From positions 1-53,081 of the forward strand of contig JAJDYI010000087.1 of NCBI GenBank assembly GCA_022825235.1: a stretch of 53,081 nucleotides of DNA, in the 5' to 3' direction. The stretch comes from Alphaproteobacteria bacterium. Lineage in GTDB: Bacteria; Pseudomonadota; Alphaproteobacteria; TMED109. Under the pieces are notes generated by a model that did no database searches, was not told where the DNA came from, and worked only from the letters and a program-made list of their open reading frames with translations. Below, piece by piece: positions 1-53,081 of the stretch. How positions within the stretch are numbered: position 1 is the first letter of the stretch; each line of letters starts with the position of its first letter. A program made the translations under genes and the position numbers.

Positions 1-1275
1 CGCGCCGGACGCCGGGCCAGCCTCGGCAGTGCCGTCCGCGCCGCTCAGGCGCCGCACCAGCGTGCCCGGGTCCGGCATATCCGCGACGAAACAGAGCCGA
101 ATCACCGCCATCTCGATCACGCTCCGTGCATCCGGGGCGGCACCGGCCTCTTCCAGCGAACGCAAGATCATCTGCCAGGCCCGCGCCAGCACCGGAACGC
201 TCAGTTTCGCCGCGAGCTCGCAACCGCGTGTCCGCTCGTTCTCCGGCACTTCCGGGGCATCCGCGCTCTCCGGGGCAACCCGTATCCGCGACAGCCAGTG
301 GGTCAGCGCCAGCAGGTCTTCCAGAACGGCGCGCGGCTCCGCCCCGGCGGCATACAACTTCGCAAGCTGCCCAAGCGCCGCAGGCGCTTCACCCGCCATG
401 ACCTGTTCGAACAGGTCGAAGACCAGGGTGCGGTCGGCGAAGCCCAGCATCTCCCGGGTCGCCGGCGCCTCGATGACGCCGCCCTGATGGCTGATCGCCT
501 GATCGAGGATCGACAAACCGTCCCGTACCGAACCGTCGGCTGCCCGGGCGATGAGTCGCAGGGCTTCATCGTCTATGCGCGCGTTCTCCAACTCCACGAG
601 GCGGCGAAAATGATCTGCGAGGACTTCCTGCGGTACCCGCAGCAGATCGAAACGCTGGCAGCGCGAGAGCACGGTCACCGGAACGCGGCGCACCTCGGTC
701 GTGCAAAAGATGAACACGACGTGGGCGGGCGGCTCCTCGAGCGTCTTCAGGAGCGCGTTGAACGCCGCCTGCGACAGCATGTGAACCTCGTCCACGATGT
801 ACACCTTGTATCGACCTGTCGTCGGGCGGTAGTGCGCCGCATCGGTCAGGCCTCGCACGTCATCGACGCCCGTGTGGCTCGCGCCGTCAATCTCCAGAAT
901 GTCCAGATGCCGTTCCGCGAGGGCCTCCGTGCAGGAGGCGCACTCGCCGCAGGGCCGCACCGTGGGTTGCGTACCACCCACGCAGTTCAGTCCGCGCGCG
1001 ATGATGCGCGCAGTGGTGGTCTTGCCCACGCCGCGCACGCCGACGAAGAGAAACGCGTGGGCGATGCGGCCCCGTTCGAACGCGTTGGTCAGCGTGCGGA
1101 CCAGCACCTCCTGGCCCAGCAGGTCGTCGAAGGTCGTCGGCCGGTACTTCCGTGCCAGCACCAGATACGCAGGCTGCCCGGCTTCCGCGCCCGGCCGCTG
1201 GTCGTCTGCCCGCGGATCCCCGGAGCCCGCCTCGCCTACCGTGTCAAGCTCCAGCAAGCCGCCAGTTTCTGTCAC
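1..1275 (-). CDS. dnaX: DNA polymerase III subunit gamma/tau, N-terminal part (cut by window edge)
   Basis: Clamp-loader ATPase of the replicative polymerase. The minus strand is open from a GTG at 1273-1275 to the window edge (425 codons, no stop), so the C-terminal part lies outside. Visible in order are a short acidic leader, the start of the AAA+ domain (ARKYRP, then GQE), Walker A GVRGVGKTT, a zinc-binding set of four cysteines (C-x10-C-x2-C-x2-C), Walker B with VDEVHML, and the SRCQRF sensor/arginine-finger region, followed by the domain III helices. The GTG is chosen because it gives a short leader before ARKYRP and has a GAGG-like site upstream. Any gamma/tau frameshift site would be off the edge. 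Divergent from nudC. Confidence 0.95.
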   Translation of the reverse strand, partial: MTETGGLLELDTVGEAGSGDPRADDQRPGAEAGQPAYLVLARKYRPTTFDDLLGQEVLVRTLTNAFERGRIAHAFLFVGVRGVGKTTTARIIARGLNCVGGTQPTVRPCGECASCTEALAERHLDILEIDGASHTGVDDVRGLTDAAHYRPTTGRYKVYIVDEVHMLSQAAFNALLKTLEEPPAHVVFIFCTTEVRRVPVTVLSRCQRFDLLRVPQEVLADHFRRLVELENARIDDEALRLIARAADGSVRDGLSILDQAISHQGGVIEAPATREMLGFADRTLVFDLFEQVMAGEAPAALGQLAKLYAAGAEPRAVLEDLLALTHWLSRIRVAPESADAPEVPENERTRGCELAAKLSVPVLARAWQMILRSLEEAGAAPDARSVIEMAVIRLCFVADMPDPGTLVRRLSGADGTAEAGPASGA

Positions 1276-1313
1276 GCGAACCTCGCATTCCGGCCCGCGT
1301 CAGGCCGTTTTCG

Positions 1314-1319
1314 ACTATA
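1314..1319 (-). promoter_or_regulatory. Putative -10 element for dnaX
   Basis: TATAGT on the minus strand lies about 40 bases upstream of the dnaX GTG, in the 170-base divergent spacer with nudC. The -35 position at 17-base spacing reads CATCAC, a poor match to TTGACA. The call rests on the -10 match and its distance from the gene; similar TATA(G/C)T hexamers precede ribF, ahcY and the oxidoreductase at 17034. Confidence 0.3.
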
Positions 1320-1445
1320 CCGGACGCCGTCGCCCCGTGATGCTGGCTGCGCCGCCGTCGAGGGCGGACGGGAACAGCCCCGGCCCGCGGCCGCCGGCTC
1401 GCGATGCTTGCACACTTTCGTCCTTCCAGTAGCTTCATCCCGCCT

Positions 1446-2363
1446 ATGCCTGCCACCAACTTCTACAGCGGATACCCCCTCCATCGGGCCCAATCCCAGC
1501 GCGCGGAGACCGGTTGGCTGGATGCCGTGCATTCCGGCCGCGACGTCCGTGTGCTCGCGCTCTGGCGCAACCGTCATCACGTCCAGGACGAAAGCACCCC
1601 GTTGCCGCTGTGGCAGCAGGGCACCGTTGCCCGGCGGCTCGTGAAGACAGCAGACGACACCGTCTTTCTGGGCGAACGCAACGCCGTGCCGCACTATGCC
1701 TGCGACATTTCCGCAGCCGACGACCCGCTCGCGGGCATCCTGGCGGGGAGCGGCGGCGTGTTCGCCGACCTGCGGTCCCTGGCGCCGCTGGTGACGCGCG
1801 ACGACGGAGCGATCATGGCCGCGGCCCGCGGGCTGCTCTTCTGGCATCGGCGGGCCCGCTGGTGCGGCAAATGCGGCTCGCCGACCTCGTCCGTCGACGC
1901 CGGACACGCGCGTATCTGCGATCGGCCCGCCTGCGGCCAACGCTGGTTTCCGCGGGTCGACCCGGCGGTCATCATGCTGGTGACGTACCAGGACCGCTGT
2001 TTGCTGGGCCGCCAGGCGACGTGGCTCCCCGGCATGCACTCCACGCTCGCGGGCTTCGTCGAGATCGGCGAGAGCATGGAAGAAACGGTGATCCGCGAGG
2101 TCGCGGAAGAAGTAGGGCTCCGCGTCGTGGGCCGTCCCGAGTACCGTCACTCCCAGCCGTGGCCGTTTCCGTCGTCGCTGATGCTTGGGTTTCGGGCCGA
2201 GGTCGCGGACGATCGGCTACACATCGACACCGACGAACTTGAGCAGGCCAGCTGGTTCACGCGCGCGGAACTGCGCGCCAGCCCCGAGGACGAGACGTTT
2301 CGATTGCCCGGCAAGGTGTCGATCGCGCGCCGGCTCGTGGAAGAATGGCTCGGCGAAGAATGA
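1446..2363 (+). CDS. nudC: NAD(+) diphosphatase / NAD-cap RNA hydrolase
   Basis: Nudix hydrolase that splits NAD(H) into NMN(H) and AMP; the family also removes NAD caps from RNA 5' ends. The 305-residue product has an N-terminal NUDIX-like domain, a four-cysteine zinc ribbon (CGKC, then C-x4-C after CDRPAC), and a complete Nudix box running from GFVEIGE through REVAEEVGL. It is followed by the NudC-specific SQPWPFP motif that separates this family from other Nudix proteins. The ATG at 1446 is preferred over an upstream in-frame start at 1404, which would add a non-homologous leader. It is divergent from dnaX and convergent with pheA, so probably a single-gene transcript. Confidence 0.93.
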   Translation: MPATNFYSGYPLHRAQSQRAETGWLDAVHSGRDVRVLALWRNRHHVQDESTPLPLWQQGTVARRLVKTADDTVFLGERNAVPHYACDISAADDPLAGILAGSGGVFADLRSLAPLVTRDDGAIMAAARGLLFWHRRARWCGKCGSPTSSVDAGHARICDRPACGQRWFPRVDPAVIMLVTYQDRCLLGRQATWLPGMHSTLAGFVEIGESMEETVIREVAEEVGLRVVGRPEYRHSQPWPFPSSLMLGFRAEVADDRLHIDTDELEQASWFTRAELRASPEDETFRLPGKVSIARRLVEEWLGEE

Positions 2364-2385
2364 CGCCTGACGCCCGAACGTAAGC

Positions 2386-2418
2386 GGGACCCCGCCGGTA
2401 GACCGGCCTGCCGGTCCC
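2386..2418. terminator. Two-tier hairpin between convergent nudC and pheA
   Basis: An outer 6-bp stem (GGGACC 2386-2391 with GGTCCC 2413-2418) encloses an inner 5-bp stem (GCCGG 2394-2398 with CCGGC 2403-2407, loop TAGA). It lies 23 bases after the nudC stop in a convergent gap, so it could stop transcripts from both sides. There is no T-run, so a classical intrinsic terminator is not proven. Confidence 0.4.
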
Positions 2419-2561
2419 AGCGCCAGCCAAGCGGCGCCGTCCGCCTCGGGCTCCACGAGTAGGCCGGGCACGCCCCTCGACCCCATCCCGTTGCGGGACC
2501 GACGCCTCGCACGAAGGCGCCGCACCCGCCGCGGCGTTCCGCTGGGGGCGCCTGGCTTCGC

Positions 2562-3413
2562 TCAGGCGGGCTCGTCGCGACGGAACTTGGAAGCCGGATA
2601 GACCCCGAGCACCCGAACGCTCCGGGAGAAGAAACCCAGTTCTTCCAGTGCCAGCGCCACATTGGGGTGTTCCGGATGCCCCTCGATATCCGCGTAGAAC
2701 TCGGCCGAGGCAAACGAACGATCCACCATGAAACTTTCGAGCTTGAGCATGTTGACGCGATTCGTCGCGAACCCGCCAAGCGCCTTGTACAGCGCCGCAG
2801 GAATGTTGCGGACCCGGAACACCAGCGAAGTGATCGTGTGCTGGCTGTCGGCCTCGGGTTCGATCGACTCGGGTCCAAGCACCAGAAAGCGGGTCGTGTT
2901 GCCGGCATCATCCTCGATCGTGCGCGCAACGATTTCCAAACCGTACAACTCGGCCGCGAGCTCGGATGCGATGGCCGCCTGGGCGCGACTGTCTCCCTCG
3001 GCGACATGGCGCGCCGCGCCGGCCGTGTCCTCGAACAGGAACGGCTCGATCCCGTTGGCCTGCAGGAATTTCCGGCACTGGCTGAGCGCATGGAAATGGC
3101 TGGCCGCTTGCCGGATGCCGGCGAGCGTGGTCCCGGCCGGCGCCATGAGATGATGGGTGATGCTGGCGAAGTGCTCACCAATGATGTGGAGGCCCGACGC
3201 GGGCAGCAGCCGGTGAATATCGGCGACCCGCCCGGCTGCGGAGTTGTCCACGGGAATAACCGCACGGTCCGCGCGACCACCGCGCACCTCCTGGAAGCAG
3301 TCCTCGAACGCCGGGCACGGCACGACCTCCGAATCCGGGAACACGTCGAGGCATGCCATGTGCGAGTGCGCGCCGAGCTCGCCTTGAAACGCTATTTGCA
3401 AAGGCCGATCCAT
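2562..3413 (-). CDS. pheA: Prephenate dehydratase with C-terminal ACT domain
   Basis: Converts prephenate to phenylpyruvate in phenylalanine synthesis. The 283-residue protein is the stand-alone type without a chorismate mutase domain. The catalytic region begins AFQGELGAHS (the usual GxxGxxS entry), contains PVDNSAAGRV, and ends with the TRFLVLG motif whose TRF is essential in the family. The ACT domain follows from about residue 195 with GHPEHP near its end. The phenylalanine-sensing GALV and ESRP motifs read AALY and ESFM, as I recall for alphaproteobacterial members. The start is the ATG at 3413; a TTG two codons earlier is possible. Encoded downstream of kdsB on the same strand, 52 bases apart. 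Confidence 0.94.
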   Translation of the reverse strand: MDRPLQIAFQGELGAHSHMACLDVFPDSEVVPCPAFEDCFQEVRGGRADRAVIPVDNSAAGRVADIHRLLPASGLHIIGEHFASITHHLMAPAGTTLAGIRQAASHFHALSQCRKFLQANGIEPFLFEDTAGAARHVAEGDSRAQAAIASELAAELYGLEIVARTIEDDAGNTTRFLVLGPESIEPEADSQHTITSLVFRVRNIPAALYKALGGFATNRVNMLKLESFMVDRSFASAEFYADIEGHPEHPNVALALEELGFFSRSVRVLGVYPASKFRRDEPA

Positions 3414-3465
3414 TGGCAACGCCGGTTAGGGGAGCGGCGACGGTGCCGCGGGACTACGCACGGTC

Positions 3466-4191
3466 TCAGGCGCCCAGACGGCGGCGCACTGAATCCAGAT
3501 CGGCGGGAGTGTCAATCCCGGCCGGGGCCGCGTCAACCAGTGCGCCGTCGATCCGCATGCCGTTGTCCAGCGCCCTGAGCTGTTCGAGGCGCAGGGCCTG
3601 TTCACGCTCGCTGGCAGGCAACGCCACGAACTCGCCCAGGGCCTGGCGGCGCCACGCATAAATCCCGACATGGTGCCGAAGGCGGTCATCCGGCCCCGAT
3701 ACCCTTCGCGAAAACGTGGTGATCATTGCGGTTGCGCCCGGCCGCGATGTCGCGAGGTGCGCCTTGACCACCGCCGGATCCTCGCGCTCGCCGGGGCCGA
3801 GCGGCGCCACCAGCGTCCCGACATCGACTGCCTCCACCTGCAGTGGCGCGAGCACCCGGCCGATGATGTCGGGGGCAATGTCGGGCAGGTCTCCCTGCAG
3901 GTTGATCGCGACGTCGCAGTCCCCGGCCGGATCGAGGACCTGCCATGCCTCCCACACCCGGTCCGACCCCGAAGCGTGGTCTGGATCGGTCATGACGGCC
4001 CGTCCGCCCGCGGCCATGACCGCGTCCGCCACTTCCGAATCGCAACAGGCTATTGCCACCTCGCCGACTGCCGCCGCCTCCGCCTGCCGCAACACGCGCA
4101 CCACCATCGGCACCCCGCCGATGTCCGCGAGCGGTTTCCCGGGCAAGCGGCTCGCCGCCATGCGAGCCGGGATTATCACGATCGGGCGCAT
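3466..4191 (-). CDS. kdsB: 3-deoxy-manno-octulosonate cytidylyltransferase
   Basis: Activates KDO with CTP to give CMP-KDO for the lipopolysaccharide inner core. The 241-residue protein starts with the nucleotide-binding signature PARMAASRLPGKPL. It then has a DHASGSDRVWEA stretch (family form HxSGTDR), NLQGDLPDI (usually NxQGDEP) and HHVGIYAWRR (family form HxGiYayr). The ATG at 4189-4191 is chosen because the enzyme fold begins directly after it; a longer open frame reaches 4428 but the extra 79 residues look non-coding. An AAAGG lies about 12 bases upstream. A complete lipopolysaccharide pathway is implied by kdsD and lptCAB elsewhere in the window. Confidence 0.94.
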   Translation of the reverse strand: MRPIVIIPARMAASRLPGKPLADIGGVPMVVRVLRQAEAAAVGEVAIACCDSEVADAVMAAGGRAVMTDPDHASGSDRVWEAWQVLDPAGDCDVAINLQGDLPDIAPDIIGRVLAPLQVEAVDVGTLVAPLGPGEREDPAVVKAHLATSRPGATAMITTFSRRVSGPDDRLRHHVGIYAWRRQALGEFVALPASEREQALRLEQLRALDNGMRIDGALVDAAPAGIDTPADLDSVRRRLGA

Positions 4192-4413
4192 GCGGGAGGA
4201 AAACCTTTCTCGATCATCCGGTGATCGAAAGTCGGTGGGCCCGGCACCCCGGGTCCGTCTGCCGCGCCGCGCGGATGCGAGAAGCGGCCGCGGCATCTTA
4301 GCCCTCGGACCGGCGCGGCAGCCCCCTGCTGCGGCTGTCATGCCGGGCAAAGCGCCTCGCGGCACCGTCGGTCCACGCCATTCCACCGGTGGGTGGCGGC
4401 CCCGTGCCGGCGA

Positions 4414-4425
4414 CTGGCTAGCCAG
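4414..4425. promoter_or_regulatory. Perfect 12-bp palindrome upstream of ribF
   Basis: CTGGCTAGCCAG reads identically on both strands and ends 13 bases before a TATAGT hexamer at 4439. It therefore covers the place where a -35 element would lie. That position suits an operator, but no regulator is identified and one such palindrome could arise by chance. Confidence 0.3.
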
Positions 4426-4438
4426 CAACCTAAGCCCC

Positions 4439-4444
4439 TATAGT
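4439..4444 (+). promoter_or_regulatory. Putative -10 element for the ribF-ileS-lspA run
   Basis: TATAGT lies 36 bases upstream of the ribF ATG in the divergent spacer with kdsB. No good -35 is present at 17 or 18 bases (GGCTAG, TGGCTA), so a promoter here would be weak or activator-dependent. The rest of the 289-base spacer shows no gene. Confidence 0.3.
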
Positions 4445-4480
4445 GCCGGTCCCCCTTTCGGTTCTGGACCGTGAGTGCTG

Positions 4481-5449
4481 ATGGAACTCGTCCGCGTGCA
4501 GCCGGGATGCCCCGCCTCACGCCAGGGCCAGGTGGTCGCCCTCGGCAACTTCGATGGCGTGCATCTCGGGCATCAGAAATTGCTGGCCGTCGCCTCCGTC
4601 ACCGCGGGCGAAACGGACGACACCCGGAGTGCCGTCCTGACGTTCGAGCCGCACCCGGCAGCCGTCCTCAGGCCCGAATCGGCGCCTGGCCGCCTGACCC
4701 CGCTGCGCGGCAAGGCGCGCAAGCTTGCGGGAACCGGCGTCGACATCCTCTACGTCCAGCGCTTCTCGCGGGCTTTCGCAGCGCTGAGTGCCGACACGTT
4801 CATGGAAGAGGTGCTGGTCCGTGCCCTTGCCGCCAGGCACCTCGTGGTCGGACATGACTTCCGCTTCGGTGCCGGAAGAAAGGGCGATGCCGACCAGCTC
4901 GCGCAGTTCGCCGCCCGGGCGGGTATCGGCCTGACCGTCGTCGACCCGGTCACCGACGAGGCGGGGACGGCCTTCGGGTCGACCGCGATCCGGCTGGCCG
5001 TCGCCGAGGGCCGCGTCGAGGAGGCGGCCCGCGCCCTGGGGGCGTCCTTCGAGGTCGAGGGACGCGTCCGGCGCGGCCAGGCACGTGGCCGCAGGCTCGG
5101 TTTCCCGACCGCGAATCTCCACTACCTGTCCCAGCTGGCACCGCTCGACGGCATTTACGCGGGGTGGACGTGGGTCGAGGGCCAGCCGGAGCGCGGCTGG
5201 CTGCCGACAGCCATCAGCACCGGCACCAGGCCGCAGTTTGCGGGCACGGACCGGATCCTGGAGGCGCACGTCATCGGCTTTCAGGGCAACCTCTACGGGC
5301 AGCGCCTGCGCGTGGCGTTCTCGCGCAGGATCCGCCCTGAGCGGAGATTCGCCAACGCGAACGCCCTGATCGCGGCCATGGCGCAGGATGTCAGCCAAAC
5401 CCGGGCCATCGCGGCCGAGATGGGATCTCCGGAGGAGGGGGCGGCATGA
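4481..5449 (+). CDS. ribF: Bifunctional riboflavin kinase / FAD synthetase
   Basis: Makes FMN from riboflavin and then FAD. The 322-residue protein has the N-terminal adenylyltransferase signature GNFDGVHLGHQ at about residues 22-32 and FRFGAGRKGD further on. The C-terminal kinase domain shows GRRLGFPTANL, DGIYAGW and STGTRPQF. Length is normal for the family. The ATG at 4481 is preferred; a GTG two codons earlier (4475) is in frame. The stop overlaps the ileS start as ATGA, so the two are probably translationally coupled. The ribF-ileS-lspA order is widespread in proteobacteria. Confidence 0.95.
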   Translation: MELVRVQPGCPASRQGQVVALGNFDGVHLGHQKLLAVASVTAGETDDTRSAVLTFEPHPAAVLRPESAPGRLTPLRGKARKLAGTGVDILYVQRFSRAFAALSADTFMEEVLVRALAARHLVVGHDFRFGAGRKGDADQLAQFAARAGIGLTVVDPVTDEAGTAFGSTAIRLAVAEGRVEEAARALGASFEVEGRVRRGQARGRRLGFPTANLHYLSQLAPLDGIYAGWTWVEGQPERGWLPTAISTGTRPQFAGTDRILEAHVIGFQGNLYGQRLRVAFSRRIRPERRFANANALIAAMAQDVSQTRAIAAEMGSPEEGAA

Positions 5450-8235
5450 GTTCCCGACCCGAATACCGCGACACCCTGTTCCTGCCGCGCACCGGCTTCC
5501 CGATGCGCGCGAGGCTGGCGGCGCGCGAGCCGGAGATGATCGCGCGCTGGGAGGCGATGGACCTCTGGGCCCGTCTGCGCGCATCCGCCAAAGGGCGGAC
5601 CAAGTACATCCTGCACGACGGGCCGCCGTACGCCAACGGCCAGATCCACATCGGCACCGCGCTGAACAAGATTCTCAAGGACCTTGTCAACCGTACGCGA
5701 CAGATGGCGGGCTTTGACGCCCATTACATCCCGGGGTGGGACTGCCACGGCCTCCCCATCGAATGGCAGATTGAGCAGGAGTACCGAAAGCGCAAGCAGT
5801 CCCGCGAAGAGGTGCCGATCGAGCAGTTCCGTCGCGAGTGCCGGGCCTTTGCCGAAAAGTGGATCGGCGTCCAGATGGACGATTTCCGGCGGCTCTTCGT
5901 CCTCGGCGACTGGGCCGGCCGCTACCTCACGATGGACTTCCGGGCCGAGGCTCAGATCGTCCGGGAAATCGGGAAGTTCCTGCTCGAAGGCAGCCTTTAC
6001 CGGGGCCTGAAACCGGTCATGTGGTCGCCGGTGGAACGGACCGCGCTGGCCGAGGCCGAGGTCGAGTACCGGGACATCACGTCGAACGCCGTCTTCGTGC
6101 GATTTCCGATTGCGGAAGACGCAACGCCTGCTCTGGCTGGGGCCGATGTGGTGATCTGGACCACCACCCCCTGGACCCTGCCTGCCAACCGGGCCATCGC
6201 GTTCGGCACTGACATCGACTACACGGTCCTCGAAGTGCAGCAATGTGACCCGACTGCCACCGCCCGGCCGGGCGATCGGCTGGTGGTGGCAGCAGCCAGG
6301 GTCCCGGCGGTTACGGCGGCCGCCGGCATCCATGCGGTCGAGCCGCTTGCCTCGCTGCCCGGTGCATCGCTCGCGGGGACGGTCTGCTCGCACCCGATTG
6401 CCGGATACGACCATCCCGTGCCGCTGCATGCCGCCGACTTCGTGGGCACGGATCAGGGCACCGGGCTGGTCCACGTCGCCCCCGCCCACGGCGACGACGA
6501 CTTCGAGCTTGGCCAGCGCGCGGGCCTCGATGTCACCGAGTACGTCGGCGATGACGGCCGGTACAGCGACAGCGTCCCGCAGTTCGCCGGGGTCCACGTC
6601 TTCAAGGCCGACGAACCCGTACTGGGTGCTCTCGACGAGCGCGGAAAGCTCCTCGCCACGGAACGGCACGTCCACAGCTATCCGCACTCGTGGCGGTCCA
6701 AGCAGCCCGTGATCTACAGGGCTACCCAGCAGTGGTTCATCAGCATGGAATCGCATGGGCTGAGAGCCAAGGCGCTGGCTGCCATCGATGCCACAGAGTG
6801 GGTCCCGGGCGTCTCGCGAAACCGTATCCGGGGGATGATCGAGCACCGCCCGGACTGGTGCGTCTCACGGCAGCGCGCCTGGGGCGTGCCGATACCGGTC
6901 TTTGTCGACCGCCGGACACGTGAACCGCTCCGGGATCCGGCCGTACTCGACCGGGTCGTCGAGGCCGTCGAGTCGGAGGGTGCCGACGCCTGGTTCACGC
7001 GGCCGCCTTCGGAGTTCCTGGGGCCGGACCGCGATCCGGACGACTACGAACGCACCAGCGACATCCTGGACGTGTGGTTCGATTCGGGCTGCACGCATTC
7101 CTTCGTGCTCGAGAACAACCCGGACCAGCACTGGCCGGCGGACCTGTACCTCGAAGGCACCGACCAGCACCGCGGCTGGTTCCACAGCTCGCTGCTCGCC
7201 AGTTGCGGCACCCGGGGGCAGGCGCCGTACCGCAGCGTCCTCACGCACGGGTTCGTCCTCGACGGGGACGGACGCAAGATGTCGAAGAGCGCTGGCAATG
7301 TCGTGCGCCCGCAGGAGATCAACGACACGCAGGGAGCAGACATCCTGCGGCTCTGGGTCGCGATGAGCGACAGCACGGGTGACCTCCGCATCGGCGACCA
7401 GGTCCTCGCCGGCATGTCGGATGCCTATCGTCGTTTCCGGAATACCTTCCGCTTCGTGCTCGGCAACCTGGCCGGCTTCACCGACGCCGAGCAGATCGAC
7501 GCGTCCGACATGCCCGACCTCGAGCGCTGGGTCCTGCACCGCCTTCACGAACTGGAGCGCGTCCGGGCTCACGCGTTCGCCGCGTACGACTTTCAGGCGT
7601 TTTATCGAGCCCTCCACAATTTCTGCGCCAATGACCTTTCTTCCTTCTACTTCGATGTCCGCAAGGACTCGCTCTACTGCGACCGGAGTGACTCCGTGCG
7701 CCGACGGGCCGCACGCTCGACGCTGCTGCTTCTCCACGACATCCTGACGGCCTGGCTGGCGCCCGTGCTGTGCTTTACGGCGGAGGAAGCGTGGCTGGAA
7801 CGCCATCCCGGCGAGTCCGAAAGCGTGCACCTGCGCACGTTCCCGGAAATTCCGGAGACGTGGCGCAACGACACCCTCGCCCGCTCGTTCACCAGGATGC
7901 AGCGGGTGCGCAACCTCATTACCAGCGCACTCGAGATCATGCGGCGCGATCGCACGATCGGCTCGAGCCTGGAGGCGCAGGCCTGTGTGCACGGGGAGCC
8001 CGACCAGCTCGCCGAAATCGCCTCGCACGACCTGGCGGAACTGGCCATCGCATCCCGAATCACGCTGAGCGAGGAGCCGGCGCCGCCGGACGCCTATCGG
8101 GACCCGAGCGTTCCGGGAATAGCCGTCCATGCCACTACGGCCGATGGAACGAAGTGCGCCCGGTGCTGGCGCGTGCTGCCTGAAGTAGGAGAGAAGCCGG
8201 ACGAGCTGTGCAATCGCTGCCGAGAAGCCGTGTGA
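5446..8235 (+). CDS. ileS: Isoleucyl-tRNA synthetase
   Basis: Class I aminoacyl-tRNA synthetase that charges tRNA-Ile and edits mischarged valine. The 929-residue product has the HIGH-class motif as HIGT within GPPYANGQIHIGT (about residues 57-70). The editing domain contains WTTTPWTLPANRAI, DCHGLPIEW lies in the catalytic core, KMSKSAGN is near residue 611, and a C-terminal zinc site has four cysteines (C-x2-C near residue 905, then C-x2-C at the end). Length matches the bacterial type. It starts at the ATG overlapping the ribF stop and its TGA overlaps the lspA GTG start. Confidence 0.98.
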   Translation: MSSRPEYRDTLFLPRTGFPMRARLAAREPEMIARWEAMDLWARLRASAKGRTKYILHDGPPYANGQIHIGTALNKILKDLVNRTRQMAGFDAHYIPGWDCHGLPIEWQIEQEYRKRKQSREEVPIEQFRRECRAFAEKWIGVQMDDFRRLFVLGDWAGRYLTMDFRAEAQIVREIGKFLLEGSLYRGLKPVMWSPVERTALAEAEVEYRDITSNAVFVRFPIAEDATPALAGADVVIWTTTPWTLPANRAIAFGTDIDYTVLEVQQCDPTATARPGDRLVVAAARVPAVTAAAGIHAVEPLASLPGASLAGTVCSHPIAGYDHPVPLHAADFVGTDQGTGLVHVAPAHGDDDFELGQRAGLDVTEYVGDDGRYSDSVPQFAGVHVFKADEPVLGALDERGKLLATERHVHSYPHSWRSKQPVIYRATQQWFISMESHGLRAKALAAIDATEWVPGVSRNRIRGMIEHRPDWCVSRQRAWGVPIPVFVDRRTREPLRDPAVLDRVVEAVESEGADAWFTRPPSEFLGPDRDPDDYERTSDILDVWFDSGCTHSFVLENNPDQHWPADLYLEGTDQHRGWFHSSLLASCGTRGQAPYRSVLTHGFVLDGDGRKMSKSAGNVVRPQEINDTQGADILRLWVAMSDSTGDLRIGDQVLAGMSDAYRRFRNTFRFVLGNLAGFTDAEQIDASDMPDLERWVLHRLHELERVRAHAFAAYDFQAFYRALHNFCANDLSSFYFDVRKDSLYCDRSDSVRRRAARSTLLLLHDILTAWLAPVLCFTAEEAWLERHPGESESVHLRTFPEIPETWRNDTLARSFTRMQRVRNLITSALEIMRRDRTIGSSLEAQACVHGEPDQLAEIASHDLAELAIASRITLSEEPAPPDAYRDPSVPGIAVHATTADGTKCARCWRVLPEVGEKPDELCNRCREAV

Positions 8236-8732
8236 GTTCGCGCACCGCCAGGCTTTGGCTGTTTCTCGCCATTCTGGCCCTGGACCAGCTGACCAAGGCG
8301 GGCGTGCTCGCCTACCTGTCGGAACCGACGGGCCCGATCAGGCTGGGGCCACTGCTCAACCTGGTGCATGTCCGGAATTACGGAATCGGTTTCGGCTTCC
8401 TGAGCGACGGCGGCTCCGGCCAACAGTGGGCTCTGGCGGGGTTCGCACTGACCGTCGCGGTCGTCCTCATGGTCATGCAGGCGCGCGCCGACGCACGGCT
8501 CTACGCGACCGGTCTGATGCTGATTGCAAGCGGTGCAGTTGGCAACGCCATCTGCCGGCTCGCGCGTGGCAGCGTGGTCGACTTTATCGACGTGCACGTG
8601 TCGGACTATCACTGGCCGGCATTCAACGTTGCGGACATCGCCATTACCGTGGGAGCGCTGTGCGTGATTGCTCACGCGTTGCCGCTACAACAGGCGGTTG
8701 CTAGGCTCCGTTCGCCCCCCCGCGGCCGCTGA
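8232..8732 (+). CDS. lspA: Lipoprotein signal peptidase (signal peptidase II)
   Basis: Inner-membrane aspartyl protease that removes signal peptides from diacylated prolipoproteins. The 166-residue protein shows four hydrophobic segments and the family motifs DQLTK, VRNYGIGFGF, and two catalytic-aspartate regions: GSVVDFIDVH and FNVADIAITVG. The GTG at 8232 overlaps the ileS stop as GTGA and gives the usual N terminus (MSSRTARLWLF); a GTG at 8208 would extend it eight codons into ileS. The next gene encodes a lipoprotein that would be one of its substrates. Confidence 0.96.
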   Translation: MSSRTARLWLFLAILALDQLTKAGVLAYLSEPTGPIRLGPLLNLVHVRNYGIGFGFLSDGGSGQQWALAGFALTVAVVLMVMQARADARLYATGLMLIASGAVGNAICRLARGSVVDFIDVHVSDYHWPAFNVADIAITVGALCVIAHALPLQQAVARLRSPPRGR

Positions 8733-8740
8733 TACAGCCA

Positions 8741-9271
8741 ATGCATCTGAAATTTGCCATTCTGTTGGTTCTCGCGTCGTCCGTTGCGTTGATGGGGTGT
8801 GAGCGGCTCCAAGGCACGCTCGGCATCGGCAAGATTTCACCCAATCCGCTCAGGGTGATCCGCCAGGACCCGCTCGCGGTTCCCCCCAATCTGGAGCTCC
8901 GCCCCCCGCTTACCGTGGCGGAAGCCGGGTCCGAACTGGACGAGGGCCGGACCGTCGAGGAAGGGACGGAAGCCTCCAGGGGCGAGGCCGCGATGCTCGA
9001 TGCCGCCGCCGCCCACGACGTCGCCCCACAGATCCGACAGCTGCTCGAACGCGACCGCGCGCTCAGAGAGGCGGAAGAGGAAGACGACGGAGGCTTGTTG
9101 GGGATGCTGGACGTCTTCGACTGGTTCGAAGATGACGATGTCGGAGACGTGTCCGTGGAGACACCTGTCGAAGACGTGTCCGAGGAGACTCCGCCTGCCC
9201 AACCGGAACCCGATGAGGAGAGCGAGGGGGGCGGACTGCTCGATTGGCTGGATATCTTCGACTGGTTTTGA
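8741..9271 (+). CDS. bamF: DUF3035 lipoprotein, BamF-like outer-membrane assembly subunit
   Basis: A 176-residue predicted lipoprotein. A short signal peptide ends in a lipobox-like ALMG followed by Cys19. Next comes the DUF3035 hallmark, with NPLRVIRQDPLAVPPN leading into LELRPP; this family is described in alphaproteobacteria as BamF, a BAM complex lipoprotein. The gene directly follows lspA with 8 bases between, a common pairing in that class. The C-terminal half is very acidic and contains two near-copies of a LL-x2-LD-x-FDWF motif, one at the extreme C terminus. The family assignment is fairly safe; the BamF role is carried over from the family. Confidence 0.78.
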   Translation: MHLKFAILLVLASSVALMGCERLQGTLGIGKISPNPLRVIRQDPLAVPPNLELRPPLTVAEAGSELDEGRTVEEGTEASRGEAAMLDAAAAHDVAPQIRQLLERDRALREAEEEDDGGLLGMLDVFDWFEDDDVGDVSVETPVEDVSEETPPAQPEPDEESEGGGLLDWLDIFDWF

Positions 9272-9391
9272 CAACGACGAAGAATGAATTTGGCGATACC
9301 GAGCCGCACACGTCTGGAATGTGGGCATCGGAGCCGGCAAGAACTCCCCTGCTGAGACCACGCGATTGACCTGACCGTCCCGTGCACGCAG

Positions 9392-9413
9392 GGCGGGCGG
9401 GACCACGCCCGCC
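9392..9413. other. Hairpin in the 394-base gap after bamF
   Basis: A perfect 7-bp stem (GGCGGGC 9392-9398 with GCCCGCC 9407-9413) with an 8-base loop lies 120 bases after the bamF stop. It could end the ribF-bamF transcript but has no T-run. Elsewhere in 9272-9665 I see no convincing gene. A TATGAT hexamer at 9568-9573 has no matching -35 and may or may not serve the gene at 9666. Confidence 0.3.
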
Positions 9414-9665
9414 TCCCGTTGGCGCCGGGGAATCAATCCCGACGGAAACGGGGCAACCTGCTCCGCGCCAGCGAAGGAGTGAACGCGCGAGCGCCCGGCG
9501 CCCACGGGAAGGTGGCGGCTGCTGGGCGCGGGTTTCCGGCGAGCCCGCAGCCACACGGGACATCGCTTATGATTGCGCCCGCGACTTGCGGCCGGCCGCA
9601 GGATCGCCGGTACCGCTTCGGTGTCGCAGTCCACGTTTCCGTCCGGTGTCCAATCGGTCTAGGCC

Positions 9666-10493
9666 ATGGCTCAACGTCCACACCTCCCGCGGTCCGGTCG
9701 TCTTCTGGCAGCGCTGGCCATCGCGCTGCCGGCATGTCTCGCTGTCCCCTCGACGGCAATCGCCGATTCCCACACGCCAGAGGAGATGGGCCTGCAGATC
9801 GCGCTGCAGGCGCAGGCGCGTGGAGAAGGCTTCGGCGACTTCACCGCACGGCAAACCATGATCCTGCGCAATCGGCAAGGCCAGGAAAGCCAGCGCGATC
9901 TGCGCATGAAAGTGCACGAAGTGGGCGGGGACGGCGACAAGACCATGTTCGTGTTCGACCAGCCGCGCGACGTGAAAGGGACCGCGTTTCTCGTCCACGC
10001 CCATCCACACGATGCCGACGACCAGTGGCTCTACCTCCCGGCATTGAAGCGGGGGAAGCGAATTAGCTCATCCAACCGTTCCGGATCATTTGTGGGGAGT
10101 GAGTTCGCCTACGAGGACATGACGAACCAGGACGTCGAAAAGTTCACCTACAAGTACCTGCGTGACGAAGCCTGCGGCAACCTGACCTGTTCGGTTACCG
10201 ATCGGGTCCCGGTCGGCAAGGGGTCAGGCTACAGCCGTCGAGTCGTCTGGCAGGACCGGGACGAACTCCGGATATGGAAGGTCGAATACTACGACCGCAA
10301 GAACGCGCACCTGAAGACGCTCGCCATCTCGGATTATCAGCTGTACCTGGACCACTGTTGGTTCGCGGGCACGATGGACATGGTCGACCACCTGACCGGG
10401 AAGAGCACGGCACTGAACTGGTCCGACTACGAGTTTCAAACCGGTCTTGACGACGGTGACTTCACGCAGACCAGCCTGAGACGGGCGTGCTGA
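9666..10493 (+). CDS. Periplasmic outer-membrane lipoprotein-sorting-like protein (LolA-like fold)
   Basis: A 275-residue exported protein with a signal peptide (basic start, hydrophobic core to about residue 28, AIA before Asp35). The body resembles the outer-membrane lipoprotein-sorting family: MxLRN-type strand pairs, MFVFDQPRDVKGTAFL, WLYLPALKRGKRI, then FVGSEFAYEDM, and a late YYDRKN...LKTL strand. These proteins are half-barrels that bind acyl chains and usually sit beside lipid or RND-type exporters. Here no exporter is adjacent; instead the stop overlaps the start of a beta-barrel gene (TGATG), suggesting a two-part envelope function. The substrate is unknown. Confidence 0.72.
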   Translation: MAQRPHLPRSGRLLAALAIALPACLAVPSTAIADSHTPEEMGLQIALQAQARGEGFGDFTARQTMILRNRQGQESQRDLRMKVHEVGGDGDKTMFVFDQPRDVKGTAFLVHAHPHDADDQWLYLPALKRGKRISSSNRSGSFVGSEFAYEDMTNQDVEKFTYKYLRDEACGNLTCSVTDRVPVGKGSGYSRRVVWQDRDELRIWKVEYYDRKNAHLKTLAISDYQLYLDHCWFAGTMDMVDHLTGKSTALNWSDYEFQTGLDDGDFTQTSLRRAC

Positions 10494-11755
10494 TGTCCGC
10501 CCGGGCGCTCTTTCGGTCCGCCGTCTGGACAGCCGCGTGCACCTGCTTCGCACTGACGGCTCGGGAGGCTCGGGCAGAATCCGAGTTCGCCTACGAGGAG
10601 GTCTCCGGCCGGATCGGTATCGAGACCCGGGTGTTCCCGGAGTCGGCGCTGCATCCCGGCCAAGCCTCGCACTCGGCCGGCGTGGTCCTCCATCCCAAGC
10701 TGTATCTCGAGGATGCGGACGGCAAGAGCGTGACGGTCGCACCGTTTTTTCGCTATGACAGCGCCGATCCGCGCCGCACGAAGGCCGACCTTCGGGAGGC
10801 CTTCGTGCTGCTCTTCGGTGAAGCCGGCAACAACGAATGGGAACTGCGGGTGGGCATCGATCAGGTGTTTTGGGGAGTCGCGGAGTCCCGGCACCTGGTC
10901 GACATCATCAATCAGGTGGACCTGATCGAGAACCCGAACGAGGAAATCAAGCTGGGGCAGCCGATGGCCCATCTCACCTGGTCCGGCGACTGGGGGGTAC
11001 TGGAACTGTTCGGCCTCTCGTTCCACCGGCCGCGAACCTTTCCCGGAGCGGACGGCCGCCTGCGTGCCGTGTTCATCATCGATGATGAGCACGTGACGTA
11101 TGAGAGTGCGGCCGAGGAGCGGCATCTGGACCTGGCGGTGCGCTACACGCACAGCTTCGGCCTCGTCGATGTCGGCTTGAGCGCATTCGACGGCACCAAC
11201 CGCGAGCCCACGTTCTGCCTTCCCTGTCTTCTGGCGAACCCCGGCAGTGCCCTCCCGCAGCACTACGAACAGATCCGCCAATTCGGGCTGGACTCCCAGA
11301 TCACGGTCGACGCCTGGCTGCTGAAGCTCGAGGCGATCAGGCGGACCGGCTTTCGGAACCTTTTCGACGTGGAGGAGAACTACAGCGCGTTTGTCGTGGG
11401 CGGCGAATACGCCTTCTACTCTGTCTGGGACTCGCCGGCAGACCTCAGCGTGTTGGCCGAATGGAACTACGATGAACGCGAAGAACGGGCCACCAACGTC
11501 TTCCAGAACGATATCTTTCTTGGCGCCCGTTACGCGTGGAACGACGTGCAAAGCACGGACGTCACGATCGGGCTGCTGGAGGACGTCGATTTCGGAACGC
11601 GGACACTCTCTCTCGAGTTCAACCGGCGCCTGACGGACAACTGGGTACTGAACGTGGAGGCCACCGCCTTTCTGAAGATCGGTGAAGAGGATTTCCTGCA
11701 GCGTGACCTGAAGAACGACAGTTTCGTGGGGGCAAACCTCAGCTACAACTATTGA
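10493..11755 (+). CDS. Predicted outer-membrane beta-barrel protein
   Basis: A 420-residue exported protein. The signal peptide ends near residue 28 (REARA before ESEF). The mature part is rich in alternating amphipathic strands with aromatic girdles (for example LELFGLSFHRPR, YAFYSVW, LSVLAEWNYD) and ends NLSYNY, with the C-terminal aromatic residue expected of BAM substrates. A CLPC pair near residue 245 could form a disulfide in a loop. It starts at the ATG overlapping the upstream stop (an in-frame GTG lies 6 bases earlier). No specific family is recognised; it resembles the long-chain porin/DUF1302 style but not convincingly. Probably works with the LolA-like protein encoded before it. 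Confidence 0.75.
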   Translation: MSARALFRSAVWTAACTCFALTAREARAESEFAYEEVSGRIGIETRVFPESALHPGQASHSAGVVLHPKLYLEDADGKSVTVAPFFRYDSADPRRTKADLREAFVLLFGEAGNNEWELRVGIDQVFWGVAESRHLVDIINQVDLIENPNEEIKLGQPMAHLTWSGDWGVLELFGLSFHRPRTFPGADGRLRAVFIIDDEHVTYESAAEERHLDLAVRYTHSFGLVDVGLSAFDGTNREPTFCLPCLLANPGSALPQHYEQIRQFGLDSQITVDAWLLKLEAIRRTGFRNLFDVEENYSAFVVGGEYAFYSVWDSPADLSVLAEWNYDEREERATNVFQNDIFLGARYAWNDVQSTDVTIGLLEDVDFGTRTLSLEFNRRLTDNWVLNVEATAFLKIGEEDFLQRDLKNDSFVGANLSYNY

Positions 11756-11912
11756 GGCCCTTCCCCCGTACGCGCCGGACCGGGGTGTCGGCTCGAAAGG
11801 AGCAGCAGCAACAGCGATTCGGCACCTCGCCGAACCGGGCAACCCGGGCTCTTGACGCTGCACCCTGCCAGCCGTGATGGTACCGCACGCTGCGGCCCCG
11901 GTCCCTTGACGG

Positions 11913-11928
11913 CACGCTATCGAGCGTG
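11913..11928. terminator. Hairpin downstream of the beta-barrel gene
   Basis: A 6-bp perfect stem (CACGCT with AGCGTG) closes an ATCG tetraloop, about 160 bases after the stop at 11755. A second small hairpin (CCGGG-CAA-CCCGG) lies at 11835-11847. Either could end the 9666-11755 transcript; neither has a T-run. I see no gene between 11756 and 12105. Confidence 0.25.
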
Positions 11929-12105
11929 ATTGTCGAACGGCGCCCGCCGACCCCGGGCCCATCGCGTGAACCTGCGTTGCACTATCCGGCCAAGGGACTG
12001 GCCCCGGGCGGTCGGTACAGCGATCGTTCGTGTCAACCAGCCCTTTACCTGGCGTGACGCAGAGATACTTCGGCCTGCGTCGGTATCAACAACGCCGTGT
12101 ACCCA

Positions 12106-12134
12106 TTGACATTTTGACCCCGGCTAGGTAATTT
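12106..12134 (+). promoter_or_regulatory. Sigma-70-type promoter, TTGACA-N17-TAATTT
   Basis: An exact TTGACA at 12106-12111 is followed after 17 bases by TAATTT at 12129-12134, inside a short AT-rich patch. This is the best -35/-10 pair seen in the window. Transcription would begin near 12141 and run toward ispA and the hopanoid genes. Confidence 0.6.
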
Positions 12135-12140
12135 GGTTCA

Positions 12141-12509
12141 CGTGTGTTGATGAGTACTGATCGAGCGCGAATGCCGTTGCCCAACGAGCCGTTGCTGTAC
12201 GGGGCATCGTCCGTTGACCGTCTATCGCGATGCCCGTTCCGTGGCAGGTATCGCCCCGGCCGCCGCTTGCCGGAAGCGAGCCGGAGTGTCGTGCGGCCTG
12301 ATGCCGGAATTCCGGCCTCTCAGTCGCCGTAGCACGCAGTATCGAACCGGCCAGCCAATAGTGCCTCCCGCCGCGTACTTCATCGGCAGAGCTGACCGTT
12401 CAGGCTTTGCGCACGATGACGCGCGGGCGGTGGCGCCAACGTCCTGCCGGTGCGAAGGGGCGCTGCCCCGGCAGGACGCATGGCGGTCCGCAACACGCCG
12501 AGCCAAACG
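12141..12509 (+). promoter_or_regulatory. Long structured leader upstream of ispA
   Basis: About 370 bases separate the predicted transcription start from the ispA ATG, with no convincing gene; a 60-codon frame at 12150-12332 lacks a ribosome site. Several structures are visible. CGTTG occurs at 12175-12179 and 12190-12194 on either side of CAACG at 12182-12186, so the pairings are mutually exclusive. An 8-bp stem joins GGGCATCG (12202-12209) and CGATGCCC (12228-12235). There is a 14-bp palindrome at 12303-12316 and an 11-bp stem at 12440-12478. It could be a regulatory leader or carry a separate small RNA; no known riboswitch family is recognised. Confidence 0.4.
12440..12478 (+). other. 11-bp perfect hairpin just before the ispA coding region
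   Basis: CGTCCTGCCGG at 12440-12450 pairs perfectly with CCGGCAGGACG at 12468-12478 across a 17-base loop. The right arm contains the AGGA closest to an alternative ispA start at 12480 and ends two bases before it. The structure could block initiation at 12480 or end transcription early; no T-run follows. Confidence 0.5.
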
Positions 12510-13403
12510 ATGACGCCGGCCACCCAGATGGGATCCGTCCTGACCGCATTTGGTGACCGGATCGAAACGGTTCTGGACAGCCTCTTGCCTGCCTCGGGCA
12601 GCGCCGAGCGCCTATATCAAGCTATGCGTTACGCACTGTTCGGCGGCGGAAAGTACCTTCGCCCGTATATCGTCGATGCTTCCGCCGACATTTTCGAGGT
12701 GCCCCAAGTCGCAAGCCTGCGAACCGGGGCGGCGGTGGAAATGATTCACGCGTATTCGCTGGTCCACGACGATCTCCCGGCCATGGACGATGACGACCTG
12801 CGGCGCGGGCGGGCGACGTGCCACCGTGCCTTCGATGAGGCGACCGCCATTCTGGCCGGCGACGCCCTGTTGACGCTGGCGTTCCAGACGCTGGCGGCAC
12901 CTGAAACCCACTCCGACGCGAGCGTTCGCGCTGATCTGGTGGCCTCGCTCGCGGATTCTGCGGGCGGAAGGGGAATGGTGGGCGGTCAGATGATTGACCT
13001 GGAAAGCGAGCATGTACAGGTGGGCGCGGCCGCGATCCGTGACATCATGCGGCTGAAGACCGGCGCCCTGCTGACTTTTTCGGCGATGGCTGGCGCGATC
13101 CTGGGCCAGGCAGATGCCCGGGCCCGCGAATCCCTGCGGAACTTTGGATCCGATCTCGGGCTCGCGTTCCAGATGAAGGATGACCTGCTGGACGTTGAAG
13201 GTGATGAAGAGAGCCTGGGCAAGCGGGTGGCAAAGGACGCGGAAGCCGGCAAGGCGACGCTGGTCTCGCTCCTCGGGGTGGAAGGAGCTCGCCGAGAGGC
13301 ACGCCGCATGTCCGATGCGGCGTTGGCCCACCTTGACTGCTTTGGGACGCGCGCCGACCGCCTCCGCGCGGTGGCCGACTTCGTGCTCGCGCGCGACCAC
13401 TAG
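12510..13403 (+). CDS. ispA: Farnesyl diphosphate synthase (short-chain polyprenyl synthase)
   Basis: Condenses dimethylallyl and isopentenyl diphosphates to geranyl and farnesyl diphosphate, the precursor for squalene and hopanoids. The 297-residue protein has GGKYLRP, the first aspartate-rich motif DDLPAMDDDD, GDALLTLAF, and the second aspartate-rich motif DDLLD. Lysines follow in GKRVAKDAEAGKATLVSLLG. Length fits the E. coli enzyme when the ATG at 12510 is used; in-frame starts at 12480 and 12450 exist, but 12480 abuts a strong hairpin. It heads a run with hpnC, hpnD and hpnE, which use its product. Confidence 0.93.
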   Translation: MTPATQMGSVLTAFGDRIETVLDSLLPASGSAERLYQAMRYALFGGGKYLRPYIVDASADIFEVPQVASLRTGAAVEMIHAYSLVHDDLPAMDDDDLRRGRATCHRAFDEATAILAGDALLTLAFQTLAAPETHSDASVRADLVASLADSAGGRGMVGGQMIDLESEHVQVGAAAIRDIMRLKTGALLTFSAMAGAILGQADARARESLRNFGSDLGLAFQMKDDLLDVEGDEESLGKRVAKDAEAGKATLVSLLGVEGARREARRMSDAALAHLDCFGTRADRLRAVADFVLARDH

Positions 13404-13682
13404 ATGACGGGGCCCGAAATAGCCCCGACGGCGGACCGGTGCGCTTCCGAGCGGGCGGGCGGGGCTTCGCTGCGGCCAGCCACAGCAGGCCGCCGCCGAG
13501 ACGGCCGCCCGACGCTCGACGACCCGCTCTGAGCGCGGAGCGGCGAGCGTGCGTGCGGGGCGGATCGGCCAGGCGATCCACGGCGGCCGGGCAGCGCGGC
13601 GGCGCCTGTCTTCTCCCGGGGCCTTCTTTGCGGGATTATCGGTTGAACCGGGCGGGCACGCCCCGACGCGCTGAACGAGGAA

Positions 13683-14576
13683 ATGGCGGCCGCTATGGAA
13701 ACTCCGTCCGGTAAGACCGCTGCGGACGAGAATTTTCCGGTTGGTTCCTGGCTGCTGCCGGCGCGGCTCCGGCCGCATATCGCGACATTCTACGCGTATG
13801 CCCGGGCCATCGACGACATCGCTGACAACCCGGACCTGCAACCGGACGACAAGATCCGACGTCTGGAAGGCTTCGCTGCCGCGGTGTCTGGCGCGGATAC
13901 CACCAGTCCGGGACTTCACGCGGCCCACGCCATCCGTCGAAGCCTGGCGGCTACAGATGTCCCGCACCAGCACTGCCTGGATTTGGTCAGCGCGTTCAAG
14001 CAGGACGCAATCAAGCTGCGCTACGAGAGCTGGAACGACCTGATCGGCTACTGCAACTTGTCAGCCGCGCCTGTCGGACGCTACCTCATCGACCTGCACG
14101 GGGAGAGCCCGGCGACGTACCCGGCCTCGGACGCGCTCTGCAACGCGCTGCAGGTCGTCAACCACTTGCAGGATTGCGGGGACGACTTCAGAGCCCTCAA
14201 CCGGGTCTATCTCCCTCAGAACTGGATGGCGGCAGCAGAGGTCGATGTTTCGACGCTGGGGGGAAGTCAGGCGACGGACGCCCTGCGCCGCGTGCTGAAC
14301 CGCTGCCTCGATGCGACGGACCTGCTGCTCATTCGCGCCAGTCGTCTCCCGTGCCAGCTCCGGGATGTCCGCCTCGCGATGGAAAGCGCGACGATCATCG
14401 CCATCGCGAAGCGGCTTAGCGCGGAATTACGGCGACGGGATCCGCTGGCGGAGCGGGTAGTACTGACGAAAGCCCAGTTCCTTGGCTGCGGCGTGTCGGG
14501 AGTCGGTCAAGCCTTGTACCAGAGAATTCCCCGCTGGCTCGGCGCAATGGCCAGCCGGCCGTCGTCGGTTGACTAG
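13683..14576 (+). CDS. hpnC: Squalene synthase HpnC (hydroxysqualene synthase)
   Basis: In the three-enzyme bacterial squalene route HpnC turns presqualene diphosphate into hydroxysqualene. The 297-residue protein begins with the family signature ENFPVGSWLLPARLR and has the first aspartate motif ARAIDDIADNPD. YCNLSAAPVGRYLIDLHGE follows, then the second motif region NHLQDCGDDF (DxxDD-type) and VYLP. The ATG at 13683 follows GAGG very closely; an in-frame ATG at 13695 is an alternative. A 279-base GC-rich gap separates it from ispA and holds no clear gene. hpnD and hpnE follow. Confidence 0.93.
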   Translation: MAAAMETPSGKTAADENFPVGSWLLPARLRPHIATFYAYARAIDDIADNPDLQPDDKIRRLEGFAAAVSGADTTSPGLHAAHAIRRSLAATDVPHQHCLDLVSAFKQDAIKLRYESWNDLIGYCNLSAAPVGRYLIDLHGESPATYPASDALCNALQVVNHLQDCGDDFRALNRVYLPQNWMAAAEVDVSTLGGSQATDALRRVLNRCLDATDLLLIRASRLPCQLRDVRLAMESATIIAIAKRLSAELRRRDPLAERVVLTKAQFLGCGVSGVGQALYQRIPRWLGAMASRPSSVD

Positions 14577-14581
14577 TGGTC

Positions 14582-14824
14582 ATGGGCGCCACGATGGCGG
14601 TCCTCCGTGGAGGGGTTCCCCGTGGCGCCGATGCCCGGCCCCATACTGTGTGGCCCCGAGGCTGCGCGGTGGAATTCGAGGACCGCGCTGGCCGCGTTTG
14701 CCTAACGGTGGTCGCAACGAGGGAGTCTGACGTTCCTCACCCGCAGTCAACCTGCCCGCCAGAGGAGGCGAGTCGTCAGAGCAGAAACCCGGACTTGCGC
14801 GCCGAAGGAGAGGCCCCCTGGTGA
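14582..14824 (+). CDS. Possible small protein between hpnC and hpnD
   Basis: An 80-codon open frame fills the gap between hpnC and hpnD exactly. An alternative GTG start at 14576 overlaps the hpnC stop, and the frame's TGA overlaps the hpnD GTG. Such tight junctions are usual for real genes in this window. Against it, there is no ribosome site, no recognised domain, and no such gene in the hopanoid clusters I know. It has no signal peptide or membrane segment. It may simply be spacer that happens to be open. Confidence 0.22.
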   Translation: MGATMAVLRGGVPRGADARPHTVWPRGCAVEFEDRAGRVCLTVVATRESDVPHPQSTCPPEEASRQSRNPDLRAEGEAPW

Positions 14825-15708
14825 ACCCGCAGCCCCGCTACCCACGACCTCAGCCCAACGCGGCGGCGACCGCGCCTGAGCCCAGAACCCATGTCAACAA
14901 TGTGGTGGCGCGGTCGGGCACGTCGTTTCTCTGGGGATTGCGCGTGCTCCCTTCGGAACGTCGCCGGGCGATGCATGCGATCTACGCGTTCTGCCGCGAG
15001 GTTGACGACATCGCCGATGAGCCCGGGCCGGTCGATGACAAGGCACGCGCGCTGGCTGCGTGGCGGGAAGAGATCGGGCGCCTGTATGCGGGGCAGCCGA
15101 CGTGGCCGACCACGAAGGAACTCCTGCAGCCAGTGCAGCGTTTTGACCTACCGCAACGAGAGTTCCTTGCCGTGATCGACGGAATGGAAATCGACGCGGC
15201 TCCCACCGTGCAGATGCATAGTCTGGCCGACCTCCTGAGCTACTGCCGAAAAGTGGCGGGCGCTGTGGGCATGCTGTCGATACATGCATTCGGCGTACCC
15301 CGGCATCCCGGACCACTGATCGCCAAGAATCTGGGCAACGCCCTGCAGCTCACCAACATCCTCCGTGACCTGAAGGAGGACGCGGCCCTGCAGCGCCTCT
15401 ACGTGCCCCTGGATCTGCTGCGCAGCCATCACGTGGCGACGCGGCCGGCAAGCGCCGTCCTCGATGATCCCGGGTTTCCCGCCGTCTGTGCCCACCTGGC
15501 CGGCGTTGCCCGTGGCTACTACGCGGAAGCAGACCGGCTGCTGAGCGAACTTGGATGGCGGAAAATGCGGCCGGCGGCGCTCATGATGGCGGTCTACCGC
15601 GAGACACTGGACCGTTTGGAGCGTCGCGGCTGGAACCACATCGGTGACCCCATTCGCCTCACGCCCGCGCGGAAGCTGTACCTGGCACTTCGGTACGGTC
15701 TCCTCTAG
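14821..15708 (+). CDS. hpnD: Presqualene diphosphate synthase HpnD
   Basis: Joins two farnesyl diphosphates into presqualene diphosphate, the first step of the HpnCDE squalene route. The 295-residue protein shows YAFCREVDDIADE (first aspartate motif) and YCRKVAGAVGMLSIHAFG. The second motif lies in LTNILRDLKEDA, followed by RLYVPLDLL. The GTG start at 14821 is supported by AAGGAGAG about 9 bases upstream, one of the clearer ribosome sites here. Related to hpnC by descent but with a full RDxxED-type second motif. Twelve bases precede hpnE. Confidence 0.94.
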   Translation: MNPQPRYPRPQPNAAATAPEPRTHVNNVVARSGTSFLWGLRVLPSERRRAMHAIYAFCREVDDIADEPGPVDDKARALAAWREEIGRLYAGQPTWPTTKELLQPVQRFDLPQREFLAVIDGMEIDAAPTVQMHSLADLLSYCRKVAGAVGMLSIHAFGVPRHPGPLIAKNLGNALQLTNILRDLKEDAALQRLYVPLDLLRSHHVATRPASAVLDDPGFPAVCAHLAGVARGYYAEADRLLSELGWRKMRPAALMMAVYRETLDRLERRGWNHIGDPIRLTPARKLYLALRYGLL

Positions 15709-15719
15709 CAGTTGCAGCC

Positions 15720-16997
15720 GTGAACCGAGTACATGTCGTCGGCGCCGGTCTGGCGGGGCTTGCCACCGCTGTGTCGCTGGCGCGCGACGGCCGGGCGGTC
15801 GTTCTCTATGAAGCAAGCGGCCAGGCCGGCGGCCGGTGCCGATCGTACGTGGACGCGAAGCTCGCGTGCACGATCGACAACGGCAACCACCTGCTGCTCA
15901 GCGGCAATCAGGCAGCCATGCGCTACCTGGCCGACATCGGCGCCTCGCAGGAGCTGCAGGGTCCGCCGACAGCGCGCTTTCCGTTTCTCGACCTCGCCAC
16001 CGGTGAACGATGGTGCCTGCAGCCAAATGGCGGGCCGCTGCCGTGGTGGCTTCTCAGCCCCGGGCGCCGCGTACCCGGCACGAAGATCTGGAGTTATCTG
16101 TCTGCCCTGCGGTTCGCAGTGTCCGGAAGCCGGCGCACGGTGACCGACTGCGTCGGGCAGGACAGCGTCCTGTTCAGGCGTTTCTGGGAACCACTCGCCG
16201 TCGCGGTACTGAACACGCCAGCCCAAACGGGGGCAGCCCGTCTGCTCTGGCCGGTGTTCCGGGACACGTTCGCGAAGGGGGAGGCAGCGTGCCGGCCGCG
16301 GGTGGCCAGGACGGGACTGTCCGATGCCTTTGTGGAACCGGCACTGGCACTGTTGCGAAAATCCGGCGCCACACTCCGGTTCGGATGCCGACTGGGGCAG
16401 ATCCAGTTCGAGGCCGGGCGCGCGCGGCTACTGGAATTTGGAGATGCGTCGGTGCCGCTCGACGACGGGGACAGGGTAGTCCTCGCACTGCCGCCCGCTG
16501 CGACAGGCGCCTTGCTGCCGGCGCTGACCGTCCCCGAAGCGAGCCATGTCATCGTCAATGCGCATTTTGCGCTTCCGGAGCCGGCCGCGCTCCCCGCCAT
16601 GTCGCCGTTTCTCGGTCTGATCGGGGGCACCGCACAGTGGTTGTTCGTCCGGGGCAACGTGGCGTCGATCACCATCAGTGCCGCCGACACCGTTGCCGAG
16701 GCCTCGGCCGAGGAAATCGCGCGCAAGACCTGGAACGACGTTGCCGCGGCACTGGACCGCGACCCGCGTACGATGCCGACCTACCGGGTGATCAAGGAGC
16801 GACGCGCCACCTTTGCCCAGACCCCCACGGAAGTGCTGCGCCGTCCACGAACCCGAAGCGCGTTCGCCAACGTGTTCCTGGCCGGAGACTGGATCGACAC
16901 GGGTCTCCCGGCGACGATCGAAGGAGCCATCCGGTCGGGCTACTCGGCGGCGGAAGCCGTGATCCGCAGCGGCGGAGCGACGGGCGAAGCCGGCTGA
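15720..16997 (+). CDS. hpnE: Hydroxysqualene dehydroxylase HpnE
   Basis: FAD-dependent amine-oxidase-fold enzyme that reduces hydroxysqualene to squalene. The 425-residue protein opens with the dinucleotide fold VHVVGAGLAGLATA, then YEASGQAGGRCRS and DNGNHLLLSGN, both typical of the squalene-associated FAD desaturase family. It ends with the FAD-binding VFLAGDWIDTGLPATIEGA. It starts at GTG 15720, 12 bases after hpnD. It is the last gene of the run; the squalene-hopene cyclase that would use the product is not in the window. Convergent with the oxidoreductase at 17034, 36 bases away. Confidence 0.93.
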   Translation: MNRVHVVGAGLAGLATAVSLARDGRAVVLYEASGQAGGRCRSYVDAKLACTIDNGNHLLLSGNQAAMRYLADIGASQELQGPPTARFPFLDLATGERWCLQPNGGPLPWWLLSPGRRVPGTKIWSYLSALRFAVSGSRRTVTDCVGQDSVLFRRFWEPLAVAVLNTPAQTGAARLLWPVFRDTFAKGEAACRPRVARTGLSDAFVEPALALLRKSGATLRFGCRLGQIQFEAGRARLLEFGDASVPLDDGDRVVLALPPAATGALLPALTVPEASHVIVNAHFALPEPAALPAMSPFLGLIGGTAQWLFVRGNVASITISAADTVAEASAEEIARKTWNDVAAALDRDPRTMPTYRVIKERRATFAQTPTEVLRRPRTRSAFANVFLAGDWIDTGLPATIEGAIRSGYSAAEAVIRSGGATGEAG

Positions 16998-17033
16998 CCC
17001 GCTGCTCCCGGGGATGAACCGCCCCGCGAAGCC

Positions 17034-20000
17034 TCAGGCGGCCTGACTCTCTCCGACGTCTTCCTTCGCGTCGAAGGCGGCCCGGAGCTCCTTCTCCAAC
17101 GTGCGAGCCCTCGCTAGGTGATCGGCCTTGACGTGTCCAAAGCCCCGGACATGCTCAGGAACGGAGGCCAGGGCGACCGCTGTTGCATGATTGCTGGGGC
17201 TCAGGCGCTCTCCAATGGTCTGCAAGCCCTGCTCGTACCGCAGGATCTCAGCCCGTTCGGACCGACGTTCCCGGGTCCAGCCGAACGGGTCGAACGGCGT
17301 CCCCCGCAGGAACCGCAACCGGGCCAGCACACGGAACACCGGCAGCATCCAGGATCCGAACCTCAGCTTCCGAAGATTCCCGGTGGCGGGGTCCCGAGGC
17401 GCGAACAGCGGTGGTGCCAAGTGGAACGTCAGCCGCGGCCGGCCCGTGAACGTCTCCTTGATTCGACGGCGGAAGGTGCCGTCCGTGTAGAGGCGCGCGA
17501 CCTCGTACTCGTCCTTGTACGCCATGAGCTTGAAAAGGTACCGGGCCACCGCCCCGGCCAGCGCCTCCTCGCCCGGAACCCGCGCGGCCTCGATCGTGCG
17601 CACCTTCGCAACGGTCTCGCGATACCGCTCGGCCCACGATCGATTCTGGTAGGCCGTCAGGAACTGGACACGGCGCTCAATCAGCTGATCGAGTGACTCC
17701 TGGCGTTCGTCCGTTGCGACGGGCTCCGGATCCACGATGTTCCGGATCGCGTCCTGATCGCCAGCCGCGACTCGTCCCCATCTGAAGGCATCCAGATTCA
17801 TCCGGACGGCAACCCCGTTGAGTTCGATGGCGCGTTCGATCGCGTCAACGCCTACCGGCACGTGACCGCGCTGGACGGCGTAGCCAAGCAGCATCAGGTT
17901 GCCGGCGATGCTGTCACCGAACAGCGTGGTGGCGAGGCGCGTGGCGTCCACGAAATCGGTCGCATCCTCACGGCTGGACTCGGCGATCAGTTCCATCATC
18001 CGGCGGGTGCCGAAGGACAGGTCCGGATTCAGCACGAATTCCGCGACCGGCGCGCGATGCGCGTTGACGACCGCCGCGCTGATCGCCGGACTGAGGCATC
18101 CGCGAACCTCCGCGTCCGCCGCGACCACCATGTCGCAGCCGAGGAGGAGATCGGTGCGGCCGCGGCCGACCGTGACCGAATGGATGTCTTCCGGGTTGGC
18201 CGCCAACCGTACCTCGGAAACGACCGCTCCGCCCTTCTGAGAAAGCCCGACCTGGTCCAGGACGCTGACACCCTTTCCCTCGATGTGGGCCGCCATCCCC
18301 AGGACCGCTCCGACCGTGACGACGCCGGTACCCCCGATACCCGTAATGACCACGTTGTGCGGGCGCTCGAGGTCCGGCTGGGCCGGGGCCGGCAAGCGCG
18401 CCACCAGATCGGTGAGGACGGCACCGTCGTGAGACGGCGGCGCTTTCCGCACCTCGACGCCGGACACGGTCACGAAGCTCGGACAGAAACCTTCCACGCA
18501 CGAGAAATCCTTGTTGCACGCGGACTGGTTGATCTGGCGCTTTCGCCCGAACTCCGTCTCCAGGGGTTCCACGGAAATGCAATTCGAAGCCTTCGAGCAG
18601 TCGCCGCAGCCTTCGCACACCAGGTCATTGATAAAGGCCCGGCGGTCGGGATCCTCCATGAGACCCCGCTTGCGACGACGGCGCTTCTCGGCCGCGCAGG
18701 TCTGGTCGTAGACCAGCGCCGTAACCCCCGGCCAGGAGCGCAGCTCCTTCTGCACCGTGTCGAGTTCACCGCGGTGATGCAGGGTGGTGCCCTCGGCAAA
18801 ACTCCGTCCGATCCCGTACTTCTCCGGCTCGTCCGTGACCACCGCGATCCGGCGCACGCCTTCCGCACGCAACTGGTGGGTGATCGCTTCCGGCGTCAGG
18901 GCGCCATCGTGCGGCTGCCCGCCGGTCATGGCCACCGCATCGTTGTAGAGCACCTTGTAGGTCATGCTGGTACCGGCCGAGACGGCGGCCCGAATCGCCA
19001 GGAGTCCGGAGTGCTGGTACGTCCCGTCACCCAGGTTCTGGAAGATGTGCGGCTCTTCGACGAACGGCTCCATTCCGATCCAGTTCGCACCCTCCGCACC
19101 CATGTGCGTGGTGAGGTGGGTATTGCGATTGGCCCACACAGCCATGTAATGGCAGCCGATGCCGGCCATGGCCATTGATCCGTCGGGAAGGCGGGTCGAA
19201 CTGTTGTGCGGACAGCCCGAGCAGAAGTACGGCGTCCGTTCGACCGGCGCCGGCGCCCCCGGCGGCGGCATGTTGCCCTCGAATCGCGCAAAGGCATCGG
19301 CCACATCCGAAGCGCCCAGCCGTGCGAGGCGCGGGCTGAGCGCCTTGGCGACGATGGCGGGCGTTAGTTCCCCGGTGGCCGGGATGAGCGAGAAGCCCTC
19401 GTCGTCGGTCTTGCCGACGATCCGGCGCGGCCGCTGCGCAAGGTGGAAAGCGAGATCCTTGAGCTGGGTCTCGACGAGTGCCCGTTTCTCCTCGACCACG
19501 ATGACCTCCTCGAGCCCGTCGAGGAATGCCCGGGCGCCCCCTTCTTCCAGCGGCCAGCTCATGCCTACCTTCCAGAGGCGAAGCCCGAGCGCCTGCGCAC
19601 GGGCAGCGTCGATGCCGAGTAGGGCGAGCGCCTCCCGCACCTCTGCGTATGCCTTGCCCGTGGCGGCAATGCCGACGCGGTCGCTTGGCCCGCGCCAGAC
19701 CAGCGTGTCGATGCCGTTTGCCCGCGCGAACGCCTGCGCGGCGGGCAGACGATGCGCGATCATCCGTTCTTCCTGGGCGTGAATGTCGTCCGGCCAGCGG
19801 ATGGAAAGCCCGCCGTCCGGCAGGTCGAAGTCGTCGGGAACGACTGACTTCGCCCGGTCCGGGTCGACGTAGACCGAGGCCGAACTGTCAATGGTTGCCG
19901 TGATGCACTTCATCGACACCCACAGCCCGCTGTAGCGGGACATCGCCCAGCCGCGCAGGCCGAAGTCCAGGAGATCCTGGACATTCGCCGGATTGAGGAC

Positions 20001-20507
20001 CGGAATCTGCGCATGCACCATGGCCAGTTCGCTGTGATGCGCGATGGTGGACGACTTGGCCAGATGGTCGTCGCCGAGCAGTGCCAGCACCCCGCCGTGG
20101 GGAGCCGTGCCCGCCGAATTCGCATGCCTGAAGGCGTCGCCCGTGCGATCGACCCCCGGACCCTTGCCGTACCAGATGCCGAACACGCCGTCGTGCTTCG
20201 GTTTGGTCACCAGGCCGATCTGCTGCGTGCCCCAGATCGCCGTGGCGGCCAGATCCTCGTTCAAGCCGGGATTGAAGTGTACGCCGCCGCGCTCAAGGAA
20301 CCGCCGCGCATTCCACAGGGCCTTGTCGTAGATGCCGAGCGGAGAGCCGCGGTACCCCGAAATGTACCCTCGCGTGTCGAGTCCGGCCGCCTGGTCCAGA
20401 CGACGCTGGACCAGCGGCAATCGGACAAGCGCCTGAGTGCCACTGAGAAAAGCCCGTCCGTCGTTGAGTTCGTACTTGTCGTCGAGGGTGACCGTCGCAA
20501 GCCGCAT
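17034..20507 (-). CDS. Indolepyruvate ferredoxin oxidoreductase, fused subunits
   Basis: Oxidatively decarboxylates aryl 2-oxoacids to acyl-CoA using thiamine diphosphate and reduces ferredoxin. The 1157-residue protein carries both halves in one chain. An N-terminal pyrimidine-binding region (GYRGSPLGIYD) is followed by a thiamine-binding core with CSGCPHNSS near residue 427. An iron-sulfur region near residue 630 has CEGCGDC and further cysteines ending in CVEGFCPSF. The gamma-type domain starts near residue 717 (VITGIGGTGVVT), and a C-terminal DUF6537-like region follows. This fused form is common in aerobic alpha- and betaproteobacteria for aromatic amino acid breakdown. It stands alone, convergent with hpnE. 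Confidence 0.92.
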   Translation of the reverse strand: MRLATVTLDDKYELNDGRAFLSGTQALVRLPLVQRRLDQAAGLDTRGYISGYRGSPLGIYDKALWNARRFLERGGVHFNPGLNEDLAATAIWGTQQIGLVTKPKHDGVFGIWYGKGPGVDRTGDAFRHANSAGTAPHGGVLALLGDDHLAKSSTIAHHSELAMVHAQIPVLNPANVQDLLDFGLRGWAMSRYSGLWVSMKCITATIDSSASVYVDPDRAKSVVPDDFDLPDGGLSIRWPDDIHAQEERMIAHRLPAAQAFARANGIDTLVWRGPSDRVGIAATGKAYAEVREALALLGIDAARAQALGLRLWKVGMSWPLEEGGARAFLDGLEEVIVVEEKRALVETQLKDLAFHLAQRPRRIVGKTDDEGFSLIPATGELTPAIVAKALSPRLARLGASDVADAFARFEGNMPPPGAPAPVERTPYFCSGCPHNSSTRLPDGSMAMAGIGCHYMAVWANRNTHLTTHMGAEGANWIGMEPFVEEPHIFQNLGDGTYQHSGLLAIRAAVSAGTSMTYKVLYNDAVAMTGGQPHDGALTPEAITHQLRAEGVRRIAVVTDEPEKYGIGRSFAEGTTLHHRGELDTVQKELRSWPGVTALVYDQTCAAEKRRRRKRGLMEDPDRRAFINDLVCEGCGDCSKASNCISVEPLETEFGRKRQINQSACNKDFSCVEGFCPSFVTVSGVEVRKAPPSHDGAVLTDLVARLPAPAQPDLERPHNVVITGIGGTGVVTVGAVLGMAAHIEGKGVSVLDQVGLSQKGGAVVSEVRLAANPEDIHSVTVGRGRTDLLLGCDMVVAADAEVRGCLSPAISAAVVNAHRAPVAEFVLNPDLSFGTRRMMELIAESSREDATDFVDATRLATTLFGDSIAGNLMLLGYAVQRGHVPVGVDAIERAIELNGVAVRMNLDAFRWGRVAAGDQDAIRNIVDPEPVATDERQESLDQLIERRVQFLTAYQNRSWAERYRETVAKVRTIEAARVPGEEALAGAVARYLFKLMAYKDEYEVARLYTDGTFRRRIKETFTGRPRLTFHLAPPLFAPRDPATGNLRKLRFGSWMLPVFRVLARLRFLRGTPFDPFGWTRERRSERAEILRYEQGLQTIGERLSPSNHATAVALASVPEHVRGFGHVKADHLARARTLEKELRAAFDAKEDVGESQAA

Positions 20508-21230
20508 CGTCGCTATCGTCCCAAGTTGTCGGTATTAAAGGATTTAAGTCAGTATAACCCGGAGACTAGGCCCCAGCGTCCGACTGCCGCAGCCCCAGCC
20601 GGCGGGCGGGGCGAGCGGAGTCCACCGCAGCCACGTCGCCACATGACGGATCGCACCCACCGCCGATCTGGCAGGAAAAAGGACTTCCAAGCGTGGGGCC
20701 GAGTCGATCAGCCCGGACCGTAGCACGACGGGAATCCGCAAGAAAGAAACGGCACCACGGCGGCATTTCGGGTGGGGCCGGTAGATCACCGCACCGGACG
20801 GAGCCCGTGCCTGCAGACCGACGAATGCCTGCCATCGACACCCGGCATTCGGAACAGACCCTGAGCGTCCGTGAGACTGTATCGTCTCCCCCTGCCGTGC
20901 GTCGGACACCTCCGCCGGTGACCGAGCGACGACATGAGGACCGGGCGATGACGCTGAGGAGCGAGCACCACATCCTGCACGAGCTGCCTTCCGGGCCGGT
21001 CCCAGGGCGGGCCGACCTTCCGACATCCGCCGGCCTTGCCGGTCCCGCACCACGGAGCGGCAACGATGCGCAATTGGTTGGGCCAGCGCCCGCGCTGGTA
21101 CCCTCCGGCGCCACACCTGCGAAATGCCTCCACGCGCCGCCGCCGATCGCTGGGGCCGGCGCACCGCCTGGGGGTGCCAGCACCACGATCGATCGCAGCT
21201 TCTTCACGGAGACCGCCATGGGCCGGGACG
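20508..21230. other. 723-base gap between divergent genes, no gene recognised
   Basis: The first 60 bases next to the oxidoreductase start are AT-rich. They contain TATACT on the minus strand (20551-20556), 44 bases upstream of its ATG, a likely -10 without a clear -35. The rest is GC-rich with open frames on both strands, none having a recognisable domain, ribosome site or conserved-looking composition. No tRNA or known RNA was recognised. Confidence 0.4.
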
Positions 21231-22556
21231 ATGGCCGACCGAACGACGACTCCAAATCCGGCGGCGCACCGTCCGTTGGGTAGCGACACCCACGTGCAGC
21301 ACCGGGCCACCCTTCGCCGGATGTTCGATGCGGTCGTCGATGCGGCCAATCCGGAGCACCTCGTCGTCCGGCATCTCCCCCGCCCCCCACGCGGCCGGAC
21401 CCTGATCCTGAGTGCCGGCAAGGCAGCGGCGGTCATGGCAAAGGCCGCGGACGAGGCCTGGGACGCGCCGCTCGGCGGGTTGGCGGTCACCCCGTACGGC
21501 CACGGCGTGGCCTGCCCGCGGGTCGAAGTCATCGAGGCGTCCCATCCCGTGCCCGACCAAGCGGGCCAGTCGGCTACCGCCCGGTTCCTGGAGGAGGCGA
21601 AGGCGCTCGGTCCGGACGATCTCCTGCTGTGCCTGATCTCCGGTGGAGCCAGCGCGCTGCTGGCCGCCCCGGTTCCCGGCATCACGCTGACCCACAAGCA
21701 GCAGGTCACCGCCGCGCTGCTCCGTTCCGGCGCGACCATCCACGAGATGAACTGTGTCCGCAAGCACCTCTCCGCCGTAAAAGGAGGCCGGCTGGCGCTC
21801 CTTGCCGCCCCGGCGCGGGTAGCGACATTGCTGATCTCCGACGTGCCAGGTGATGACCCCTCAGTGGTCGGTTCCGGCCCAACGTTCGGCGACGCGAGCA
21901 CCCAAGGTGAGGCGCAGGCCATCCTCGCGCGGTACGGGATCGACCCGCCGCCACCGGTACAAGACATCCTCGGAGATCCGACCGCGGAAACACCCGAGGC
22001 ATCCCATCCGCACCTCGCAAGGACCTCGCATCGCATCCTGGTCCGACCTCGGGACGCCCTGCGCGCCGCGGCGCGCTGTGCCCGCTCGGCCGGGTTTCGC
22101 CCGCTCCTCCTGTCCGACCGAATCGAGGGCGAGGCCCGCGACATCGGCACGATGCATGCGGCCATCGCGCGGCATGTACTGGAGGCGGGCCAACCGGCGC
22201 GGCCGCCGCTCGCCCTCATCTCGGGCGGCGAGACCACCGTCACCTTGCAGGGGAACGGCAATGGCGGACGGAACACCGAGTTCCTGCTCGCGGCCACCCT
22301 GGCGCTCGACGGGGTCAATGTCCACGGACTTGCATGCGATACCGACGGGATCGACGGCAGGGGCAGCCATGCGGGAGCTCACATCGACCCGAGCACCCTG
22401 ACGCGCGCCGCCGAACGCGGGCTCAATGCCCGCCACCTGCTCGACACGCACGATTCCGGCGGCTTCTTCGAGGCGCTGGGCGATCTCGTGATCACCGGCC
22501 CGACCCGCACCAACGTGAACGATTTCAGGGCGTTCCTGGTACCGGCCCCCCCGTAG
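21231..22556 (+). CDS. Glycerate 2-kinase (MOFRL/DUF4147 family)
   Basis: Phosphorylates D-glycerate to 2-phosphoglycerate, linking glyoxylate/hydroxypyruvate metabolism to lower glycolysis. The 441-residue protein shows the DUF4147 fold (LILSAGKAAAVMAKAA, PVPD, LISGGASALLAAP, VRKHLSAVKGG, LISDVPGDDPS). The C-terminal MOFRL domain has SGGETTVTLQGNGNGGRNTE, ACDTDGIDG and THDSGGFFEALGD. The ATG at 21231 is chosen; the open frame extends to 21036, but those residues are low-complexity and unlike the family. No pathway partner is adjacent. Convergent with the TPR gene, with a GC-rich possible stem (22685-22692 with 22719-22726) in the 172-base gap. Confidence 0.9.
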   Translation: MADRTTTPNPAAHRPLGSDTHVQHRATLRRMFDAVVDAANPEHLVVRHLPRPPRGRTLILSAGKAAAVMAKAADEAWDAPLGGLAVTPYGHGVACPRVEVIEASHPVPDQAGQSATARFLEEAKALGPDDLLLCLISGGASALLAAPVPGITLTHKQQVTAALLRSGATIHEMNCVRKHLSAVKGGRLALLAAPARVATLLISDVPGDDPSVVGSGPTFGDASTQGEAQAILARYGIDPPPPVQDILGDPTAETPEASHPHLARTSHRILVRPRDALRAAARCARSAGFRPLLLSDRIEGEARDIGTMHAAIARHVLEAGQPARPPLALISGGETTVTLQGNGNGGRNTEFLLAATLALDGVNVHGLACDTDGIDGRGSHAGAHIDPSTLTRAAERGLNARHLLDTHDSGGFFEALGDLVITGPTRTNVNDFRAFLVPAPP

Positions 22557-22728
22557 CCGCGATTCCGCCGGGGCGGCCACCGGGCGAGGCACGGGCCTGA
22601 CGCAGATGGGCCGAACCGGCATGGCGTCGGCCGGGGTCCCGTCATCGGAAGCGGGCCCAGCAACTCTTGGCGACGAGGCCCGCCCGCCGCCGGACCGCCC
22701 ATCGCCGGACATCGGCCGCGGCGGCGTA

Positions 22729-23322
22729 CTAGATGGAGGGTCCCGCCTCGTCCTCGAGCAGCTTGAGCCGCCGCTCGCCGCCGCCCATCTGCGGGTGCAC
22801 GGCGAGCGCGCGGCGCAGGGCGCTGGCGGCGGCGGCCGGCTGGCCGTTGCGCTCGTAGATCAGGGCCAACCCGGACAGCGCGCCAAAGTGCCGGGGCTCC
22901 AGCTCAAGGGTCTCGACGATGTCGGCCACCGACGCCTCGTCGTTACCCATCAGGTAGTGGAGGGTGGCCCGCTTGTTCCATGCTTCCGCGAAATCGGGAT
23001 TCCGCTGGACCAGCTCATCGAATGCAGCAAGCGCCAGCTGGTAGTCGCCGGCCTGCATGGACCGGATGCCTCGGCGCATGGTGTCGCGCGTCTCCGAATC
23101 CGGGTGCTCCAGCCACAACCCCCAAACCTGCAGTTCGATCTTGATCGCCTCGTGCGGATCGGTACTGGCCCTTAGTGCCGCGAAGAGGCCATCGAGTTCT
23201 GGCGCGGTCTGGTCGGCCGCTCCGGGCGATCCGGCCAGCGCCGCGGCCACCAGGACCGCGGTACCGATCGCCGCTCTACGCAACGTAGGCCGTCTTGACC
23301 GTCGTGTAGAACTCGGCCGCAT
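22729..23322 (-). CDS. Exported tetratricopeptide-repeat protein
   Basis: A 197-residue protein with an arginine-rich start, a hydrophobic signal segment (AAIGTAVLVAAALAG) and about three TPR units (AGDYQLALAAFDELVQRNP, DEASVADIVETLELEP, GQPAAAASALRRALAVHP), so probably a periplasmic protein-interaction module. Similar small exported TPR proteins are common in alphaproteobacteria without assigned role. The ATG at 23322 is favoured by AGGGA 5 bases upstream; it lies 47 bases inside the aldehyde dehydrogenase gene. A TTG at 23283 would also give a good signal peptide with only an 8-base overlap. Expressed with the dehydrogenase. Confidence 0.82.
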   Translation of the reverse strand: MRPSSTRRSRRPTLRRAAIGTAVLVAAALAGSPGAADQTAPELDGLFAALRASTDPHEAIKIELQVWGLWLEHPDSETRDTMRRGIRSMQAGDYQLALAAFDELVQRNPDFAEAWNKRATLHYLMGNDEASVADIVETLELEPRHFGALSGLALIYERNGQPAAAASALRRALAVHPQMGGGERRLKLLEDEAGPSI

Positions 23323-24712
23323 AACGTCCCTGCTCGCGCGGACCATAGGACGACCCCTTCCTGCCCCCGAACGGCACGTGGTAGTCGACACCCGCCGTCG
23401 GGAGATTCACCATGACCATGCCAGCTTCCGCATTCCGGCGGTAGTGACTCGCGTGCTTCAGATTGGTCGTGCAGATCCCTGACGACAGCCCGAACGACGT
23501 ATCGTTCGCAACCTGAAGGGCCTCGTCGTAGTCGGCAACTCGAATGACCGAGGCGACCGGGCCGAAAATCTCCTCTCGATTGATCCGCATGCCGGGCGTG
23601 GTCTCCGTGAACAGGGCCGGCTGGAGATAGTGGCCCGGCGTGGCCCGGCTCAGCTGTTCGCCGCCGAAATGCAGGCGGGCCCCTTCCGCCGTGCCGATCC
23701 GGAGGTACTCCAGGTCCTGCTCGAGCTGGGCTTCATCCACCACCGGACCGATGTGCGTGCCGTCCTTGAGCGCGTCGTCCACGACCAGTCCCGCAAGCCG
23801 GCCCGTCACCGCCTCGACGAAGCGATCATGGATTCCTTCTGTCACCACCAATCGCGAGGACGCGGTGCAGCGCTGGCCCGTCGAGAAGAACGCCCCGTTC
23901 ACGGCGCACTCCACGGCGGTGTCCAGATCCGCATCGTCCAGCACCACGAGCGGATTCTTGCCGCCCATTTCCAGCTGGAATTTCGCGCGGCGCGCGGCAC
24001 ACGCCGCGGCGACCCTTCCCCCCGTGTCGACCGAGCCGGTGAACGTGACAGCGTCCACGCCGTCGCTGGCGAGGAGCGTTTCGCCCACTTCGGTCCCGCG
24101 TCCCACCACCAGGTTGAGCACGCCCTCCGGCAGGCCGGCGCGCACCAGAATGTCGGTGAGCTCCCAGGCGCAGCCCGGCACCAGCGTCGCCGGCTTGAAG
24201 ACCACCGTGTTGCCGTAACAGAGCGCCGGGGCGATCTTCCACGCGGGGATCGCGATCGGGAAGTTCCACGGCGTAATCACGCCGATCACCCCCAGCGGCT
24301 CGCGGGTGATTTCAATCTCGACACCGGGCCGGACCGACGGAAGCTTCTCGCCGGCCAAGCGCAGCGTCTCGCCGGCGAAGAAATCGAAGATCTGGCCCGC
24401 GCGGCCGACCTCGCCCACGGCTTCCGGCAGGGTCTTGCCTTCCTCCCGGGCGAGCAGCCGGCCCAGCTCCTCCTGACGGGCGAAGATCTCGTCGGATGCC
24501 CGGCGGAGTACGTCGTGCCGCTGCTGCGGCGTGGTACGCGCCCAGCCGGGAAACGCGGCGCGGGCGGCCTCCACCGCCGCACGGGTGTCGTCGGCGGTCG
24601 CAAAGCAGTGCTCGTTGATGACATCGTCCGTGTTCGACGGGTTGACGTTGGGCACCGTCGTCGTCGCCACGCGCCATTCACCCGCGACGTAGTTGGGAAG
24701 GGGCTTCGCCAT
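23276..24712 (-). CDS. Aldehyde dehydrogenase, possibly 2-oxoglutarate semialdehyde type
   Basis: NAD(P)-dependent aldehyde oxidation. The 478-residue protein has the complete family set: [30 protein letters not shown], catalytic glutamate in LEMGGKNP, catalytic cysteine in [15 protein letters not shown], and a C terminus [16 protein letters not shown]. That last motif is the form I associate with 2,5-dioxovalerate (2-oxoglutarate semialdehyde) dehydrogenases of sugar-acid and hydroxyproline breakdown, but no such pathway genes are adjacent, so the substrate is open. GGAGG lies 7 bases before the ATG. A TATGCT hexamer at 24746-24751 (minus) could be its -10. Divergent from rpmI. Confidence 0.9.
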
Positions 24713-24815
24713 GCATCATCCTCCGGGGCTGTCAGCCGGGGCGAAAGCATACCCGACCAACCGCGCCCGCCGGACGCGGCCGGACAGTTGCAGAACACAC
24801 AGGGCGCTTGTACCG

Positions 24816-24834
24816 TGCGGTTTCTTCCACCGCA
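24816..24834 (+). promoter_or_regulatory. Hairpin in the rpmI-rplT leader
   Basis: TGCGGT pairs with ACCGCA around a 7-base pyrimidine loop, about 50 bases before the rpmI start. A TTGCAG-N17-TACCGT pair (24788-24816) just upstream could be the promoter. Ribosomal protein L20 represses this operon in other bacteria by binding its leader; a similar role here is only suggested by position. Confidence 0.3.
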
Positions 24835-24885
24835 GGAACCGTGCTGGGGCCGGCCGGATCGGCCTGCTCAGCGAGGTGTTGGACC

Positions 24886-25086
24886 GTGCCCAAGATCAAG
24901 AGCAAGCGCTCCGCGATGAAGCGGTTCCGATTGACCGGCACCGGCAAGGTGCGCCGCAACTTCGCCGGCAAGCGGCACGGCATGATCAAGCGCACCAACA
25001 AGTTCATCCGGACCGCGCGGGGCACCACGACCGCGTCGCCCGCCGACGCGCGCTACATCAAGCGCCACCTGCTCCGGAACTCCTGA
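24886..25086 (+). CDS. rpmI: 50S ribosomal protein L35
   Basis: A 66-residue basic protein of the large ribosomal subunit. It begins [13 protein letters not shown] after the GTG start and continues [15 protein letters not shown], the L35 signature. The GTG at 24886 is fixed by this N terminus and a GAGG about 10 bases upstream. It is followed by rplT after 15 bases, the usual pairing. The translation initiation factor gene infC, normally just before rpmI, is replaced here by a divergent aldehyde dehydrogenase gene. Confidence 0.97.
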
Positions 25087-25101
25087 GCCGAGACCTCTCC
25101 C

Positions 25102-25464
25102 ATGACACGCGTCACCAGCGGCGTCACCACGCGCCGACGCCACCGCCGGGTCATCAAGGCAGCCAAGGGCGCCCGGGGCCGGCAGAAGAACACGTACCGC
25201 GCCGCCGTCCAGCGCGTCGAGAAGAACCTCCAGTACGCGTACCGGGATCGCCGGACCCGCAAGCGGGACTTCCGCAGCCTGTGGATTCAGCGCATCAACG
25301 CCGCCGCCCGGACGCACGGGCTGCGGTACGGCGACCTGATCAACGGACTGGGCCGTGCAGGCGTCGAGCTGGACCGCAAGGTCCTCGCCGATCTGGCAGT
25401 GCGCGACCCGGATGCCTTCGGCCTGGTGGTCAAGCAGGCGCAAGCCGCCCTCGAGGCGCGCTGA
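25102..25464 (+). CDS. rplT: 50S ribosomal protein L20
   Basis: A 120-residue primary rRNA-binding protein required early in large-subunit assembly; in several bacteria it also represses its own operon. The sequence has the typical very basic N-terminal half ([40 protein letters not shown]) and the globular C-terminal half ([20 protein letters not shown]-like). Length is standard. The ATG follows rpmI by 15 bases, and pheS begins 43 bases downstream, the usual rpmI-rplT-pheS-pheT order. Confidence 0.98.
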
Positions 25465-25507
25465 CCCGACCCCGCCCAGCAACCGGGCCAAGCGCCGGAA
25501 GGGCCCG

Positions 25508-26596
25508 ATGAGCACGTTCCTTTCCCAGGCCGCCGCACTCGAGGAAGAGTTGCTCGCGGCGGTGCAGGCCGCGGCGGACCCGGACGACCTCGAGGCCGTG
25601 CGCATCCGGGCACTCGGCCGGAAGAGCGAGCTCAACGGCATGCTCCGCTCCGTCGCCAGCCTCCCGGGAGACGAGCGCCGCGGCGCCGGCCAGCACCTCA
25701 ACGCCGTCAAGGAACGCCTGGCCAACGCGCTGCGTGAACGCCACGCCGCGCTGGAGGACGCCGCACTCGAGGCCCGTCTCGCCGCCGAACGCGCCGACAT
25801 CACCCTGCCCTCGCGCCGCCAGCCTCCGGGTCGCGCCCACCCGATCTCGCGGACGCTGGACGAGATGACCGCCATCCTGGGCGAACTCGGCTTCCAGATC
25901 GCCGAGGGTCCGCACATCGAGGACGATTTCCACAACTTCACGGCGCTCAACATGCCGCCTGAGCATCCGGCCCGTCAGGACGTCGACACCTTTTATCTCC
26001 GCGCCCCCGACGGCGGCGAACGCAAGGTCCTGCGCACGCACACGTCACCCGTTCAGATCCGGGCCCTGCGGGCCGGCGAGCCGCCGATTCGGATCATCGC
26101 ACCCGGCCGCACCTTCCGATGCGACCGCGACGCCACTCATGCGCCCATGTTCCACCAGATCGAGGGACTGGCCGTCGACCGCGATCTCACCATGGGCCAC
26201 CTCAAGGGCACCATCGCCACGTTCGTGCGGGCCTTTTTCGCCAGGGACGACGTCGAGGTCCGGTTCCGCCCGTCGTACTTCCCGTTCACCGAACCCTCCG
26301 CCGAGGTCGACATCAGCTACCGCCGGACGGAACGCGGGCTCGAGATCGGCGCCGGCGGCGACTGGCTCGAAGTGATGGGGTGCGGGATGGTCCATCCCCG
26401 CGTGCTCGACAACTGCGGAGTCGACGGGAACGCCTGGCAGGGCTTCGCGTGGGGGCTCGGGGTCGAGCGCTTCGCCATGCTCAAGTACGGGATTCCCGAT
26501 CTCCGCACGTTCTTCGAGTCCGATGTCGCCTGGCTCCGCCACTACGGCTTCGACATGCTGGCCCGGCCCAATCTGCTGGACGGCCTCGATCCATGA
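25508..26596 (+). CDS. pheS: Phenylalanyl-tRNA synthetase alpha chain
   Basis: Catalytic class II subunit of the alpha2-beta2 enzyme that charges tRNA-Phe. The 362-residue protein has an N-terminal coiled-coil arm (charged helices to about residue 90), the entry HPISRTLDEM and the substrate region MPPEHPARQ. Motif 2 lies around RTFRCDRDATHAPMFHQIEG and the motif 3 region is GFAWGLGVERFAML. The ATG at 25508 has GAAGGG just upstream. The stop overlaps the pheT start as ATGA, which would help balanced synthesis of the two chains. Confidence 0.97.
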   Translation: MSTFLSQAAALEEELLAAVQAAADPDDLEAVRIRALGRKSELNGMLRSVASLPGDERRGAGQHLNAVKERLANALRERHAALEDAALEARLAAERADITLPSRRQPPGRAHPISRTLDEMTAILGELGFQIAEGPHIEDDFHNFTALNMPPEHPARQDVDTFYLRAPDGGERKVLRTHTSPVQIRALRAGEPPIRIIAPGRTFRCDRDATHAPMFHQIEGLAVDRDLTMGHLKGTIATFVRAFFARDDVEVRFRPSYFPFTEPSAEVDISYRRTERGLEIGAGGDWLEVMGCGMVHPRVLDNCGVDGNAWQGFAWGLGVERFAMLKYGIPDLRTFFESDVAWLRHYGFDMLARPNLLDGLDP

Positions 26597-28998
26597 AGTT
26601 CACGCTGTCCTGGCTCCGGGAACATCTCGAGACCGATGCCATCCTCCCGGATATCGCCGACCGCCTGACCGCGATCGGGCTGGAAATCGAGGCGGTGGAG
26701 GATCGCCGGGAGGCGCTGGCGCCGTTCGTGGTCGCCAGGGTGGTGGAGGCCCGGCCGCATCCCAACGCCGACCGGCTCAGCGTGTGCACCGTCGATGCCG
26801 GCGACGGCACCGTGCCGGTCGTCTGTGGTGCGCCCAACGCCCGGACCGGCATGAAGGCCGTGTTCGCACCCATCGGTACGCACATTCCGGGCAGCGGCAT
26901 CACGCTGTCGGAAAAGACGATCCGCGGCGTGACCGGGCAGGGCATGCTCTGCTCAGCCTACGAACTGGGACTGGGCGAGGACCACGACGGCATCATCGAG
27001 CTGCCGCAGGACGCCCCGGTCGGCGCGGCGTACGCGCCATGGGCGGGAACCGACGACCCCGTCCTTGAAATCGCGCTCACACCCAACCGCGGCGACTGCG
27101 CCAGCGTCCGGGGAATTGCACGCGACCTGGCCGCCGCCGGCGTCGGCAGGCTGCGCGAGCTTCCCGTCGAGCCCGTGGCCGGCTCGTACGAGAGTCCCGT
27201 CGCCTGGCTTCGCGCCCTCGACGAGCGCGGCGACGCCTGCCCCCTGGTGGCCGGCCGGTACTTCCGGAACGTCACCAACGGCCCCAGTCCGGAGTGGATG
27301 CAACGCCGCCTCCGGGCCGTCGGGCTCCGCCCGATCTCCGCTCTGGTCGACATCACGAACTACGTCACCCTCGACCGCGGTCGGCCCCTGCACGTGTTCG
27401 ACGCGGACAAGGTGACCGGGGATCTCCGGATGCGGATGGCGCGGGCCGGCGAGTCGCTGACTGCGCTCGACGGGAGCACGTACGCGCTGGACCCCGACAT
27501 CACGGTGATCGCCGACGATGCGCGCGTGTGCGCCATCGGCGGCATCATGGGCGGCGAGGAAACCGGTTGCTCGGCGGACACGCGCAATGTTTTCCTGGAG
27601 GTCGCCCTCTTCGACCCCGTCCGGACGGCCCGGTCAGGCCGCCGCCTGGGGATCCTCTCGGACGCGCGCTACCGCTTCGAGCGCGGCGTGGATCCGACGT
27701 CGGCGGACTGGGGCGTCCATGAGGCGACCCGGCTGATCCTCGAGCTGTGCGGGGGCGAGGCGAGCGAGATCGTCCAGGCCGGCGCGATGCCGCCGGCACC
27801 CGCGCCGGTCTCCTTCCGGCCGGGCCAGGTGGCATCCCTCGGGGGCGTGGCCGTGCCCGAGCAGCGCCAGGCCGCCATCCTCGACGGGCTGGGGTTCGGC
27901 GTCGAGCACGCCGCGCCGGACTGGCAGGTCACGCCGCCCGTCTGGCGTCCCGACATCGATGGCGAGGCCGACCTGGTAGAGGAGATTCTTCGGATCCACG
28001 GCTTCGACACCATCCCCGAGACGCCCGTGGAACGGACGGGCGTGCTGCCGGAACGGGCGGCCGGACCCGCCGTCGTGCAGGCCGCCCGCGTGCGCTCGGC
28101 GCTCACGGCGCGGGGCCTCGACGAGACCGTGACGTTCTCCTTCGTGAGTGCCGAACTGGCCCGTGCCTTTGGCGGCGGCGGCGAGTCGCTGCGGCTCGCC
28201 AACCCGATCTCGCCCGAACTCGACACGATGCGACCCTCCATCCTGCCGTCGCTGCTGAGCGCCGCCGCCGCCAACGCGGCGCGCGGGGTGCGCGACACCG
28301 GCCTGTTCGAGGTGGGGGCCGCCTATCGCGACACCACGCCGGAGGGCGAACGCCGCGCCGCCGGGTGCCTGCGCTTCGGGAATGCCGCGCCGCGCCACTG
28401 GGCGGAAACCGTGCGGGCAGTCGACCTGTTCGACGCCAAGGCCGACGCCGAGGCGGCCCTTGCCGCCGCCGGGGCGCCGGTCGCCAGGCTGCAGGCGCGC
28501 GCGGAGGCGCCCGCATGGTTCCACCCGGGCCACTCGGGGGTGCTGGCGCTCGGCCCGGGCATCCTCGCCGCGTTCGGGGAACTGCACCCGCGGTTGCTGC
28601 GGAGAGTCGGCCTCGACCTGCCGGTGGTGGCGGCCGAGATCTTCCTCGACGCCGTGCCGTCCAGCCGCCGGAAGTCGGGGAACCGGGGGGCGCTGGCAAG
28701 GCACAGCCTGATGCCGCTCACGCGCGACTTCGCATTTCTCGTGCCGGCCTCGACGCCGGCCGCGAGCGTGGTGCGGGCCGCCGCGCGGGCCGAGCCGAAG
28801 CTCGTCAGCCGCGTGGATGTCTTCGACGTATGGGAAGGCGACGACCTGCCCCCCGACATGAAGTCGGTGGCGATCGAGGTCGTGCTGCAGCCCCAGGACC
28901 AGCCGCTGGATGACGCCGCGATCCAGCGCACCGCGGATGCCATCGTCGACGCCGTCGCCAAGGGTGCGGGCGGGCAGCTTCGAGGGGGACATGCCTGA
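26593..28998 (+). CDS. pheT: Phenylalanyl-tRNA synthetase beta chain
   Basis: Second subunit of the enzyme, with tRNA binding and tyrosine editing. The 801-residue protein has, in order, [14 protein letters not shown], an EMAP/OB-type tRNA-binding domain ([24 protein letters not shown]), the B3/B4 editing core ([28 protein letters not shown]), and the B5 domain. A catalytic-like region ([30 protein letters not shown]) and a C-terminal ferredoxin-fold anticodon-binding domain ([10 protein letters not shown]) follow. The start overlaps the pheS stop, and the end overlaps lepA by 8 bases. Confidence 0.97.
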
Positions 28999-30808
28999 GC
29001 CCGGGCGTACGCATCCGGTCGCCCATATTCGCAACGTCTCCGTGATCGCTCACATCGACCACGGCAAGTCCACGCTGGCCGACCGCCTGATCGAACGCGC
29101 GGGCGCGCTCGAGGCCCGTTCCATGCGCGCGCAGGTCCTGGACTCGATGGATCTCGAGCGGGAGCGCGGCATCACGATCAAGGCGCAGACGGTGCGCCTC
29201 GCCCACGAGGTTGGGGGGACCCGCTATCTCATCAACCTGATCGACACTCCCGGCCACGTCGACTTCACCTACGAAGTGAGCCGCAGTCTCGCCGCGAGCG
29301 AAGGTTCGGTCCTCGTCGTGGACGCCACCCAGGGCGTCGAGGCGCAGACGATCGCGAACGCCTATCTGGCGGTCGACAACGACCACACGATCATTCCCGT
29401 ACTAAACAAGATCGACCTCGCCGCCGCGGACGAGGACCGCGTGCGAACCCAGATCGAGGACACCATCGGGCTGGACAGCACCACCGCGCTGAGCGTGTCG
29501 GCGAAGACCGGCGCCGGGATCGATGTCCTGCTGGACGCGATCGTGGAACGCATCCCGCCGCCGGCCACCGCGCCCGATGCGCCCCTGGCCGCCTTGCTGG
29601 TCGACAGCTGGTACGACACCTACCTCGGCGTGATGGTCCTGGTGCGGGTCGTCGACGGCGTGCTCGAAGCGGGCCAGAAGATCCGGATGATGGCCAGTGG
29701 CGCCGACTACCAGATCGATCGGGTCGGCATCTTCGAGCCGATGCCGCGTCCCGCCGAAGCACTGGCCGCGGGCGAGGTGGGGTTCTTCACCGCGTCCATC
29801 CGTCAGGTGTCCGACACGCAGGTCGGTGACACCGTCACCGATGCCCGCCGGCCGGCCGACGTGCCGCTGCCGGGGTTCCGCGAGTCGGTTCCCGTCGTGT
29901 TCTGCGGCCTGTATCCCGCCGACGCCAGCGACTACCGCCACCTCCGGGACTCACTCGCGAAGCTGCATCTGAACGACGCCTCCGTCCACTACGAACCGGA
30001 ATCGAGCGCTGCCCTGGGTCTCGGCTTCCGGTGCGGGTGCCTGGGGCTGCTCCACCTCGAGATCATTCAGGAGCGCCTGGAGCGGGAATTCGGTCTCGAC
30101 CTGGTGACCACGGCACCCAGCGTGGTGTACCGCCTGGGTCTCACCGACGGCCGCGACATCGAGTTGCATAACCCCGTCGACTGGCCGGACCAAAGCCGCA
30201 TCCGGTCGGTCGAGGAGCCCTGGATCCGCGCGACGATCCTGGTGCCGGACCAGTACCTCGGCAACGTCCTGAAGCTCTGCACGGAGAAGCGCGGTGCGCA
30301 GACCGATCTCACCTACGTCGGCAGCCGCGCGATGGTCGTCTACGCCCTGCCCCTGAACGAGGTGGTGTTCGACTTCTACGACCGCCTCAAGTCCGCGACC
30401 AGCGGTTACGCCTCCTTCGACTACGAACTGGACGACTACCGGGCCGGCGACCTGGTGCGGGTCGCCATCCTGGTCGACGGGCAATCGGTCGACAGCCTGT
30501 CCTTCATCGCCCACCGAAGTCGGGCGGAAGGCCGCGGACGGGCCCTCTGCACCAAACTCAAGGGGCTGATCCCGCGTCAGCTGTACAAGGTGTCGCTGCA
30601 GGCGGCCATCGGGGGCAAGATCATTGCGCGCGAGACGATCGCGGCGCTCCGCAAGGACGTGACCGCGAAGTGCTACGGGGGCGACGTCACGCGCAAGCGG
30701 AAGCTCCTCGAAAAGCAGAAAGCCGGCAAGAAACGCATGCGCCAGATCGGGAACGTCGAGATCCCCCAATCCGCTATGCTGGCGGTCCTGCGAGCCGAAG
30801 AACCGTAA
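28991..30808 (+). CDS. lepA: Elongation factor 4 (LepA)
   Basis: Ribosome-bound GTPase related to EF-G that acts during translation stress and 30S assembly. The 605-residue protein carries G1 AHIDHGKST, the switch region [15 protein letters not shown]3 DTPGHVDF and G4 NKID. The LepA-specific C terminus is present ([32 protein letters not shown] and KQKAGKKRM). The ATG at 28991 has an excellent ribosome site (GAGGGGG, 2-3 bases away) and lies inside the end of pheT. Closes the translation gene run. Confidence 0.97.
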
Positions 30809-30810
30809 AC

Positions 30811-30826
30811 CGGCGGCGCACCGCCG
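30811..30826. terminator. Hairpin directly after lepA
   Basis: CGGCGG at 30811-30816 pairs with CCGCCG at 30821-30826 around a CGCA loop, starting two bases after the lepA stop. It is well placed to end the rpmI-lepA transcript but is not followed by T residues. Confidence 0.4.
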
Positions 30827-30944
30827 CGGATCGTGCGTGCGGCTGGACGGGGGGGGCGCCCGCCGGACCGGCGCCGCCTCGCCGGTCCCCGCAGCATGAC
30901 CGTCGCGCGGCGGGCAGCAGCCTTCTGTGGAGAGTTGGGTCACC

Positions 30945-32309
30945 ATGAGCGACACCGTGAAGTACGTCTTGGCAGAGGACCGCATCCCGCGGTCCTGGTA
31001 CAACATCCAGGCGGACCTGCCGGAACCCCTGCCGCCGGTCCTGCACCCCGGAACCGGCGAGCCCATCGGGCCGGACGATCTCGCTCCGCTGTTTCCGATG
31101 GCCCTGATCGGCCAAGAGGTCTCGACCGAACGCGACATCGAGATCCCCGAACCGGTGCGGCAGATCTACCGGCAGTGGCGTCCCAGTCCGCTGTACCGGG
31201 CCCGGCGGCTCGAAGCAGCCCTCGATACCCCCGCCAAGATCTACTACAAGTACGAAGGCGTGAGCCCGGCCGGCAGCCACAAGCCAAACACGGCGGTGGC
31301 GCAGGCGTTCTACAACAAGGACGCCGGCACCAAGCGCATCGCGACGGAAACCGGCGCGGGCCAGTGGGGGTCGTCGCTGGCCTACGCAGGCAGCCTCTTC
31401 GGACTGGACATCGACGTCTACATGGTCAGGGTCAGCTTCGAGCAGAAGCCCTACCGGAAGGCGATGATGGAGAGCTACGGGGCGCGCTGCGTCGCGAGTC
31501 CGTCCACGGAGACGCAGGCCGGGCGCGCGGTGCTCGAGGAGCACCCGGACTCGACCGGCAGCCTCGGGATCGCCATCTCGGAAGCCGTGGAGGTGGCGGC
31601 CCAGAACGAGGACACCAAGTACTCGCTCGGCAGCGTCCTCAACCATGTCCTGCTCCATCAGACGGTGGTGGGCCAGGAAGCCCTGGAACAGATGCACATG
31701 GCCGGGAACTACCCGGACATCCTGGTGGGCTGCACCGGCGGTGGCAGCAACTTTGCCGGGATGGTGAACCCGTTTCTCGGCCGCCAGCTGCGCGGAGGAC
31801 CCAAGGTCCGGGTCATCGCCGTCGAGCCGGCGGCGTGTCCCTCGCTGACCCGGGGCAAGTACGCCTACGACTTCGGCGACACCGGCCATCTCACGCCCCT
31901 CGTGAAGATGCACACGCTGGGGTCGACCTTCGTGCCGCCGGGATTTCACGCGGGCGGCCTGCGTTATCACGGGATGGCTCCCCTCGTCAGCCACCTACAC
32001 CACCTGGGCCTGATCGAAGCCCGCGCCTACCACCAGAAGGAGTGTTTCGCCGCCGGAGTGCAGTTCGCCCGCACCGAGGGAATCGTCCCGGCCCCGGAAG
32101 CGACGCACGCCGTCAAGGGGGCCATCGACGAAGCCATGAAATGCCGCGCCGCCGGAGCCGGGCGCACGATCCTCTTCAATCTGTGCGGCCACGGCCACTT
32201 CGACATGCAGGCGTACAGCGACTACTTCGCCGGCGACCTGACCGATCAGGCCTACGACGAAGGTGAGCTCGCGATGGCTCTGGCGGGCCTGCCATCCGTC
32301 GCAGCCTAG
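30945..32309 (+). CDS. TrpB-like pyridoxal-phosphate enzyme (TrpB2 type)
   Basis: A 454-residue fold-type II PLP enzyme of the tryptophan synthase beta-2 class, longer than ordinary TrpB (about 400). It has WRPSPLYRA, the cofactor lysine in GSHKPNTA, the active-site ETGAGQWG, and the phosphate-binding glycine loop [11 protein letters not shown]. The ending region [13 protein letters not shown] is typical of TrpB2. Such enzymes can make tryptophan from indole and serine without TrpA, and may salvage free indole. No trpA is adjacent. The ATG at 30945 is used; an in-frame GTG at 30927 is possible. A 136-base gap follows lepA. Confidence 0.9.
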
Positions 32310-32419
32310 TCGGGCCGGGGCTCCATCGGGCTTCCGGCAGGGGTTCGGGTCCGCGTTCCTGACCTGGCCCCGGGGTCGCGGTCGCGACGCCCGTCTCGTC
32401 ACGCCCCCCCGGCGGGCTC

Positions 32420-32425
32420 TACACT
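32420..32425 (+). promoter_or_regulatory. Putative -10 element for the exonuclease-kdsD-lpt run
   Basis: TACACT lies 33 bases upstream of the ATG at 32458 in a 148-base spacer. At 17-base spacing the -35 position reads CGTCAC, which resembles the CATCAC at the same place before dnaX but not TTGACA. This is a weak call based on position and the -10 match. Confidence 0.25.
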
Positions 32426-32457
32426 GAGCTTCCTCCGGCCACCGGAGTTCGCGTCCC

Positions 32458-33090
32458 ATGGACATCCATTTCCACGAAGACGATCTACCTTCCGGCCTGG
32501 CGTTTCCCGACGGCGCGGCAGTCGACACCGAGTCGATGGGACTCGCCGTGGCCCGGGACCGGCTTTGCCTCGCGCAGGTCTCGGCCGGTGACGGCACCGT
32601 GCACCTGGTCCGCTTCCGGCGGGGCGCCTACGACGCGCCCCGCCTCAAGGCCCTGCTGGAGGACCGGGACACGTTGAAGCTGTACCACTTTGCCAGGGCG
32701 GACATCACGACGCTCCAGCATCACCTCGGCGTGCGGTCGTACCCCAACTACTGCACCAAGATCGCGTCCCGGTTCGCACGGACCTATACCGATCGCCACG
32801 GCCTCAAGGATCTTTGCAAGGAGCTGCTCGGTGTGGACATCTCCAAGCAGCAGCAGCAGACCGACTGGGGAGCGGAGACACTGACGCCCCAGCAGCAGCG
32901 CTACGCCGCGACCGACGTACTGCACCTGCACCGACTTCGCACCATCCTCGACACCATGCTGGCGCGCGAAGGCCGCCAGGATCTCGCGCACCAGTGCTTC
33001 GAGTTCCTGCCCGCCCGGGTCACTCTGGATCTCATGGGCTGGGCCGACGCGGACCCGTTCTCGCACGACATGTACCCCAATCGCCCGTGA
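32458..33090 (+). CDS. Ribonuclease D-like 3'-5' exonuclease
   Basis: DEDD-family exoribonuclease, probably acting on RNA 3' ends. The 210-residue protein contains only the exonuclease domain; full-length RNase D carries C-terminal HRDC domains that are absent here. The catalytic set is complete: VDTES (Asp and Glu), YHFARADITTL (Asp), and YAATDVLHL (Tyr and Asp of the DEDDy subtype). LCKELLGVDISKQQQQTDWG is the usual RNase D stretch between the last two motifs. It heads the kdsD-lptCAB-rpoN run, two bases before kdsD, an arrangement I recall from alphaproteobacteria. Confidence 0.9.
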   Translation: MDIHFHEDDLPSGLAFPDGAAVDTESMGLAVARDRLCLAQVSAGDGTVHLVRFRRGAYDAPRLKALLEDRDTLKLYHFARADITTLQHHLGVRSYPNYCTKIASRFARTYTDRHGLKDLCKELLGVDISKQQQQTDWGAETLTPQQQRYAATDVLHLHRLRTILDTMLAREGRQDLAHQCFEFLPARVTLDLMGWADADPFSHDMYPNRP

Positions 33091-33091
33091 C

Positions 33092-34090
33092 ATGACCTCC
33101 GCGATGACCAGGGCGACTGACGGCCCGCGGCCCGCGCGCACTTCCGACCTCGCCATCGCCCGCCGGGTGGTGCGAGCGGAAGCGGAGGGACTGGGGGTGC
33201 TTGCGGCGGCAATCGGACCGGCATTCCAGGCTGCTGCCGACGTCCTCGCGGCAACCAAGGGGCGGGTGATCGTGACCGGCATGGGCAAGTCCGGCCACAT
33301 CGCCCGGAAGGTTGCCTCCACGCTGGCCTCCACCGGCACGCCGGCCTACTTCGTGCATGCCGCCGAGGCCAGCCACGGCGACCTCGGCATGATCGCACCA
33401 AACGATACGGTGCTGGCGTTCTCGAATTCCGGCGAAACCGCCGAACTCTCGGACCTGCTGGCCTACGTGCGCCGCTTCGGGATCCCACTCGTCGCCGTCA
33501 CCAGCGTCGCCACCAGCACGCTGGCCACGACGGCGGACGCCGCGATCGTCCTGCCTGACGTCCCTGAAGCCTGTCCCATCGGGCTCGCCCCGACGGTCTC
33601 CACGACCCTGGCAATCGCCGCCGGCGATGCTCTCGCCGCCGTGTTGCTGGAGCGCGGCGGCTTCACGGCCGAGGACTTTCGCGGCCTGCATCCGGGCGGC
33701 CGGCTCGGTGCCCGACTCGTTCGGGTCGCCGACCTCATGCACACCGGCACAGCCCTCCCGTTGATCGATGAACGCGCCCCCATGCGCGAAACCATCCTCT
33801 TGATGACCGAAAAGGGGCTTGGGTGTGCCGGCGTCACCGGTCCAGGCGGCCGGCTGACCGGTGCCGTCACCGATGGCGACCTCCGGCGGAATATGGCGCC
33901 CGATCTCCTCGAACGGGTCACCCGCGACATCATGACCCAGAACCCGGCAACGATCCCGGCGGAAGCCCTCGGCGCGGAGGCGCTAGCCAAGATGAACGAA
34001 CGCGGCATCACGAGCCTGTTCGTGACGGAGAACGGGCTCCCCAGCGGCGTGATCCACATGCACGATTGCCTCCGTGCCGGAATCGCGTAG
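33092..34090 (+). CDS. kdsD: Arabinose-5-phosphate isomerase
   Basis: Interconverts ribulose-5-phosphate and arabinose-5-phosphate, the first committed step to KDO. The 332-residue KpsF/GutQ-type protein has an N-terminal sugar-isomerase (SIS) domain with GMGKSGHIARKVASTLASTG, FSNSGET and PTVSTTLAIAAGDALA. GLHPGGRLG then leads into two CBS domains (VADLMHTG, VTDGDLRR, DIMTQNP, VIHMHDCLRAGIA). It works upstream of kdsB, found near the other end of the window. The ATG is two bases after the exonuclease stop, and the TAG stop shares its last base with the lptC GTG. Confidence 0.95.
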   Translation: MTSAMTRATDGPRPARTSDLAIARRVVRAEAEGLGVLAAAIGPAFQAAADVLAATKGRVIVTGMGKSGHIARKVASTLASTGTPAYFVHAAEASHGDLGMIAPNDTVLAFSNSGETAELSDLLAYVRRFGIPLVAVTSVATSTLATTADAAIVLPDVPEACPIGLAPTVSTTLAIAAGDALAAVLLERGGFTAEDFRGLHPGGRLGARLVRVADLMHTGTALPLIDERAPMRETILLMTEKGLGCAGVTGPGGRLTGAVTDGDLRRNMAPDLLERVTRDIMTQNPATIPAEALGAEALAKMNERGITSLFVTENGLPSGVIHMHDCLRAGIA

Positions 34091-34740
34091 TGGCCGCCTC
34101 CGGACCCCCGGCCGTATTCCCGCACGGGTGGGACAGTCAGCGCCGCCGCAACCACCGCCCGCCCGCCCGTTCGCGCCCCCACGTGTTGCGGGCGATCAAG
34201 CTGCTGCTGTTGCTCGGCGGGCTCGGGTCGATCGCGATGATCATGCTGTGGGATACGGGCCGGCCCCCCGGCGTCGAGGGTGTGCCCGGGACTTCCTCGT
34301 CCGCGCCGCGCCACGTCATGTCGGGCGCTCGGCTGGTCGGGACCGACATCGAGGGTCACCGCTACCGGGTCACCGCGGCGCAGGTGTTCGAGGATTCCGG
34401 CGACGCGGACGTGGTCCGTCTGGACGACCTCCGCGCCCGGTTCTTTTCTGGTACAAGAGAAGTCTCCCTCACGGCTGGCGAAGGCCGCTACGAGACATCT
34501 GCGCGCCGCATGGTCTTGTCCGGCGGGGTGCGCTTGGATACCGAGGGCGGGACAGTGCTGGAAACCAGATCGTCGGCCTATTTCCCGGACCGGGGCCTCG
34601 TGGAAGGTGCCGAGCCCGTGCGCATGGCGGGACCATGGGGCACCGTACGCGCCGGCGGTTTCCGGTTCGACACCCTGTCCGGGACGCTCACCTTCACCGG
34701 CCGGCCGCAGCTCCAGTTGAACTCCGGCGGCGACTCCTAG
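34090..34740 (+). CDS. lptC: LPS export protein LptC
   Basis: Bitopic inner-membrane component of the lipopolysaccharide transport bridge; receives LPS from LptB2FG and hands it to LptA. The 216-residue protein has a basic, proline-rich cytoplasmic tail, one membrane segment (IKLLLLLGGLGSIAMIML, about residues 36-53) and a beta-rich periplasmic domain with the LptC-type SGARLVGTDIEGHRYRVTAA opening. The GTG at 34090 shares one base with the kdsD stop; a GTG near the membrane segment is an alternative. lptA follows after two bases. Sequence conservation in this family is low, so the call also leans on context. Confidence 0.9.
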   Translation: MAASGPPAVFPHGWDSQRRRNHRPPARSRPHVLRAIKLLLLLGGLGSIAMIMLWDTGRPPGVEGVPGTSSSAPRHVMSGARLVGTDIEGHRYRVTAAQVFEDSGDADVVRLDDLRARFFSGTREVSLTAGEGRYETSARRMVLSGGVRLDTEGGTVLETRSSAYFPDRGLVEGAEPVRMAGPWGTVRAGGFRFDTLSGTLTFTGRPQLQLNSGGDS

Positions 34741-34742
34741 CG

Positions 34743-35264
34743 GTGCGATTCCGGCTTTCCCTCCTCTGCGCGGCCGCGGTCGCTGCCGGCACCTTCCTTT
34801 CGCCGGTGGGAACGACCGTCCGGGCTGAAGACGGACACGATTTCGGCCCGACCGAGATCACGGCAGACACGCTCGAGTGGAACGACGAGGCCGCAGTGGC
34901 CACCGCGATCGGCAATGCGGTGGCCCGGCAGGCGGGACGGACCCTCCGCGCGGAACAGTTCGTCGCCCATGCGATCCGCGCCGAGGACGGATCCGTCGAC
35001 CAGATCGGGCTGATCGAGGCGACGGGTGGCGTGATCTACGAGACAGCGGTGGAACGGGCCCGCGGCGACGCTGGAAGCTACGACCTCGTTGCCGGGGTCA
35101 TCACCCTTACCGGCGAGGTGGAGCTCGAGCGCGATGGCAATCTGCTGCGTGGGGCGATCCTCACGATCGATCTGGTGAACGGGACCAGCCACGTGACCGG
35201 CGAAGGAGACGAGCGGCCGTCACTGCAGTTCGGCAACGCCGATGACGAGGACACCGCGCAGTGA
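34743..35264 (+). CDS. lptA: LPS transport periplasmic protein LptA
   Basis: Periplasmic beta-jellyroll protein that polymerises into the bridge carrying lipopolysaccharide to the outer membrane. The 173-residue product has a signal peptide (hydrophobic LSLLCAAAVAAG, cleavage near TVRA before EDG). An OstA-like domain follows with PTEITADTLEWNDEAAVATA, ARQAGRTLRAEQF and a TGEVELERDGNLLRG strand pair. The start is GTG 34743, and the TGA overlaps the lptB GTG as GTGA. Short for the family but complete. Confidence 0.91.
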   Translation: MRFRLSLLCAAAVAAGTFLSPVGTTVRAEDGHDFGPTEITADTLEWNDEAAVATAIGNAVARQAGRTLRAEQFVAHAIRAEDGSVDQIGLIEATGGVIYETAVERARGDAGSYDLVAGVITLTGEVELERDGNLLRGAILTIDLVNGTSHVTGEGDERPSLQFGNADDEDTAQ

Positions 35265-36022
35265 CAGATCGCGCGGCCCCGCTCAAGGTGATCCAGGGAA
35301 GCGAGGGCCTCGTCGCCCAGAACCTGACCCACCGGATTCGGAAACGCCTGGTGATCAGCAACGTCTCCCTGCGACTGGCCCGAGGCGAAGCCGTCGCCCT
35401 GCTGGGTCCCAACGGTGCCGGCAAGACCACCACGTTTCATCTGCTCGCAGGGCTGCGACCCACCGACTCGGGCTCCATCCGGCTGGACGGCCACACCATT
35501 ACCCGCTGGCCGCTCTACCGTCGGGCCCGGCACGGCATCGGCTATCTTGCTCAGCAGCCTTCCATCTTCCGCAACATGTCGGTCGAGGGAAACATCCGGG
35601 CCGCGCTTGAGACTGTGGAGCCCGTCGTGTCGCTTCGTGAGCAGACGCTCGACGAGCTCCTTACCGACTTCTCCCTGCTGCACATTCGCAAGGCCTCAGC
35701 GCTCGTGCTTTCGGGCGGTGAACGGCGTCGGGTCGAAATCGCACGGGCCCTGGCGTGCCGGCCCAGTTACCTCCTGCTGGACGAGCCGCTCGCCGGAATC
35801 GATCCCATCTTCGTGGGCGAGATGCGGAACTTGATCATGCACATCCGGGACCGTGGCATCGGCGTGCTCATCACCGATCACAATGTGCGGGAAGCGCTGG
35901 ACATCGTGGACCGTGCCTACGTACTCCACGACGGTCGGGTCCTGTGCCACGGCCCGCCCCGGGACATCGTTGCCAACGACGACGTTCGACGGGTCTACCT
36001 CGGCGACCGTTTTCGCATGTAG
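35261..36022 (+). CDS. lptB: LPS export ABC transporter ATPase LptB
   Basis: ATPase that powers extraction of lipopolysaccharide from the inner membrane, acting with LptF and LptG (not in the window). The 253-residue protein has Walker A GPNGAGKTTT, Q-loop YLAQQPSIFRNMSVEGN, signature LSGGERRRVEIARAL and Walker B LLLDEPLAGIDP. The switch histidine lies in ITDHNVREAL, and the LptB-typical C terminus DDVRRVYLGDRFRM is present. It starts at GTG 35261, coupled to lptA, and is followed after 8 bases by rpoN, the order found in many proteobacteria. Confidence 0.97.
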   Translation: MTDRAAPLKVIQGSEGLVAQNLTHRIRKRLVISNVSLRLARGEAVALLGPNGAGKTTTFHLLAGLRPTDSGSIRLDGHTITRWPLYRRARHGIGYLAQQPSIFRNMSVEGNIRAALETVEPVVSLREQTLDELLTDFSLLHIRKASALVLSGGERRRVEIARALACRPSYLLLDEPLAGIDPIFVGEMRNLIMHIRDRGIGVLITDHNVREALDIVDRAYVLHDGRVLCHGPPRDIVANDDVRRVYLGDRFRM

Positions 36023-36030
36023 GTTCGCCC

Positions 36031-37422
36031 GTGCGTGCCGCCCCCGGTCTGCGGATCGGTATCAGCCAGCGACTCACGATGACCCCGCAACTGCTGGAGT
36101 CAGTCCGGCTCCTGCAGCACGCTGGCGCCGATCTGAATCGGTACGTGGACGAGCAGCTCGCCTCAAATCCGCTCCTTGACCGGGCCGAACCGGAACACCG
36201 GGACCCCAAGGCGGAGGCGCTCGACTCCTGGTCGGACACCGGCGTCGTGTGGGCCCGTCCATCCGGTGGGGATGCCTCTTACACGGACGACCTGGAGGCG
36301 GACCAGCCGGACCTTCGCGCCCACCTAGCAGAGCAGGCGAACATCGATTTGCCGCCGGACGACCGGGTGATCGCGGACCTGCTGATCGACCTGGTCGACG
36401 CAAACGGCTATCTCGCGGGTTTCGACCCGCTTGAGGTCGCCGAGCTGTCACGGACGACGGTGGCTGATGTGCTGCGCGTTCTGGGACAGCTGCAGACGTT
36501 CGACCCGCCCGGGGTCTGCGCCCGGTCGCTGGCCGAGTGCCTGCGGCTTCAATTGGTCTTCCGCGAGTCCGAATCCCCGAACATGCTGCTCCTCCTCGAG
36601 CATCTCGACCTTGTGGGCGAAGGCGCCGAAGACGAGCTCTGTGCCCTCGTCGGCGTGTCAATCGAGGACCTTCGGGCGATGCTGACCGAACTGCGGTCAC
36701 TGAATCCGAGACCCGGTCTGGCATTTGCCGGCCGGCGCGAGTTCCTCGGTGCTCCCGACCTCGTCGCGACGCCGAGTGCCGATGGCTGGCGGATCGAGCT
36801 CAATCCTGCGTGCTTCCCGCGGATCTACGCAGACCGGGCGGGGTACCTCGCAGCGCGGGCGCATCCCGGCGGCGGGACGGACGCCGGTTCGCTCGCCCGC
36901 CACTGGCAGGAGGCGGCCTGGCTGGTTCGGGCCCTGCGGCAGCGGGCCCAGTCGGTCTACCGGGTGGCCAGCGTCCTGGTCCGCATTCAAGATGACTACG
37001 TGCGCCACGGCGCGAGTCACCGTCGGCCGCTGTCGCTTCGGACTGTCGCCGGACTGGTCGATCTGCACGAAAGCACCGTCAGCCGGGTGGTCGCCAACAA
37101 GACCATGGCGACGCCGCGGGGGACCGTCCCGTTGCGGTCGTTCTTCGACCGCCGGCTCGGCAGCGCTGACGGAGGCGCCGCACATTCACCGAGCGCGGTG
37201 CGCGCGCGGATTCAGGCGCTCATCGACACTGAGGGCCCCGATCGTCCGCCGATGTCCGACCAGCAGATCGTCGGCGCGCTGGCAGCTTCGGGAGTCCAGG
37301 TGGCCCGGCGTACGGTCGCCAAGTACCGGCGCATGATGCGAATTCCGTCGTCGACACGGCGCCGACAGTCGAACCGACCACCGACATCACGGGCGCGCCG
37401 GGCGCAGGCTTCCGCGCCATAA
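36031..37422 (+). CDS. rpoN: RNA polymerase sigma-54 factor
   Basis: Alternative sigma factor that needs AAA+ activators and recognises -24/-12 promoters. The 463-residue protein has region I with QRLTMTPQLLESVRLLQ, an acidic region II, the core-binding domain (DLLIDLVDANGYLAG, TFDPPGVCARSLAECLRLQ, LNPRPG), a helix-turn-helix (LRTVAGLVDLHESTVSRVV), and the RpoN box ARRTVAKYRRMMRIPSS. The GTG at 36031 is taken; the open frame continues upstream but there overlaps lptB in another frame. A basic C-terminal tail of about 20 residues follows the box. The hpf gene usually found next is absent. Confidence 0.96.
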   Translation: MRAAPGLRIGISQRLTMTPQLLESVRLLQHAGADLNRYVDEQLASNPLLDRAEPEHRDPKAEALDSWSDTGVVWARPSGGDASYTDDLEADQPDLRAHLAEQANIDLPPDDRVIADLLIDLVDANGYLAGFDPLEVAELSRTTVADVLRVLGQLQTFDPPGVCARSLAECLRLQLVFRESESPNMLLLLEHLDLVGEGAEDELCALVGVSIEDLRAMLTELRSLNPRPGLAFAGRREFLGAPDLVATPSADGWRIELNPACFPRIYADRAGYLAARAHPGGGTDAGSLARHWQEAAWLVRALRQRAQSVYRVASVLVRIQDDYVRHGASHRRPLSLRTVAGLVDLHESTVSRVVANKTMATPRGTVPLRSFFDRRLGSADGGAAHSPSAVRARIQALIDTEGPDRPPMSDQQIVGALAASGVQVARRTVAKYRRMMRIPSSTRRRQSNRPPTSRARRAQASAP

Positions 37423-37431
37423 CGCGGTGTC

Positions 37432-37460
37432 TTGACTCCGCGCCGCGCTCGGCCCAATTT
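37432..37460 (+). promoter_or_regulatory. Putative sigma-70 promoter before ptsN, TTGACT-N17-CAATTT
   Basis: TTGACT at 37432-37437 and CAATTT at 37455-37460 are 17 bases apart, just after the rpoN stop. It would give the PTS genes their own start with a leader of about 87 bases. The layout resembles the stronger promoter at 12106. Confidence 0.4.
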
Positions 37461-37553
37461 CATCTTTCCCTGTTGGGTGCTGTCATCTGCCGGTCCGCGG
37501 ATATGCGGGTCCGGAAGGTTGTTCTTGCGCGCCGTCGGATCGGAACCGTTCGC

Positions 37554-38024
37554 ATGCAGCTCGGAAGCTTTCTTGCTCCTTCAGCCATCCTCCCGAGACT
37601 GACCGTCAACAGCACGCGGCAGCTGCTGCATACGCTTGCCAAGGTCGGGGCTCGCGAGACCGGGCTCGGGGAACGGGCGATCTTCCAGGCTTTGATGGCG
37701 CGCGAGCAACGCGGCTCGACCGGGTTTGGCCACGGGGTTGCGTTGCCGCACGCGCGTTTCAAGGGACTCGCCCGGGTCACCGGCGTCTTCGCGCGGCTGA
37801 TGCCGCCTATCGATTTCGACGCACCCGACGGCCGTCCGGTTGAATTGGTTTTCTGCCTGCTGAGTCCGGAACGAGACAACGCCGTGCACTTGGCCGCCCT
37901 GGCAACGATCTCGCGGCGACTCGGCCGAGCGAGTTTGCGCCGGGTACTGCGGGGCGCTAACGAGGCGGATGCGATGCACGCGCTGCTGACGGATCTGGAG
38001 CACACCCAGCCCGAGGCCGCATGA
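37554..38024 (+). CDS. ptsN: Nitrogen-regulatory PTS enzyme IIA (PtsN)
   Basis: Phosphocarrier end point of the nitrogen PTS, which regulates other proteins rather than importing sugar. The 156-residue protein begins at MQLGSFLAPSAIL, matching the usual PtsN start, and holds the phospho-accepting histidine in GHGVALPHARF. The fold continues with DFDAPDGRPVELVFCLLSPE and HLAALATISRRL. The ATG at 37554 is chosen over an in-frame start at 37473 because the extra 27 residues are basic and unlike the family. The stop overlaps hprK as ATGA. Confidence 0.94.
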   Translation: MQLGSFLAPSAILPRLTVNSTRQLLHTLAKVGARETGLGERAIFQALMAREQRGSTGFGHGVALPHARFKGLARVTGVFARLMPPIDFDAPDGRPVELVFCLLSPERDNAVHLAALATISRRLGRASLRRVLRGANEADAMHALLTDLEHTQPEAA

Positions 38025-38458
38025 CCCGAACCGGTACGTGCGTCGCGGTTGACGGCCGTGGCGTGCTGCTGCAGGGACCGAGCGGCGCCGGCAAGTCCGA
38101 TTTGGCCCTGCGCCTCATCGACGGCGGTGCCGAACTCGTGGCGGACGATCGTGTCGTGCTCGAATCGCGCGCAGGCGTGCTCTCGGCCAGCGCACCGGCT
38201 GCGCTCCGGGGGCTGCTCGAGGTCAGGGGACTCGGCATCTTCCGCCTTCCGTACCGGACCAGCGTGGCAGTGACGCTGATAGCCCAGCTGGGCGGCGAGC
38301 GCGACGACCGTCTTCCGCCGCCGAACACGACCACGATCCTCGGGCACGAGCTGGCCGCCATCGAGCTCTCGGGGGAGCGCGCGTCGGCCGCCGCGCGGGT
38401 GCGCCTGGCGCTCGGTAAGGCGGTATCGGTGGCCGGGGTGATGGGAGATGCAGCGTGA
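38021..38458 (+). CDS. hprK: HPr kinase/phosphorylase, short alphaproteobacterial form
   Basis: Phosphorylates and dephosphorylates HPr on a regulatory serine. At 145 residues it is only the catalytic core: the N-terminal domain of the Gram-positive enzyme is absent, as is usual in alphaproteobacteria. Walker A is QGPSGAGKSDLALRL near residues 18-32, followed by LVADDRV and RGLLEVRGLGI, the HPrK signature region. Its target serine is visible in the HPr encoded two genes later. It is coupled on both sides by ATGA and GTGA overlaps. The rapZ gene often found next to it is missing. Confidence 0.93.
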   Translation: MTRTGTCVAVDGRGVLLQGPSGAGKSDLALRLIDGGAELVADDRVVLESRAGVLSASAPAALRGLLEVRGLGIFRLPYRTSVAVTLIAQLGGERDDRLPPPNTTTILGHELAAIELSGERASAAARVRLALGKAVSVAGVMGDAA

Positions 38459-38925
38459 GCGAACCGGCCGGTCGTTCCGACGAAAAGTTCGATGGCGTCG
38501 GCATCGTGGTGGTCACGCACGGCCGGTTCGGCGCCGAGCTTGTTGCCGCAACAGAACACGCGGTCGGCGCCATGCCGGCTGTCCGCGTGCTCGAGGTCGG
38601 CCCGACCGACGACATCGAGGAGCGCCGGCGCGCCATCCGTCAGGCGGGCGACGCGGTGAACTCCGGGCGCGGCGTCATCTACATCGTTGACGTGTTTGGC
38701 AGCACCCCAGCCAACCTCACCAGATCTGTCGTGCAAGACACGAAACCGGAAGGGCAGGCCATGATGCTGGCCAACCCCAATCTGGCGGTCATGTACAAGC
38801 TCGCCGAAGCCCGCGGACGCGACATGCCGCTCTCCGACCTGCTGGATACCGCGCGCTCGGCTGGCCGCAAGAACATGCTGGAACTCGGGGAAGCGCTGCG
38901 GGGCGGCCGGGACGCCACCGAGTGA
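38455..38925 (+). CDS. Mannose-type PTS EIIA domain protein
   Basis: A 156-residue cytoplasmic phosphocarrier of the EIIA-Man fold. The acceptor histidine lies in VVTHGRFGAELVAA, and IVDVFGSTPANLT is the family's second signature. LANPNLAVMYKLAE matches the region after it. No IIB, IIC or IID partner genes are adjacent, so it is more likely a regulatory end point than part of a sugar transporter, as proposed for alphaproteobacterial relatives. It starts at GTG 38455 overlapping the hprK stop, and its own stop overlaps the HPr start. Confidence 0.92.
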   Translation: MSEPAGRSDEKFDGVGIVVVTHGRFGAELVAATEHAVGAMPAVRVLEVGPTDDIEERRRAIRQAGDAVNSGRGVIYIVDVFGSTPANLTRSVVQDTKPEGQAMMLANPNLAVMYKLAEARGRDMPLSDLLDTARSAGRKNMLELGEALRGGRDATE

Positions 38926-39209
38926 ACCCAGCGCAACTGACTGCTTCCCGGACGGCCCAGATCCGCAACCTCCGTGGTCTGCATGCGCGGGCGGCGGCAC
39001 GGTTCGTGAAATGCGCCAGCCAGTTTCAGGCCGACGTCATCGTGCGCAAGGATGAGCTGTTCGCGGACGGCAAGTCCATTTTGGGCCTGATGGCGCTGTC
39101 CGCGTCACTCGGGACCACCGTCTCCATTGAAGCGAGCGGTCCGGAAGCTGCGTCAGCCATCGCCGCCCTCGGTCAGCTTGTGGACGAAGGATTCGGCGAA
39201 GAACACTGA
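38922..39209 (+). CDS. ptsH: Phosphocarrier protein HPr
   Basis: A 95-residue HPr that passes phosphate from enzyme I to the EIIA proteins. The active histidine is in RGLHARAAARFV and the HprK target serine in DGKSILGLMALSAS. Enzyme I (ptsP), which would phosphorylate it, is not in the window. In alphaproteobacteria this gene may be called ptsH or ptsO/npr. It starts at GTG 38922, overlapping the upstream stop, and ends the run: the next genes are on the opposite strand and look foreign. Confidence 0.94.
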   Translation: MNPAQLTASRTAQIRNLRGLHARAAARFVKCASQFQADVIVRKDELFADGKSILGLMALSASLGTTVSIEASGPEAASAIAALGQLVDEGFGEEH

Positions 39210-39309
39210 TCCTGCCATCCGGAATTCAGGCTATCCGGTACGCGGGACCACGCATTTCGTTGACGGCTGAGCCATTTCCCGGGACATGGTTCCGGCACGT
39301 TCGCGGGCA

Positions 39310-39339
39310 CCGCGGTCGTGGCCATGCATCCCACCGCGG
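39310..39339. terminator. Hairpin between convergent HPr gene and accessory cassette
   Basis: CCGCGGT at 39310-39316 pairs with ACCGCGG at 39333-39339 across a 16-base loop, in the 142-base convergent gap. It could stop transcripts from either side. CGCGGGCAC also occurs twice directly at 39302-39310 and 39335-39343. Confidence 0.4.
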
Positions 39340-39351
39340 GCACGCGCGGCG

Positions 39352-40038
39352 CTACGGCCGAGAAAGCGTGTCTTCAGGCTGGTTCAAGGGATAAATGAGG
39401 TTCAGCGCCGCAAGAATCGTGATGCTGAATTCCGTCAGTTCTCCCCGCCTCGGGGCGTCGGTTGCCATGTTCACCAAGCCCTCCACGGCCACGATCACGA
39501 GCAGGTAACCGAGATACTGGTACCGCTTCGGGATGGGTATCCCCCAAGCGTCGAGAAACCGGCGCGCGAATGCAGAGGCATGGTACAGGGGCTTAATCAA
39601 CCCCAGGTAGAGCACGAACAGCAGCAAGATTCCCTTCGAGAAAATGTCCTTGTTGATCGACATCCCGCCAACGGCAAGGTTGTGGAGATTGATCTCCTGC
39701 TGCTTGTTGTGGCTCAGGAAAAACTCCGAACTGTCGATGGCAAGCAGCCTTTGCCCCCAGGAGATCTCTTCACCCGCGCCAAAGATCGCCAGCACCGAGA
39801 GCACGGCAAGGACCGACCGCTGCCTCCAGTTGAGAAGATGCCGGTATTTCCAGAGCCGGCCCGCCATGAGCACGGCGACCGAGCCCAGCGCGAAAACCGT
39901 CAACCACTCCAGCAGCCCGTCCTCGGCCGTATAGACGCTGTGGAAGTAATCGTGATTCACAAGACTGAGAAACACGCCCAGGCCGAACAGGATCGCAGCA
40001 TTGACCAGGACAAACGTTTCGGTTCTATCAACGGGCAT
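39352..40038 (-). CDS. Uncharacterised polytopic membrane protein with a GEEISWGQR motif
   Basis: A 228-residue integral membrane protein with about five hydrophobic segments. Striking features are EDGLLEWLT near the first loop, AGEEISWGQRLL at the end of the third segment, and QQEINLHNL in the next loop; the paired glutamates plus Trp, Gln, Arg and His look like a conserved polar site at the membrane. I have seen this motif set in uncharacterised bacterial proteins but know no function. The ATG at 40038 has GGAGG about 10 bases upstream and overlaps the preceding gene by 11 bases. Last gene of a three-gene minus-strand cassette of lower GC than its surroundings. Confidence 0.82.
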   Translation of the reverse strand: MPVDRTETFVLVNAAILFGLGVFLSLVNHDYFHSVYTAEDGLLEWLTVFALGSVAVLMAGRLWKYRHLLNWRQRSVLAVLSVLAIFGAGEEISWGQRLLAIDSSEFFLSHNKQQEINLHNLAVGGMSINKDIFSKGILLLFVLYLGLIKPLYHASAFARRFLDAWGIPIPKRYQYLGYLLVIVAVEGLVNMATDAPRRGELTEFSITILAALNLIYPLNQPEDTLSRP

Positions 40039-40612
40039 CGCGAAAGCGCCTCCAGACACGACTGCCGACATGCCACGAGGAATAGACGAAGACGATCGGA
40101 TCGATCAGATAATCCACGATGTTATCGCTCTCGCCGGCATCATGACCATGCAACAGCAGCGACAGGGTCGCCCAGACGGCAAGCAACCGGGTGGCCGCGA
40201 ATCCGACACACAACACGGCCAGGAACAGCAATCCCAAGGCTGCGTATGGATGGTACCCGACCGCGTAGAGGTCAATGGGTCCAACGCCCAATGCCGAGGG
40301 AAACATCACGAGACCCAGCCAGAAAATGCACGTGCGCAGTCCACCGAAGTCTTCCTCCGTCACCCTCTCGGGCAAGATGCCCCTTGCAGCAAGGCCTCCT
40401 AGAATCAATAACATGCCCACGCTGGGTTCCCCCTGAACCGCAGCAACGAACCCGATGAGAGGAACATGATCAAATTGAATTGAGAACGCCGCGGCCACTA
40501 TGGCCGCAGCGATCCCTAACCTGATGGACCAGCTGTCCGTGTAGCGGGCGGAACAGTAGACACCCAGCAAAACCAGTACGAATGCCCAACCGAAAGAACC
40601 GTATGCGGTCAT
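40028..40612 (-). CDS. Uncharacterised polytopic membrane protein
   Basis: A 194-residue protein with about six hydrophobic segments and a final amphipathic stretch (DNIVDYLIDPIVFVYSSW) before a basic C terminus, suggesting a cytoplasmic tail. I recognise no family. Charged or polar residues inside or near the membrane include DHVP after segment 2 and GPIDLY after segment 4. The start codon overlaps the stop of the sialidase-like gene as ATGA, and its end overlaps the next gene by 11 bases, so all three are probably made together. The open frame extends further upstream, inside the preceding gene, but that part is not hydrophobic and is ignored. Confidence 0.75.
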   Translation of the reverse strand: MTAYGSFGWAFVLVLLGVYCSARYTDSWSIRLGIAAAIVAAAFSIQFDHVPLIGFVAAVQGEPSVGMLLILGGLAARGILPERVTEEDFGGLRTCIFWLGLVMFPSALGVGPIDLYAVGYHPYAALGLLFLAVLCVGFAATRLLAVWATLSLLLHGHDAGESDNIVDYLIDPIVFVYSSWHVGSRVWRRFRDAR

Positions 40613-41823
40613 GGTTCCGTAGCGGGACCACGCCGTATTCGTGCAAGCCAGGTTTCGTTGAACGTAACGTGCTTTATGTATTGACGGTTGTACGTATAGG
40701 CAACATGGATACGCCCGCTTGAGTCCCGCAAGATCGACGGGTAGGAAAAGTGCTGCCCGGAGCCGGTTTCGGAACGCTCGATATCGTAGATCCGTGCCCA
40801 TTCGCCCGGATCCCGCTCGGATATGGCCAGCGACAAGTTGTTTCGCCCAGTCTCTGAATGGTTGTAAACCATGAGGGTTTCACTGCTGGCCAGCCGAATG
40901 GCGTCAATTGCGCTATCGGGATTCGGCAGATTCGAGTGTCGTGGAGGAGAAAAATTCAATCCTGCATCGTTCGTGCTGACGTAGTGAACACGCTTAACTG
41001 CCTCACCTGCATACCGCATGAAGACATGCGCGGTCTCCGCATCCACGACAACCAGCGCAGGCTGAATGTGACTTCGCCCTCGAGTCAGCCGCTGCTTTCC
41101 CCGGACCGATCCGTCAGGATTCAGGTGCAATAGCTCAGCGAACTTGCCCAGCAACTCGTGGTAGACCGGGAGCGCAATGCCCCCGTCCAGCATCTGGATG
41201 GGCCGGCCCCGTACCAGCGTACTTACATTGAACGCCGGGCTGCTGACCAGCCGCCTTGCCCGGCCAAATGTTGCCCCGCCGTCGCGGGAGACCATTGCAT
41301 TGATCGCACTGCCGGACCATCCACCGAATGAAACACTGACGAAAAAGACCCATACCTGTCCTGCGGCATCACGGAAACCGACGGGATTCCCCAACTTCTT
41401 GATGTATCTGCCTAATTCTTCAGAGAGCTTTGTTCTATTCATGATTTCGCGGGCGGCGCCCCACTGCTGCTCGTTCGGTGGCAAACGGGCCGTATAGATC
41501 CCCACGTCATGGGCCCCCTCTCTGCTCCCCCCGTACCAGAATGCCCGGGTTCCTCCATCGGCCAGTTCGATCAGGGTCGCGCTGTGCACCATCGCACGCC
41601 CTCCGGGATCGATGGCACGCTCCTCCCAGACGGGCTCAGCCTCCGAGTCTCCGATCATGTCAGCTGTGTGGGACACGGTCCCGACTGCATCGGCCCGGTA
41701 GCCCGGCGAAGCGATGTACGAAGTCACGGATTCAAGCGCCGGCAGCAAGGCAAAGCCCAGGAGCACACCGATGCCGGCGATGGTGAGCAAGCGTCGATTT
41801 GTTCTTGAAATAAACCGTACCAT
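40609..41823 (-). CDS. Membrane-anchored sialidase-fold (BNR repeat) protein
   Basis: A 404-residue protein with one N-terminal hydrophobic segment (LLTIAGIGVLLGFALLPAL) and a beta-propeller-like body. Asp-box repeats appear as SRDGGATF and STNDAGLNF, with GGWSGSAINAM before the first. Late repeats include FSYPSILRDSSGRIHVAYTY. These match the exo-alpha-sialidase-like BNR family, but the catalytic arginine triad cannot be assigned by eye and the substrate may not be sialic acid. The ATG at 41823 lies in an AT-rich patch. It leads a cassette with two membrane proteins, suggesting a surface-glycan role. Lower GC than neighbours suggests acquisition. Confidence 0.75.
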   Translation of the reverse strand: MVRFISRTNRRLLTIAGIGVLLGFALLPALESVTSYIASPGYRADAVGTVSHTADMIGDSEAEPVWEERAIDPGGRAMVHSATLIELADGGTRAFWYGGSREGAHDVGIYTARLPPNEQQWGAAREIMNRTKLSEELGRYIKKLGNPVGFRDAAGQVWVFFVSVSFGGWSGSAINAMVSRDGGATFGRARRLVSSPAFNVSTLVRGRPIQMLDGGIALPVYHELLGKFAELLHLNPDGSVRGKQRLTRGRSHIQPALVVVDAETAHVFMRYAGEAVKRVHYVSTNDAGLNFSPPRHSNLPNPDSAIDAIRLASSETLMVYNHSETGRNNLSLAISERDPGEWARIYDIERSETGSGQHFSYPSILRDSSGRIHVAYTYNRQYIKHVTFNETWLARIRRGPATEP

Positions 41824-41857
41824 AAACAACTACTTCACAGATCTTGTGTTTCCGAAA

Positions 41858-41886
41858 AGAGTACAAACGACTTGGGAACCCTTCAA
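41858..41886 (-). promoter_or_regulatory. Possible promoter of the accessory cassette
   Basis: On the minus strand TTGAAG (41886-41881) and TACTCT (41863-41858) are 17 bases apart within an AT-rich patch, 35 bases upstream of the ATG at 41823. Both hexamers are imperfect. Confidence 0.3.
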
Positions 41887-42017
41887 TAAACCCTATTCTA
41901 CAATTGGACCGGCACCCCCCGTCCGATATTCTGTGACTGCCTGTCGCCGCGTGTAAAACGCAGGCAAACACACGGGCCTGCAGCGCCCCCGAGCCAGAAC
42001 CATGACACCCGGGCCGA

Positions 42018-42023
42018 TATACT
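42018..42023 (+). promoter_or_regulatory. Putative -10 element for ahcY
   Basis: TATACT lies 22 bases upstream of the ahcY start. No matching -35 is visible (CAGAAC at 17 bases). I looked for an S-adenosylhomocysteine riboswitch in the upstream 100 bases and did not recognise one. Confidence 0.3.
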
Positions 42024-42045
42024 GCGCCGCTCTCGTGAGGGGATG

Positions 42046-43356
42046 ATGGCCGCTATGACCTCCATACGTCTGGACTACAAGATCGCCGACCTCGGACTAG
42101 CCGACTGGGGCCGCAGGGAAATCGAGATCGCCGAGACGGAAATGCCGGGCCTGATGGCGCTCCGCGACGAGTACGCCGGCCAGAAACCCCTCAGCGGGGC
42201 CCGCATCGCTGGCTGCCTGCACATGACCATCCAGACGGCCGTCCTGATCGAGACCCTGCTCGAACTCGGCGCCGAGGTTCGGTGGAGCTCGTGCAACGTT
42301 TTTTCCACTCAGGATCAGGCGGCCGCCGCGATGGCAGCACGAGGCATCCCCGTGTTCGCCTGGAAGGACGAATCCGAGGAAGAGTTCTGGTGGTGCATCG
42401 ATCAGACCATCCGAGGCCCGGATGACTGGACCCCGAATCTCATCCTCGATGACGGCGGCGACCTCACGAAGGTCATGCACGAACAGCATGCGGACCTGAT
42501 GCGCGATCAGGTCCGTGGCATCTCCGAAGAAACCACCACGGGCGTACGTCGTCTCGCCCAGATGGCGGCGGAAGGCAGCTTGCTCGTACCGGCCATCAAC
42601 GTGAACGATTCGGTAACGAAATCGAAATTCGACAACCTCTATGGATGCCGCGAAAGCCTGGTTGACGGCATCCGCCGGGCAACCGACGTCATGCTCTCGG
42701 GCAAGGTGGCGGTGGTTGCGGGCTTCGGAGATGTCGGCAAGGGATCGGCGGCCTCGTTACGGAATGCAGGCGCGCGGGTGCTGGTGACTGAAATTGATCC
42801 GATCTGCGCGTTGCAAGCGGCCATGGAAGGCTACGAGGTCACCACGATGGATGCGGCCGCACCTCGGGGCGATGTCTTCGTGACAGCTACCGGGAACACC
42901 GACGTCATCACGTTGGACCACATGCGGGCCATGAAGGATCGAGCCATCGTCTGCAACATCGGCCACTTTGACAACGAGATCGAGGTTGCGGGCCTGTCCA
43001 ATTTGGTCTGGGAGGAAGTAAAGCCCCAGGTCGACCAGATTCGCTTTCCCGACGGGCACCGGATCATCCTGTTGGCTCGTGGCCGACTCGTGAATCTCGG
43101 ATGTGCAACCGGGCATCCGAGCTTCGTGATGAGCGCCTCGTTCACCAACCAGGTGCTCGCCCAGATCGAACTTTGGACACAGAGCGACCGGTACGCGCTC
43201 GCCGTGCACGTGTTGCCCAAACATCTCGACGAGAAAGTTGCGAGCCTGCACCTTGAGCGCCTGGGTGCGGAGCTCACCCGCTTGACCCCAACCCAGGCCG
43301 ACTACCTCGGAATCGACCGCGACGGCCCGTTCAAGCCGGCAGCTTACCGCTACTAG
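42046..43356 (+). CDS. ahcY: Adenosylhomocysteinase
   Basis: Hydrolyses S-adenosylhomocysteine to homocysteine and adenosine, removing the product that inhibits methyltransferases. The 436-residue protein has [54 protein letters not shown] (substrate region), the NAD-binding loop [22 protein letters not shown] and [13 protein letters not shown]. The C terminus KPAAYRY is standard. Three ATGs compete (42043, 42046, 42055); GAGG at 42037-42040 favours 42046. It sits where HPr is followed by ahcY in some relatives, separated here by the foreign-looking cassette. Confidence 0.97.
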
Positions 43357-43357
43357 C

Positions 43358-43846
43358 GTGGGATCTTCCCCGGACTCGGCAGCAACCGGCGTGCGCCGAT
43401 TGCTGCTTCCTGACACCGGAGCCACCAACGACCTTGCAGCCGAGCTGGCGCCGTTGGCCCGTCGGGGAGACGTGCTTGGGCTGGTGGGCCCTCTGGGAGC
43501 CGGAAAGACCACCTTCGCACGGGCGTTCATCGGCGCCCTCGGCGGCAGTGGAGTGGTACCCAGTCCCACCTGGCCCCTGGTTGAGTGCCACTCGACCGGG
43601 GCCGGAGACGTCTGGCATTTCGACTTGCACCGGCTCGAGCATGCCGATGAAGTTTGGGAACTCGGGCTTGAAGAGGCGCTCGCCGACGGCATTTCGCTCA
43701 TCGAATGGCCGGAGATCATCGAACGTTTGCTGCCGCCCGCGCGGCTCATGCTGCGGCTGGAGCACGCGGACACCGGCAGAACTGTGATTTTGGAGCCGGG
43801 AGCCACTTGGGGTTCCCGCCTGCGATCGGTGACCGGCGGTGTCTGA
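43358..43846 (+). CDS. tsaE: tRNA threonylcarbamoyladenosine biosynthesis ATPase TsaE
   Basis: ATPase partner of TsaB and TsaD in making the t6A modification at position 37 of ANN-decoding tRNAs. The 162-residue protein has Walker A GPLGAGKTTFARAF, the family motif SPTWPLVE (commonly SPTFTLV), the Walker B-like WHFDLHRL, and IEWPEI. It starts at a GTG one base after the ahcY stop and overlaps the next gene by 8 bases. The tsaE-amgK-murU order is typical of alphaproteobacteria. Confidence 0.94.
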   Translation: MGSSPDSAATGVRRLLLPDTGATNDLAAELAPLARRGDVLGLVGPLGAGKTTFARAFIGALGGSGVVPSPTWPLVECHSTGAGDVWHFDLHRLEHADEVWELGLEEALADGISLIEWPEIIERLLPPARLMLRLEHADTGRTVILEPGATWGSRLRSVTGGV

Positions 43847-44828
43847 ACGCCGTACCCGTCGCGACGAGTTCCTGAAGCACCAGGGAATCGACCCGAACGA
43901 TGCGACGCCGCTGGCGGGCGACGCGTCCAACCGCCGGTACTTCCGAACACCCGGTGGCGTGTTAATGGATGCCCCCCCGGACCTCGAGGACGTACGGCCG
44001 TTCGTCCGGATGGCCCGTCATCTGCGCGACCTCGGGCTGTCGGCGCCGGCCGTACTCGCCGAAGACCTGGAAGACGGTTGGCTGTTGCTCGAAGACCTTG
44101 GCGATGCGCTGTTCTCTCGCGCCCTCGCGGAAGGCGCAGCACCTGAGCCGCTCTACGAAATGGCGGTCGACGTACTCATCGCGATCTCTCGGCATCCTCC
44201 CCCGCAGTGGCTGGACGCATACGACCTGACGCCGCTGCATGCCGAGGCCGATCTGTTCCTGGACTGGTATCTGCCGGTTGCCGGGGTCGAACCGGACGAG
44301 GAATGCCGCACGACCTGGCGCGTCGCATGGACCGCTGCCCTTGCCCCCCACCTCGACACACCGCCGGTGCTAGTCCTCCGCGATTGTCACGTCGATAACC
44401 TGCTCTGGCTTCGTCATCGACCGCCGCCGGGCAATGTCGGGTTGCTTGACTTCCAGGATGCGCTCGCCGGTCACCCCGCATACGACCTCGCGTCGCTTCT
44501 CGACGACGTTCGGAATCCGTTGCCATCGGACCTCGTGATGAGCCTGACGGAGCGGTTCCTCGCGTCAACCTCGTCGGAGCCGTCGGCATTTCGCGCTGCC
44601 TTTGCAGTACTTTCCGCGCAGCGCTCCACCAAGATCCTCGGAATCTTCACCCGACTGGCCAAGAGAGACAAGAAGCCCCGCTACCTCTCCTGGCTTCCGG
44701 CCACCTGGCGGTTGCTGGAGCACCGGCTCGAGGACGACGGGCTGATCGCGGTCCGCGAGTGGTTTGATCGGAACGTACCGAACCCACTTCGGCAGCCGGA
44801 TGCGTTCGATGATGGCGGCGACGGGTAA
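43839..44828 (+). CDS. amgK: N-acetylmuramate/N-acetylglucosamine kinase (AmgK)
   Basis: Phosphorylates MurNAc or GlcNAc at the anomeric carbon in the peptidoglycan recycling route that bypasses de novo UDP-MurNAc synthesis. The 329-residue aminoglycoside-phosphotransferase-fold protein starts with GDASNRRYFR, a nucleotide-binding entry typical of AmgK. The catalytic region is LRDCHVDNLLWL and the metal-binding motif LLDFQDALAGHPAYDLASLL. It starts at GTG 43839 inside the end of tsaE. The next gene, murU, encodes the following enzyme of the same pathway, which strongly supports the assignment. Confidence 0.9.
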   Translation: MSERRTRRDEFLKHQGIDPNDATPLAGDASNRRYFRTPGGVLMDAPPDLEDVRPFVRMARHLRDLGLSAPAVLAEDLEDGWLLLEDLGDALFSRALAEGAAPEPLYEMAVDVLIAISRHPPPQWLDAYDLTPLHAEADLFLDWYLPVAGVEPDEECRTTWRVAWTAALAPHLDTPPVLVLRDCHVDNLLWLRHRPPPGNVGLLDFQDALAGHPAYDLASLLDDVRNPLPSDLVMSLTERFLASTSSEPSAFRAAFAVLSAQRSTKILGIFTRLAKRDKKPRYLSWLPATWRLLEHRLEDDGLIAVREWFDRNVPNPLRQPDAFDDGGDG

Positions 44829-44864
44829 GCGGGCGCGTCCCATGACCTGCCCGCCAGTCGGCGC

Positions 44865-45593
44865 ATGAAGGCGGTCCGCACGGCCATGGTGCTGGCGGCG
44901 GGCCGCGGCGAGCGCATGCGTCCCCTCACCAACCGTATCCCGAAGCCGCTGGTGCGCATCGCAGGCCGAACCATGCTGGACAGGATGCTCGACGCGCTGG
45001 AACGTTTCGGGGTCTCCAACACGGTCGTGAACGCCAGCCACCTGGCTCGGCACGTCGAACGCCTCCTGGAGCGCAGGACGCGACCGCCCGTGTACATCAG
45101 CGTAGAGCCCGAACGTCTCGACACCGGCGGCGGTATCCGGCGGGCTCTCCCCCATCTCGGACGGCAGGCGTTCCTGGTAGCCAATGCCGACATCGTGCTG
45201 CCGCAGGCCGAACGCGCGTTTCGGTCGCTCGAGCAGCACTGGGATGCCCAGGCGATGGATGCACTGCTGCTCGTGGTCCCGCGGACCCGCGCAACGGGCT
45301 ACGCGGGCGGCGGCGACTTCGCCCTCTCCTCGGCTTTCGCCGGAGCGGCGCCGTTGATGCGCACCGAGGCTGACTGCCATCCCTACGTGTTCACGGGAAT
45401 CCAGATTCTCGCGCGCAGCCTGTTCGTCGACACTCCGGACGGACCGTTCTCTCTGGGCACCCTCTACCGTCGTGCCCGTCTGGAGCGTCGCCTGTTCGGA
45501 CTCGTGCACCCGGAGAGCTGGTTCCACGTCGGGACGGTTCAGGCGGTGCGGGAGACCGAACGTCTGCTCGCGATCGAAGCTGCCACACCATGA
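44865..45593 (+). CDS. murU: N-acetylmuramate alpha-1-phosphate uridylyltransferase (MurU)
   Basis: Converts MurNAc-1-phosphate to UDP-MurNAc, completing the AmgK-MurU recycling route that can confer fosfomycin tolerance. The 242-residue nucleotidyltransferase begins with VLAAGRGERMRPLT and IPKPLV. It continues with the substrate region ERLDTGGGIRRALP, the metal-binding VANADIV, and WFHVGTVQAV near the end. It starts 36 bases after amgK, and its stop overlaps the addB ATG. Confidence 0.93.
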   Translation: MKAVRTAMVLAAGRGERMRPLTNRIPKPLVRIAGRTMLDRMLDALERFGVSNTVVNASHLARHVERLLERRTRPPVYISVEPERLDTGGGIRRALPHLGRQAFLVANADIVLPQAERAFRSLEQHWDAQAMDALLLVVPRTRATGYAGGGDFALSSAFAGAAPLMRTEADCHPYVFTGIQILARSLFVDTPDGPFSLGTLYRRARLERRLFGLVHPESWFHVGTVQAVRETERLLAIEAATP

Positions 45594-48577
45594 CCCGCCC
45601 GAGAGTGTGGACAATTCCCGCCGGGGAGCCATTTGCCGAGCGTCTCGCCCGCGAACTGTTGCGGCGCGCACACCCCTCCACCGATTTGGCCGCCACCACC
45701 ATCCTTGTCCCCACCAACCGGGCCGCCCGCACCCTCTCGCGCACCTTTGCCCAAGAAGCACGCCCGCGCGCCCTTCTGCTTCCCCGGATCATGCCGCTTG
45801 GGGAAGTCGGGGAAGAAGAACTCATGCTCAGCTGGGACGATGGGTTCGGTGAAACCGATTCGCGGTCAGGCGGGCTGCGGCCTGCCATTGGCCCCGTGCA
45901 TCGGCAACTGCTCCTGACCCAACTGGTCGCGCGCATGCGCCGCGAGCGCGCCGGCGGTGCGCTCGCGGAAGCAGCACGTCTCGCGAGAGAGCTGGGTGTC
46001 CTTCTCGATTCCTTACAAAACCAGGAGGTGAAGCTCTCCGAACTGGAGACGCTAGTGGAAGAAGACCTAGCCGAACACTGGCAGGAAACCCTCCGGTTTC
46101 TCGAAATCCTTCGCGATCACTGGCCCGACATCCTGGCGGAATCGGGGCACATGGATCCCGCTGAGCGGCGCGCCCGCTTGCTTCGGCGCCAAGCCGAGGC
46201 GTGGCAGGGCAGGCCTCCGCTCGGGCCGGTCATCGTCGCCGGATCCACGGGTTCGGTCCCGGCCGCCCGGACGCTCATCTCAACCGTGGCCAAGCTGCCC
46301 GGCGGCGAAGTCGTCCTGGCTGGCCTTGATCGCACGGTCGACGCAGATTCGTGGGAGACGCTCAACGAATCCCACCCGCAGTTCGGCCTGAAAAAGCTGC
46401 TGGAGACGCTTGGCTCGGATCGCGCACAGGTTCGCGACTGGCCCGGGTCCGATCCAACCCCGAAAGCGGTCGCCCGAACCCGGCTGCTGGCTGAAGTGAT
46501 GCGGCCGGCCGCGACTTCGCACCGGTGGCCTGAGACGGTGCCGCAGATCGACGTCGACGCGGGACTCGACGGCCTGCAGATCATTGAAGCGCGCGACTCG
46601 GTCGAAGAGGCCGGCGCCATCGCGGTGCTGATGCGCGAAGTGCTCGAAACACCCGGCAAGACCGCGGCCCTCGTCACCAACGACCGGGAGCTCGCCAGCC
46701 GAGTGCGAACCACGCTCCGGCGCTGGAATGTCGAGGTCGACGACTCAGGTGGCGAACCGCTGGGTCATACGTCTGCCGCGGTGCTGTTTCGGCTCGCGAT
46801 CAGGGCGGCCGCCAGCAACGGCCGGCCCCTCGACCTCCTGGCGCTGCTCAAGCATCCGCGGGCGACCGGCGGTGACAATCGACATACCTTCATTGCGAAC
46901 GTCAGGGCGCTTGAACACCACGTCGTCCGCCGGGTCTTTGCGTGGCACGAATTTCCAGATGTCGAGGCGGAACTGCGAAGGCAGGTCAAGCGGCGACCTC
47001 GGCTGGCCGGTCTTGAACGGTGGTTCGGAGAGTTCCGGAAACGCATTGCGCCGCTGCGAAAGGCCCTCGGCACCACTACCGACGCCGACGCCATCGCGGC
47101 GGCGCACCGAACCTTTACCGAATGGCTGGCGACCCCGGCCGATGGTGGCACGGACGGGCTCTACGCGGATCATTCCGGCGAGCGAGTTCAAAGGTTCGTG
47201 CGCGAATTCGAAGCGGCGGCCAAGCCCCTCGGTCCGATCCCGGGCGACGAGTACTCCGCCCTGTTCGACGAGGCGCTCTCCGGCATTGCCATCTATCCGC
47301 GCATCGGGACCCATCCCCGCCTGAGCATCCTGAGCGCCCTCGAAGCGCGCCTCGTCAGTGCCGACCGGATCATCGCCGGCGGCCTTGTCGAGGGCAGCTG
47401 GCCACGGCGGGCGACGCCCAATCCCTGGCTCAGCCGCACCATGCAGACGGCGCTTGGCCTTCTGACGGACGCCCACCGCGCGGGCATGGGTGCCCATGAC
47501 TTCGTGGACGCGGCAAGCGTGCCGGAAGCCTTCTTGTGCTTCGCCCGCAAGACGCGTGGCAATCCGACAATTCGCTCGCGGTGGCTCACGCGTCTCAACA
47601 CCGTGCTCCGTTCGGCCGACCGGACCCCGTCTGCTCCGCCAGCGATCGGTCTGTGGCAGCAGCTGACCGCTCCACCCGCTTACAGGCCGCTGCCGCGGCC
47701 CCAATTCGCGCCACCGCTCTCGGTTCGGCCGCGCCGTCTGTCGGTGACGCAGGTGCGGACTTACCTGAAGGAACCCTACGCGACCTACGCGCGCCATGTG
47801 CTCGGGTTGCGGGCGCTTGACCGGCCCGGTCGCCGACCCGGACTCGCCGAATTCGGCAACGCCGTGCACGAAGTCCTGGAGAGATTCACGCAGGAACACG
47901 GGGGATCGAACCTGCCTGATGACGCGGCGGCGCAGCTCCATGCCCTCGGGGCGGAGGTGCTCGCGCGGTTCCAGCCTGCGGACCGCCAGGACGGGCAATG
48001 GTGGGAGCGCTTCACGTGGGCGCACCGGCTCGATGCCATCGTGAAGTGGTTTCTCCTTCAGGAGCACCGCAGCAGGAAAAAAGTTGAAGCTGTCTGGGGA
48101 GAAACCTCGGGCGAGTACACATTCGGCACCCCCCCCTTCACGCTCGTCGCCCGCGCCGACCGAATCGAAGTGGATCGCACCGACCGCTCGATGACGATCG
48201 TCGACTACAAGACCGGACTGGTCCCGAACAAGAAGGATGTTGCCAGTGGCGTCGAGCCCCAGCTCCCGCTCGCTGGCGTGATTGCCGAAGCCGGCGGGTT
48301 TCCCGACCTTCCGGCCGAGGGGACCGTCGGCCGGCTGGTCTACTGGAAGCTCACCGGGCGCCGGGATGGCGGCGAATACGGACCGGCGCTCGCACCAGCG
48401 GAGACGTCGGCTGCGTTGGCCGTGTCACTCGGCCGGCTCAAGGCGCTGATCCGTGCGTTCGAAGACCCGGCAACCGCCTATACGGCCACGCACGATCCCG
48501 AACCGTACTCCGATTACGCAGCCCTGGCCCGCACCCATGAATGGACCCTGGCGGGCCTCAGGGATCCCGACGAGTGA
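45590..48577 (+). CDS. addB: Double-strand break repair protein AddB
   Basis: Nuclease subunit of the AddAB helicase-nuclease that processes broken DNA ends for RecA. The 995-residue protein is the alphaproteobacterial type. An N-terminal inactive helicase-like region (LVPTNRAARTLSRTFAQEA) is followed by a long middle part with RLSILSALEARLVSADRIIAGGL-type recognition features, here broken for length. The C-terminal RecB-like nuclease has VARADRIEVD followed by TIVDYKTG near residues 865-885 (the Asp and the D-x-K pair) and QLPLAGVIA. The start overlaps murU as ATGA and the end overlaps addA as GTGA. Confidence 0.95.
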   Translation: MTRPRVWTIPAGEPFAERLARELLRRAHPSTDLAATTILVPTNRAARTLSRTFAQEARPRALLLPRIMPLGEVGEEELMLSWDDGFGETDSRSGGLRPAIGPVHRQLLLTQLVARMRRERAGGALAEAARLARELGVLLDSLQNQEVKLSELETLVEEDLAEHWQETLRFLEILRDHWPDILAESGHMDPAERRARLLRRQAEAWQGRPPLGPVIVAGSTGSVPAARTLISTVAKLPGGEVVLAGLDRTVDADSWETLNESHPQFGLKKLLETLGSDRAQVRDWPGSDPTPKAVARTRLLAEVMRPAATSHRWPETVPQIDVDAGLDGLQIIEARDSVEEAGAIAVLMREVLETPGKTAALVTNDRELASRVRTTLRRWNVEVDDSGGEPLGHTSAAVLFRLAIRAAASNGRPLDLLALLKHPRATGGDNRHTFIANVRALEHHVVRRVFAWHEFPDVEAELRRQVKRRPRLAGLERWFGEFRKRIAPLRKALGTTTDADAIAAAHRTFTEWLATPADGGTDGLYADHSGERVQRFVREFEAAAKPLGPIPGDEYSALFDEALSGIAIYPRIGTHPRLSILSALEARLVSADRIIAGGLVEGSWPRRATPNPWLSRTMQTALGLLTDAHRAGMGAHDFVDAASVPEAFLCFARKTRGNPTIRSRWLTRLNTVLRSADRTPSAPPAIGLWQQLTAPPAYRPLPRPQFAPPLSVRPRRLSVTQVRTYLKEPYATYARHVLGLRALDRPGRRPGLAEFGNAVHEVLERFTQEHGGSNLPDDAAAQLHALGAEVLARFQPADRQDGQWWERFTWAHRLDAIVKWFLLQEHRSRKKVEAVWGETSGEYTFGTPPFTLVARADRIEVDRTDRSMTIVDYKTGLVPNKKDVASGVEPQLPLAGVIAEAGGFPDLPAEGTVGRLVYWKLTGRRDGGEYGPALAPAETSAALAVSLGRLKALIRAFEDPATAYTATHDPEPYSDYAALARTHEWTLAGLRDPDE

Positions 48578-51500
48578 CCGACGCTTCGACCGAGGCGCGC
48601 CGCCGCCAGCGGGAGGCCGCGGACCCCGACATCTCGGCCTGGGTGTCGGCCAACGCCGGTACCGGGAAGACCAAGGTCCTGACCGATCGGTTCCTCCGCC
48701 TGCTGCTGAACGGCGTACCGCCGGAGCACATCGTCGCCATCACCTTCACGAGGGCGGCAGCAGCCGAGATGGAAAACCGGCTGTTCGCGGAACTGACCAA
48801 GTGGGCGGCAGACGATGACGCCGCCATCAGAAGCAGGATCGAGGACTTGGTGGGTCACGCGCCAGGGGACCTGCAAGCCTCTGCCGAGGTCGCCCGCAGA
48901 CTGCTCGTCCAGGTGCTCGAGTGCCCGGGGGGCATCCGGATCCAGACCATCCACGCCTTCTGCCAGTCCCTGCTGGCGAGTTTCCCGCTGGAGGCGGGGC
49001 TCGCACCTCATTTCCGTGCTCTCGATGAAATCGAGACAGCTGCGCTTCGCATGGAAGCCCGCACCAGCATGCTCCAGGCGACCGGCCAACAGGGCGGCGC
49101 ACTGGCGGATGCCTTTCGGACTGTCGCACGCACGCTTGCGGAAAGACAGATCGGTGAGGTCCTCAACGACTTCTCCTCGCGGCGCAAACCCTTTCACGAA
49201 ATCGTGAACCGAAGTGGCGGCATCGACGCGTACGTGGCGCGGATCGCCGCCCGACTGGACATCGATCCGACCGACACCGAAGCAGGTGTCATCCGCCGTG
49301 CATGGCTCCGGACGGAACCCGGCAACGCCGGGAGTGCGGCGCGGCGGGCACTCGACGTCCTCACCAGCGAAGCCGACCCGAAGACCTCGCTAGCCAAAGC
49401 TGCGGATGCCCTCGAGGCGTGGATCGACACGCCGGACAACGACGACGCCCGTCTCGACTGCTGGAGCAGCTGGCGCGATGTGTTCGTTACGCAGAAGGGA
49501 CTGCCCCGCCAGCGCCTTCCATGGACGTCCCTCGGCAGCCCGGACACGGTCAGGTTTCTCGAGGCCGAGTGCGGCGCGGTGCAGGAGGACATTGAAACGC
49601 TGAAGGCGATCCGCACGTTCAGCCTCAGTTCCGCCGTTGCGCGTCTCGCGGAAGAGGAACGGCGACGTTACGAACGCCTGAAGCGAAACCTGGTCGCCGT
49701 CGACTACGACGACCTCCTGGTCCGCACGGCCGACCTGCTCACCAAGCGGTCGGCCAGCGACTGGATCCTCTACAAGCTGGACGGCGGTGTGAGTCACATC
49801 CTGGTCGACGAGGCTCAGGACACCGCACCTTCCCAATGGCAGGTGATTTCAGCCGTTGCCGAGGATTTCTTCAGCGGCGTGAGTGCGGCCCAGGAAGCGC
49901 GCCGCACCATCTTCGCTGTGGGCGACCCCAAGCAATCGATCTATCGCTTCCAGGGGGCGGATCCCGACGGATTCGCCACGAAGAGCCGCCAGTTCGAGGA
50001 GCGGGTATCCGGCGCAAGACTGCCCTGGAAGTCCGTCCAGCTTGATCTTTCGTTCCGGTCCGCACCAGCGCTGCTCAAGGCGGTCGACCAATTCTGGAAC
50101 AGGGAACGGGAGGAACCTCGGGACGGCGAACAGACGACGCACACCGCCCAGCGCGCCGGCGCACATGGCCGGATTGAAGTGTGGCCGCCCGTGGAGCCAG
50201 AAGAGGGCGATGAGCGCCCGAATGCCCACGTCCGTCGGCTCGCCCGCCTCATGGCCGAACGAATCAAGACACTCATCTACCCGAGTGACGGCACCCGGTC
50301 CAAGTACGGTCCAGGCGACATCATGGTGCTGGTGCGGCAGCGGCTGCCGCTGATGCCCTTCGTCGTCCGCGCACTCCGCGAAGCCGGCATTCCCGTCGCG
50401 GGTGTCGACCGAATGCGCCTGATCGACCAGCCCCCGGTGATCGACCTGATCGAACTCGCGCGCTTCCTGCTGCACCCGCACGATGACCTGGCCCTCGCCA
50501 ACGTGCTCAAGGGGCCCCTGGCCGGACTGGACCAGGGCCTGGGAGAGGACCAGCTCTTCGCGCTCGCGCACGATCGCGACGCGAGAAGCCTCTGGGACAG
50601 CCTCCGCGAACATGCGGACGAGGACGCAGCGTACCGCACGGCCTACGACCGGCTCCGGGTGCTCACCGCGAAGGCGGCCGGCGAGACACCGTTCGACTTG
50701 TTCTCATTCGCCCTTGACGGCGAGCAGGGATCGCGCACCGCCTTGCTGGCGCGCCTCGGGCCCGATGCAGCGGATGCCATCGAGGAATTCCTGTTCCAGG
50801 CCCTTGAATTCGGCCGTCGCGAGATCCCTTCGCTTGAACGCTTCACCAACTGGATCGAGGGCGAGAGCCTTGAGGTCAAGCGCGACATGGAACTAACGAG
50901 CGGCAGCGTCCGGATCATGACCGTGCATGCCGCCAAGGGACTCGAGGCGCCCGTCGTGTTCATTGCCGAGCGTGAGGGCAAACCGCGCCTGCGTTCCTCC
51001 ATCGTCTGGGACCCCGACGACACCGCCATCTTCAAGCTTCCCGAAGGGGAGCGGCCGGACGTCGTGACCGAGTTGCAGCATGAATTCGCCGAGGAAGAGC
51101 AGCGGGAATATGAACGTCTGCTGTACGTCGCCATGACGCGAGCCAAGGACCGGATCGTCGTCGCGTCTTGGCAAAAGCGGCCCCCGAAGGAGCCGGGATC
51201 CTGGTGGTCGAACCTCGTTCGGAGTGCGCTGATCGACAATGCAGATTTCGATGTCACCGCCGACCCCACGTTTCCGATCGTCGACCAGGCGGAGACCCCG
51301 GCTTACGTCTTCGAGGAGTACGTGACGGACTCGGGCGGGGAACCGAAGCCAGCTCCATCCGCTTCCGCCGAGCGACCCGATCTCCCCATCTGGCTCGAAA
51401 CACTCGCCCCGTCGGAGCGCGCGCCGCGACTGGCGCGCCGCGCCGCTCCCGACGTTGACGACGACAGCAAGGCCGTGGCCCTCGCGCGCGGAACGCTGGC

Positions 51501-51963
51501 GCACCAGCTGCTCGAGCATCTCGCCGGTCTCGGTGCCGCTGAGCGCCGTCAGCGCGCTGCAGCCCTTTCGGAGAGGCTGGCCCCCGAACTGCCCGACAGC
51601 ATGCGTGCAACTCTTTGCTCGGTCGTCCTGGACGTGCTGGAACGCCCCGAGTTTGCATTCATGTTCTCGGCGAACAGCCGGGCCGAAGTTCGCATTGCCG
51701 GCGAGCTCGCGGGCCGGCTGGTCGAGGGACAGATCGACCGGCTCGTCGTGACCGACGACGACGTGATCGTGATTGATTTCAAGACCGGGGCGGCGCCTCC
51801 TTCCTGGCAAGACGCGCCGGTCGGCTACCGCGACCAAATCGCCGACTACGTGGCGCTCCTGGCCAACACCTATCCCGGACGGAACATTCGCGGAATGCTG
51901 TGCTACATCGAAGAGCCTGTCTTACTTGAGATGACGCTCGAGAGCCTTGGGCAAACTCAGTAG
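48574..51963 (+). CDS. addA: Double-strand break repair helicase AddA
   Basis: UvrD-type 3'-5' helicase with a C-terminal nuclease, partner of AddB. The 1129-residue protein has Walker A SANAGTGKTKVLTDRFLRLL near residue 25, motif Ia ITFTRAAAAEM, motif II ILVDEAQDTAPSQW, and motif III FAVGDPKQSIYRFQGA. Motif V is MTVHAAKGLEAPVVF and motif VI LLYVAMTRAKDRIVVA. The C-terminal nuclease has EGQIDRLVV followed by VIDFKTG. The GTG at 48574 overlaps the addB stop; the open frame extends upstream within addB. trxA, which often follows in alphaproteobacteria, is not present; low-GC sequence begins right after the stop. Confidence 0.96.
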   Translation: MTDASTEARRRQREAADPDISAWVSANAGTGKTKVLTDRFLRLLLNGVPPEHIVAITFTRAAAAEMENRLFAELTKWAADDDAAIRSRIEDLVGHAPGDLQASAEVARRLLVQVLECPGGIRIQTIHAFCQSLLASFPLEAGLAPHFRALDEIETAALRMEARTSMLQATGQQGGALADAFRTVARTLAERQIGEVLNDFSSRRKPFHEIVNRSGGIDAYVARIAARLDIDPTDTEAGVIRRAWLRTEPGNAGSAARRALDVLTSEADPKTSLAKAADALEAWIDTPDNDDARLDCWSSWRDVFVTQKGLPRQRLPWTSLGSPDTVRFLEAECGAVQEDIETLKAIRTFSLSSAVARLAEEERRRYERLKRNLVAVDYDDLLVRTADLLTKRSASDWILYKLDGGVSHILVDEAQDTAPSQWQVISAVAEDFFSGVSAAQEARRTIFAVGDPKQSIYRFQGADPDGFATKSRQFEERVSGARLPWKSVQLDLSFRSAPALLKAVDQFWNREREEPRDGEQTTHTAQRAGAHGRIEVWPPVEPEEGDERPNAHVRRLARLMAERIKTLIYPSDGTRSKYGPGDIMVLVRQRLPLMPFVVRALREAGIPVAGVDRMRLIDQPPVIDLIELARFLLHPHDDLALANVLKGPLAGLDQGLGEDQLFALAHDRDARSLWDSLREHADEDAAYRTAYDRLRVLTAKAAGETPFDLFSFALDGEQGSRTALLARLGPDAADAIEEFLFQALEFGRREIPSLERFTNWIEGESLEVKRDMELTSGSVRIMTVHAAKGLEAPVVFIAEREGKPRLRSSIVWDPDDTAIFKLPEGERPDVVTELQHEFAEEEQREYERLLYVAMTRAKDRIVVASWQKRPPKEPGSWWSNLVRSALIDNADFDVTADPTFPIVDQAETPAYVFEEYVTDSGGEPKPAPSASAERPDLPIWLETLAPSERAPRLARRAAPDVDDDSKAVALARGTLAHQLLEHLAGLGAAERRQRAAALSERLAPELPDSMRATLCSVVLDVLERPEFAFMFSANSRAEVRIAGELAGRLVEGQIDRLVVTDDDVIVIDFKTGAAPPSWQDAPVGYRDQIADYVALLANTYPGRNIRGMLCYIEEPVLLEMTLESLGQTQ

Positions 51964-52039
51964 GTTAGTGCGTTCCCTACGACTCCAAGCGAGCAAGCGC
52001 TGCCAACATCTAGGCTCCTCGGAGGTTCACCAACTCTCA

Positions 52040-52837
52040 ATGTTCAAAGCCAGAACCAAGTTGAAATTGCAGCGAAGCCTTTTTCGCTTGCTTACACGCA
52101 CCCGATTTTTGCATCCAGTACTTCGTCTCACTTGGCCGGCTATGCAACTGCGAGTCGGTGGGCACACCATGCTCCTTCATCCAGCGGACAACGTTACCGA
52201 ACGCTTCATGTGGTTACGGGGGACGAGGCGGGAAGCTGCCTCTATCGGTCGGCTCACTGTCTTGGTTGCTGGCAAACGGTCACTGATATTTGACATAGGT
52301 GCAAATTGCGGGGCGTTCACATTGCCATTGGCAGAGGTCGCCAAGGTTGGATCCCACATCGTCGCATTTGAACCAAATCCCACCATGGCTGCGCGAATGC
52401 GACGGAATCTTGCCCTTAACGGCTTAGCCAATCGCGTGGAATTACAAGAAGTCTCTCTGGGAGTCCGAGACGGTCAAGCTGAACTTTGGATTGGCAAGCA
52501 CAACTTAGGGGCTTCTTCCCTGCTAGCATCCGATAACACTATAGCTAAATCAGTTCATGTGCCGGTTCGGCGCCTGGTCAATTTCCTGCCATCATCGAGG
52601 CCGCAATATGACGTATTTGTGATCAAATGCGACGTTGAAGGGCTTGAGGATCAGGTCCTTTGCCCGTTTCTCGAGGACGTCCCTGATGCATCCCTTCCGG
52701 ATGCAATTCTGGCAGAAACCAAGAGTGAACATCTTTGGGGCTTGGACCTGCCCGGCCTTCTGAAGCTACGAGGGTACATACCGTATTTTGATGGCGAAGA
52801 CGGAAACACATTGTTTCTCAAGAAAACGCATCCATAG
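52040..52837 (+). CDS. FkbM-family methyltransferase
   Basis: A 265-residue SAM-dependent methyltransferase, probably acting on a polysaccharide or glycan sugar. Motif I is IFDIGANCGAFTLPLAE, followed by FEPNPTMAARMRRNLALNG (motif post-I), VIKCDVEGLEDQVL and AILAETK, the FkbM arrangement. The basic N terminus (KLKLQRSLFRLL) may be membrane-associated. ATG 52040 is used, with GGAGG 14 bases upstream; a TTG at 51947 inside addA is less likely. Base composition near 50% GC contrasts with the roughly 65-70% of addA, pointing to horizontal transfer. Such genes usually belong to O-antigen or exopolysaccharide loci. Confidence 0.88.
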   Translation: MFKARTKLKLQRSLFRLLTRTRFLHPVLRLTWPAMQLRVGGHTMLLHPADNVTERFMWLRGTRREAASIGRLTVLVAGKRSLIFDIGANCGAFTLPLAEVAKVGSHIVAFEPNPTMAARMRRNLALNGLANRVELQEVSLGVRDGQAELWIGKHNLGASSLLASDNTIAKSVHVPVRRLVNFLPSSRPQYDVFVIKCDVEGLEDQVLCPFLEDVPDASLPDAILAETKSEHLWGLDLPGLLKLRGYIPYFDGEDGNTLFLKKTHP

Positions 52838-53081
52838 GCTTTACGATCGCTGTCGAAAAATGTGCCTTGAGAATAGTGGGACGTACGTAGGAGACGACGG
52901 CCTGTTTGCGGTTGGTCAACCAGACCCAGTTCACGCCTAGCCCCTTGTCTCACCAACGCCGGGTGTGATGGCGTCGGGCGGCGTTCGGCGCCGTTGTTGA
53001 TGACCGTCGGGGTCAAGTTTCCGCCGCTGGGGCCTTGCGTCCCGTCGGCGTGGGCCTCGGCGGCCCGATTCAGCGGCGGAT
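52838..53081. other. Unassigned right-edge stretch
   Basis: The first 80 bases after the methyltransferase stop are of mixed composition, and the remainder returns to high GC with several short inverted repeats (for example GGTTG at 52910-52914 with CAACC at 52917-52921). No gene, tRNA or clear insertion-sequence end is recognisable. It could hold the margin of a mobile element continuing beyond the window. Confidence 0.3.

Follow-up and report, generated by a model that had tools for sequence, protein, structure and literature searches.

What do three overlapping minus-strand genes, one for a sialidase-fold protein and two for membrane proteins, do between ptsH and ahcY, and has such a system been described before? 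We studied the cassette within the window, the whole 53,081-nucleotide stretch of alphaproteobacterial DNA that was analysed. By direct reading, it consists of three minus-strand ORFs at 39352-41823, arranged with head-to-tail overlaps. An earlier note made from the sequence had proposed a tightly coupled unit, and the ORFs and both overlaps are confirmed:

40609-41823, minus strand: P0001, the BNR gene, KdoH1-like, 404 aa
40028-40612, minus strand: P0002, the middle gene, KdoH2-like, 194 aa
39352-40038, minus strand: P0003, the third gene, 228 aa
40609-40612, minus strand: ATGA overlap of the KdoH1 stop and the KdoH2 start, 4 bp, with the same -4 overlap in most homologous loci
41824-42042, minus strand: intergenic region from the cassette to ahcY, its AT-rich part (41824-41960) having 47% GC

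The 4-bp ATGA overlap is consistent with translational coupling of the first two genes, and the second and third genes overlap by 11 bp (40028-40038). That the genes are real beyond chance is supported by the match of P0001 to the Pfam family BNR_2 (E 3e-72) and by the conserved gene order and overlaps. As the earlier note had observed, the cassette is lower in GC than its surroundings (58.2% vs 66.8% for the window). Its further proposal of a dedicated AT-rich promoter patch held for the composition and less so for the promoter: the AT-rich stretch probably contains the cassette promoter, but a promoter scan of the patch gave one match against the 1.1 expected from shuffled sequence, which is not above chance.

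The claim that the cassette interrupts a conserved gene neighbourhood is borne out. It is flanked by ptsH (HPr) and ahcY (SAHase) and holds the same position in all seven congeneric loci examined, each of which has all three genes; among the genomes sampled, P0001 occurs in all seven that belong to the genus and in 0 of 18 from other genera of the family. Elsewhere, HPr and SAHase lie near each other without the insert: among 29 other genomes of the class, six have an HPr-SAHase gap of 114-286 bp lacking the cassette and a seventh has a distance of 818 bp, and one (L204) retains the order HPr-SAHase-TsaE with the insert absent. Since ahcY directly follows HPr in the relatives, the cassette was probably inserted at this junction before the genus radiated. 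On the ptsH side, a PTS/HPr-kinase type cluster (37473-39209; PTS IIA-like, HPrK-like, EIIA-man and HPr) ends right beside the cassette. An ORF of 630 aa that lies upstream of this BNR gene in four loci (L028-L030, L037) was considered as a fourth gene and rejected, as it is antisense to SAHase.

P0001 has one N-terminal membrane helix (about 16-34, the single hydrophobic segment in the hydropathy profile) followed by a six-bladed BNR_2 domain (62-399), and its AlphaFold model (pLDDT 89) places a helix at 6-34 ahead of the propeller, a domain that is expected to be located in the periplasm. In structure comparison, the model retrieves the sialidase fold (Foldseek E 1e-17) and superimposes on the Micromonospora sialidase with a VIA-align Z of 37.6 (2.5 A over 321 residues). 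The six-bladed propeller is thus common to P0001 and the GH33 sialidases (Micromonospora viridifaciens 1eur/1w8o, Clostridium perfringens NanI; Z about 37). Catalysis in GH33 enzymes depends on an arginine triad, an aspartate and a tyrosine-glutamate pair, and the check for these residues gave a divided answer. A profile alignment to solved sialidases identifies R270 as the second triad arginine, R327 as the third and Y361 as the catalytic tyrosine, whereas the sialidase glutamate, 16 residues before the second arginine, is replaced by Q254, which is invariant in the core family. H80 and D106, also invariant there, would by spacing correspond to the first triad arginine and the acid/base aspartate, the PDB profile alignments not reaching H80; H80 appears to stand for the first arginine. 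With R270, R327 and Y361 kept and the glutamate exchanged, P0001 is therefore a sialidase fold with an altered active site, and it differs from the GH33 enzymes also in its membrane anchor and its strict partner.

That partner is the product of the middle gene. P0002 has seven hydrophobic segments in the family-averaged hydropathy and the conserved motifs YP.ALG..D.Y..GY and ES.NLWDYL.DP, and has no match to a Pfam or NCBIfam family. Sequence conservation in its family is modest; the gene neighbourhood is strict. Scanning the collection with P0001 gave 78 loci, 32 closer relatives (L026-L057) and 46 more distant BNR_2 loci. A P0002 relative lies directly downstream of the BNR gene in all 32 of the former, mostly with a 4-base stop-start overlap, and adjoins it in only 3 of the 46 latter. 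The 32 loci cover at least five phyla (Alpha-, Beta- and Gammaproteobacteria, Acidobacteria, Planctomycetota, Verrucomicrobia and Auribacterota). The reverse search agrees: a BNR gene stands beside 16 of 18 matches of the P0002 profile in Pseudomonadota, the two exceptions being a 1,736-base piece and a weak match, and of the 16 gammaproteobacterial matches of the BNR profile, 14 have the partner gene next door. From adjacency and overlap, we infer that the two genes would be co-transcribed.

A described enzyme has this layout: KdoH1/KdoH2, a two-protein Kdo hydrolase that trims the lipopolysaccharide anchor of Gram-negative bacteria by taking the outer Kdo off Kdo2-lipid A, for which both proteins are required. 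In the work of Zhao and Raetz from 2010, KdoH1 reportedly is related to sialidases and has one membrane segment, and KdoH2 reportedly is a polytopic inner-membrane protein with seven. The window pair resembles the KdoH1/KdoH2 enzymes of Francisella novicida and Helicobacter pylori in that the gene for a BNR protein with a single membrane segment at its N-terminus adjoins the gene for a polytopic membrane protein. In F. novicida, kdoH1 is FTN_0495 and kdoH2 is FTN_0494 (PMC4688374); the former is annotated as a BNR/Asp-box repeat protein, the latter as a hypothetical membrane protein, and FTN_0493 is mtn (PMC2928790); slt (FTN_0496, 1,977 bp) adjoins FTN_0495 on the opposite strand (PMC6587636). 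The H. pylori proteins work jointly (PMC12342981, PMC3245313), and without them sensitivity to polymyxin is 37- to 1147-fold higher (PMC5371381). The H. pylori counterparts of the pair are HP0579 and HP0580. A genome of the gammaproteobacterial sample with 30% GC in the region (G842, locus L149) carries, in order, slt on the opposite strand (1,977 bp), a small Frag1-like gene, a BNR gene, its partner, a second slt-like gene and mtn, and from synteny and GC only this would be a Francisella-type kdoH locus. P0001 is 30% identical over 258 aa to the BNR protein in the KdoH1 position of that locus (E 4e-33), and the similarity of the P0002 family to the protein in the KdoH2 position is weak (hhalign probability 92, E 6e-7). 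Besides this distance, the window differs from the described systems in its extra overlapping gene and its ptsH/ahcY site. In L149 (4026-10591), an SLT-domain gene lies on either side of the KdoH locus.

The surroundings of the pair in other genomes point toward the lipopolysaccharide. In three of them (G243, G396, G377), it lies inside an LPS-core cluster with glycosyltransferases, an O-antigen ligase family protein and a lipid A acyltransferase, and in the G396 cluster a heptosyltransferase I (WaaC) scores above the curated cut-off. A gene for an ArnT-like glycosyltransferase is directly upstream of the pair in G375, G425, G513, G617 and G747, and in G617 and G747 a lipid A acyltransferase gene is nearby on the other strand. 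The loci with an ArnT-like (GT39) gene directly upstream of a KdoH-like pair include L124-L126, L159, L160 and L044, a placement suggesting that lipid A glycosylation and Kdo trimming may be coupled. In eight loci of several lineages (L032, L033, L034, L036, L040, L129, L131, L132), the pair adjoins a gene for an LTA-synthase-like membrane sulfatase/phosphotransferase, from which the same lipid may receive a phospho-group. We considered this protein as a constant third member and rejected it, since it is lineage-specific and absent from the window. The window cassette itself lies outside any LPS cluster. The genome to which it belongs encodes, at the level of genes, a WaaA/KdtA family member and KdsA, both over the cut-off.

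Taken as a whole, homology, fold, topology, coupling, distribution and LPS context make it highly probable that P0001 and P0002 form a two-component Kdo hydrolase of the KdoH1/KdoH2 type. In such an enzyme, the KdoH2-like protein would hold the KdoH1-like sialidase-fold domain at the outer face of the inner membrane. WaaA would add two Kdo sugars, and the Kdo2-lipid A would be flipped before the pair acts; the two proteins together would then cleave the outer Kdo in the periplasm. The result would be a core anchor with a single Kdo, fewer charges and a changed substrate for the later core and lipid A enzymes. The suspicion that the locus encodes a membrane-anchored device for cleaving envelope glycans, with a sialidase fold and a polytopic partner, is in this respect well supported. 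The accompanying claim that no described system matches did not survive, as architecture, gene order, Francisella-type homology and LPS context all fit KdoH1/KdoH2.

The third gene is a different matter. The two motifs that had been noticed in one of the membrane proteins, GEEISWGQR and NLHN, are both in P0003, and the family alignment has invariant residues at E39, E44, E90, E91, S93, W94, Q96, N111, E115, N117, H119, N120 and E200. No Pfam or NCBIfam family matches P0003, its model (pLDDT 82) has no Foldseek match in the PDB below E 1, and a literature text search for the motif found no paper. Its VIA-align Z to rhodopsins and GPCRs, at most 6.5, is no higher than unrelated helical bundles would be expected to give. 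P0003 shares its invariant acidic, glutamine, asparagine and histidine residues with an unannotated EExSWGQ...NxQxExNLHN membrane family that 15 of the 240 genomes from the class contain. It stands apart from the rest of that family, in a KdoH-linked clade of its own that is marked by an NKxxFSK motif. Relatives are mostly standalone, and the members outside this clade lie beside unrelated genes. Those members that are linked to KdoH come from the window's genus and from three Verrucomicrobiota MAGs and group as a single clade (support 100/100), a result biased by the gathering of these sequences via KdoH loci; among the sequences examined in the P0003 searches (240 and 398 genomes), the clade has no unlinked member.

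Could the three proteins be an obligate machine in this lineage, with P0003 a subunit needed for activity? This would be compatible with a Kdo-hydrolase pair rather than exclusive of it, and the overlapping genes, their constant company in the genus and the single KdoH-linked clade spanning Alphaproteobacteria and Verrucomicrobiota speak in its favour. Yet the third gene is missing from 23 of the 32 core KdoH-like loci, the published KdoH is a two-protein enzyme and P0003 relatives mostly occur alone, so that we regard a strict requirement as unlikely. The idea of a three-gene unit is borne out in part: the first two genes are almost always together, and the third accompanies them only in the window's genus and the three Verrucomicrobiota MAGs. 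For P0003, the likeliest role, itself a guess, is that of a membrane enzyme specific to the lineage or of an accessory subunit, with the same Kdo/lipid A substrate. Somewhat more specifically, and only tentatively, it could be a dedicated third component or co-acting enzyme in Alphaproteobacteria and Verrucomicrobiota, carrying out an undescribed modification of Kdo-lipid A or redirecting the released Kdo. As the first two genes match KdoH1/KdoH2 and P0003 belongs to a KdoH-linked clade, the core pair is already known, and the cassette with three genes amounts to a modest new variation on it.

The substrate of the pair deserves a separate argument. A two-component membrane glycosidase of the same superfamily could act on another acidic sugar of the envelope, such as Ko, a sialic-acid-like nonulosonate or another core Kdo. 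Besides the departures from the sialidase residues, such a reading could draw on the finding that D106 and R327, conserved in the core family, are both replaced in the Francisella-type protein at the KdoH1 position, and on contexts that vary by lineage among ArnT-like, LTA-synthase-like sulfatase and LPS-core genes; given Q254 and these two replacements, the catalytic chemistry is therefore not settled. We nevertheless hold another sugar to be quite improbable, as the conservation of the partner, the topology and the LPS-core context fit KdoH, waaA and kdsA are present in the window genome and homologues occupy the kdoH position of Francisella. If P0001 were an ordinary sialidase, secreted to act on sialic acids of a host or the environment and unrelated to its neighbours, the BNR_2 domain and the fold would be explained. 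This reading is hardly credible given the LPS-core context and the occurrence in MAGs of many phyla, and we rejected it on three counts: the membrane anchor, a membrane partner that is strictly kept, and the replacement of the glutamate by Q254.

If the pair is a Kdo hydrolase, its distribution matters. Kdo trimming has been described for H. pylori and Francisella, and in the former affects later lipid A modification and resistance to antimicrobial peptides. MAGs in which the pair can be recognised belong to Acidobacteriota, Planctomycetota, Verrucomicrobiota and Auribacterota and to several lineages of Pseudomonadota, and lipopolysaccharide with a single Kdo made by trimming may therefore be far more widespread than described. 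Misleading annotation is likely: no NCBIfam model catches KdoH1 or KdoH2, and since the partner and third families are without a Pfam or NCBIfam model, such genes can be given no better label than sialidase-like or hypothetical, a gap that the profiles from this analysis would close. The P0003 gene is a candidate for a further step beyond Kdo trimming. The BNR family also extends beyond the pair. Many partnerless BNR_2 proteins with the same H/W/GGxRE/D signature were seen at L061-L103 (Xanthomonas, Chitinophaga, Anaerolineae, Bryobacter), with a KdoH2 neighbour only at L087, and one partnerless relative (L151, 6043-7658) is located beside a gene that, judged by eye, resembles a KdsC-type sugar phosphatase, hinting that this branch, too, may have a Kdo or nonulosonate substrate.
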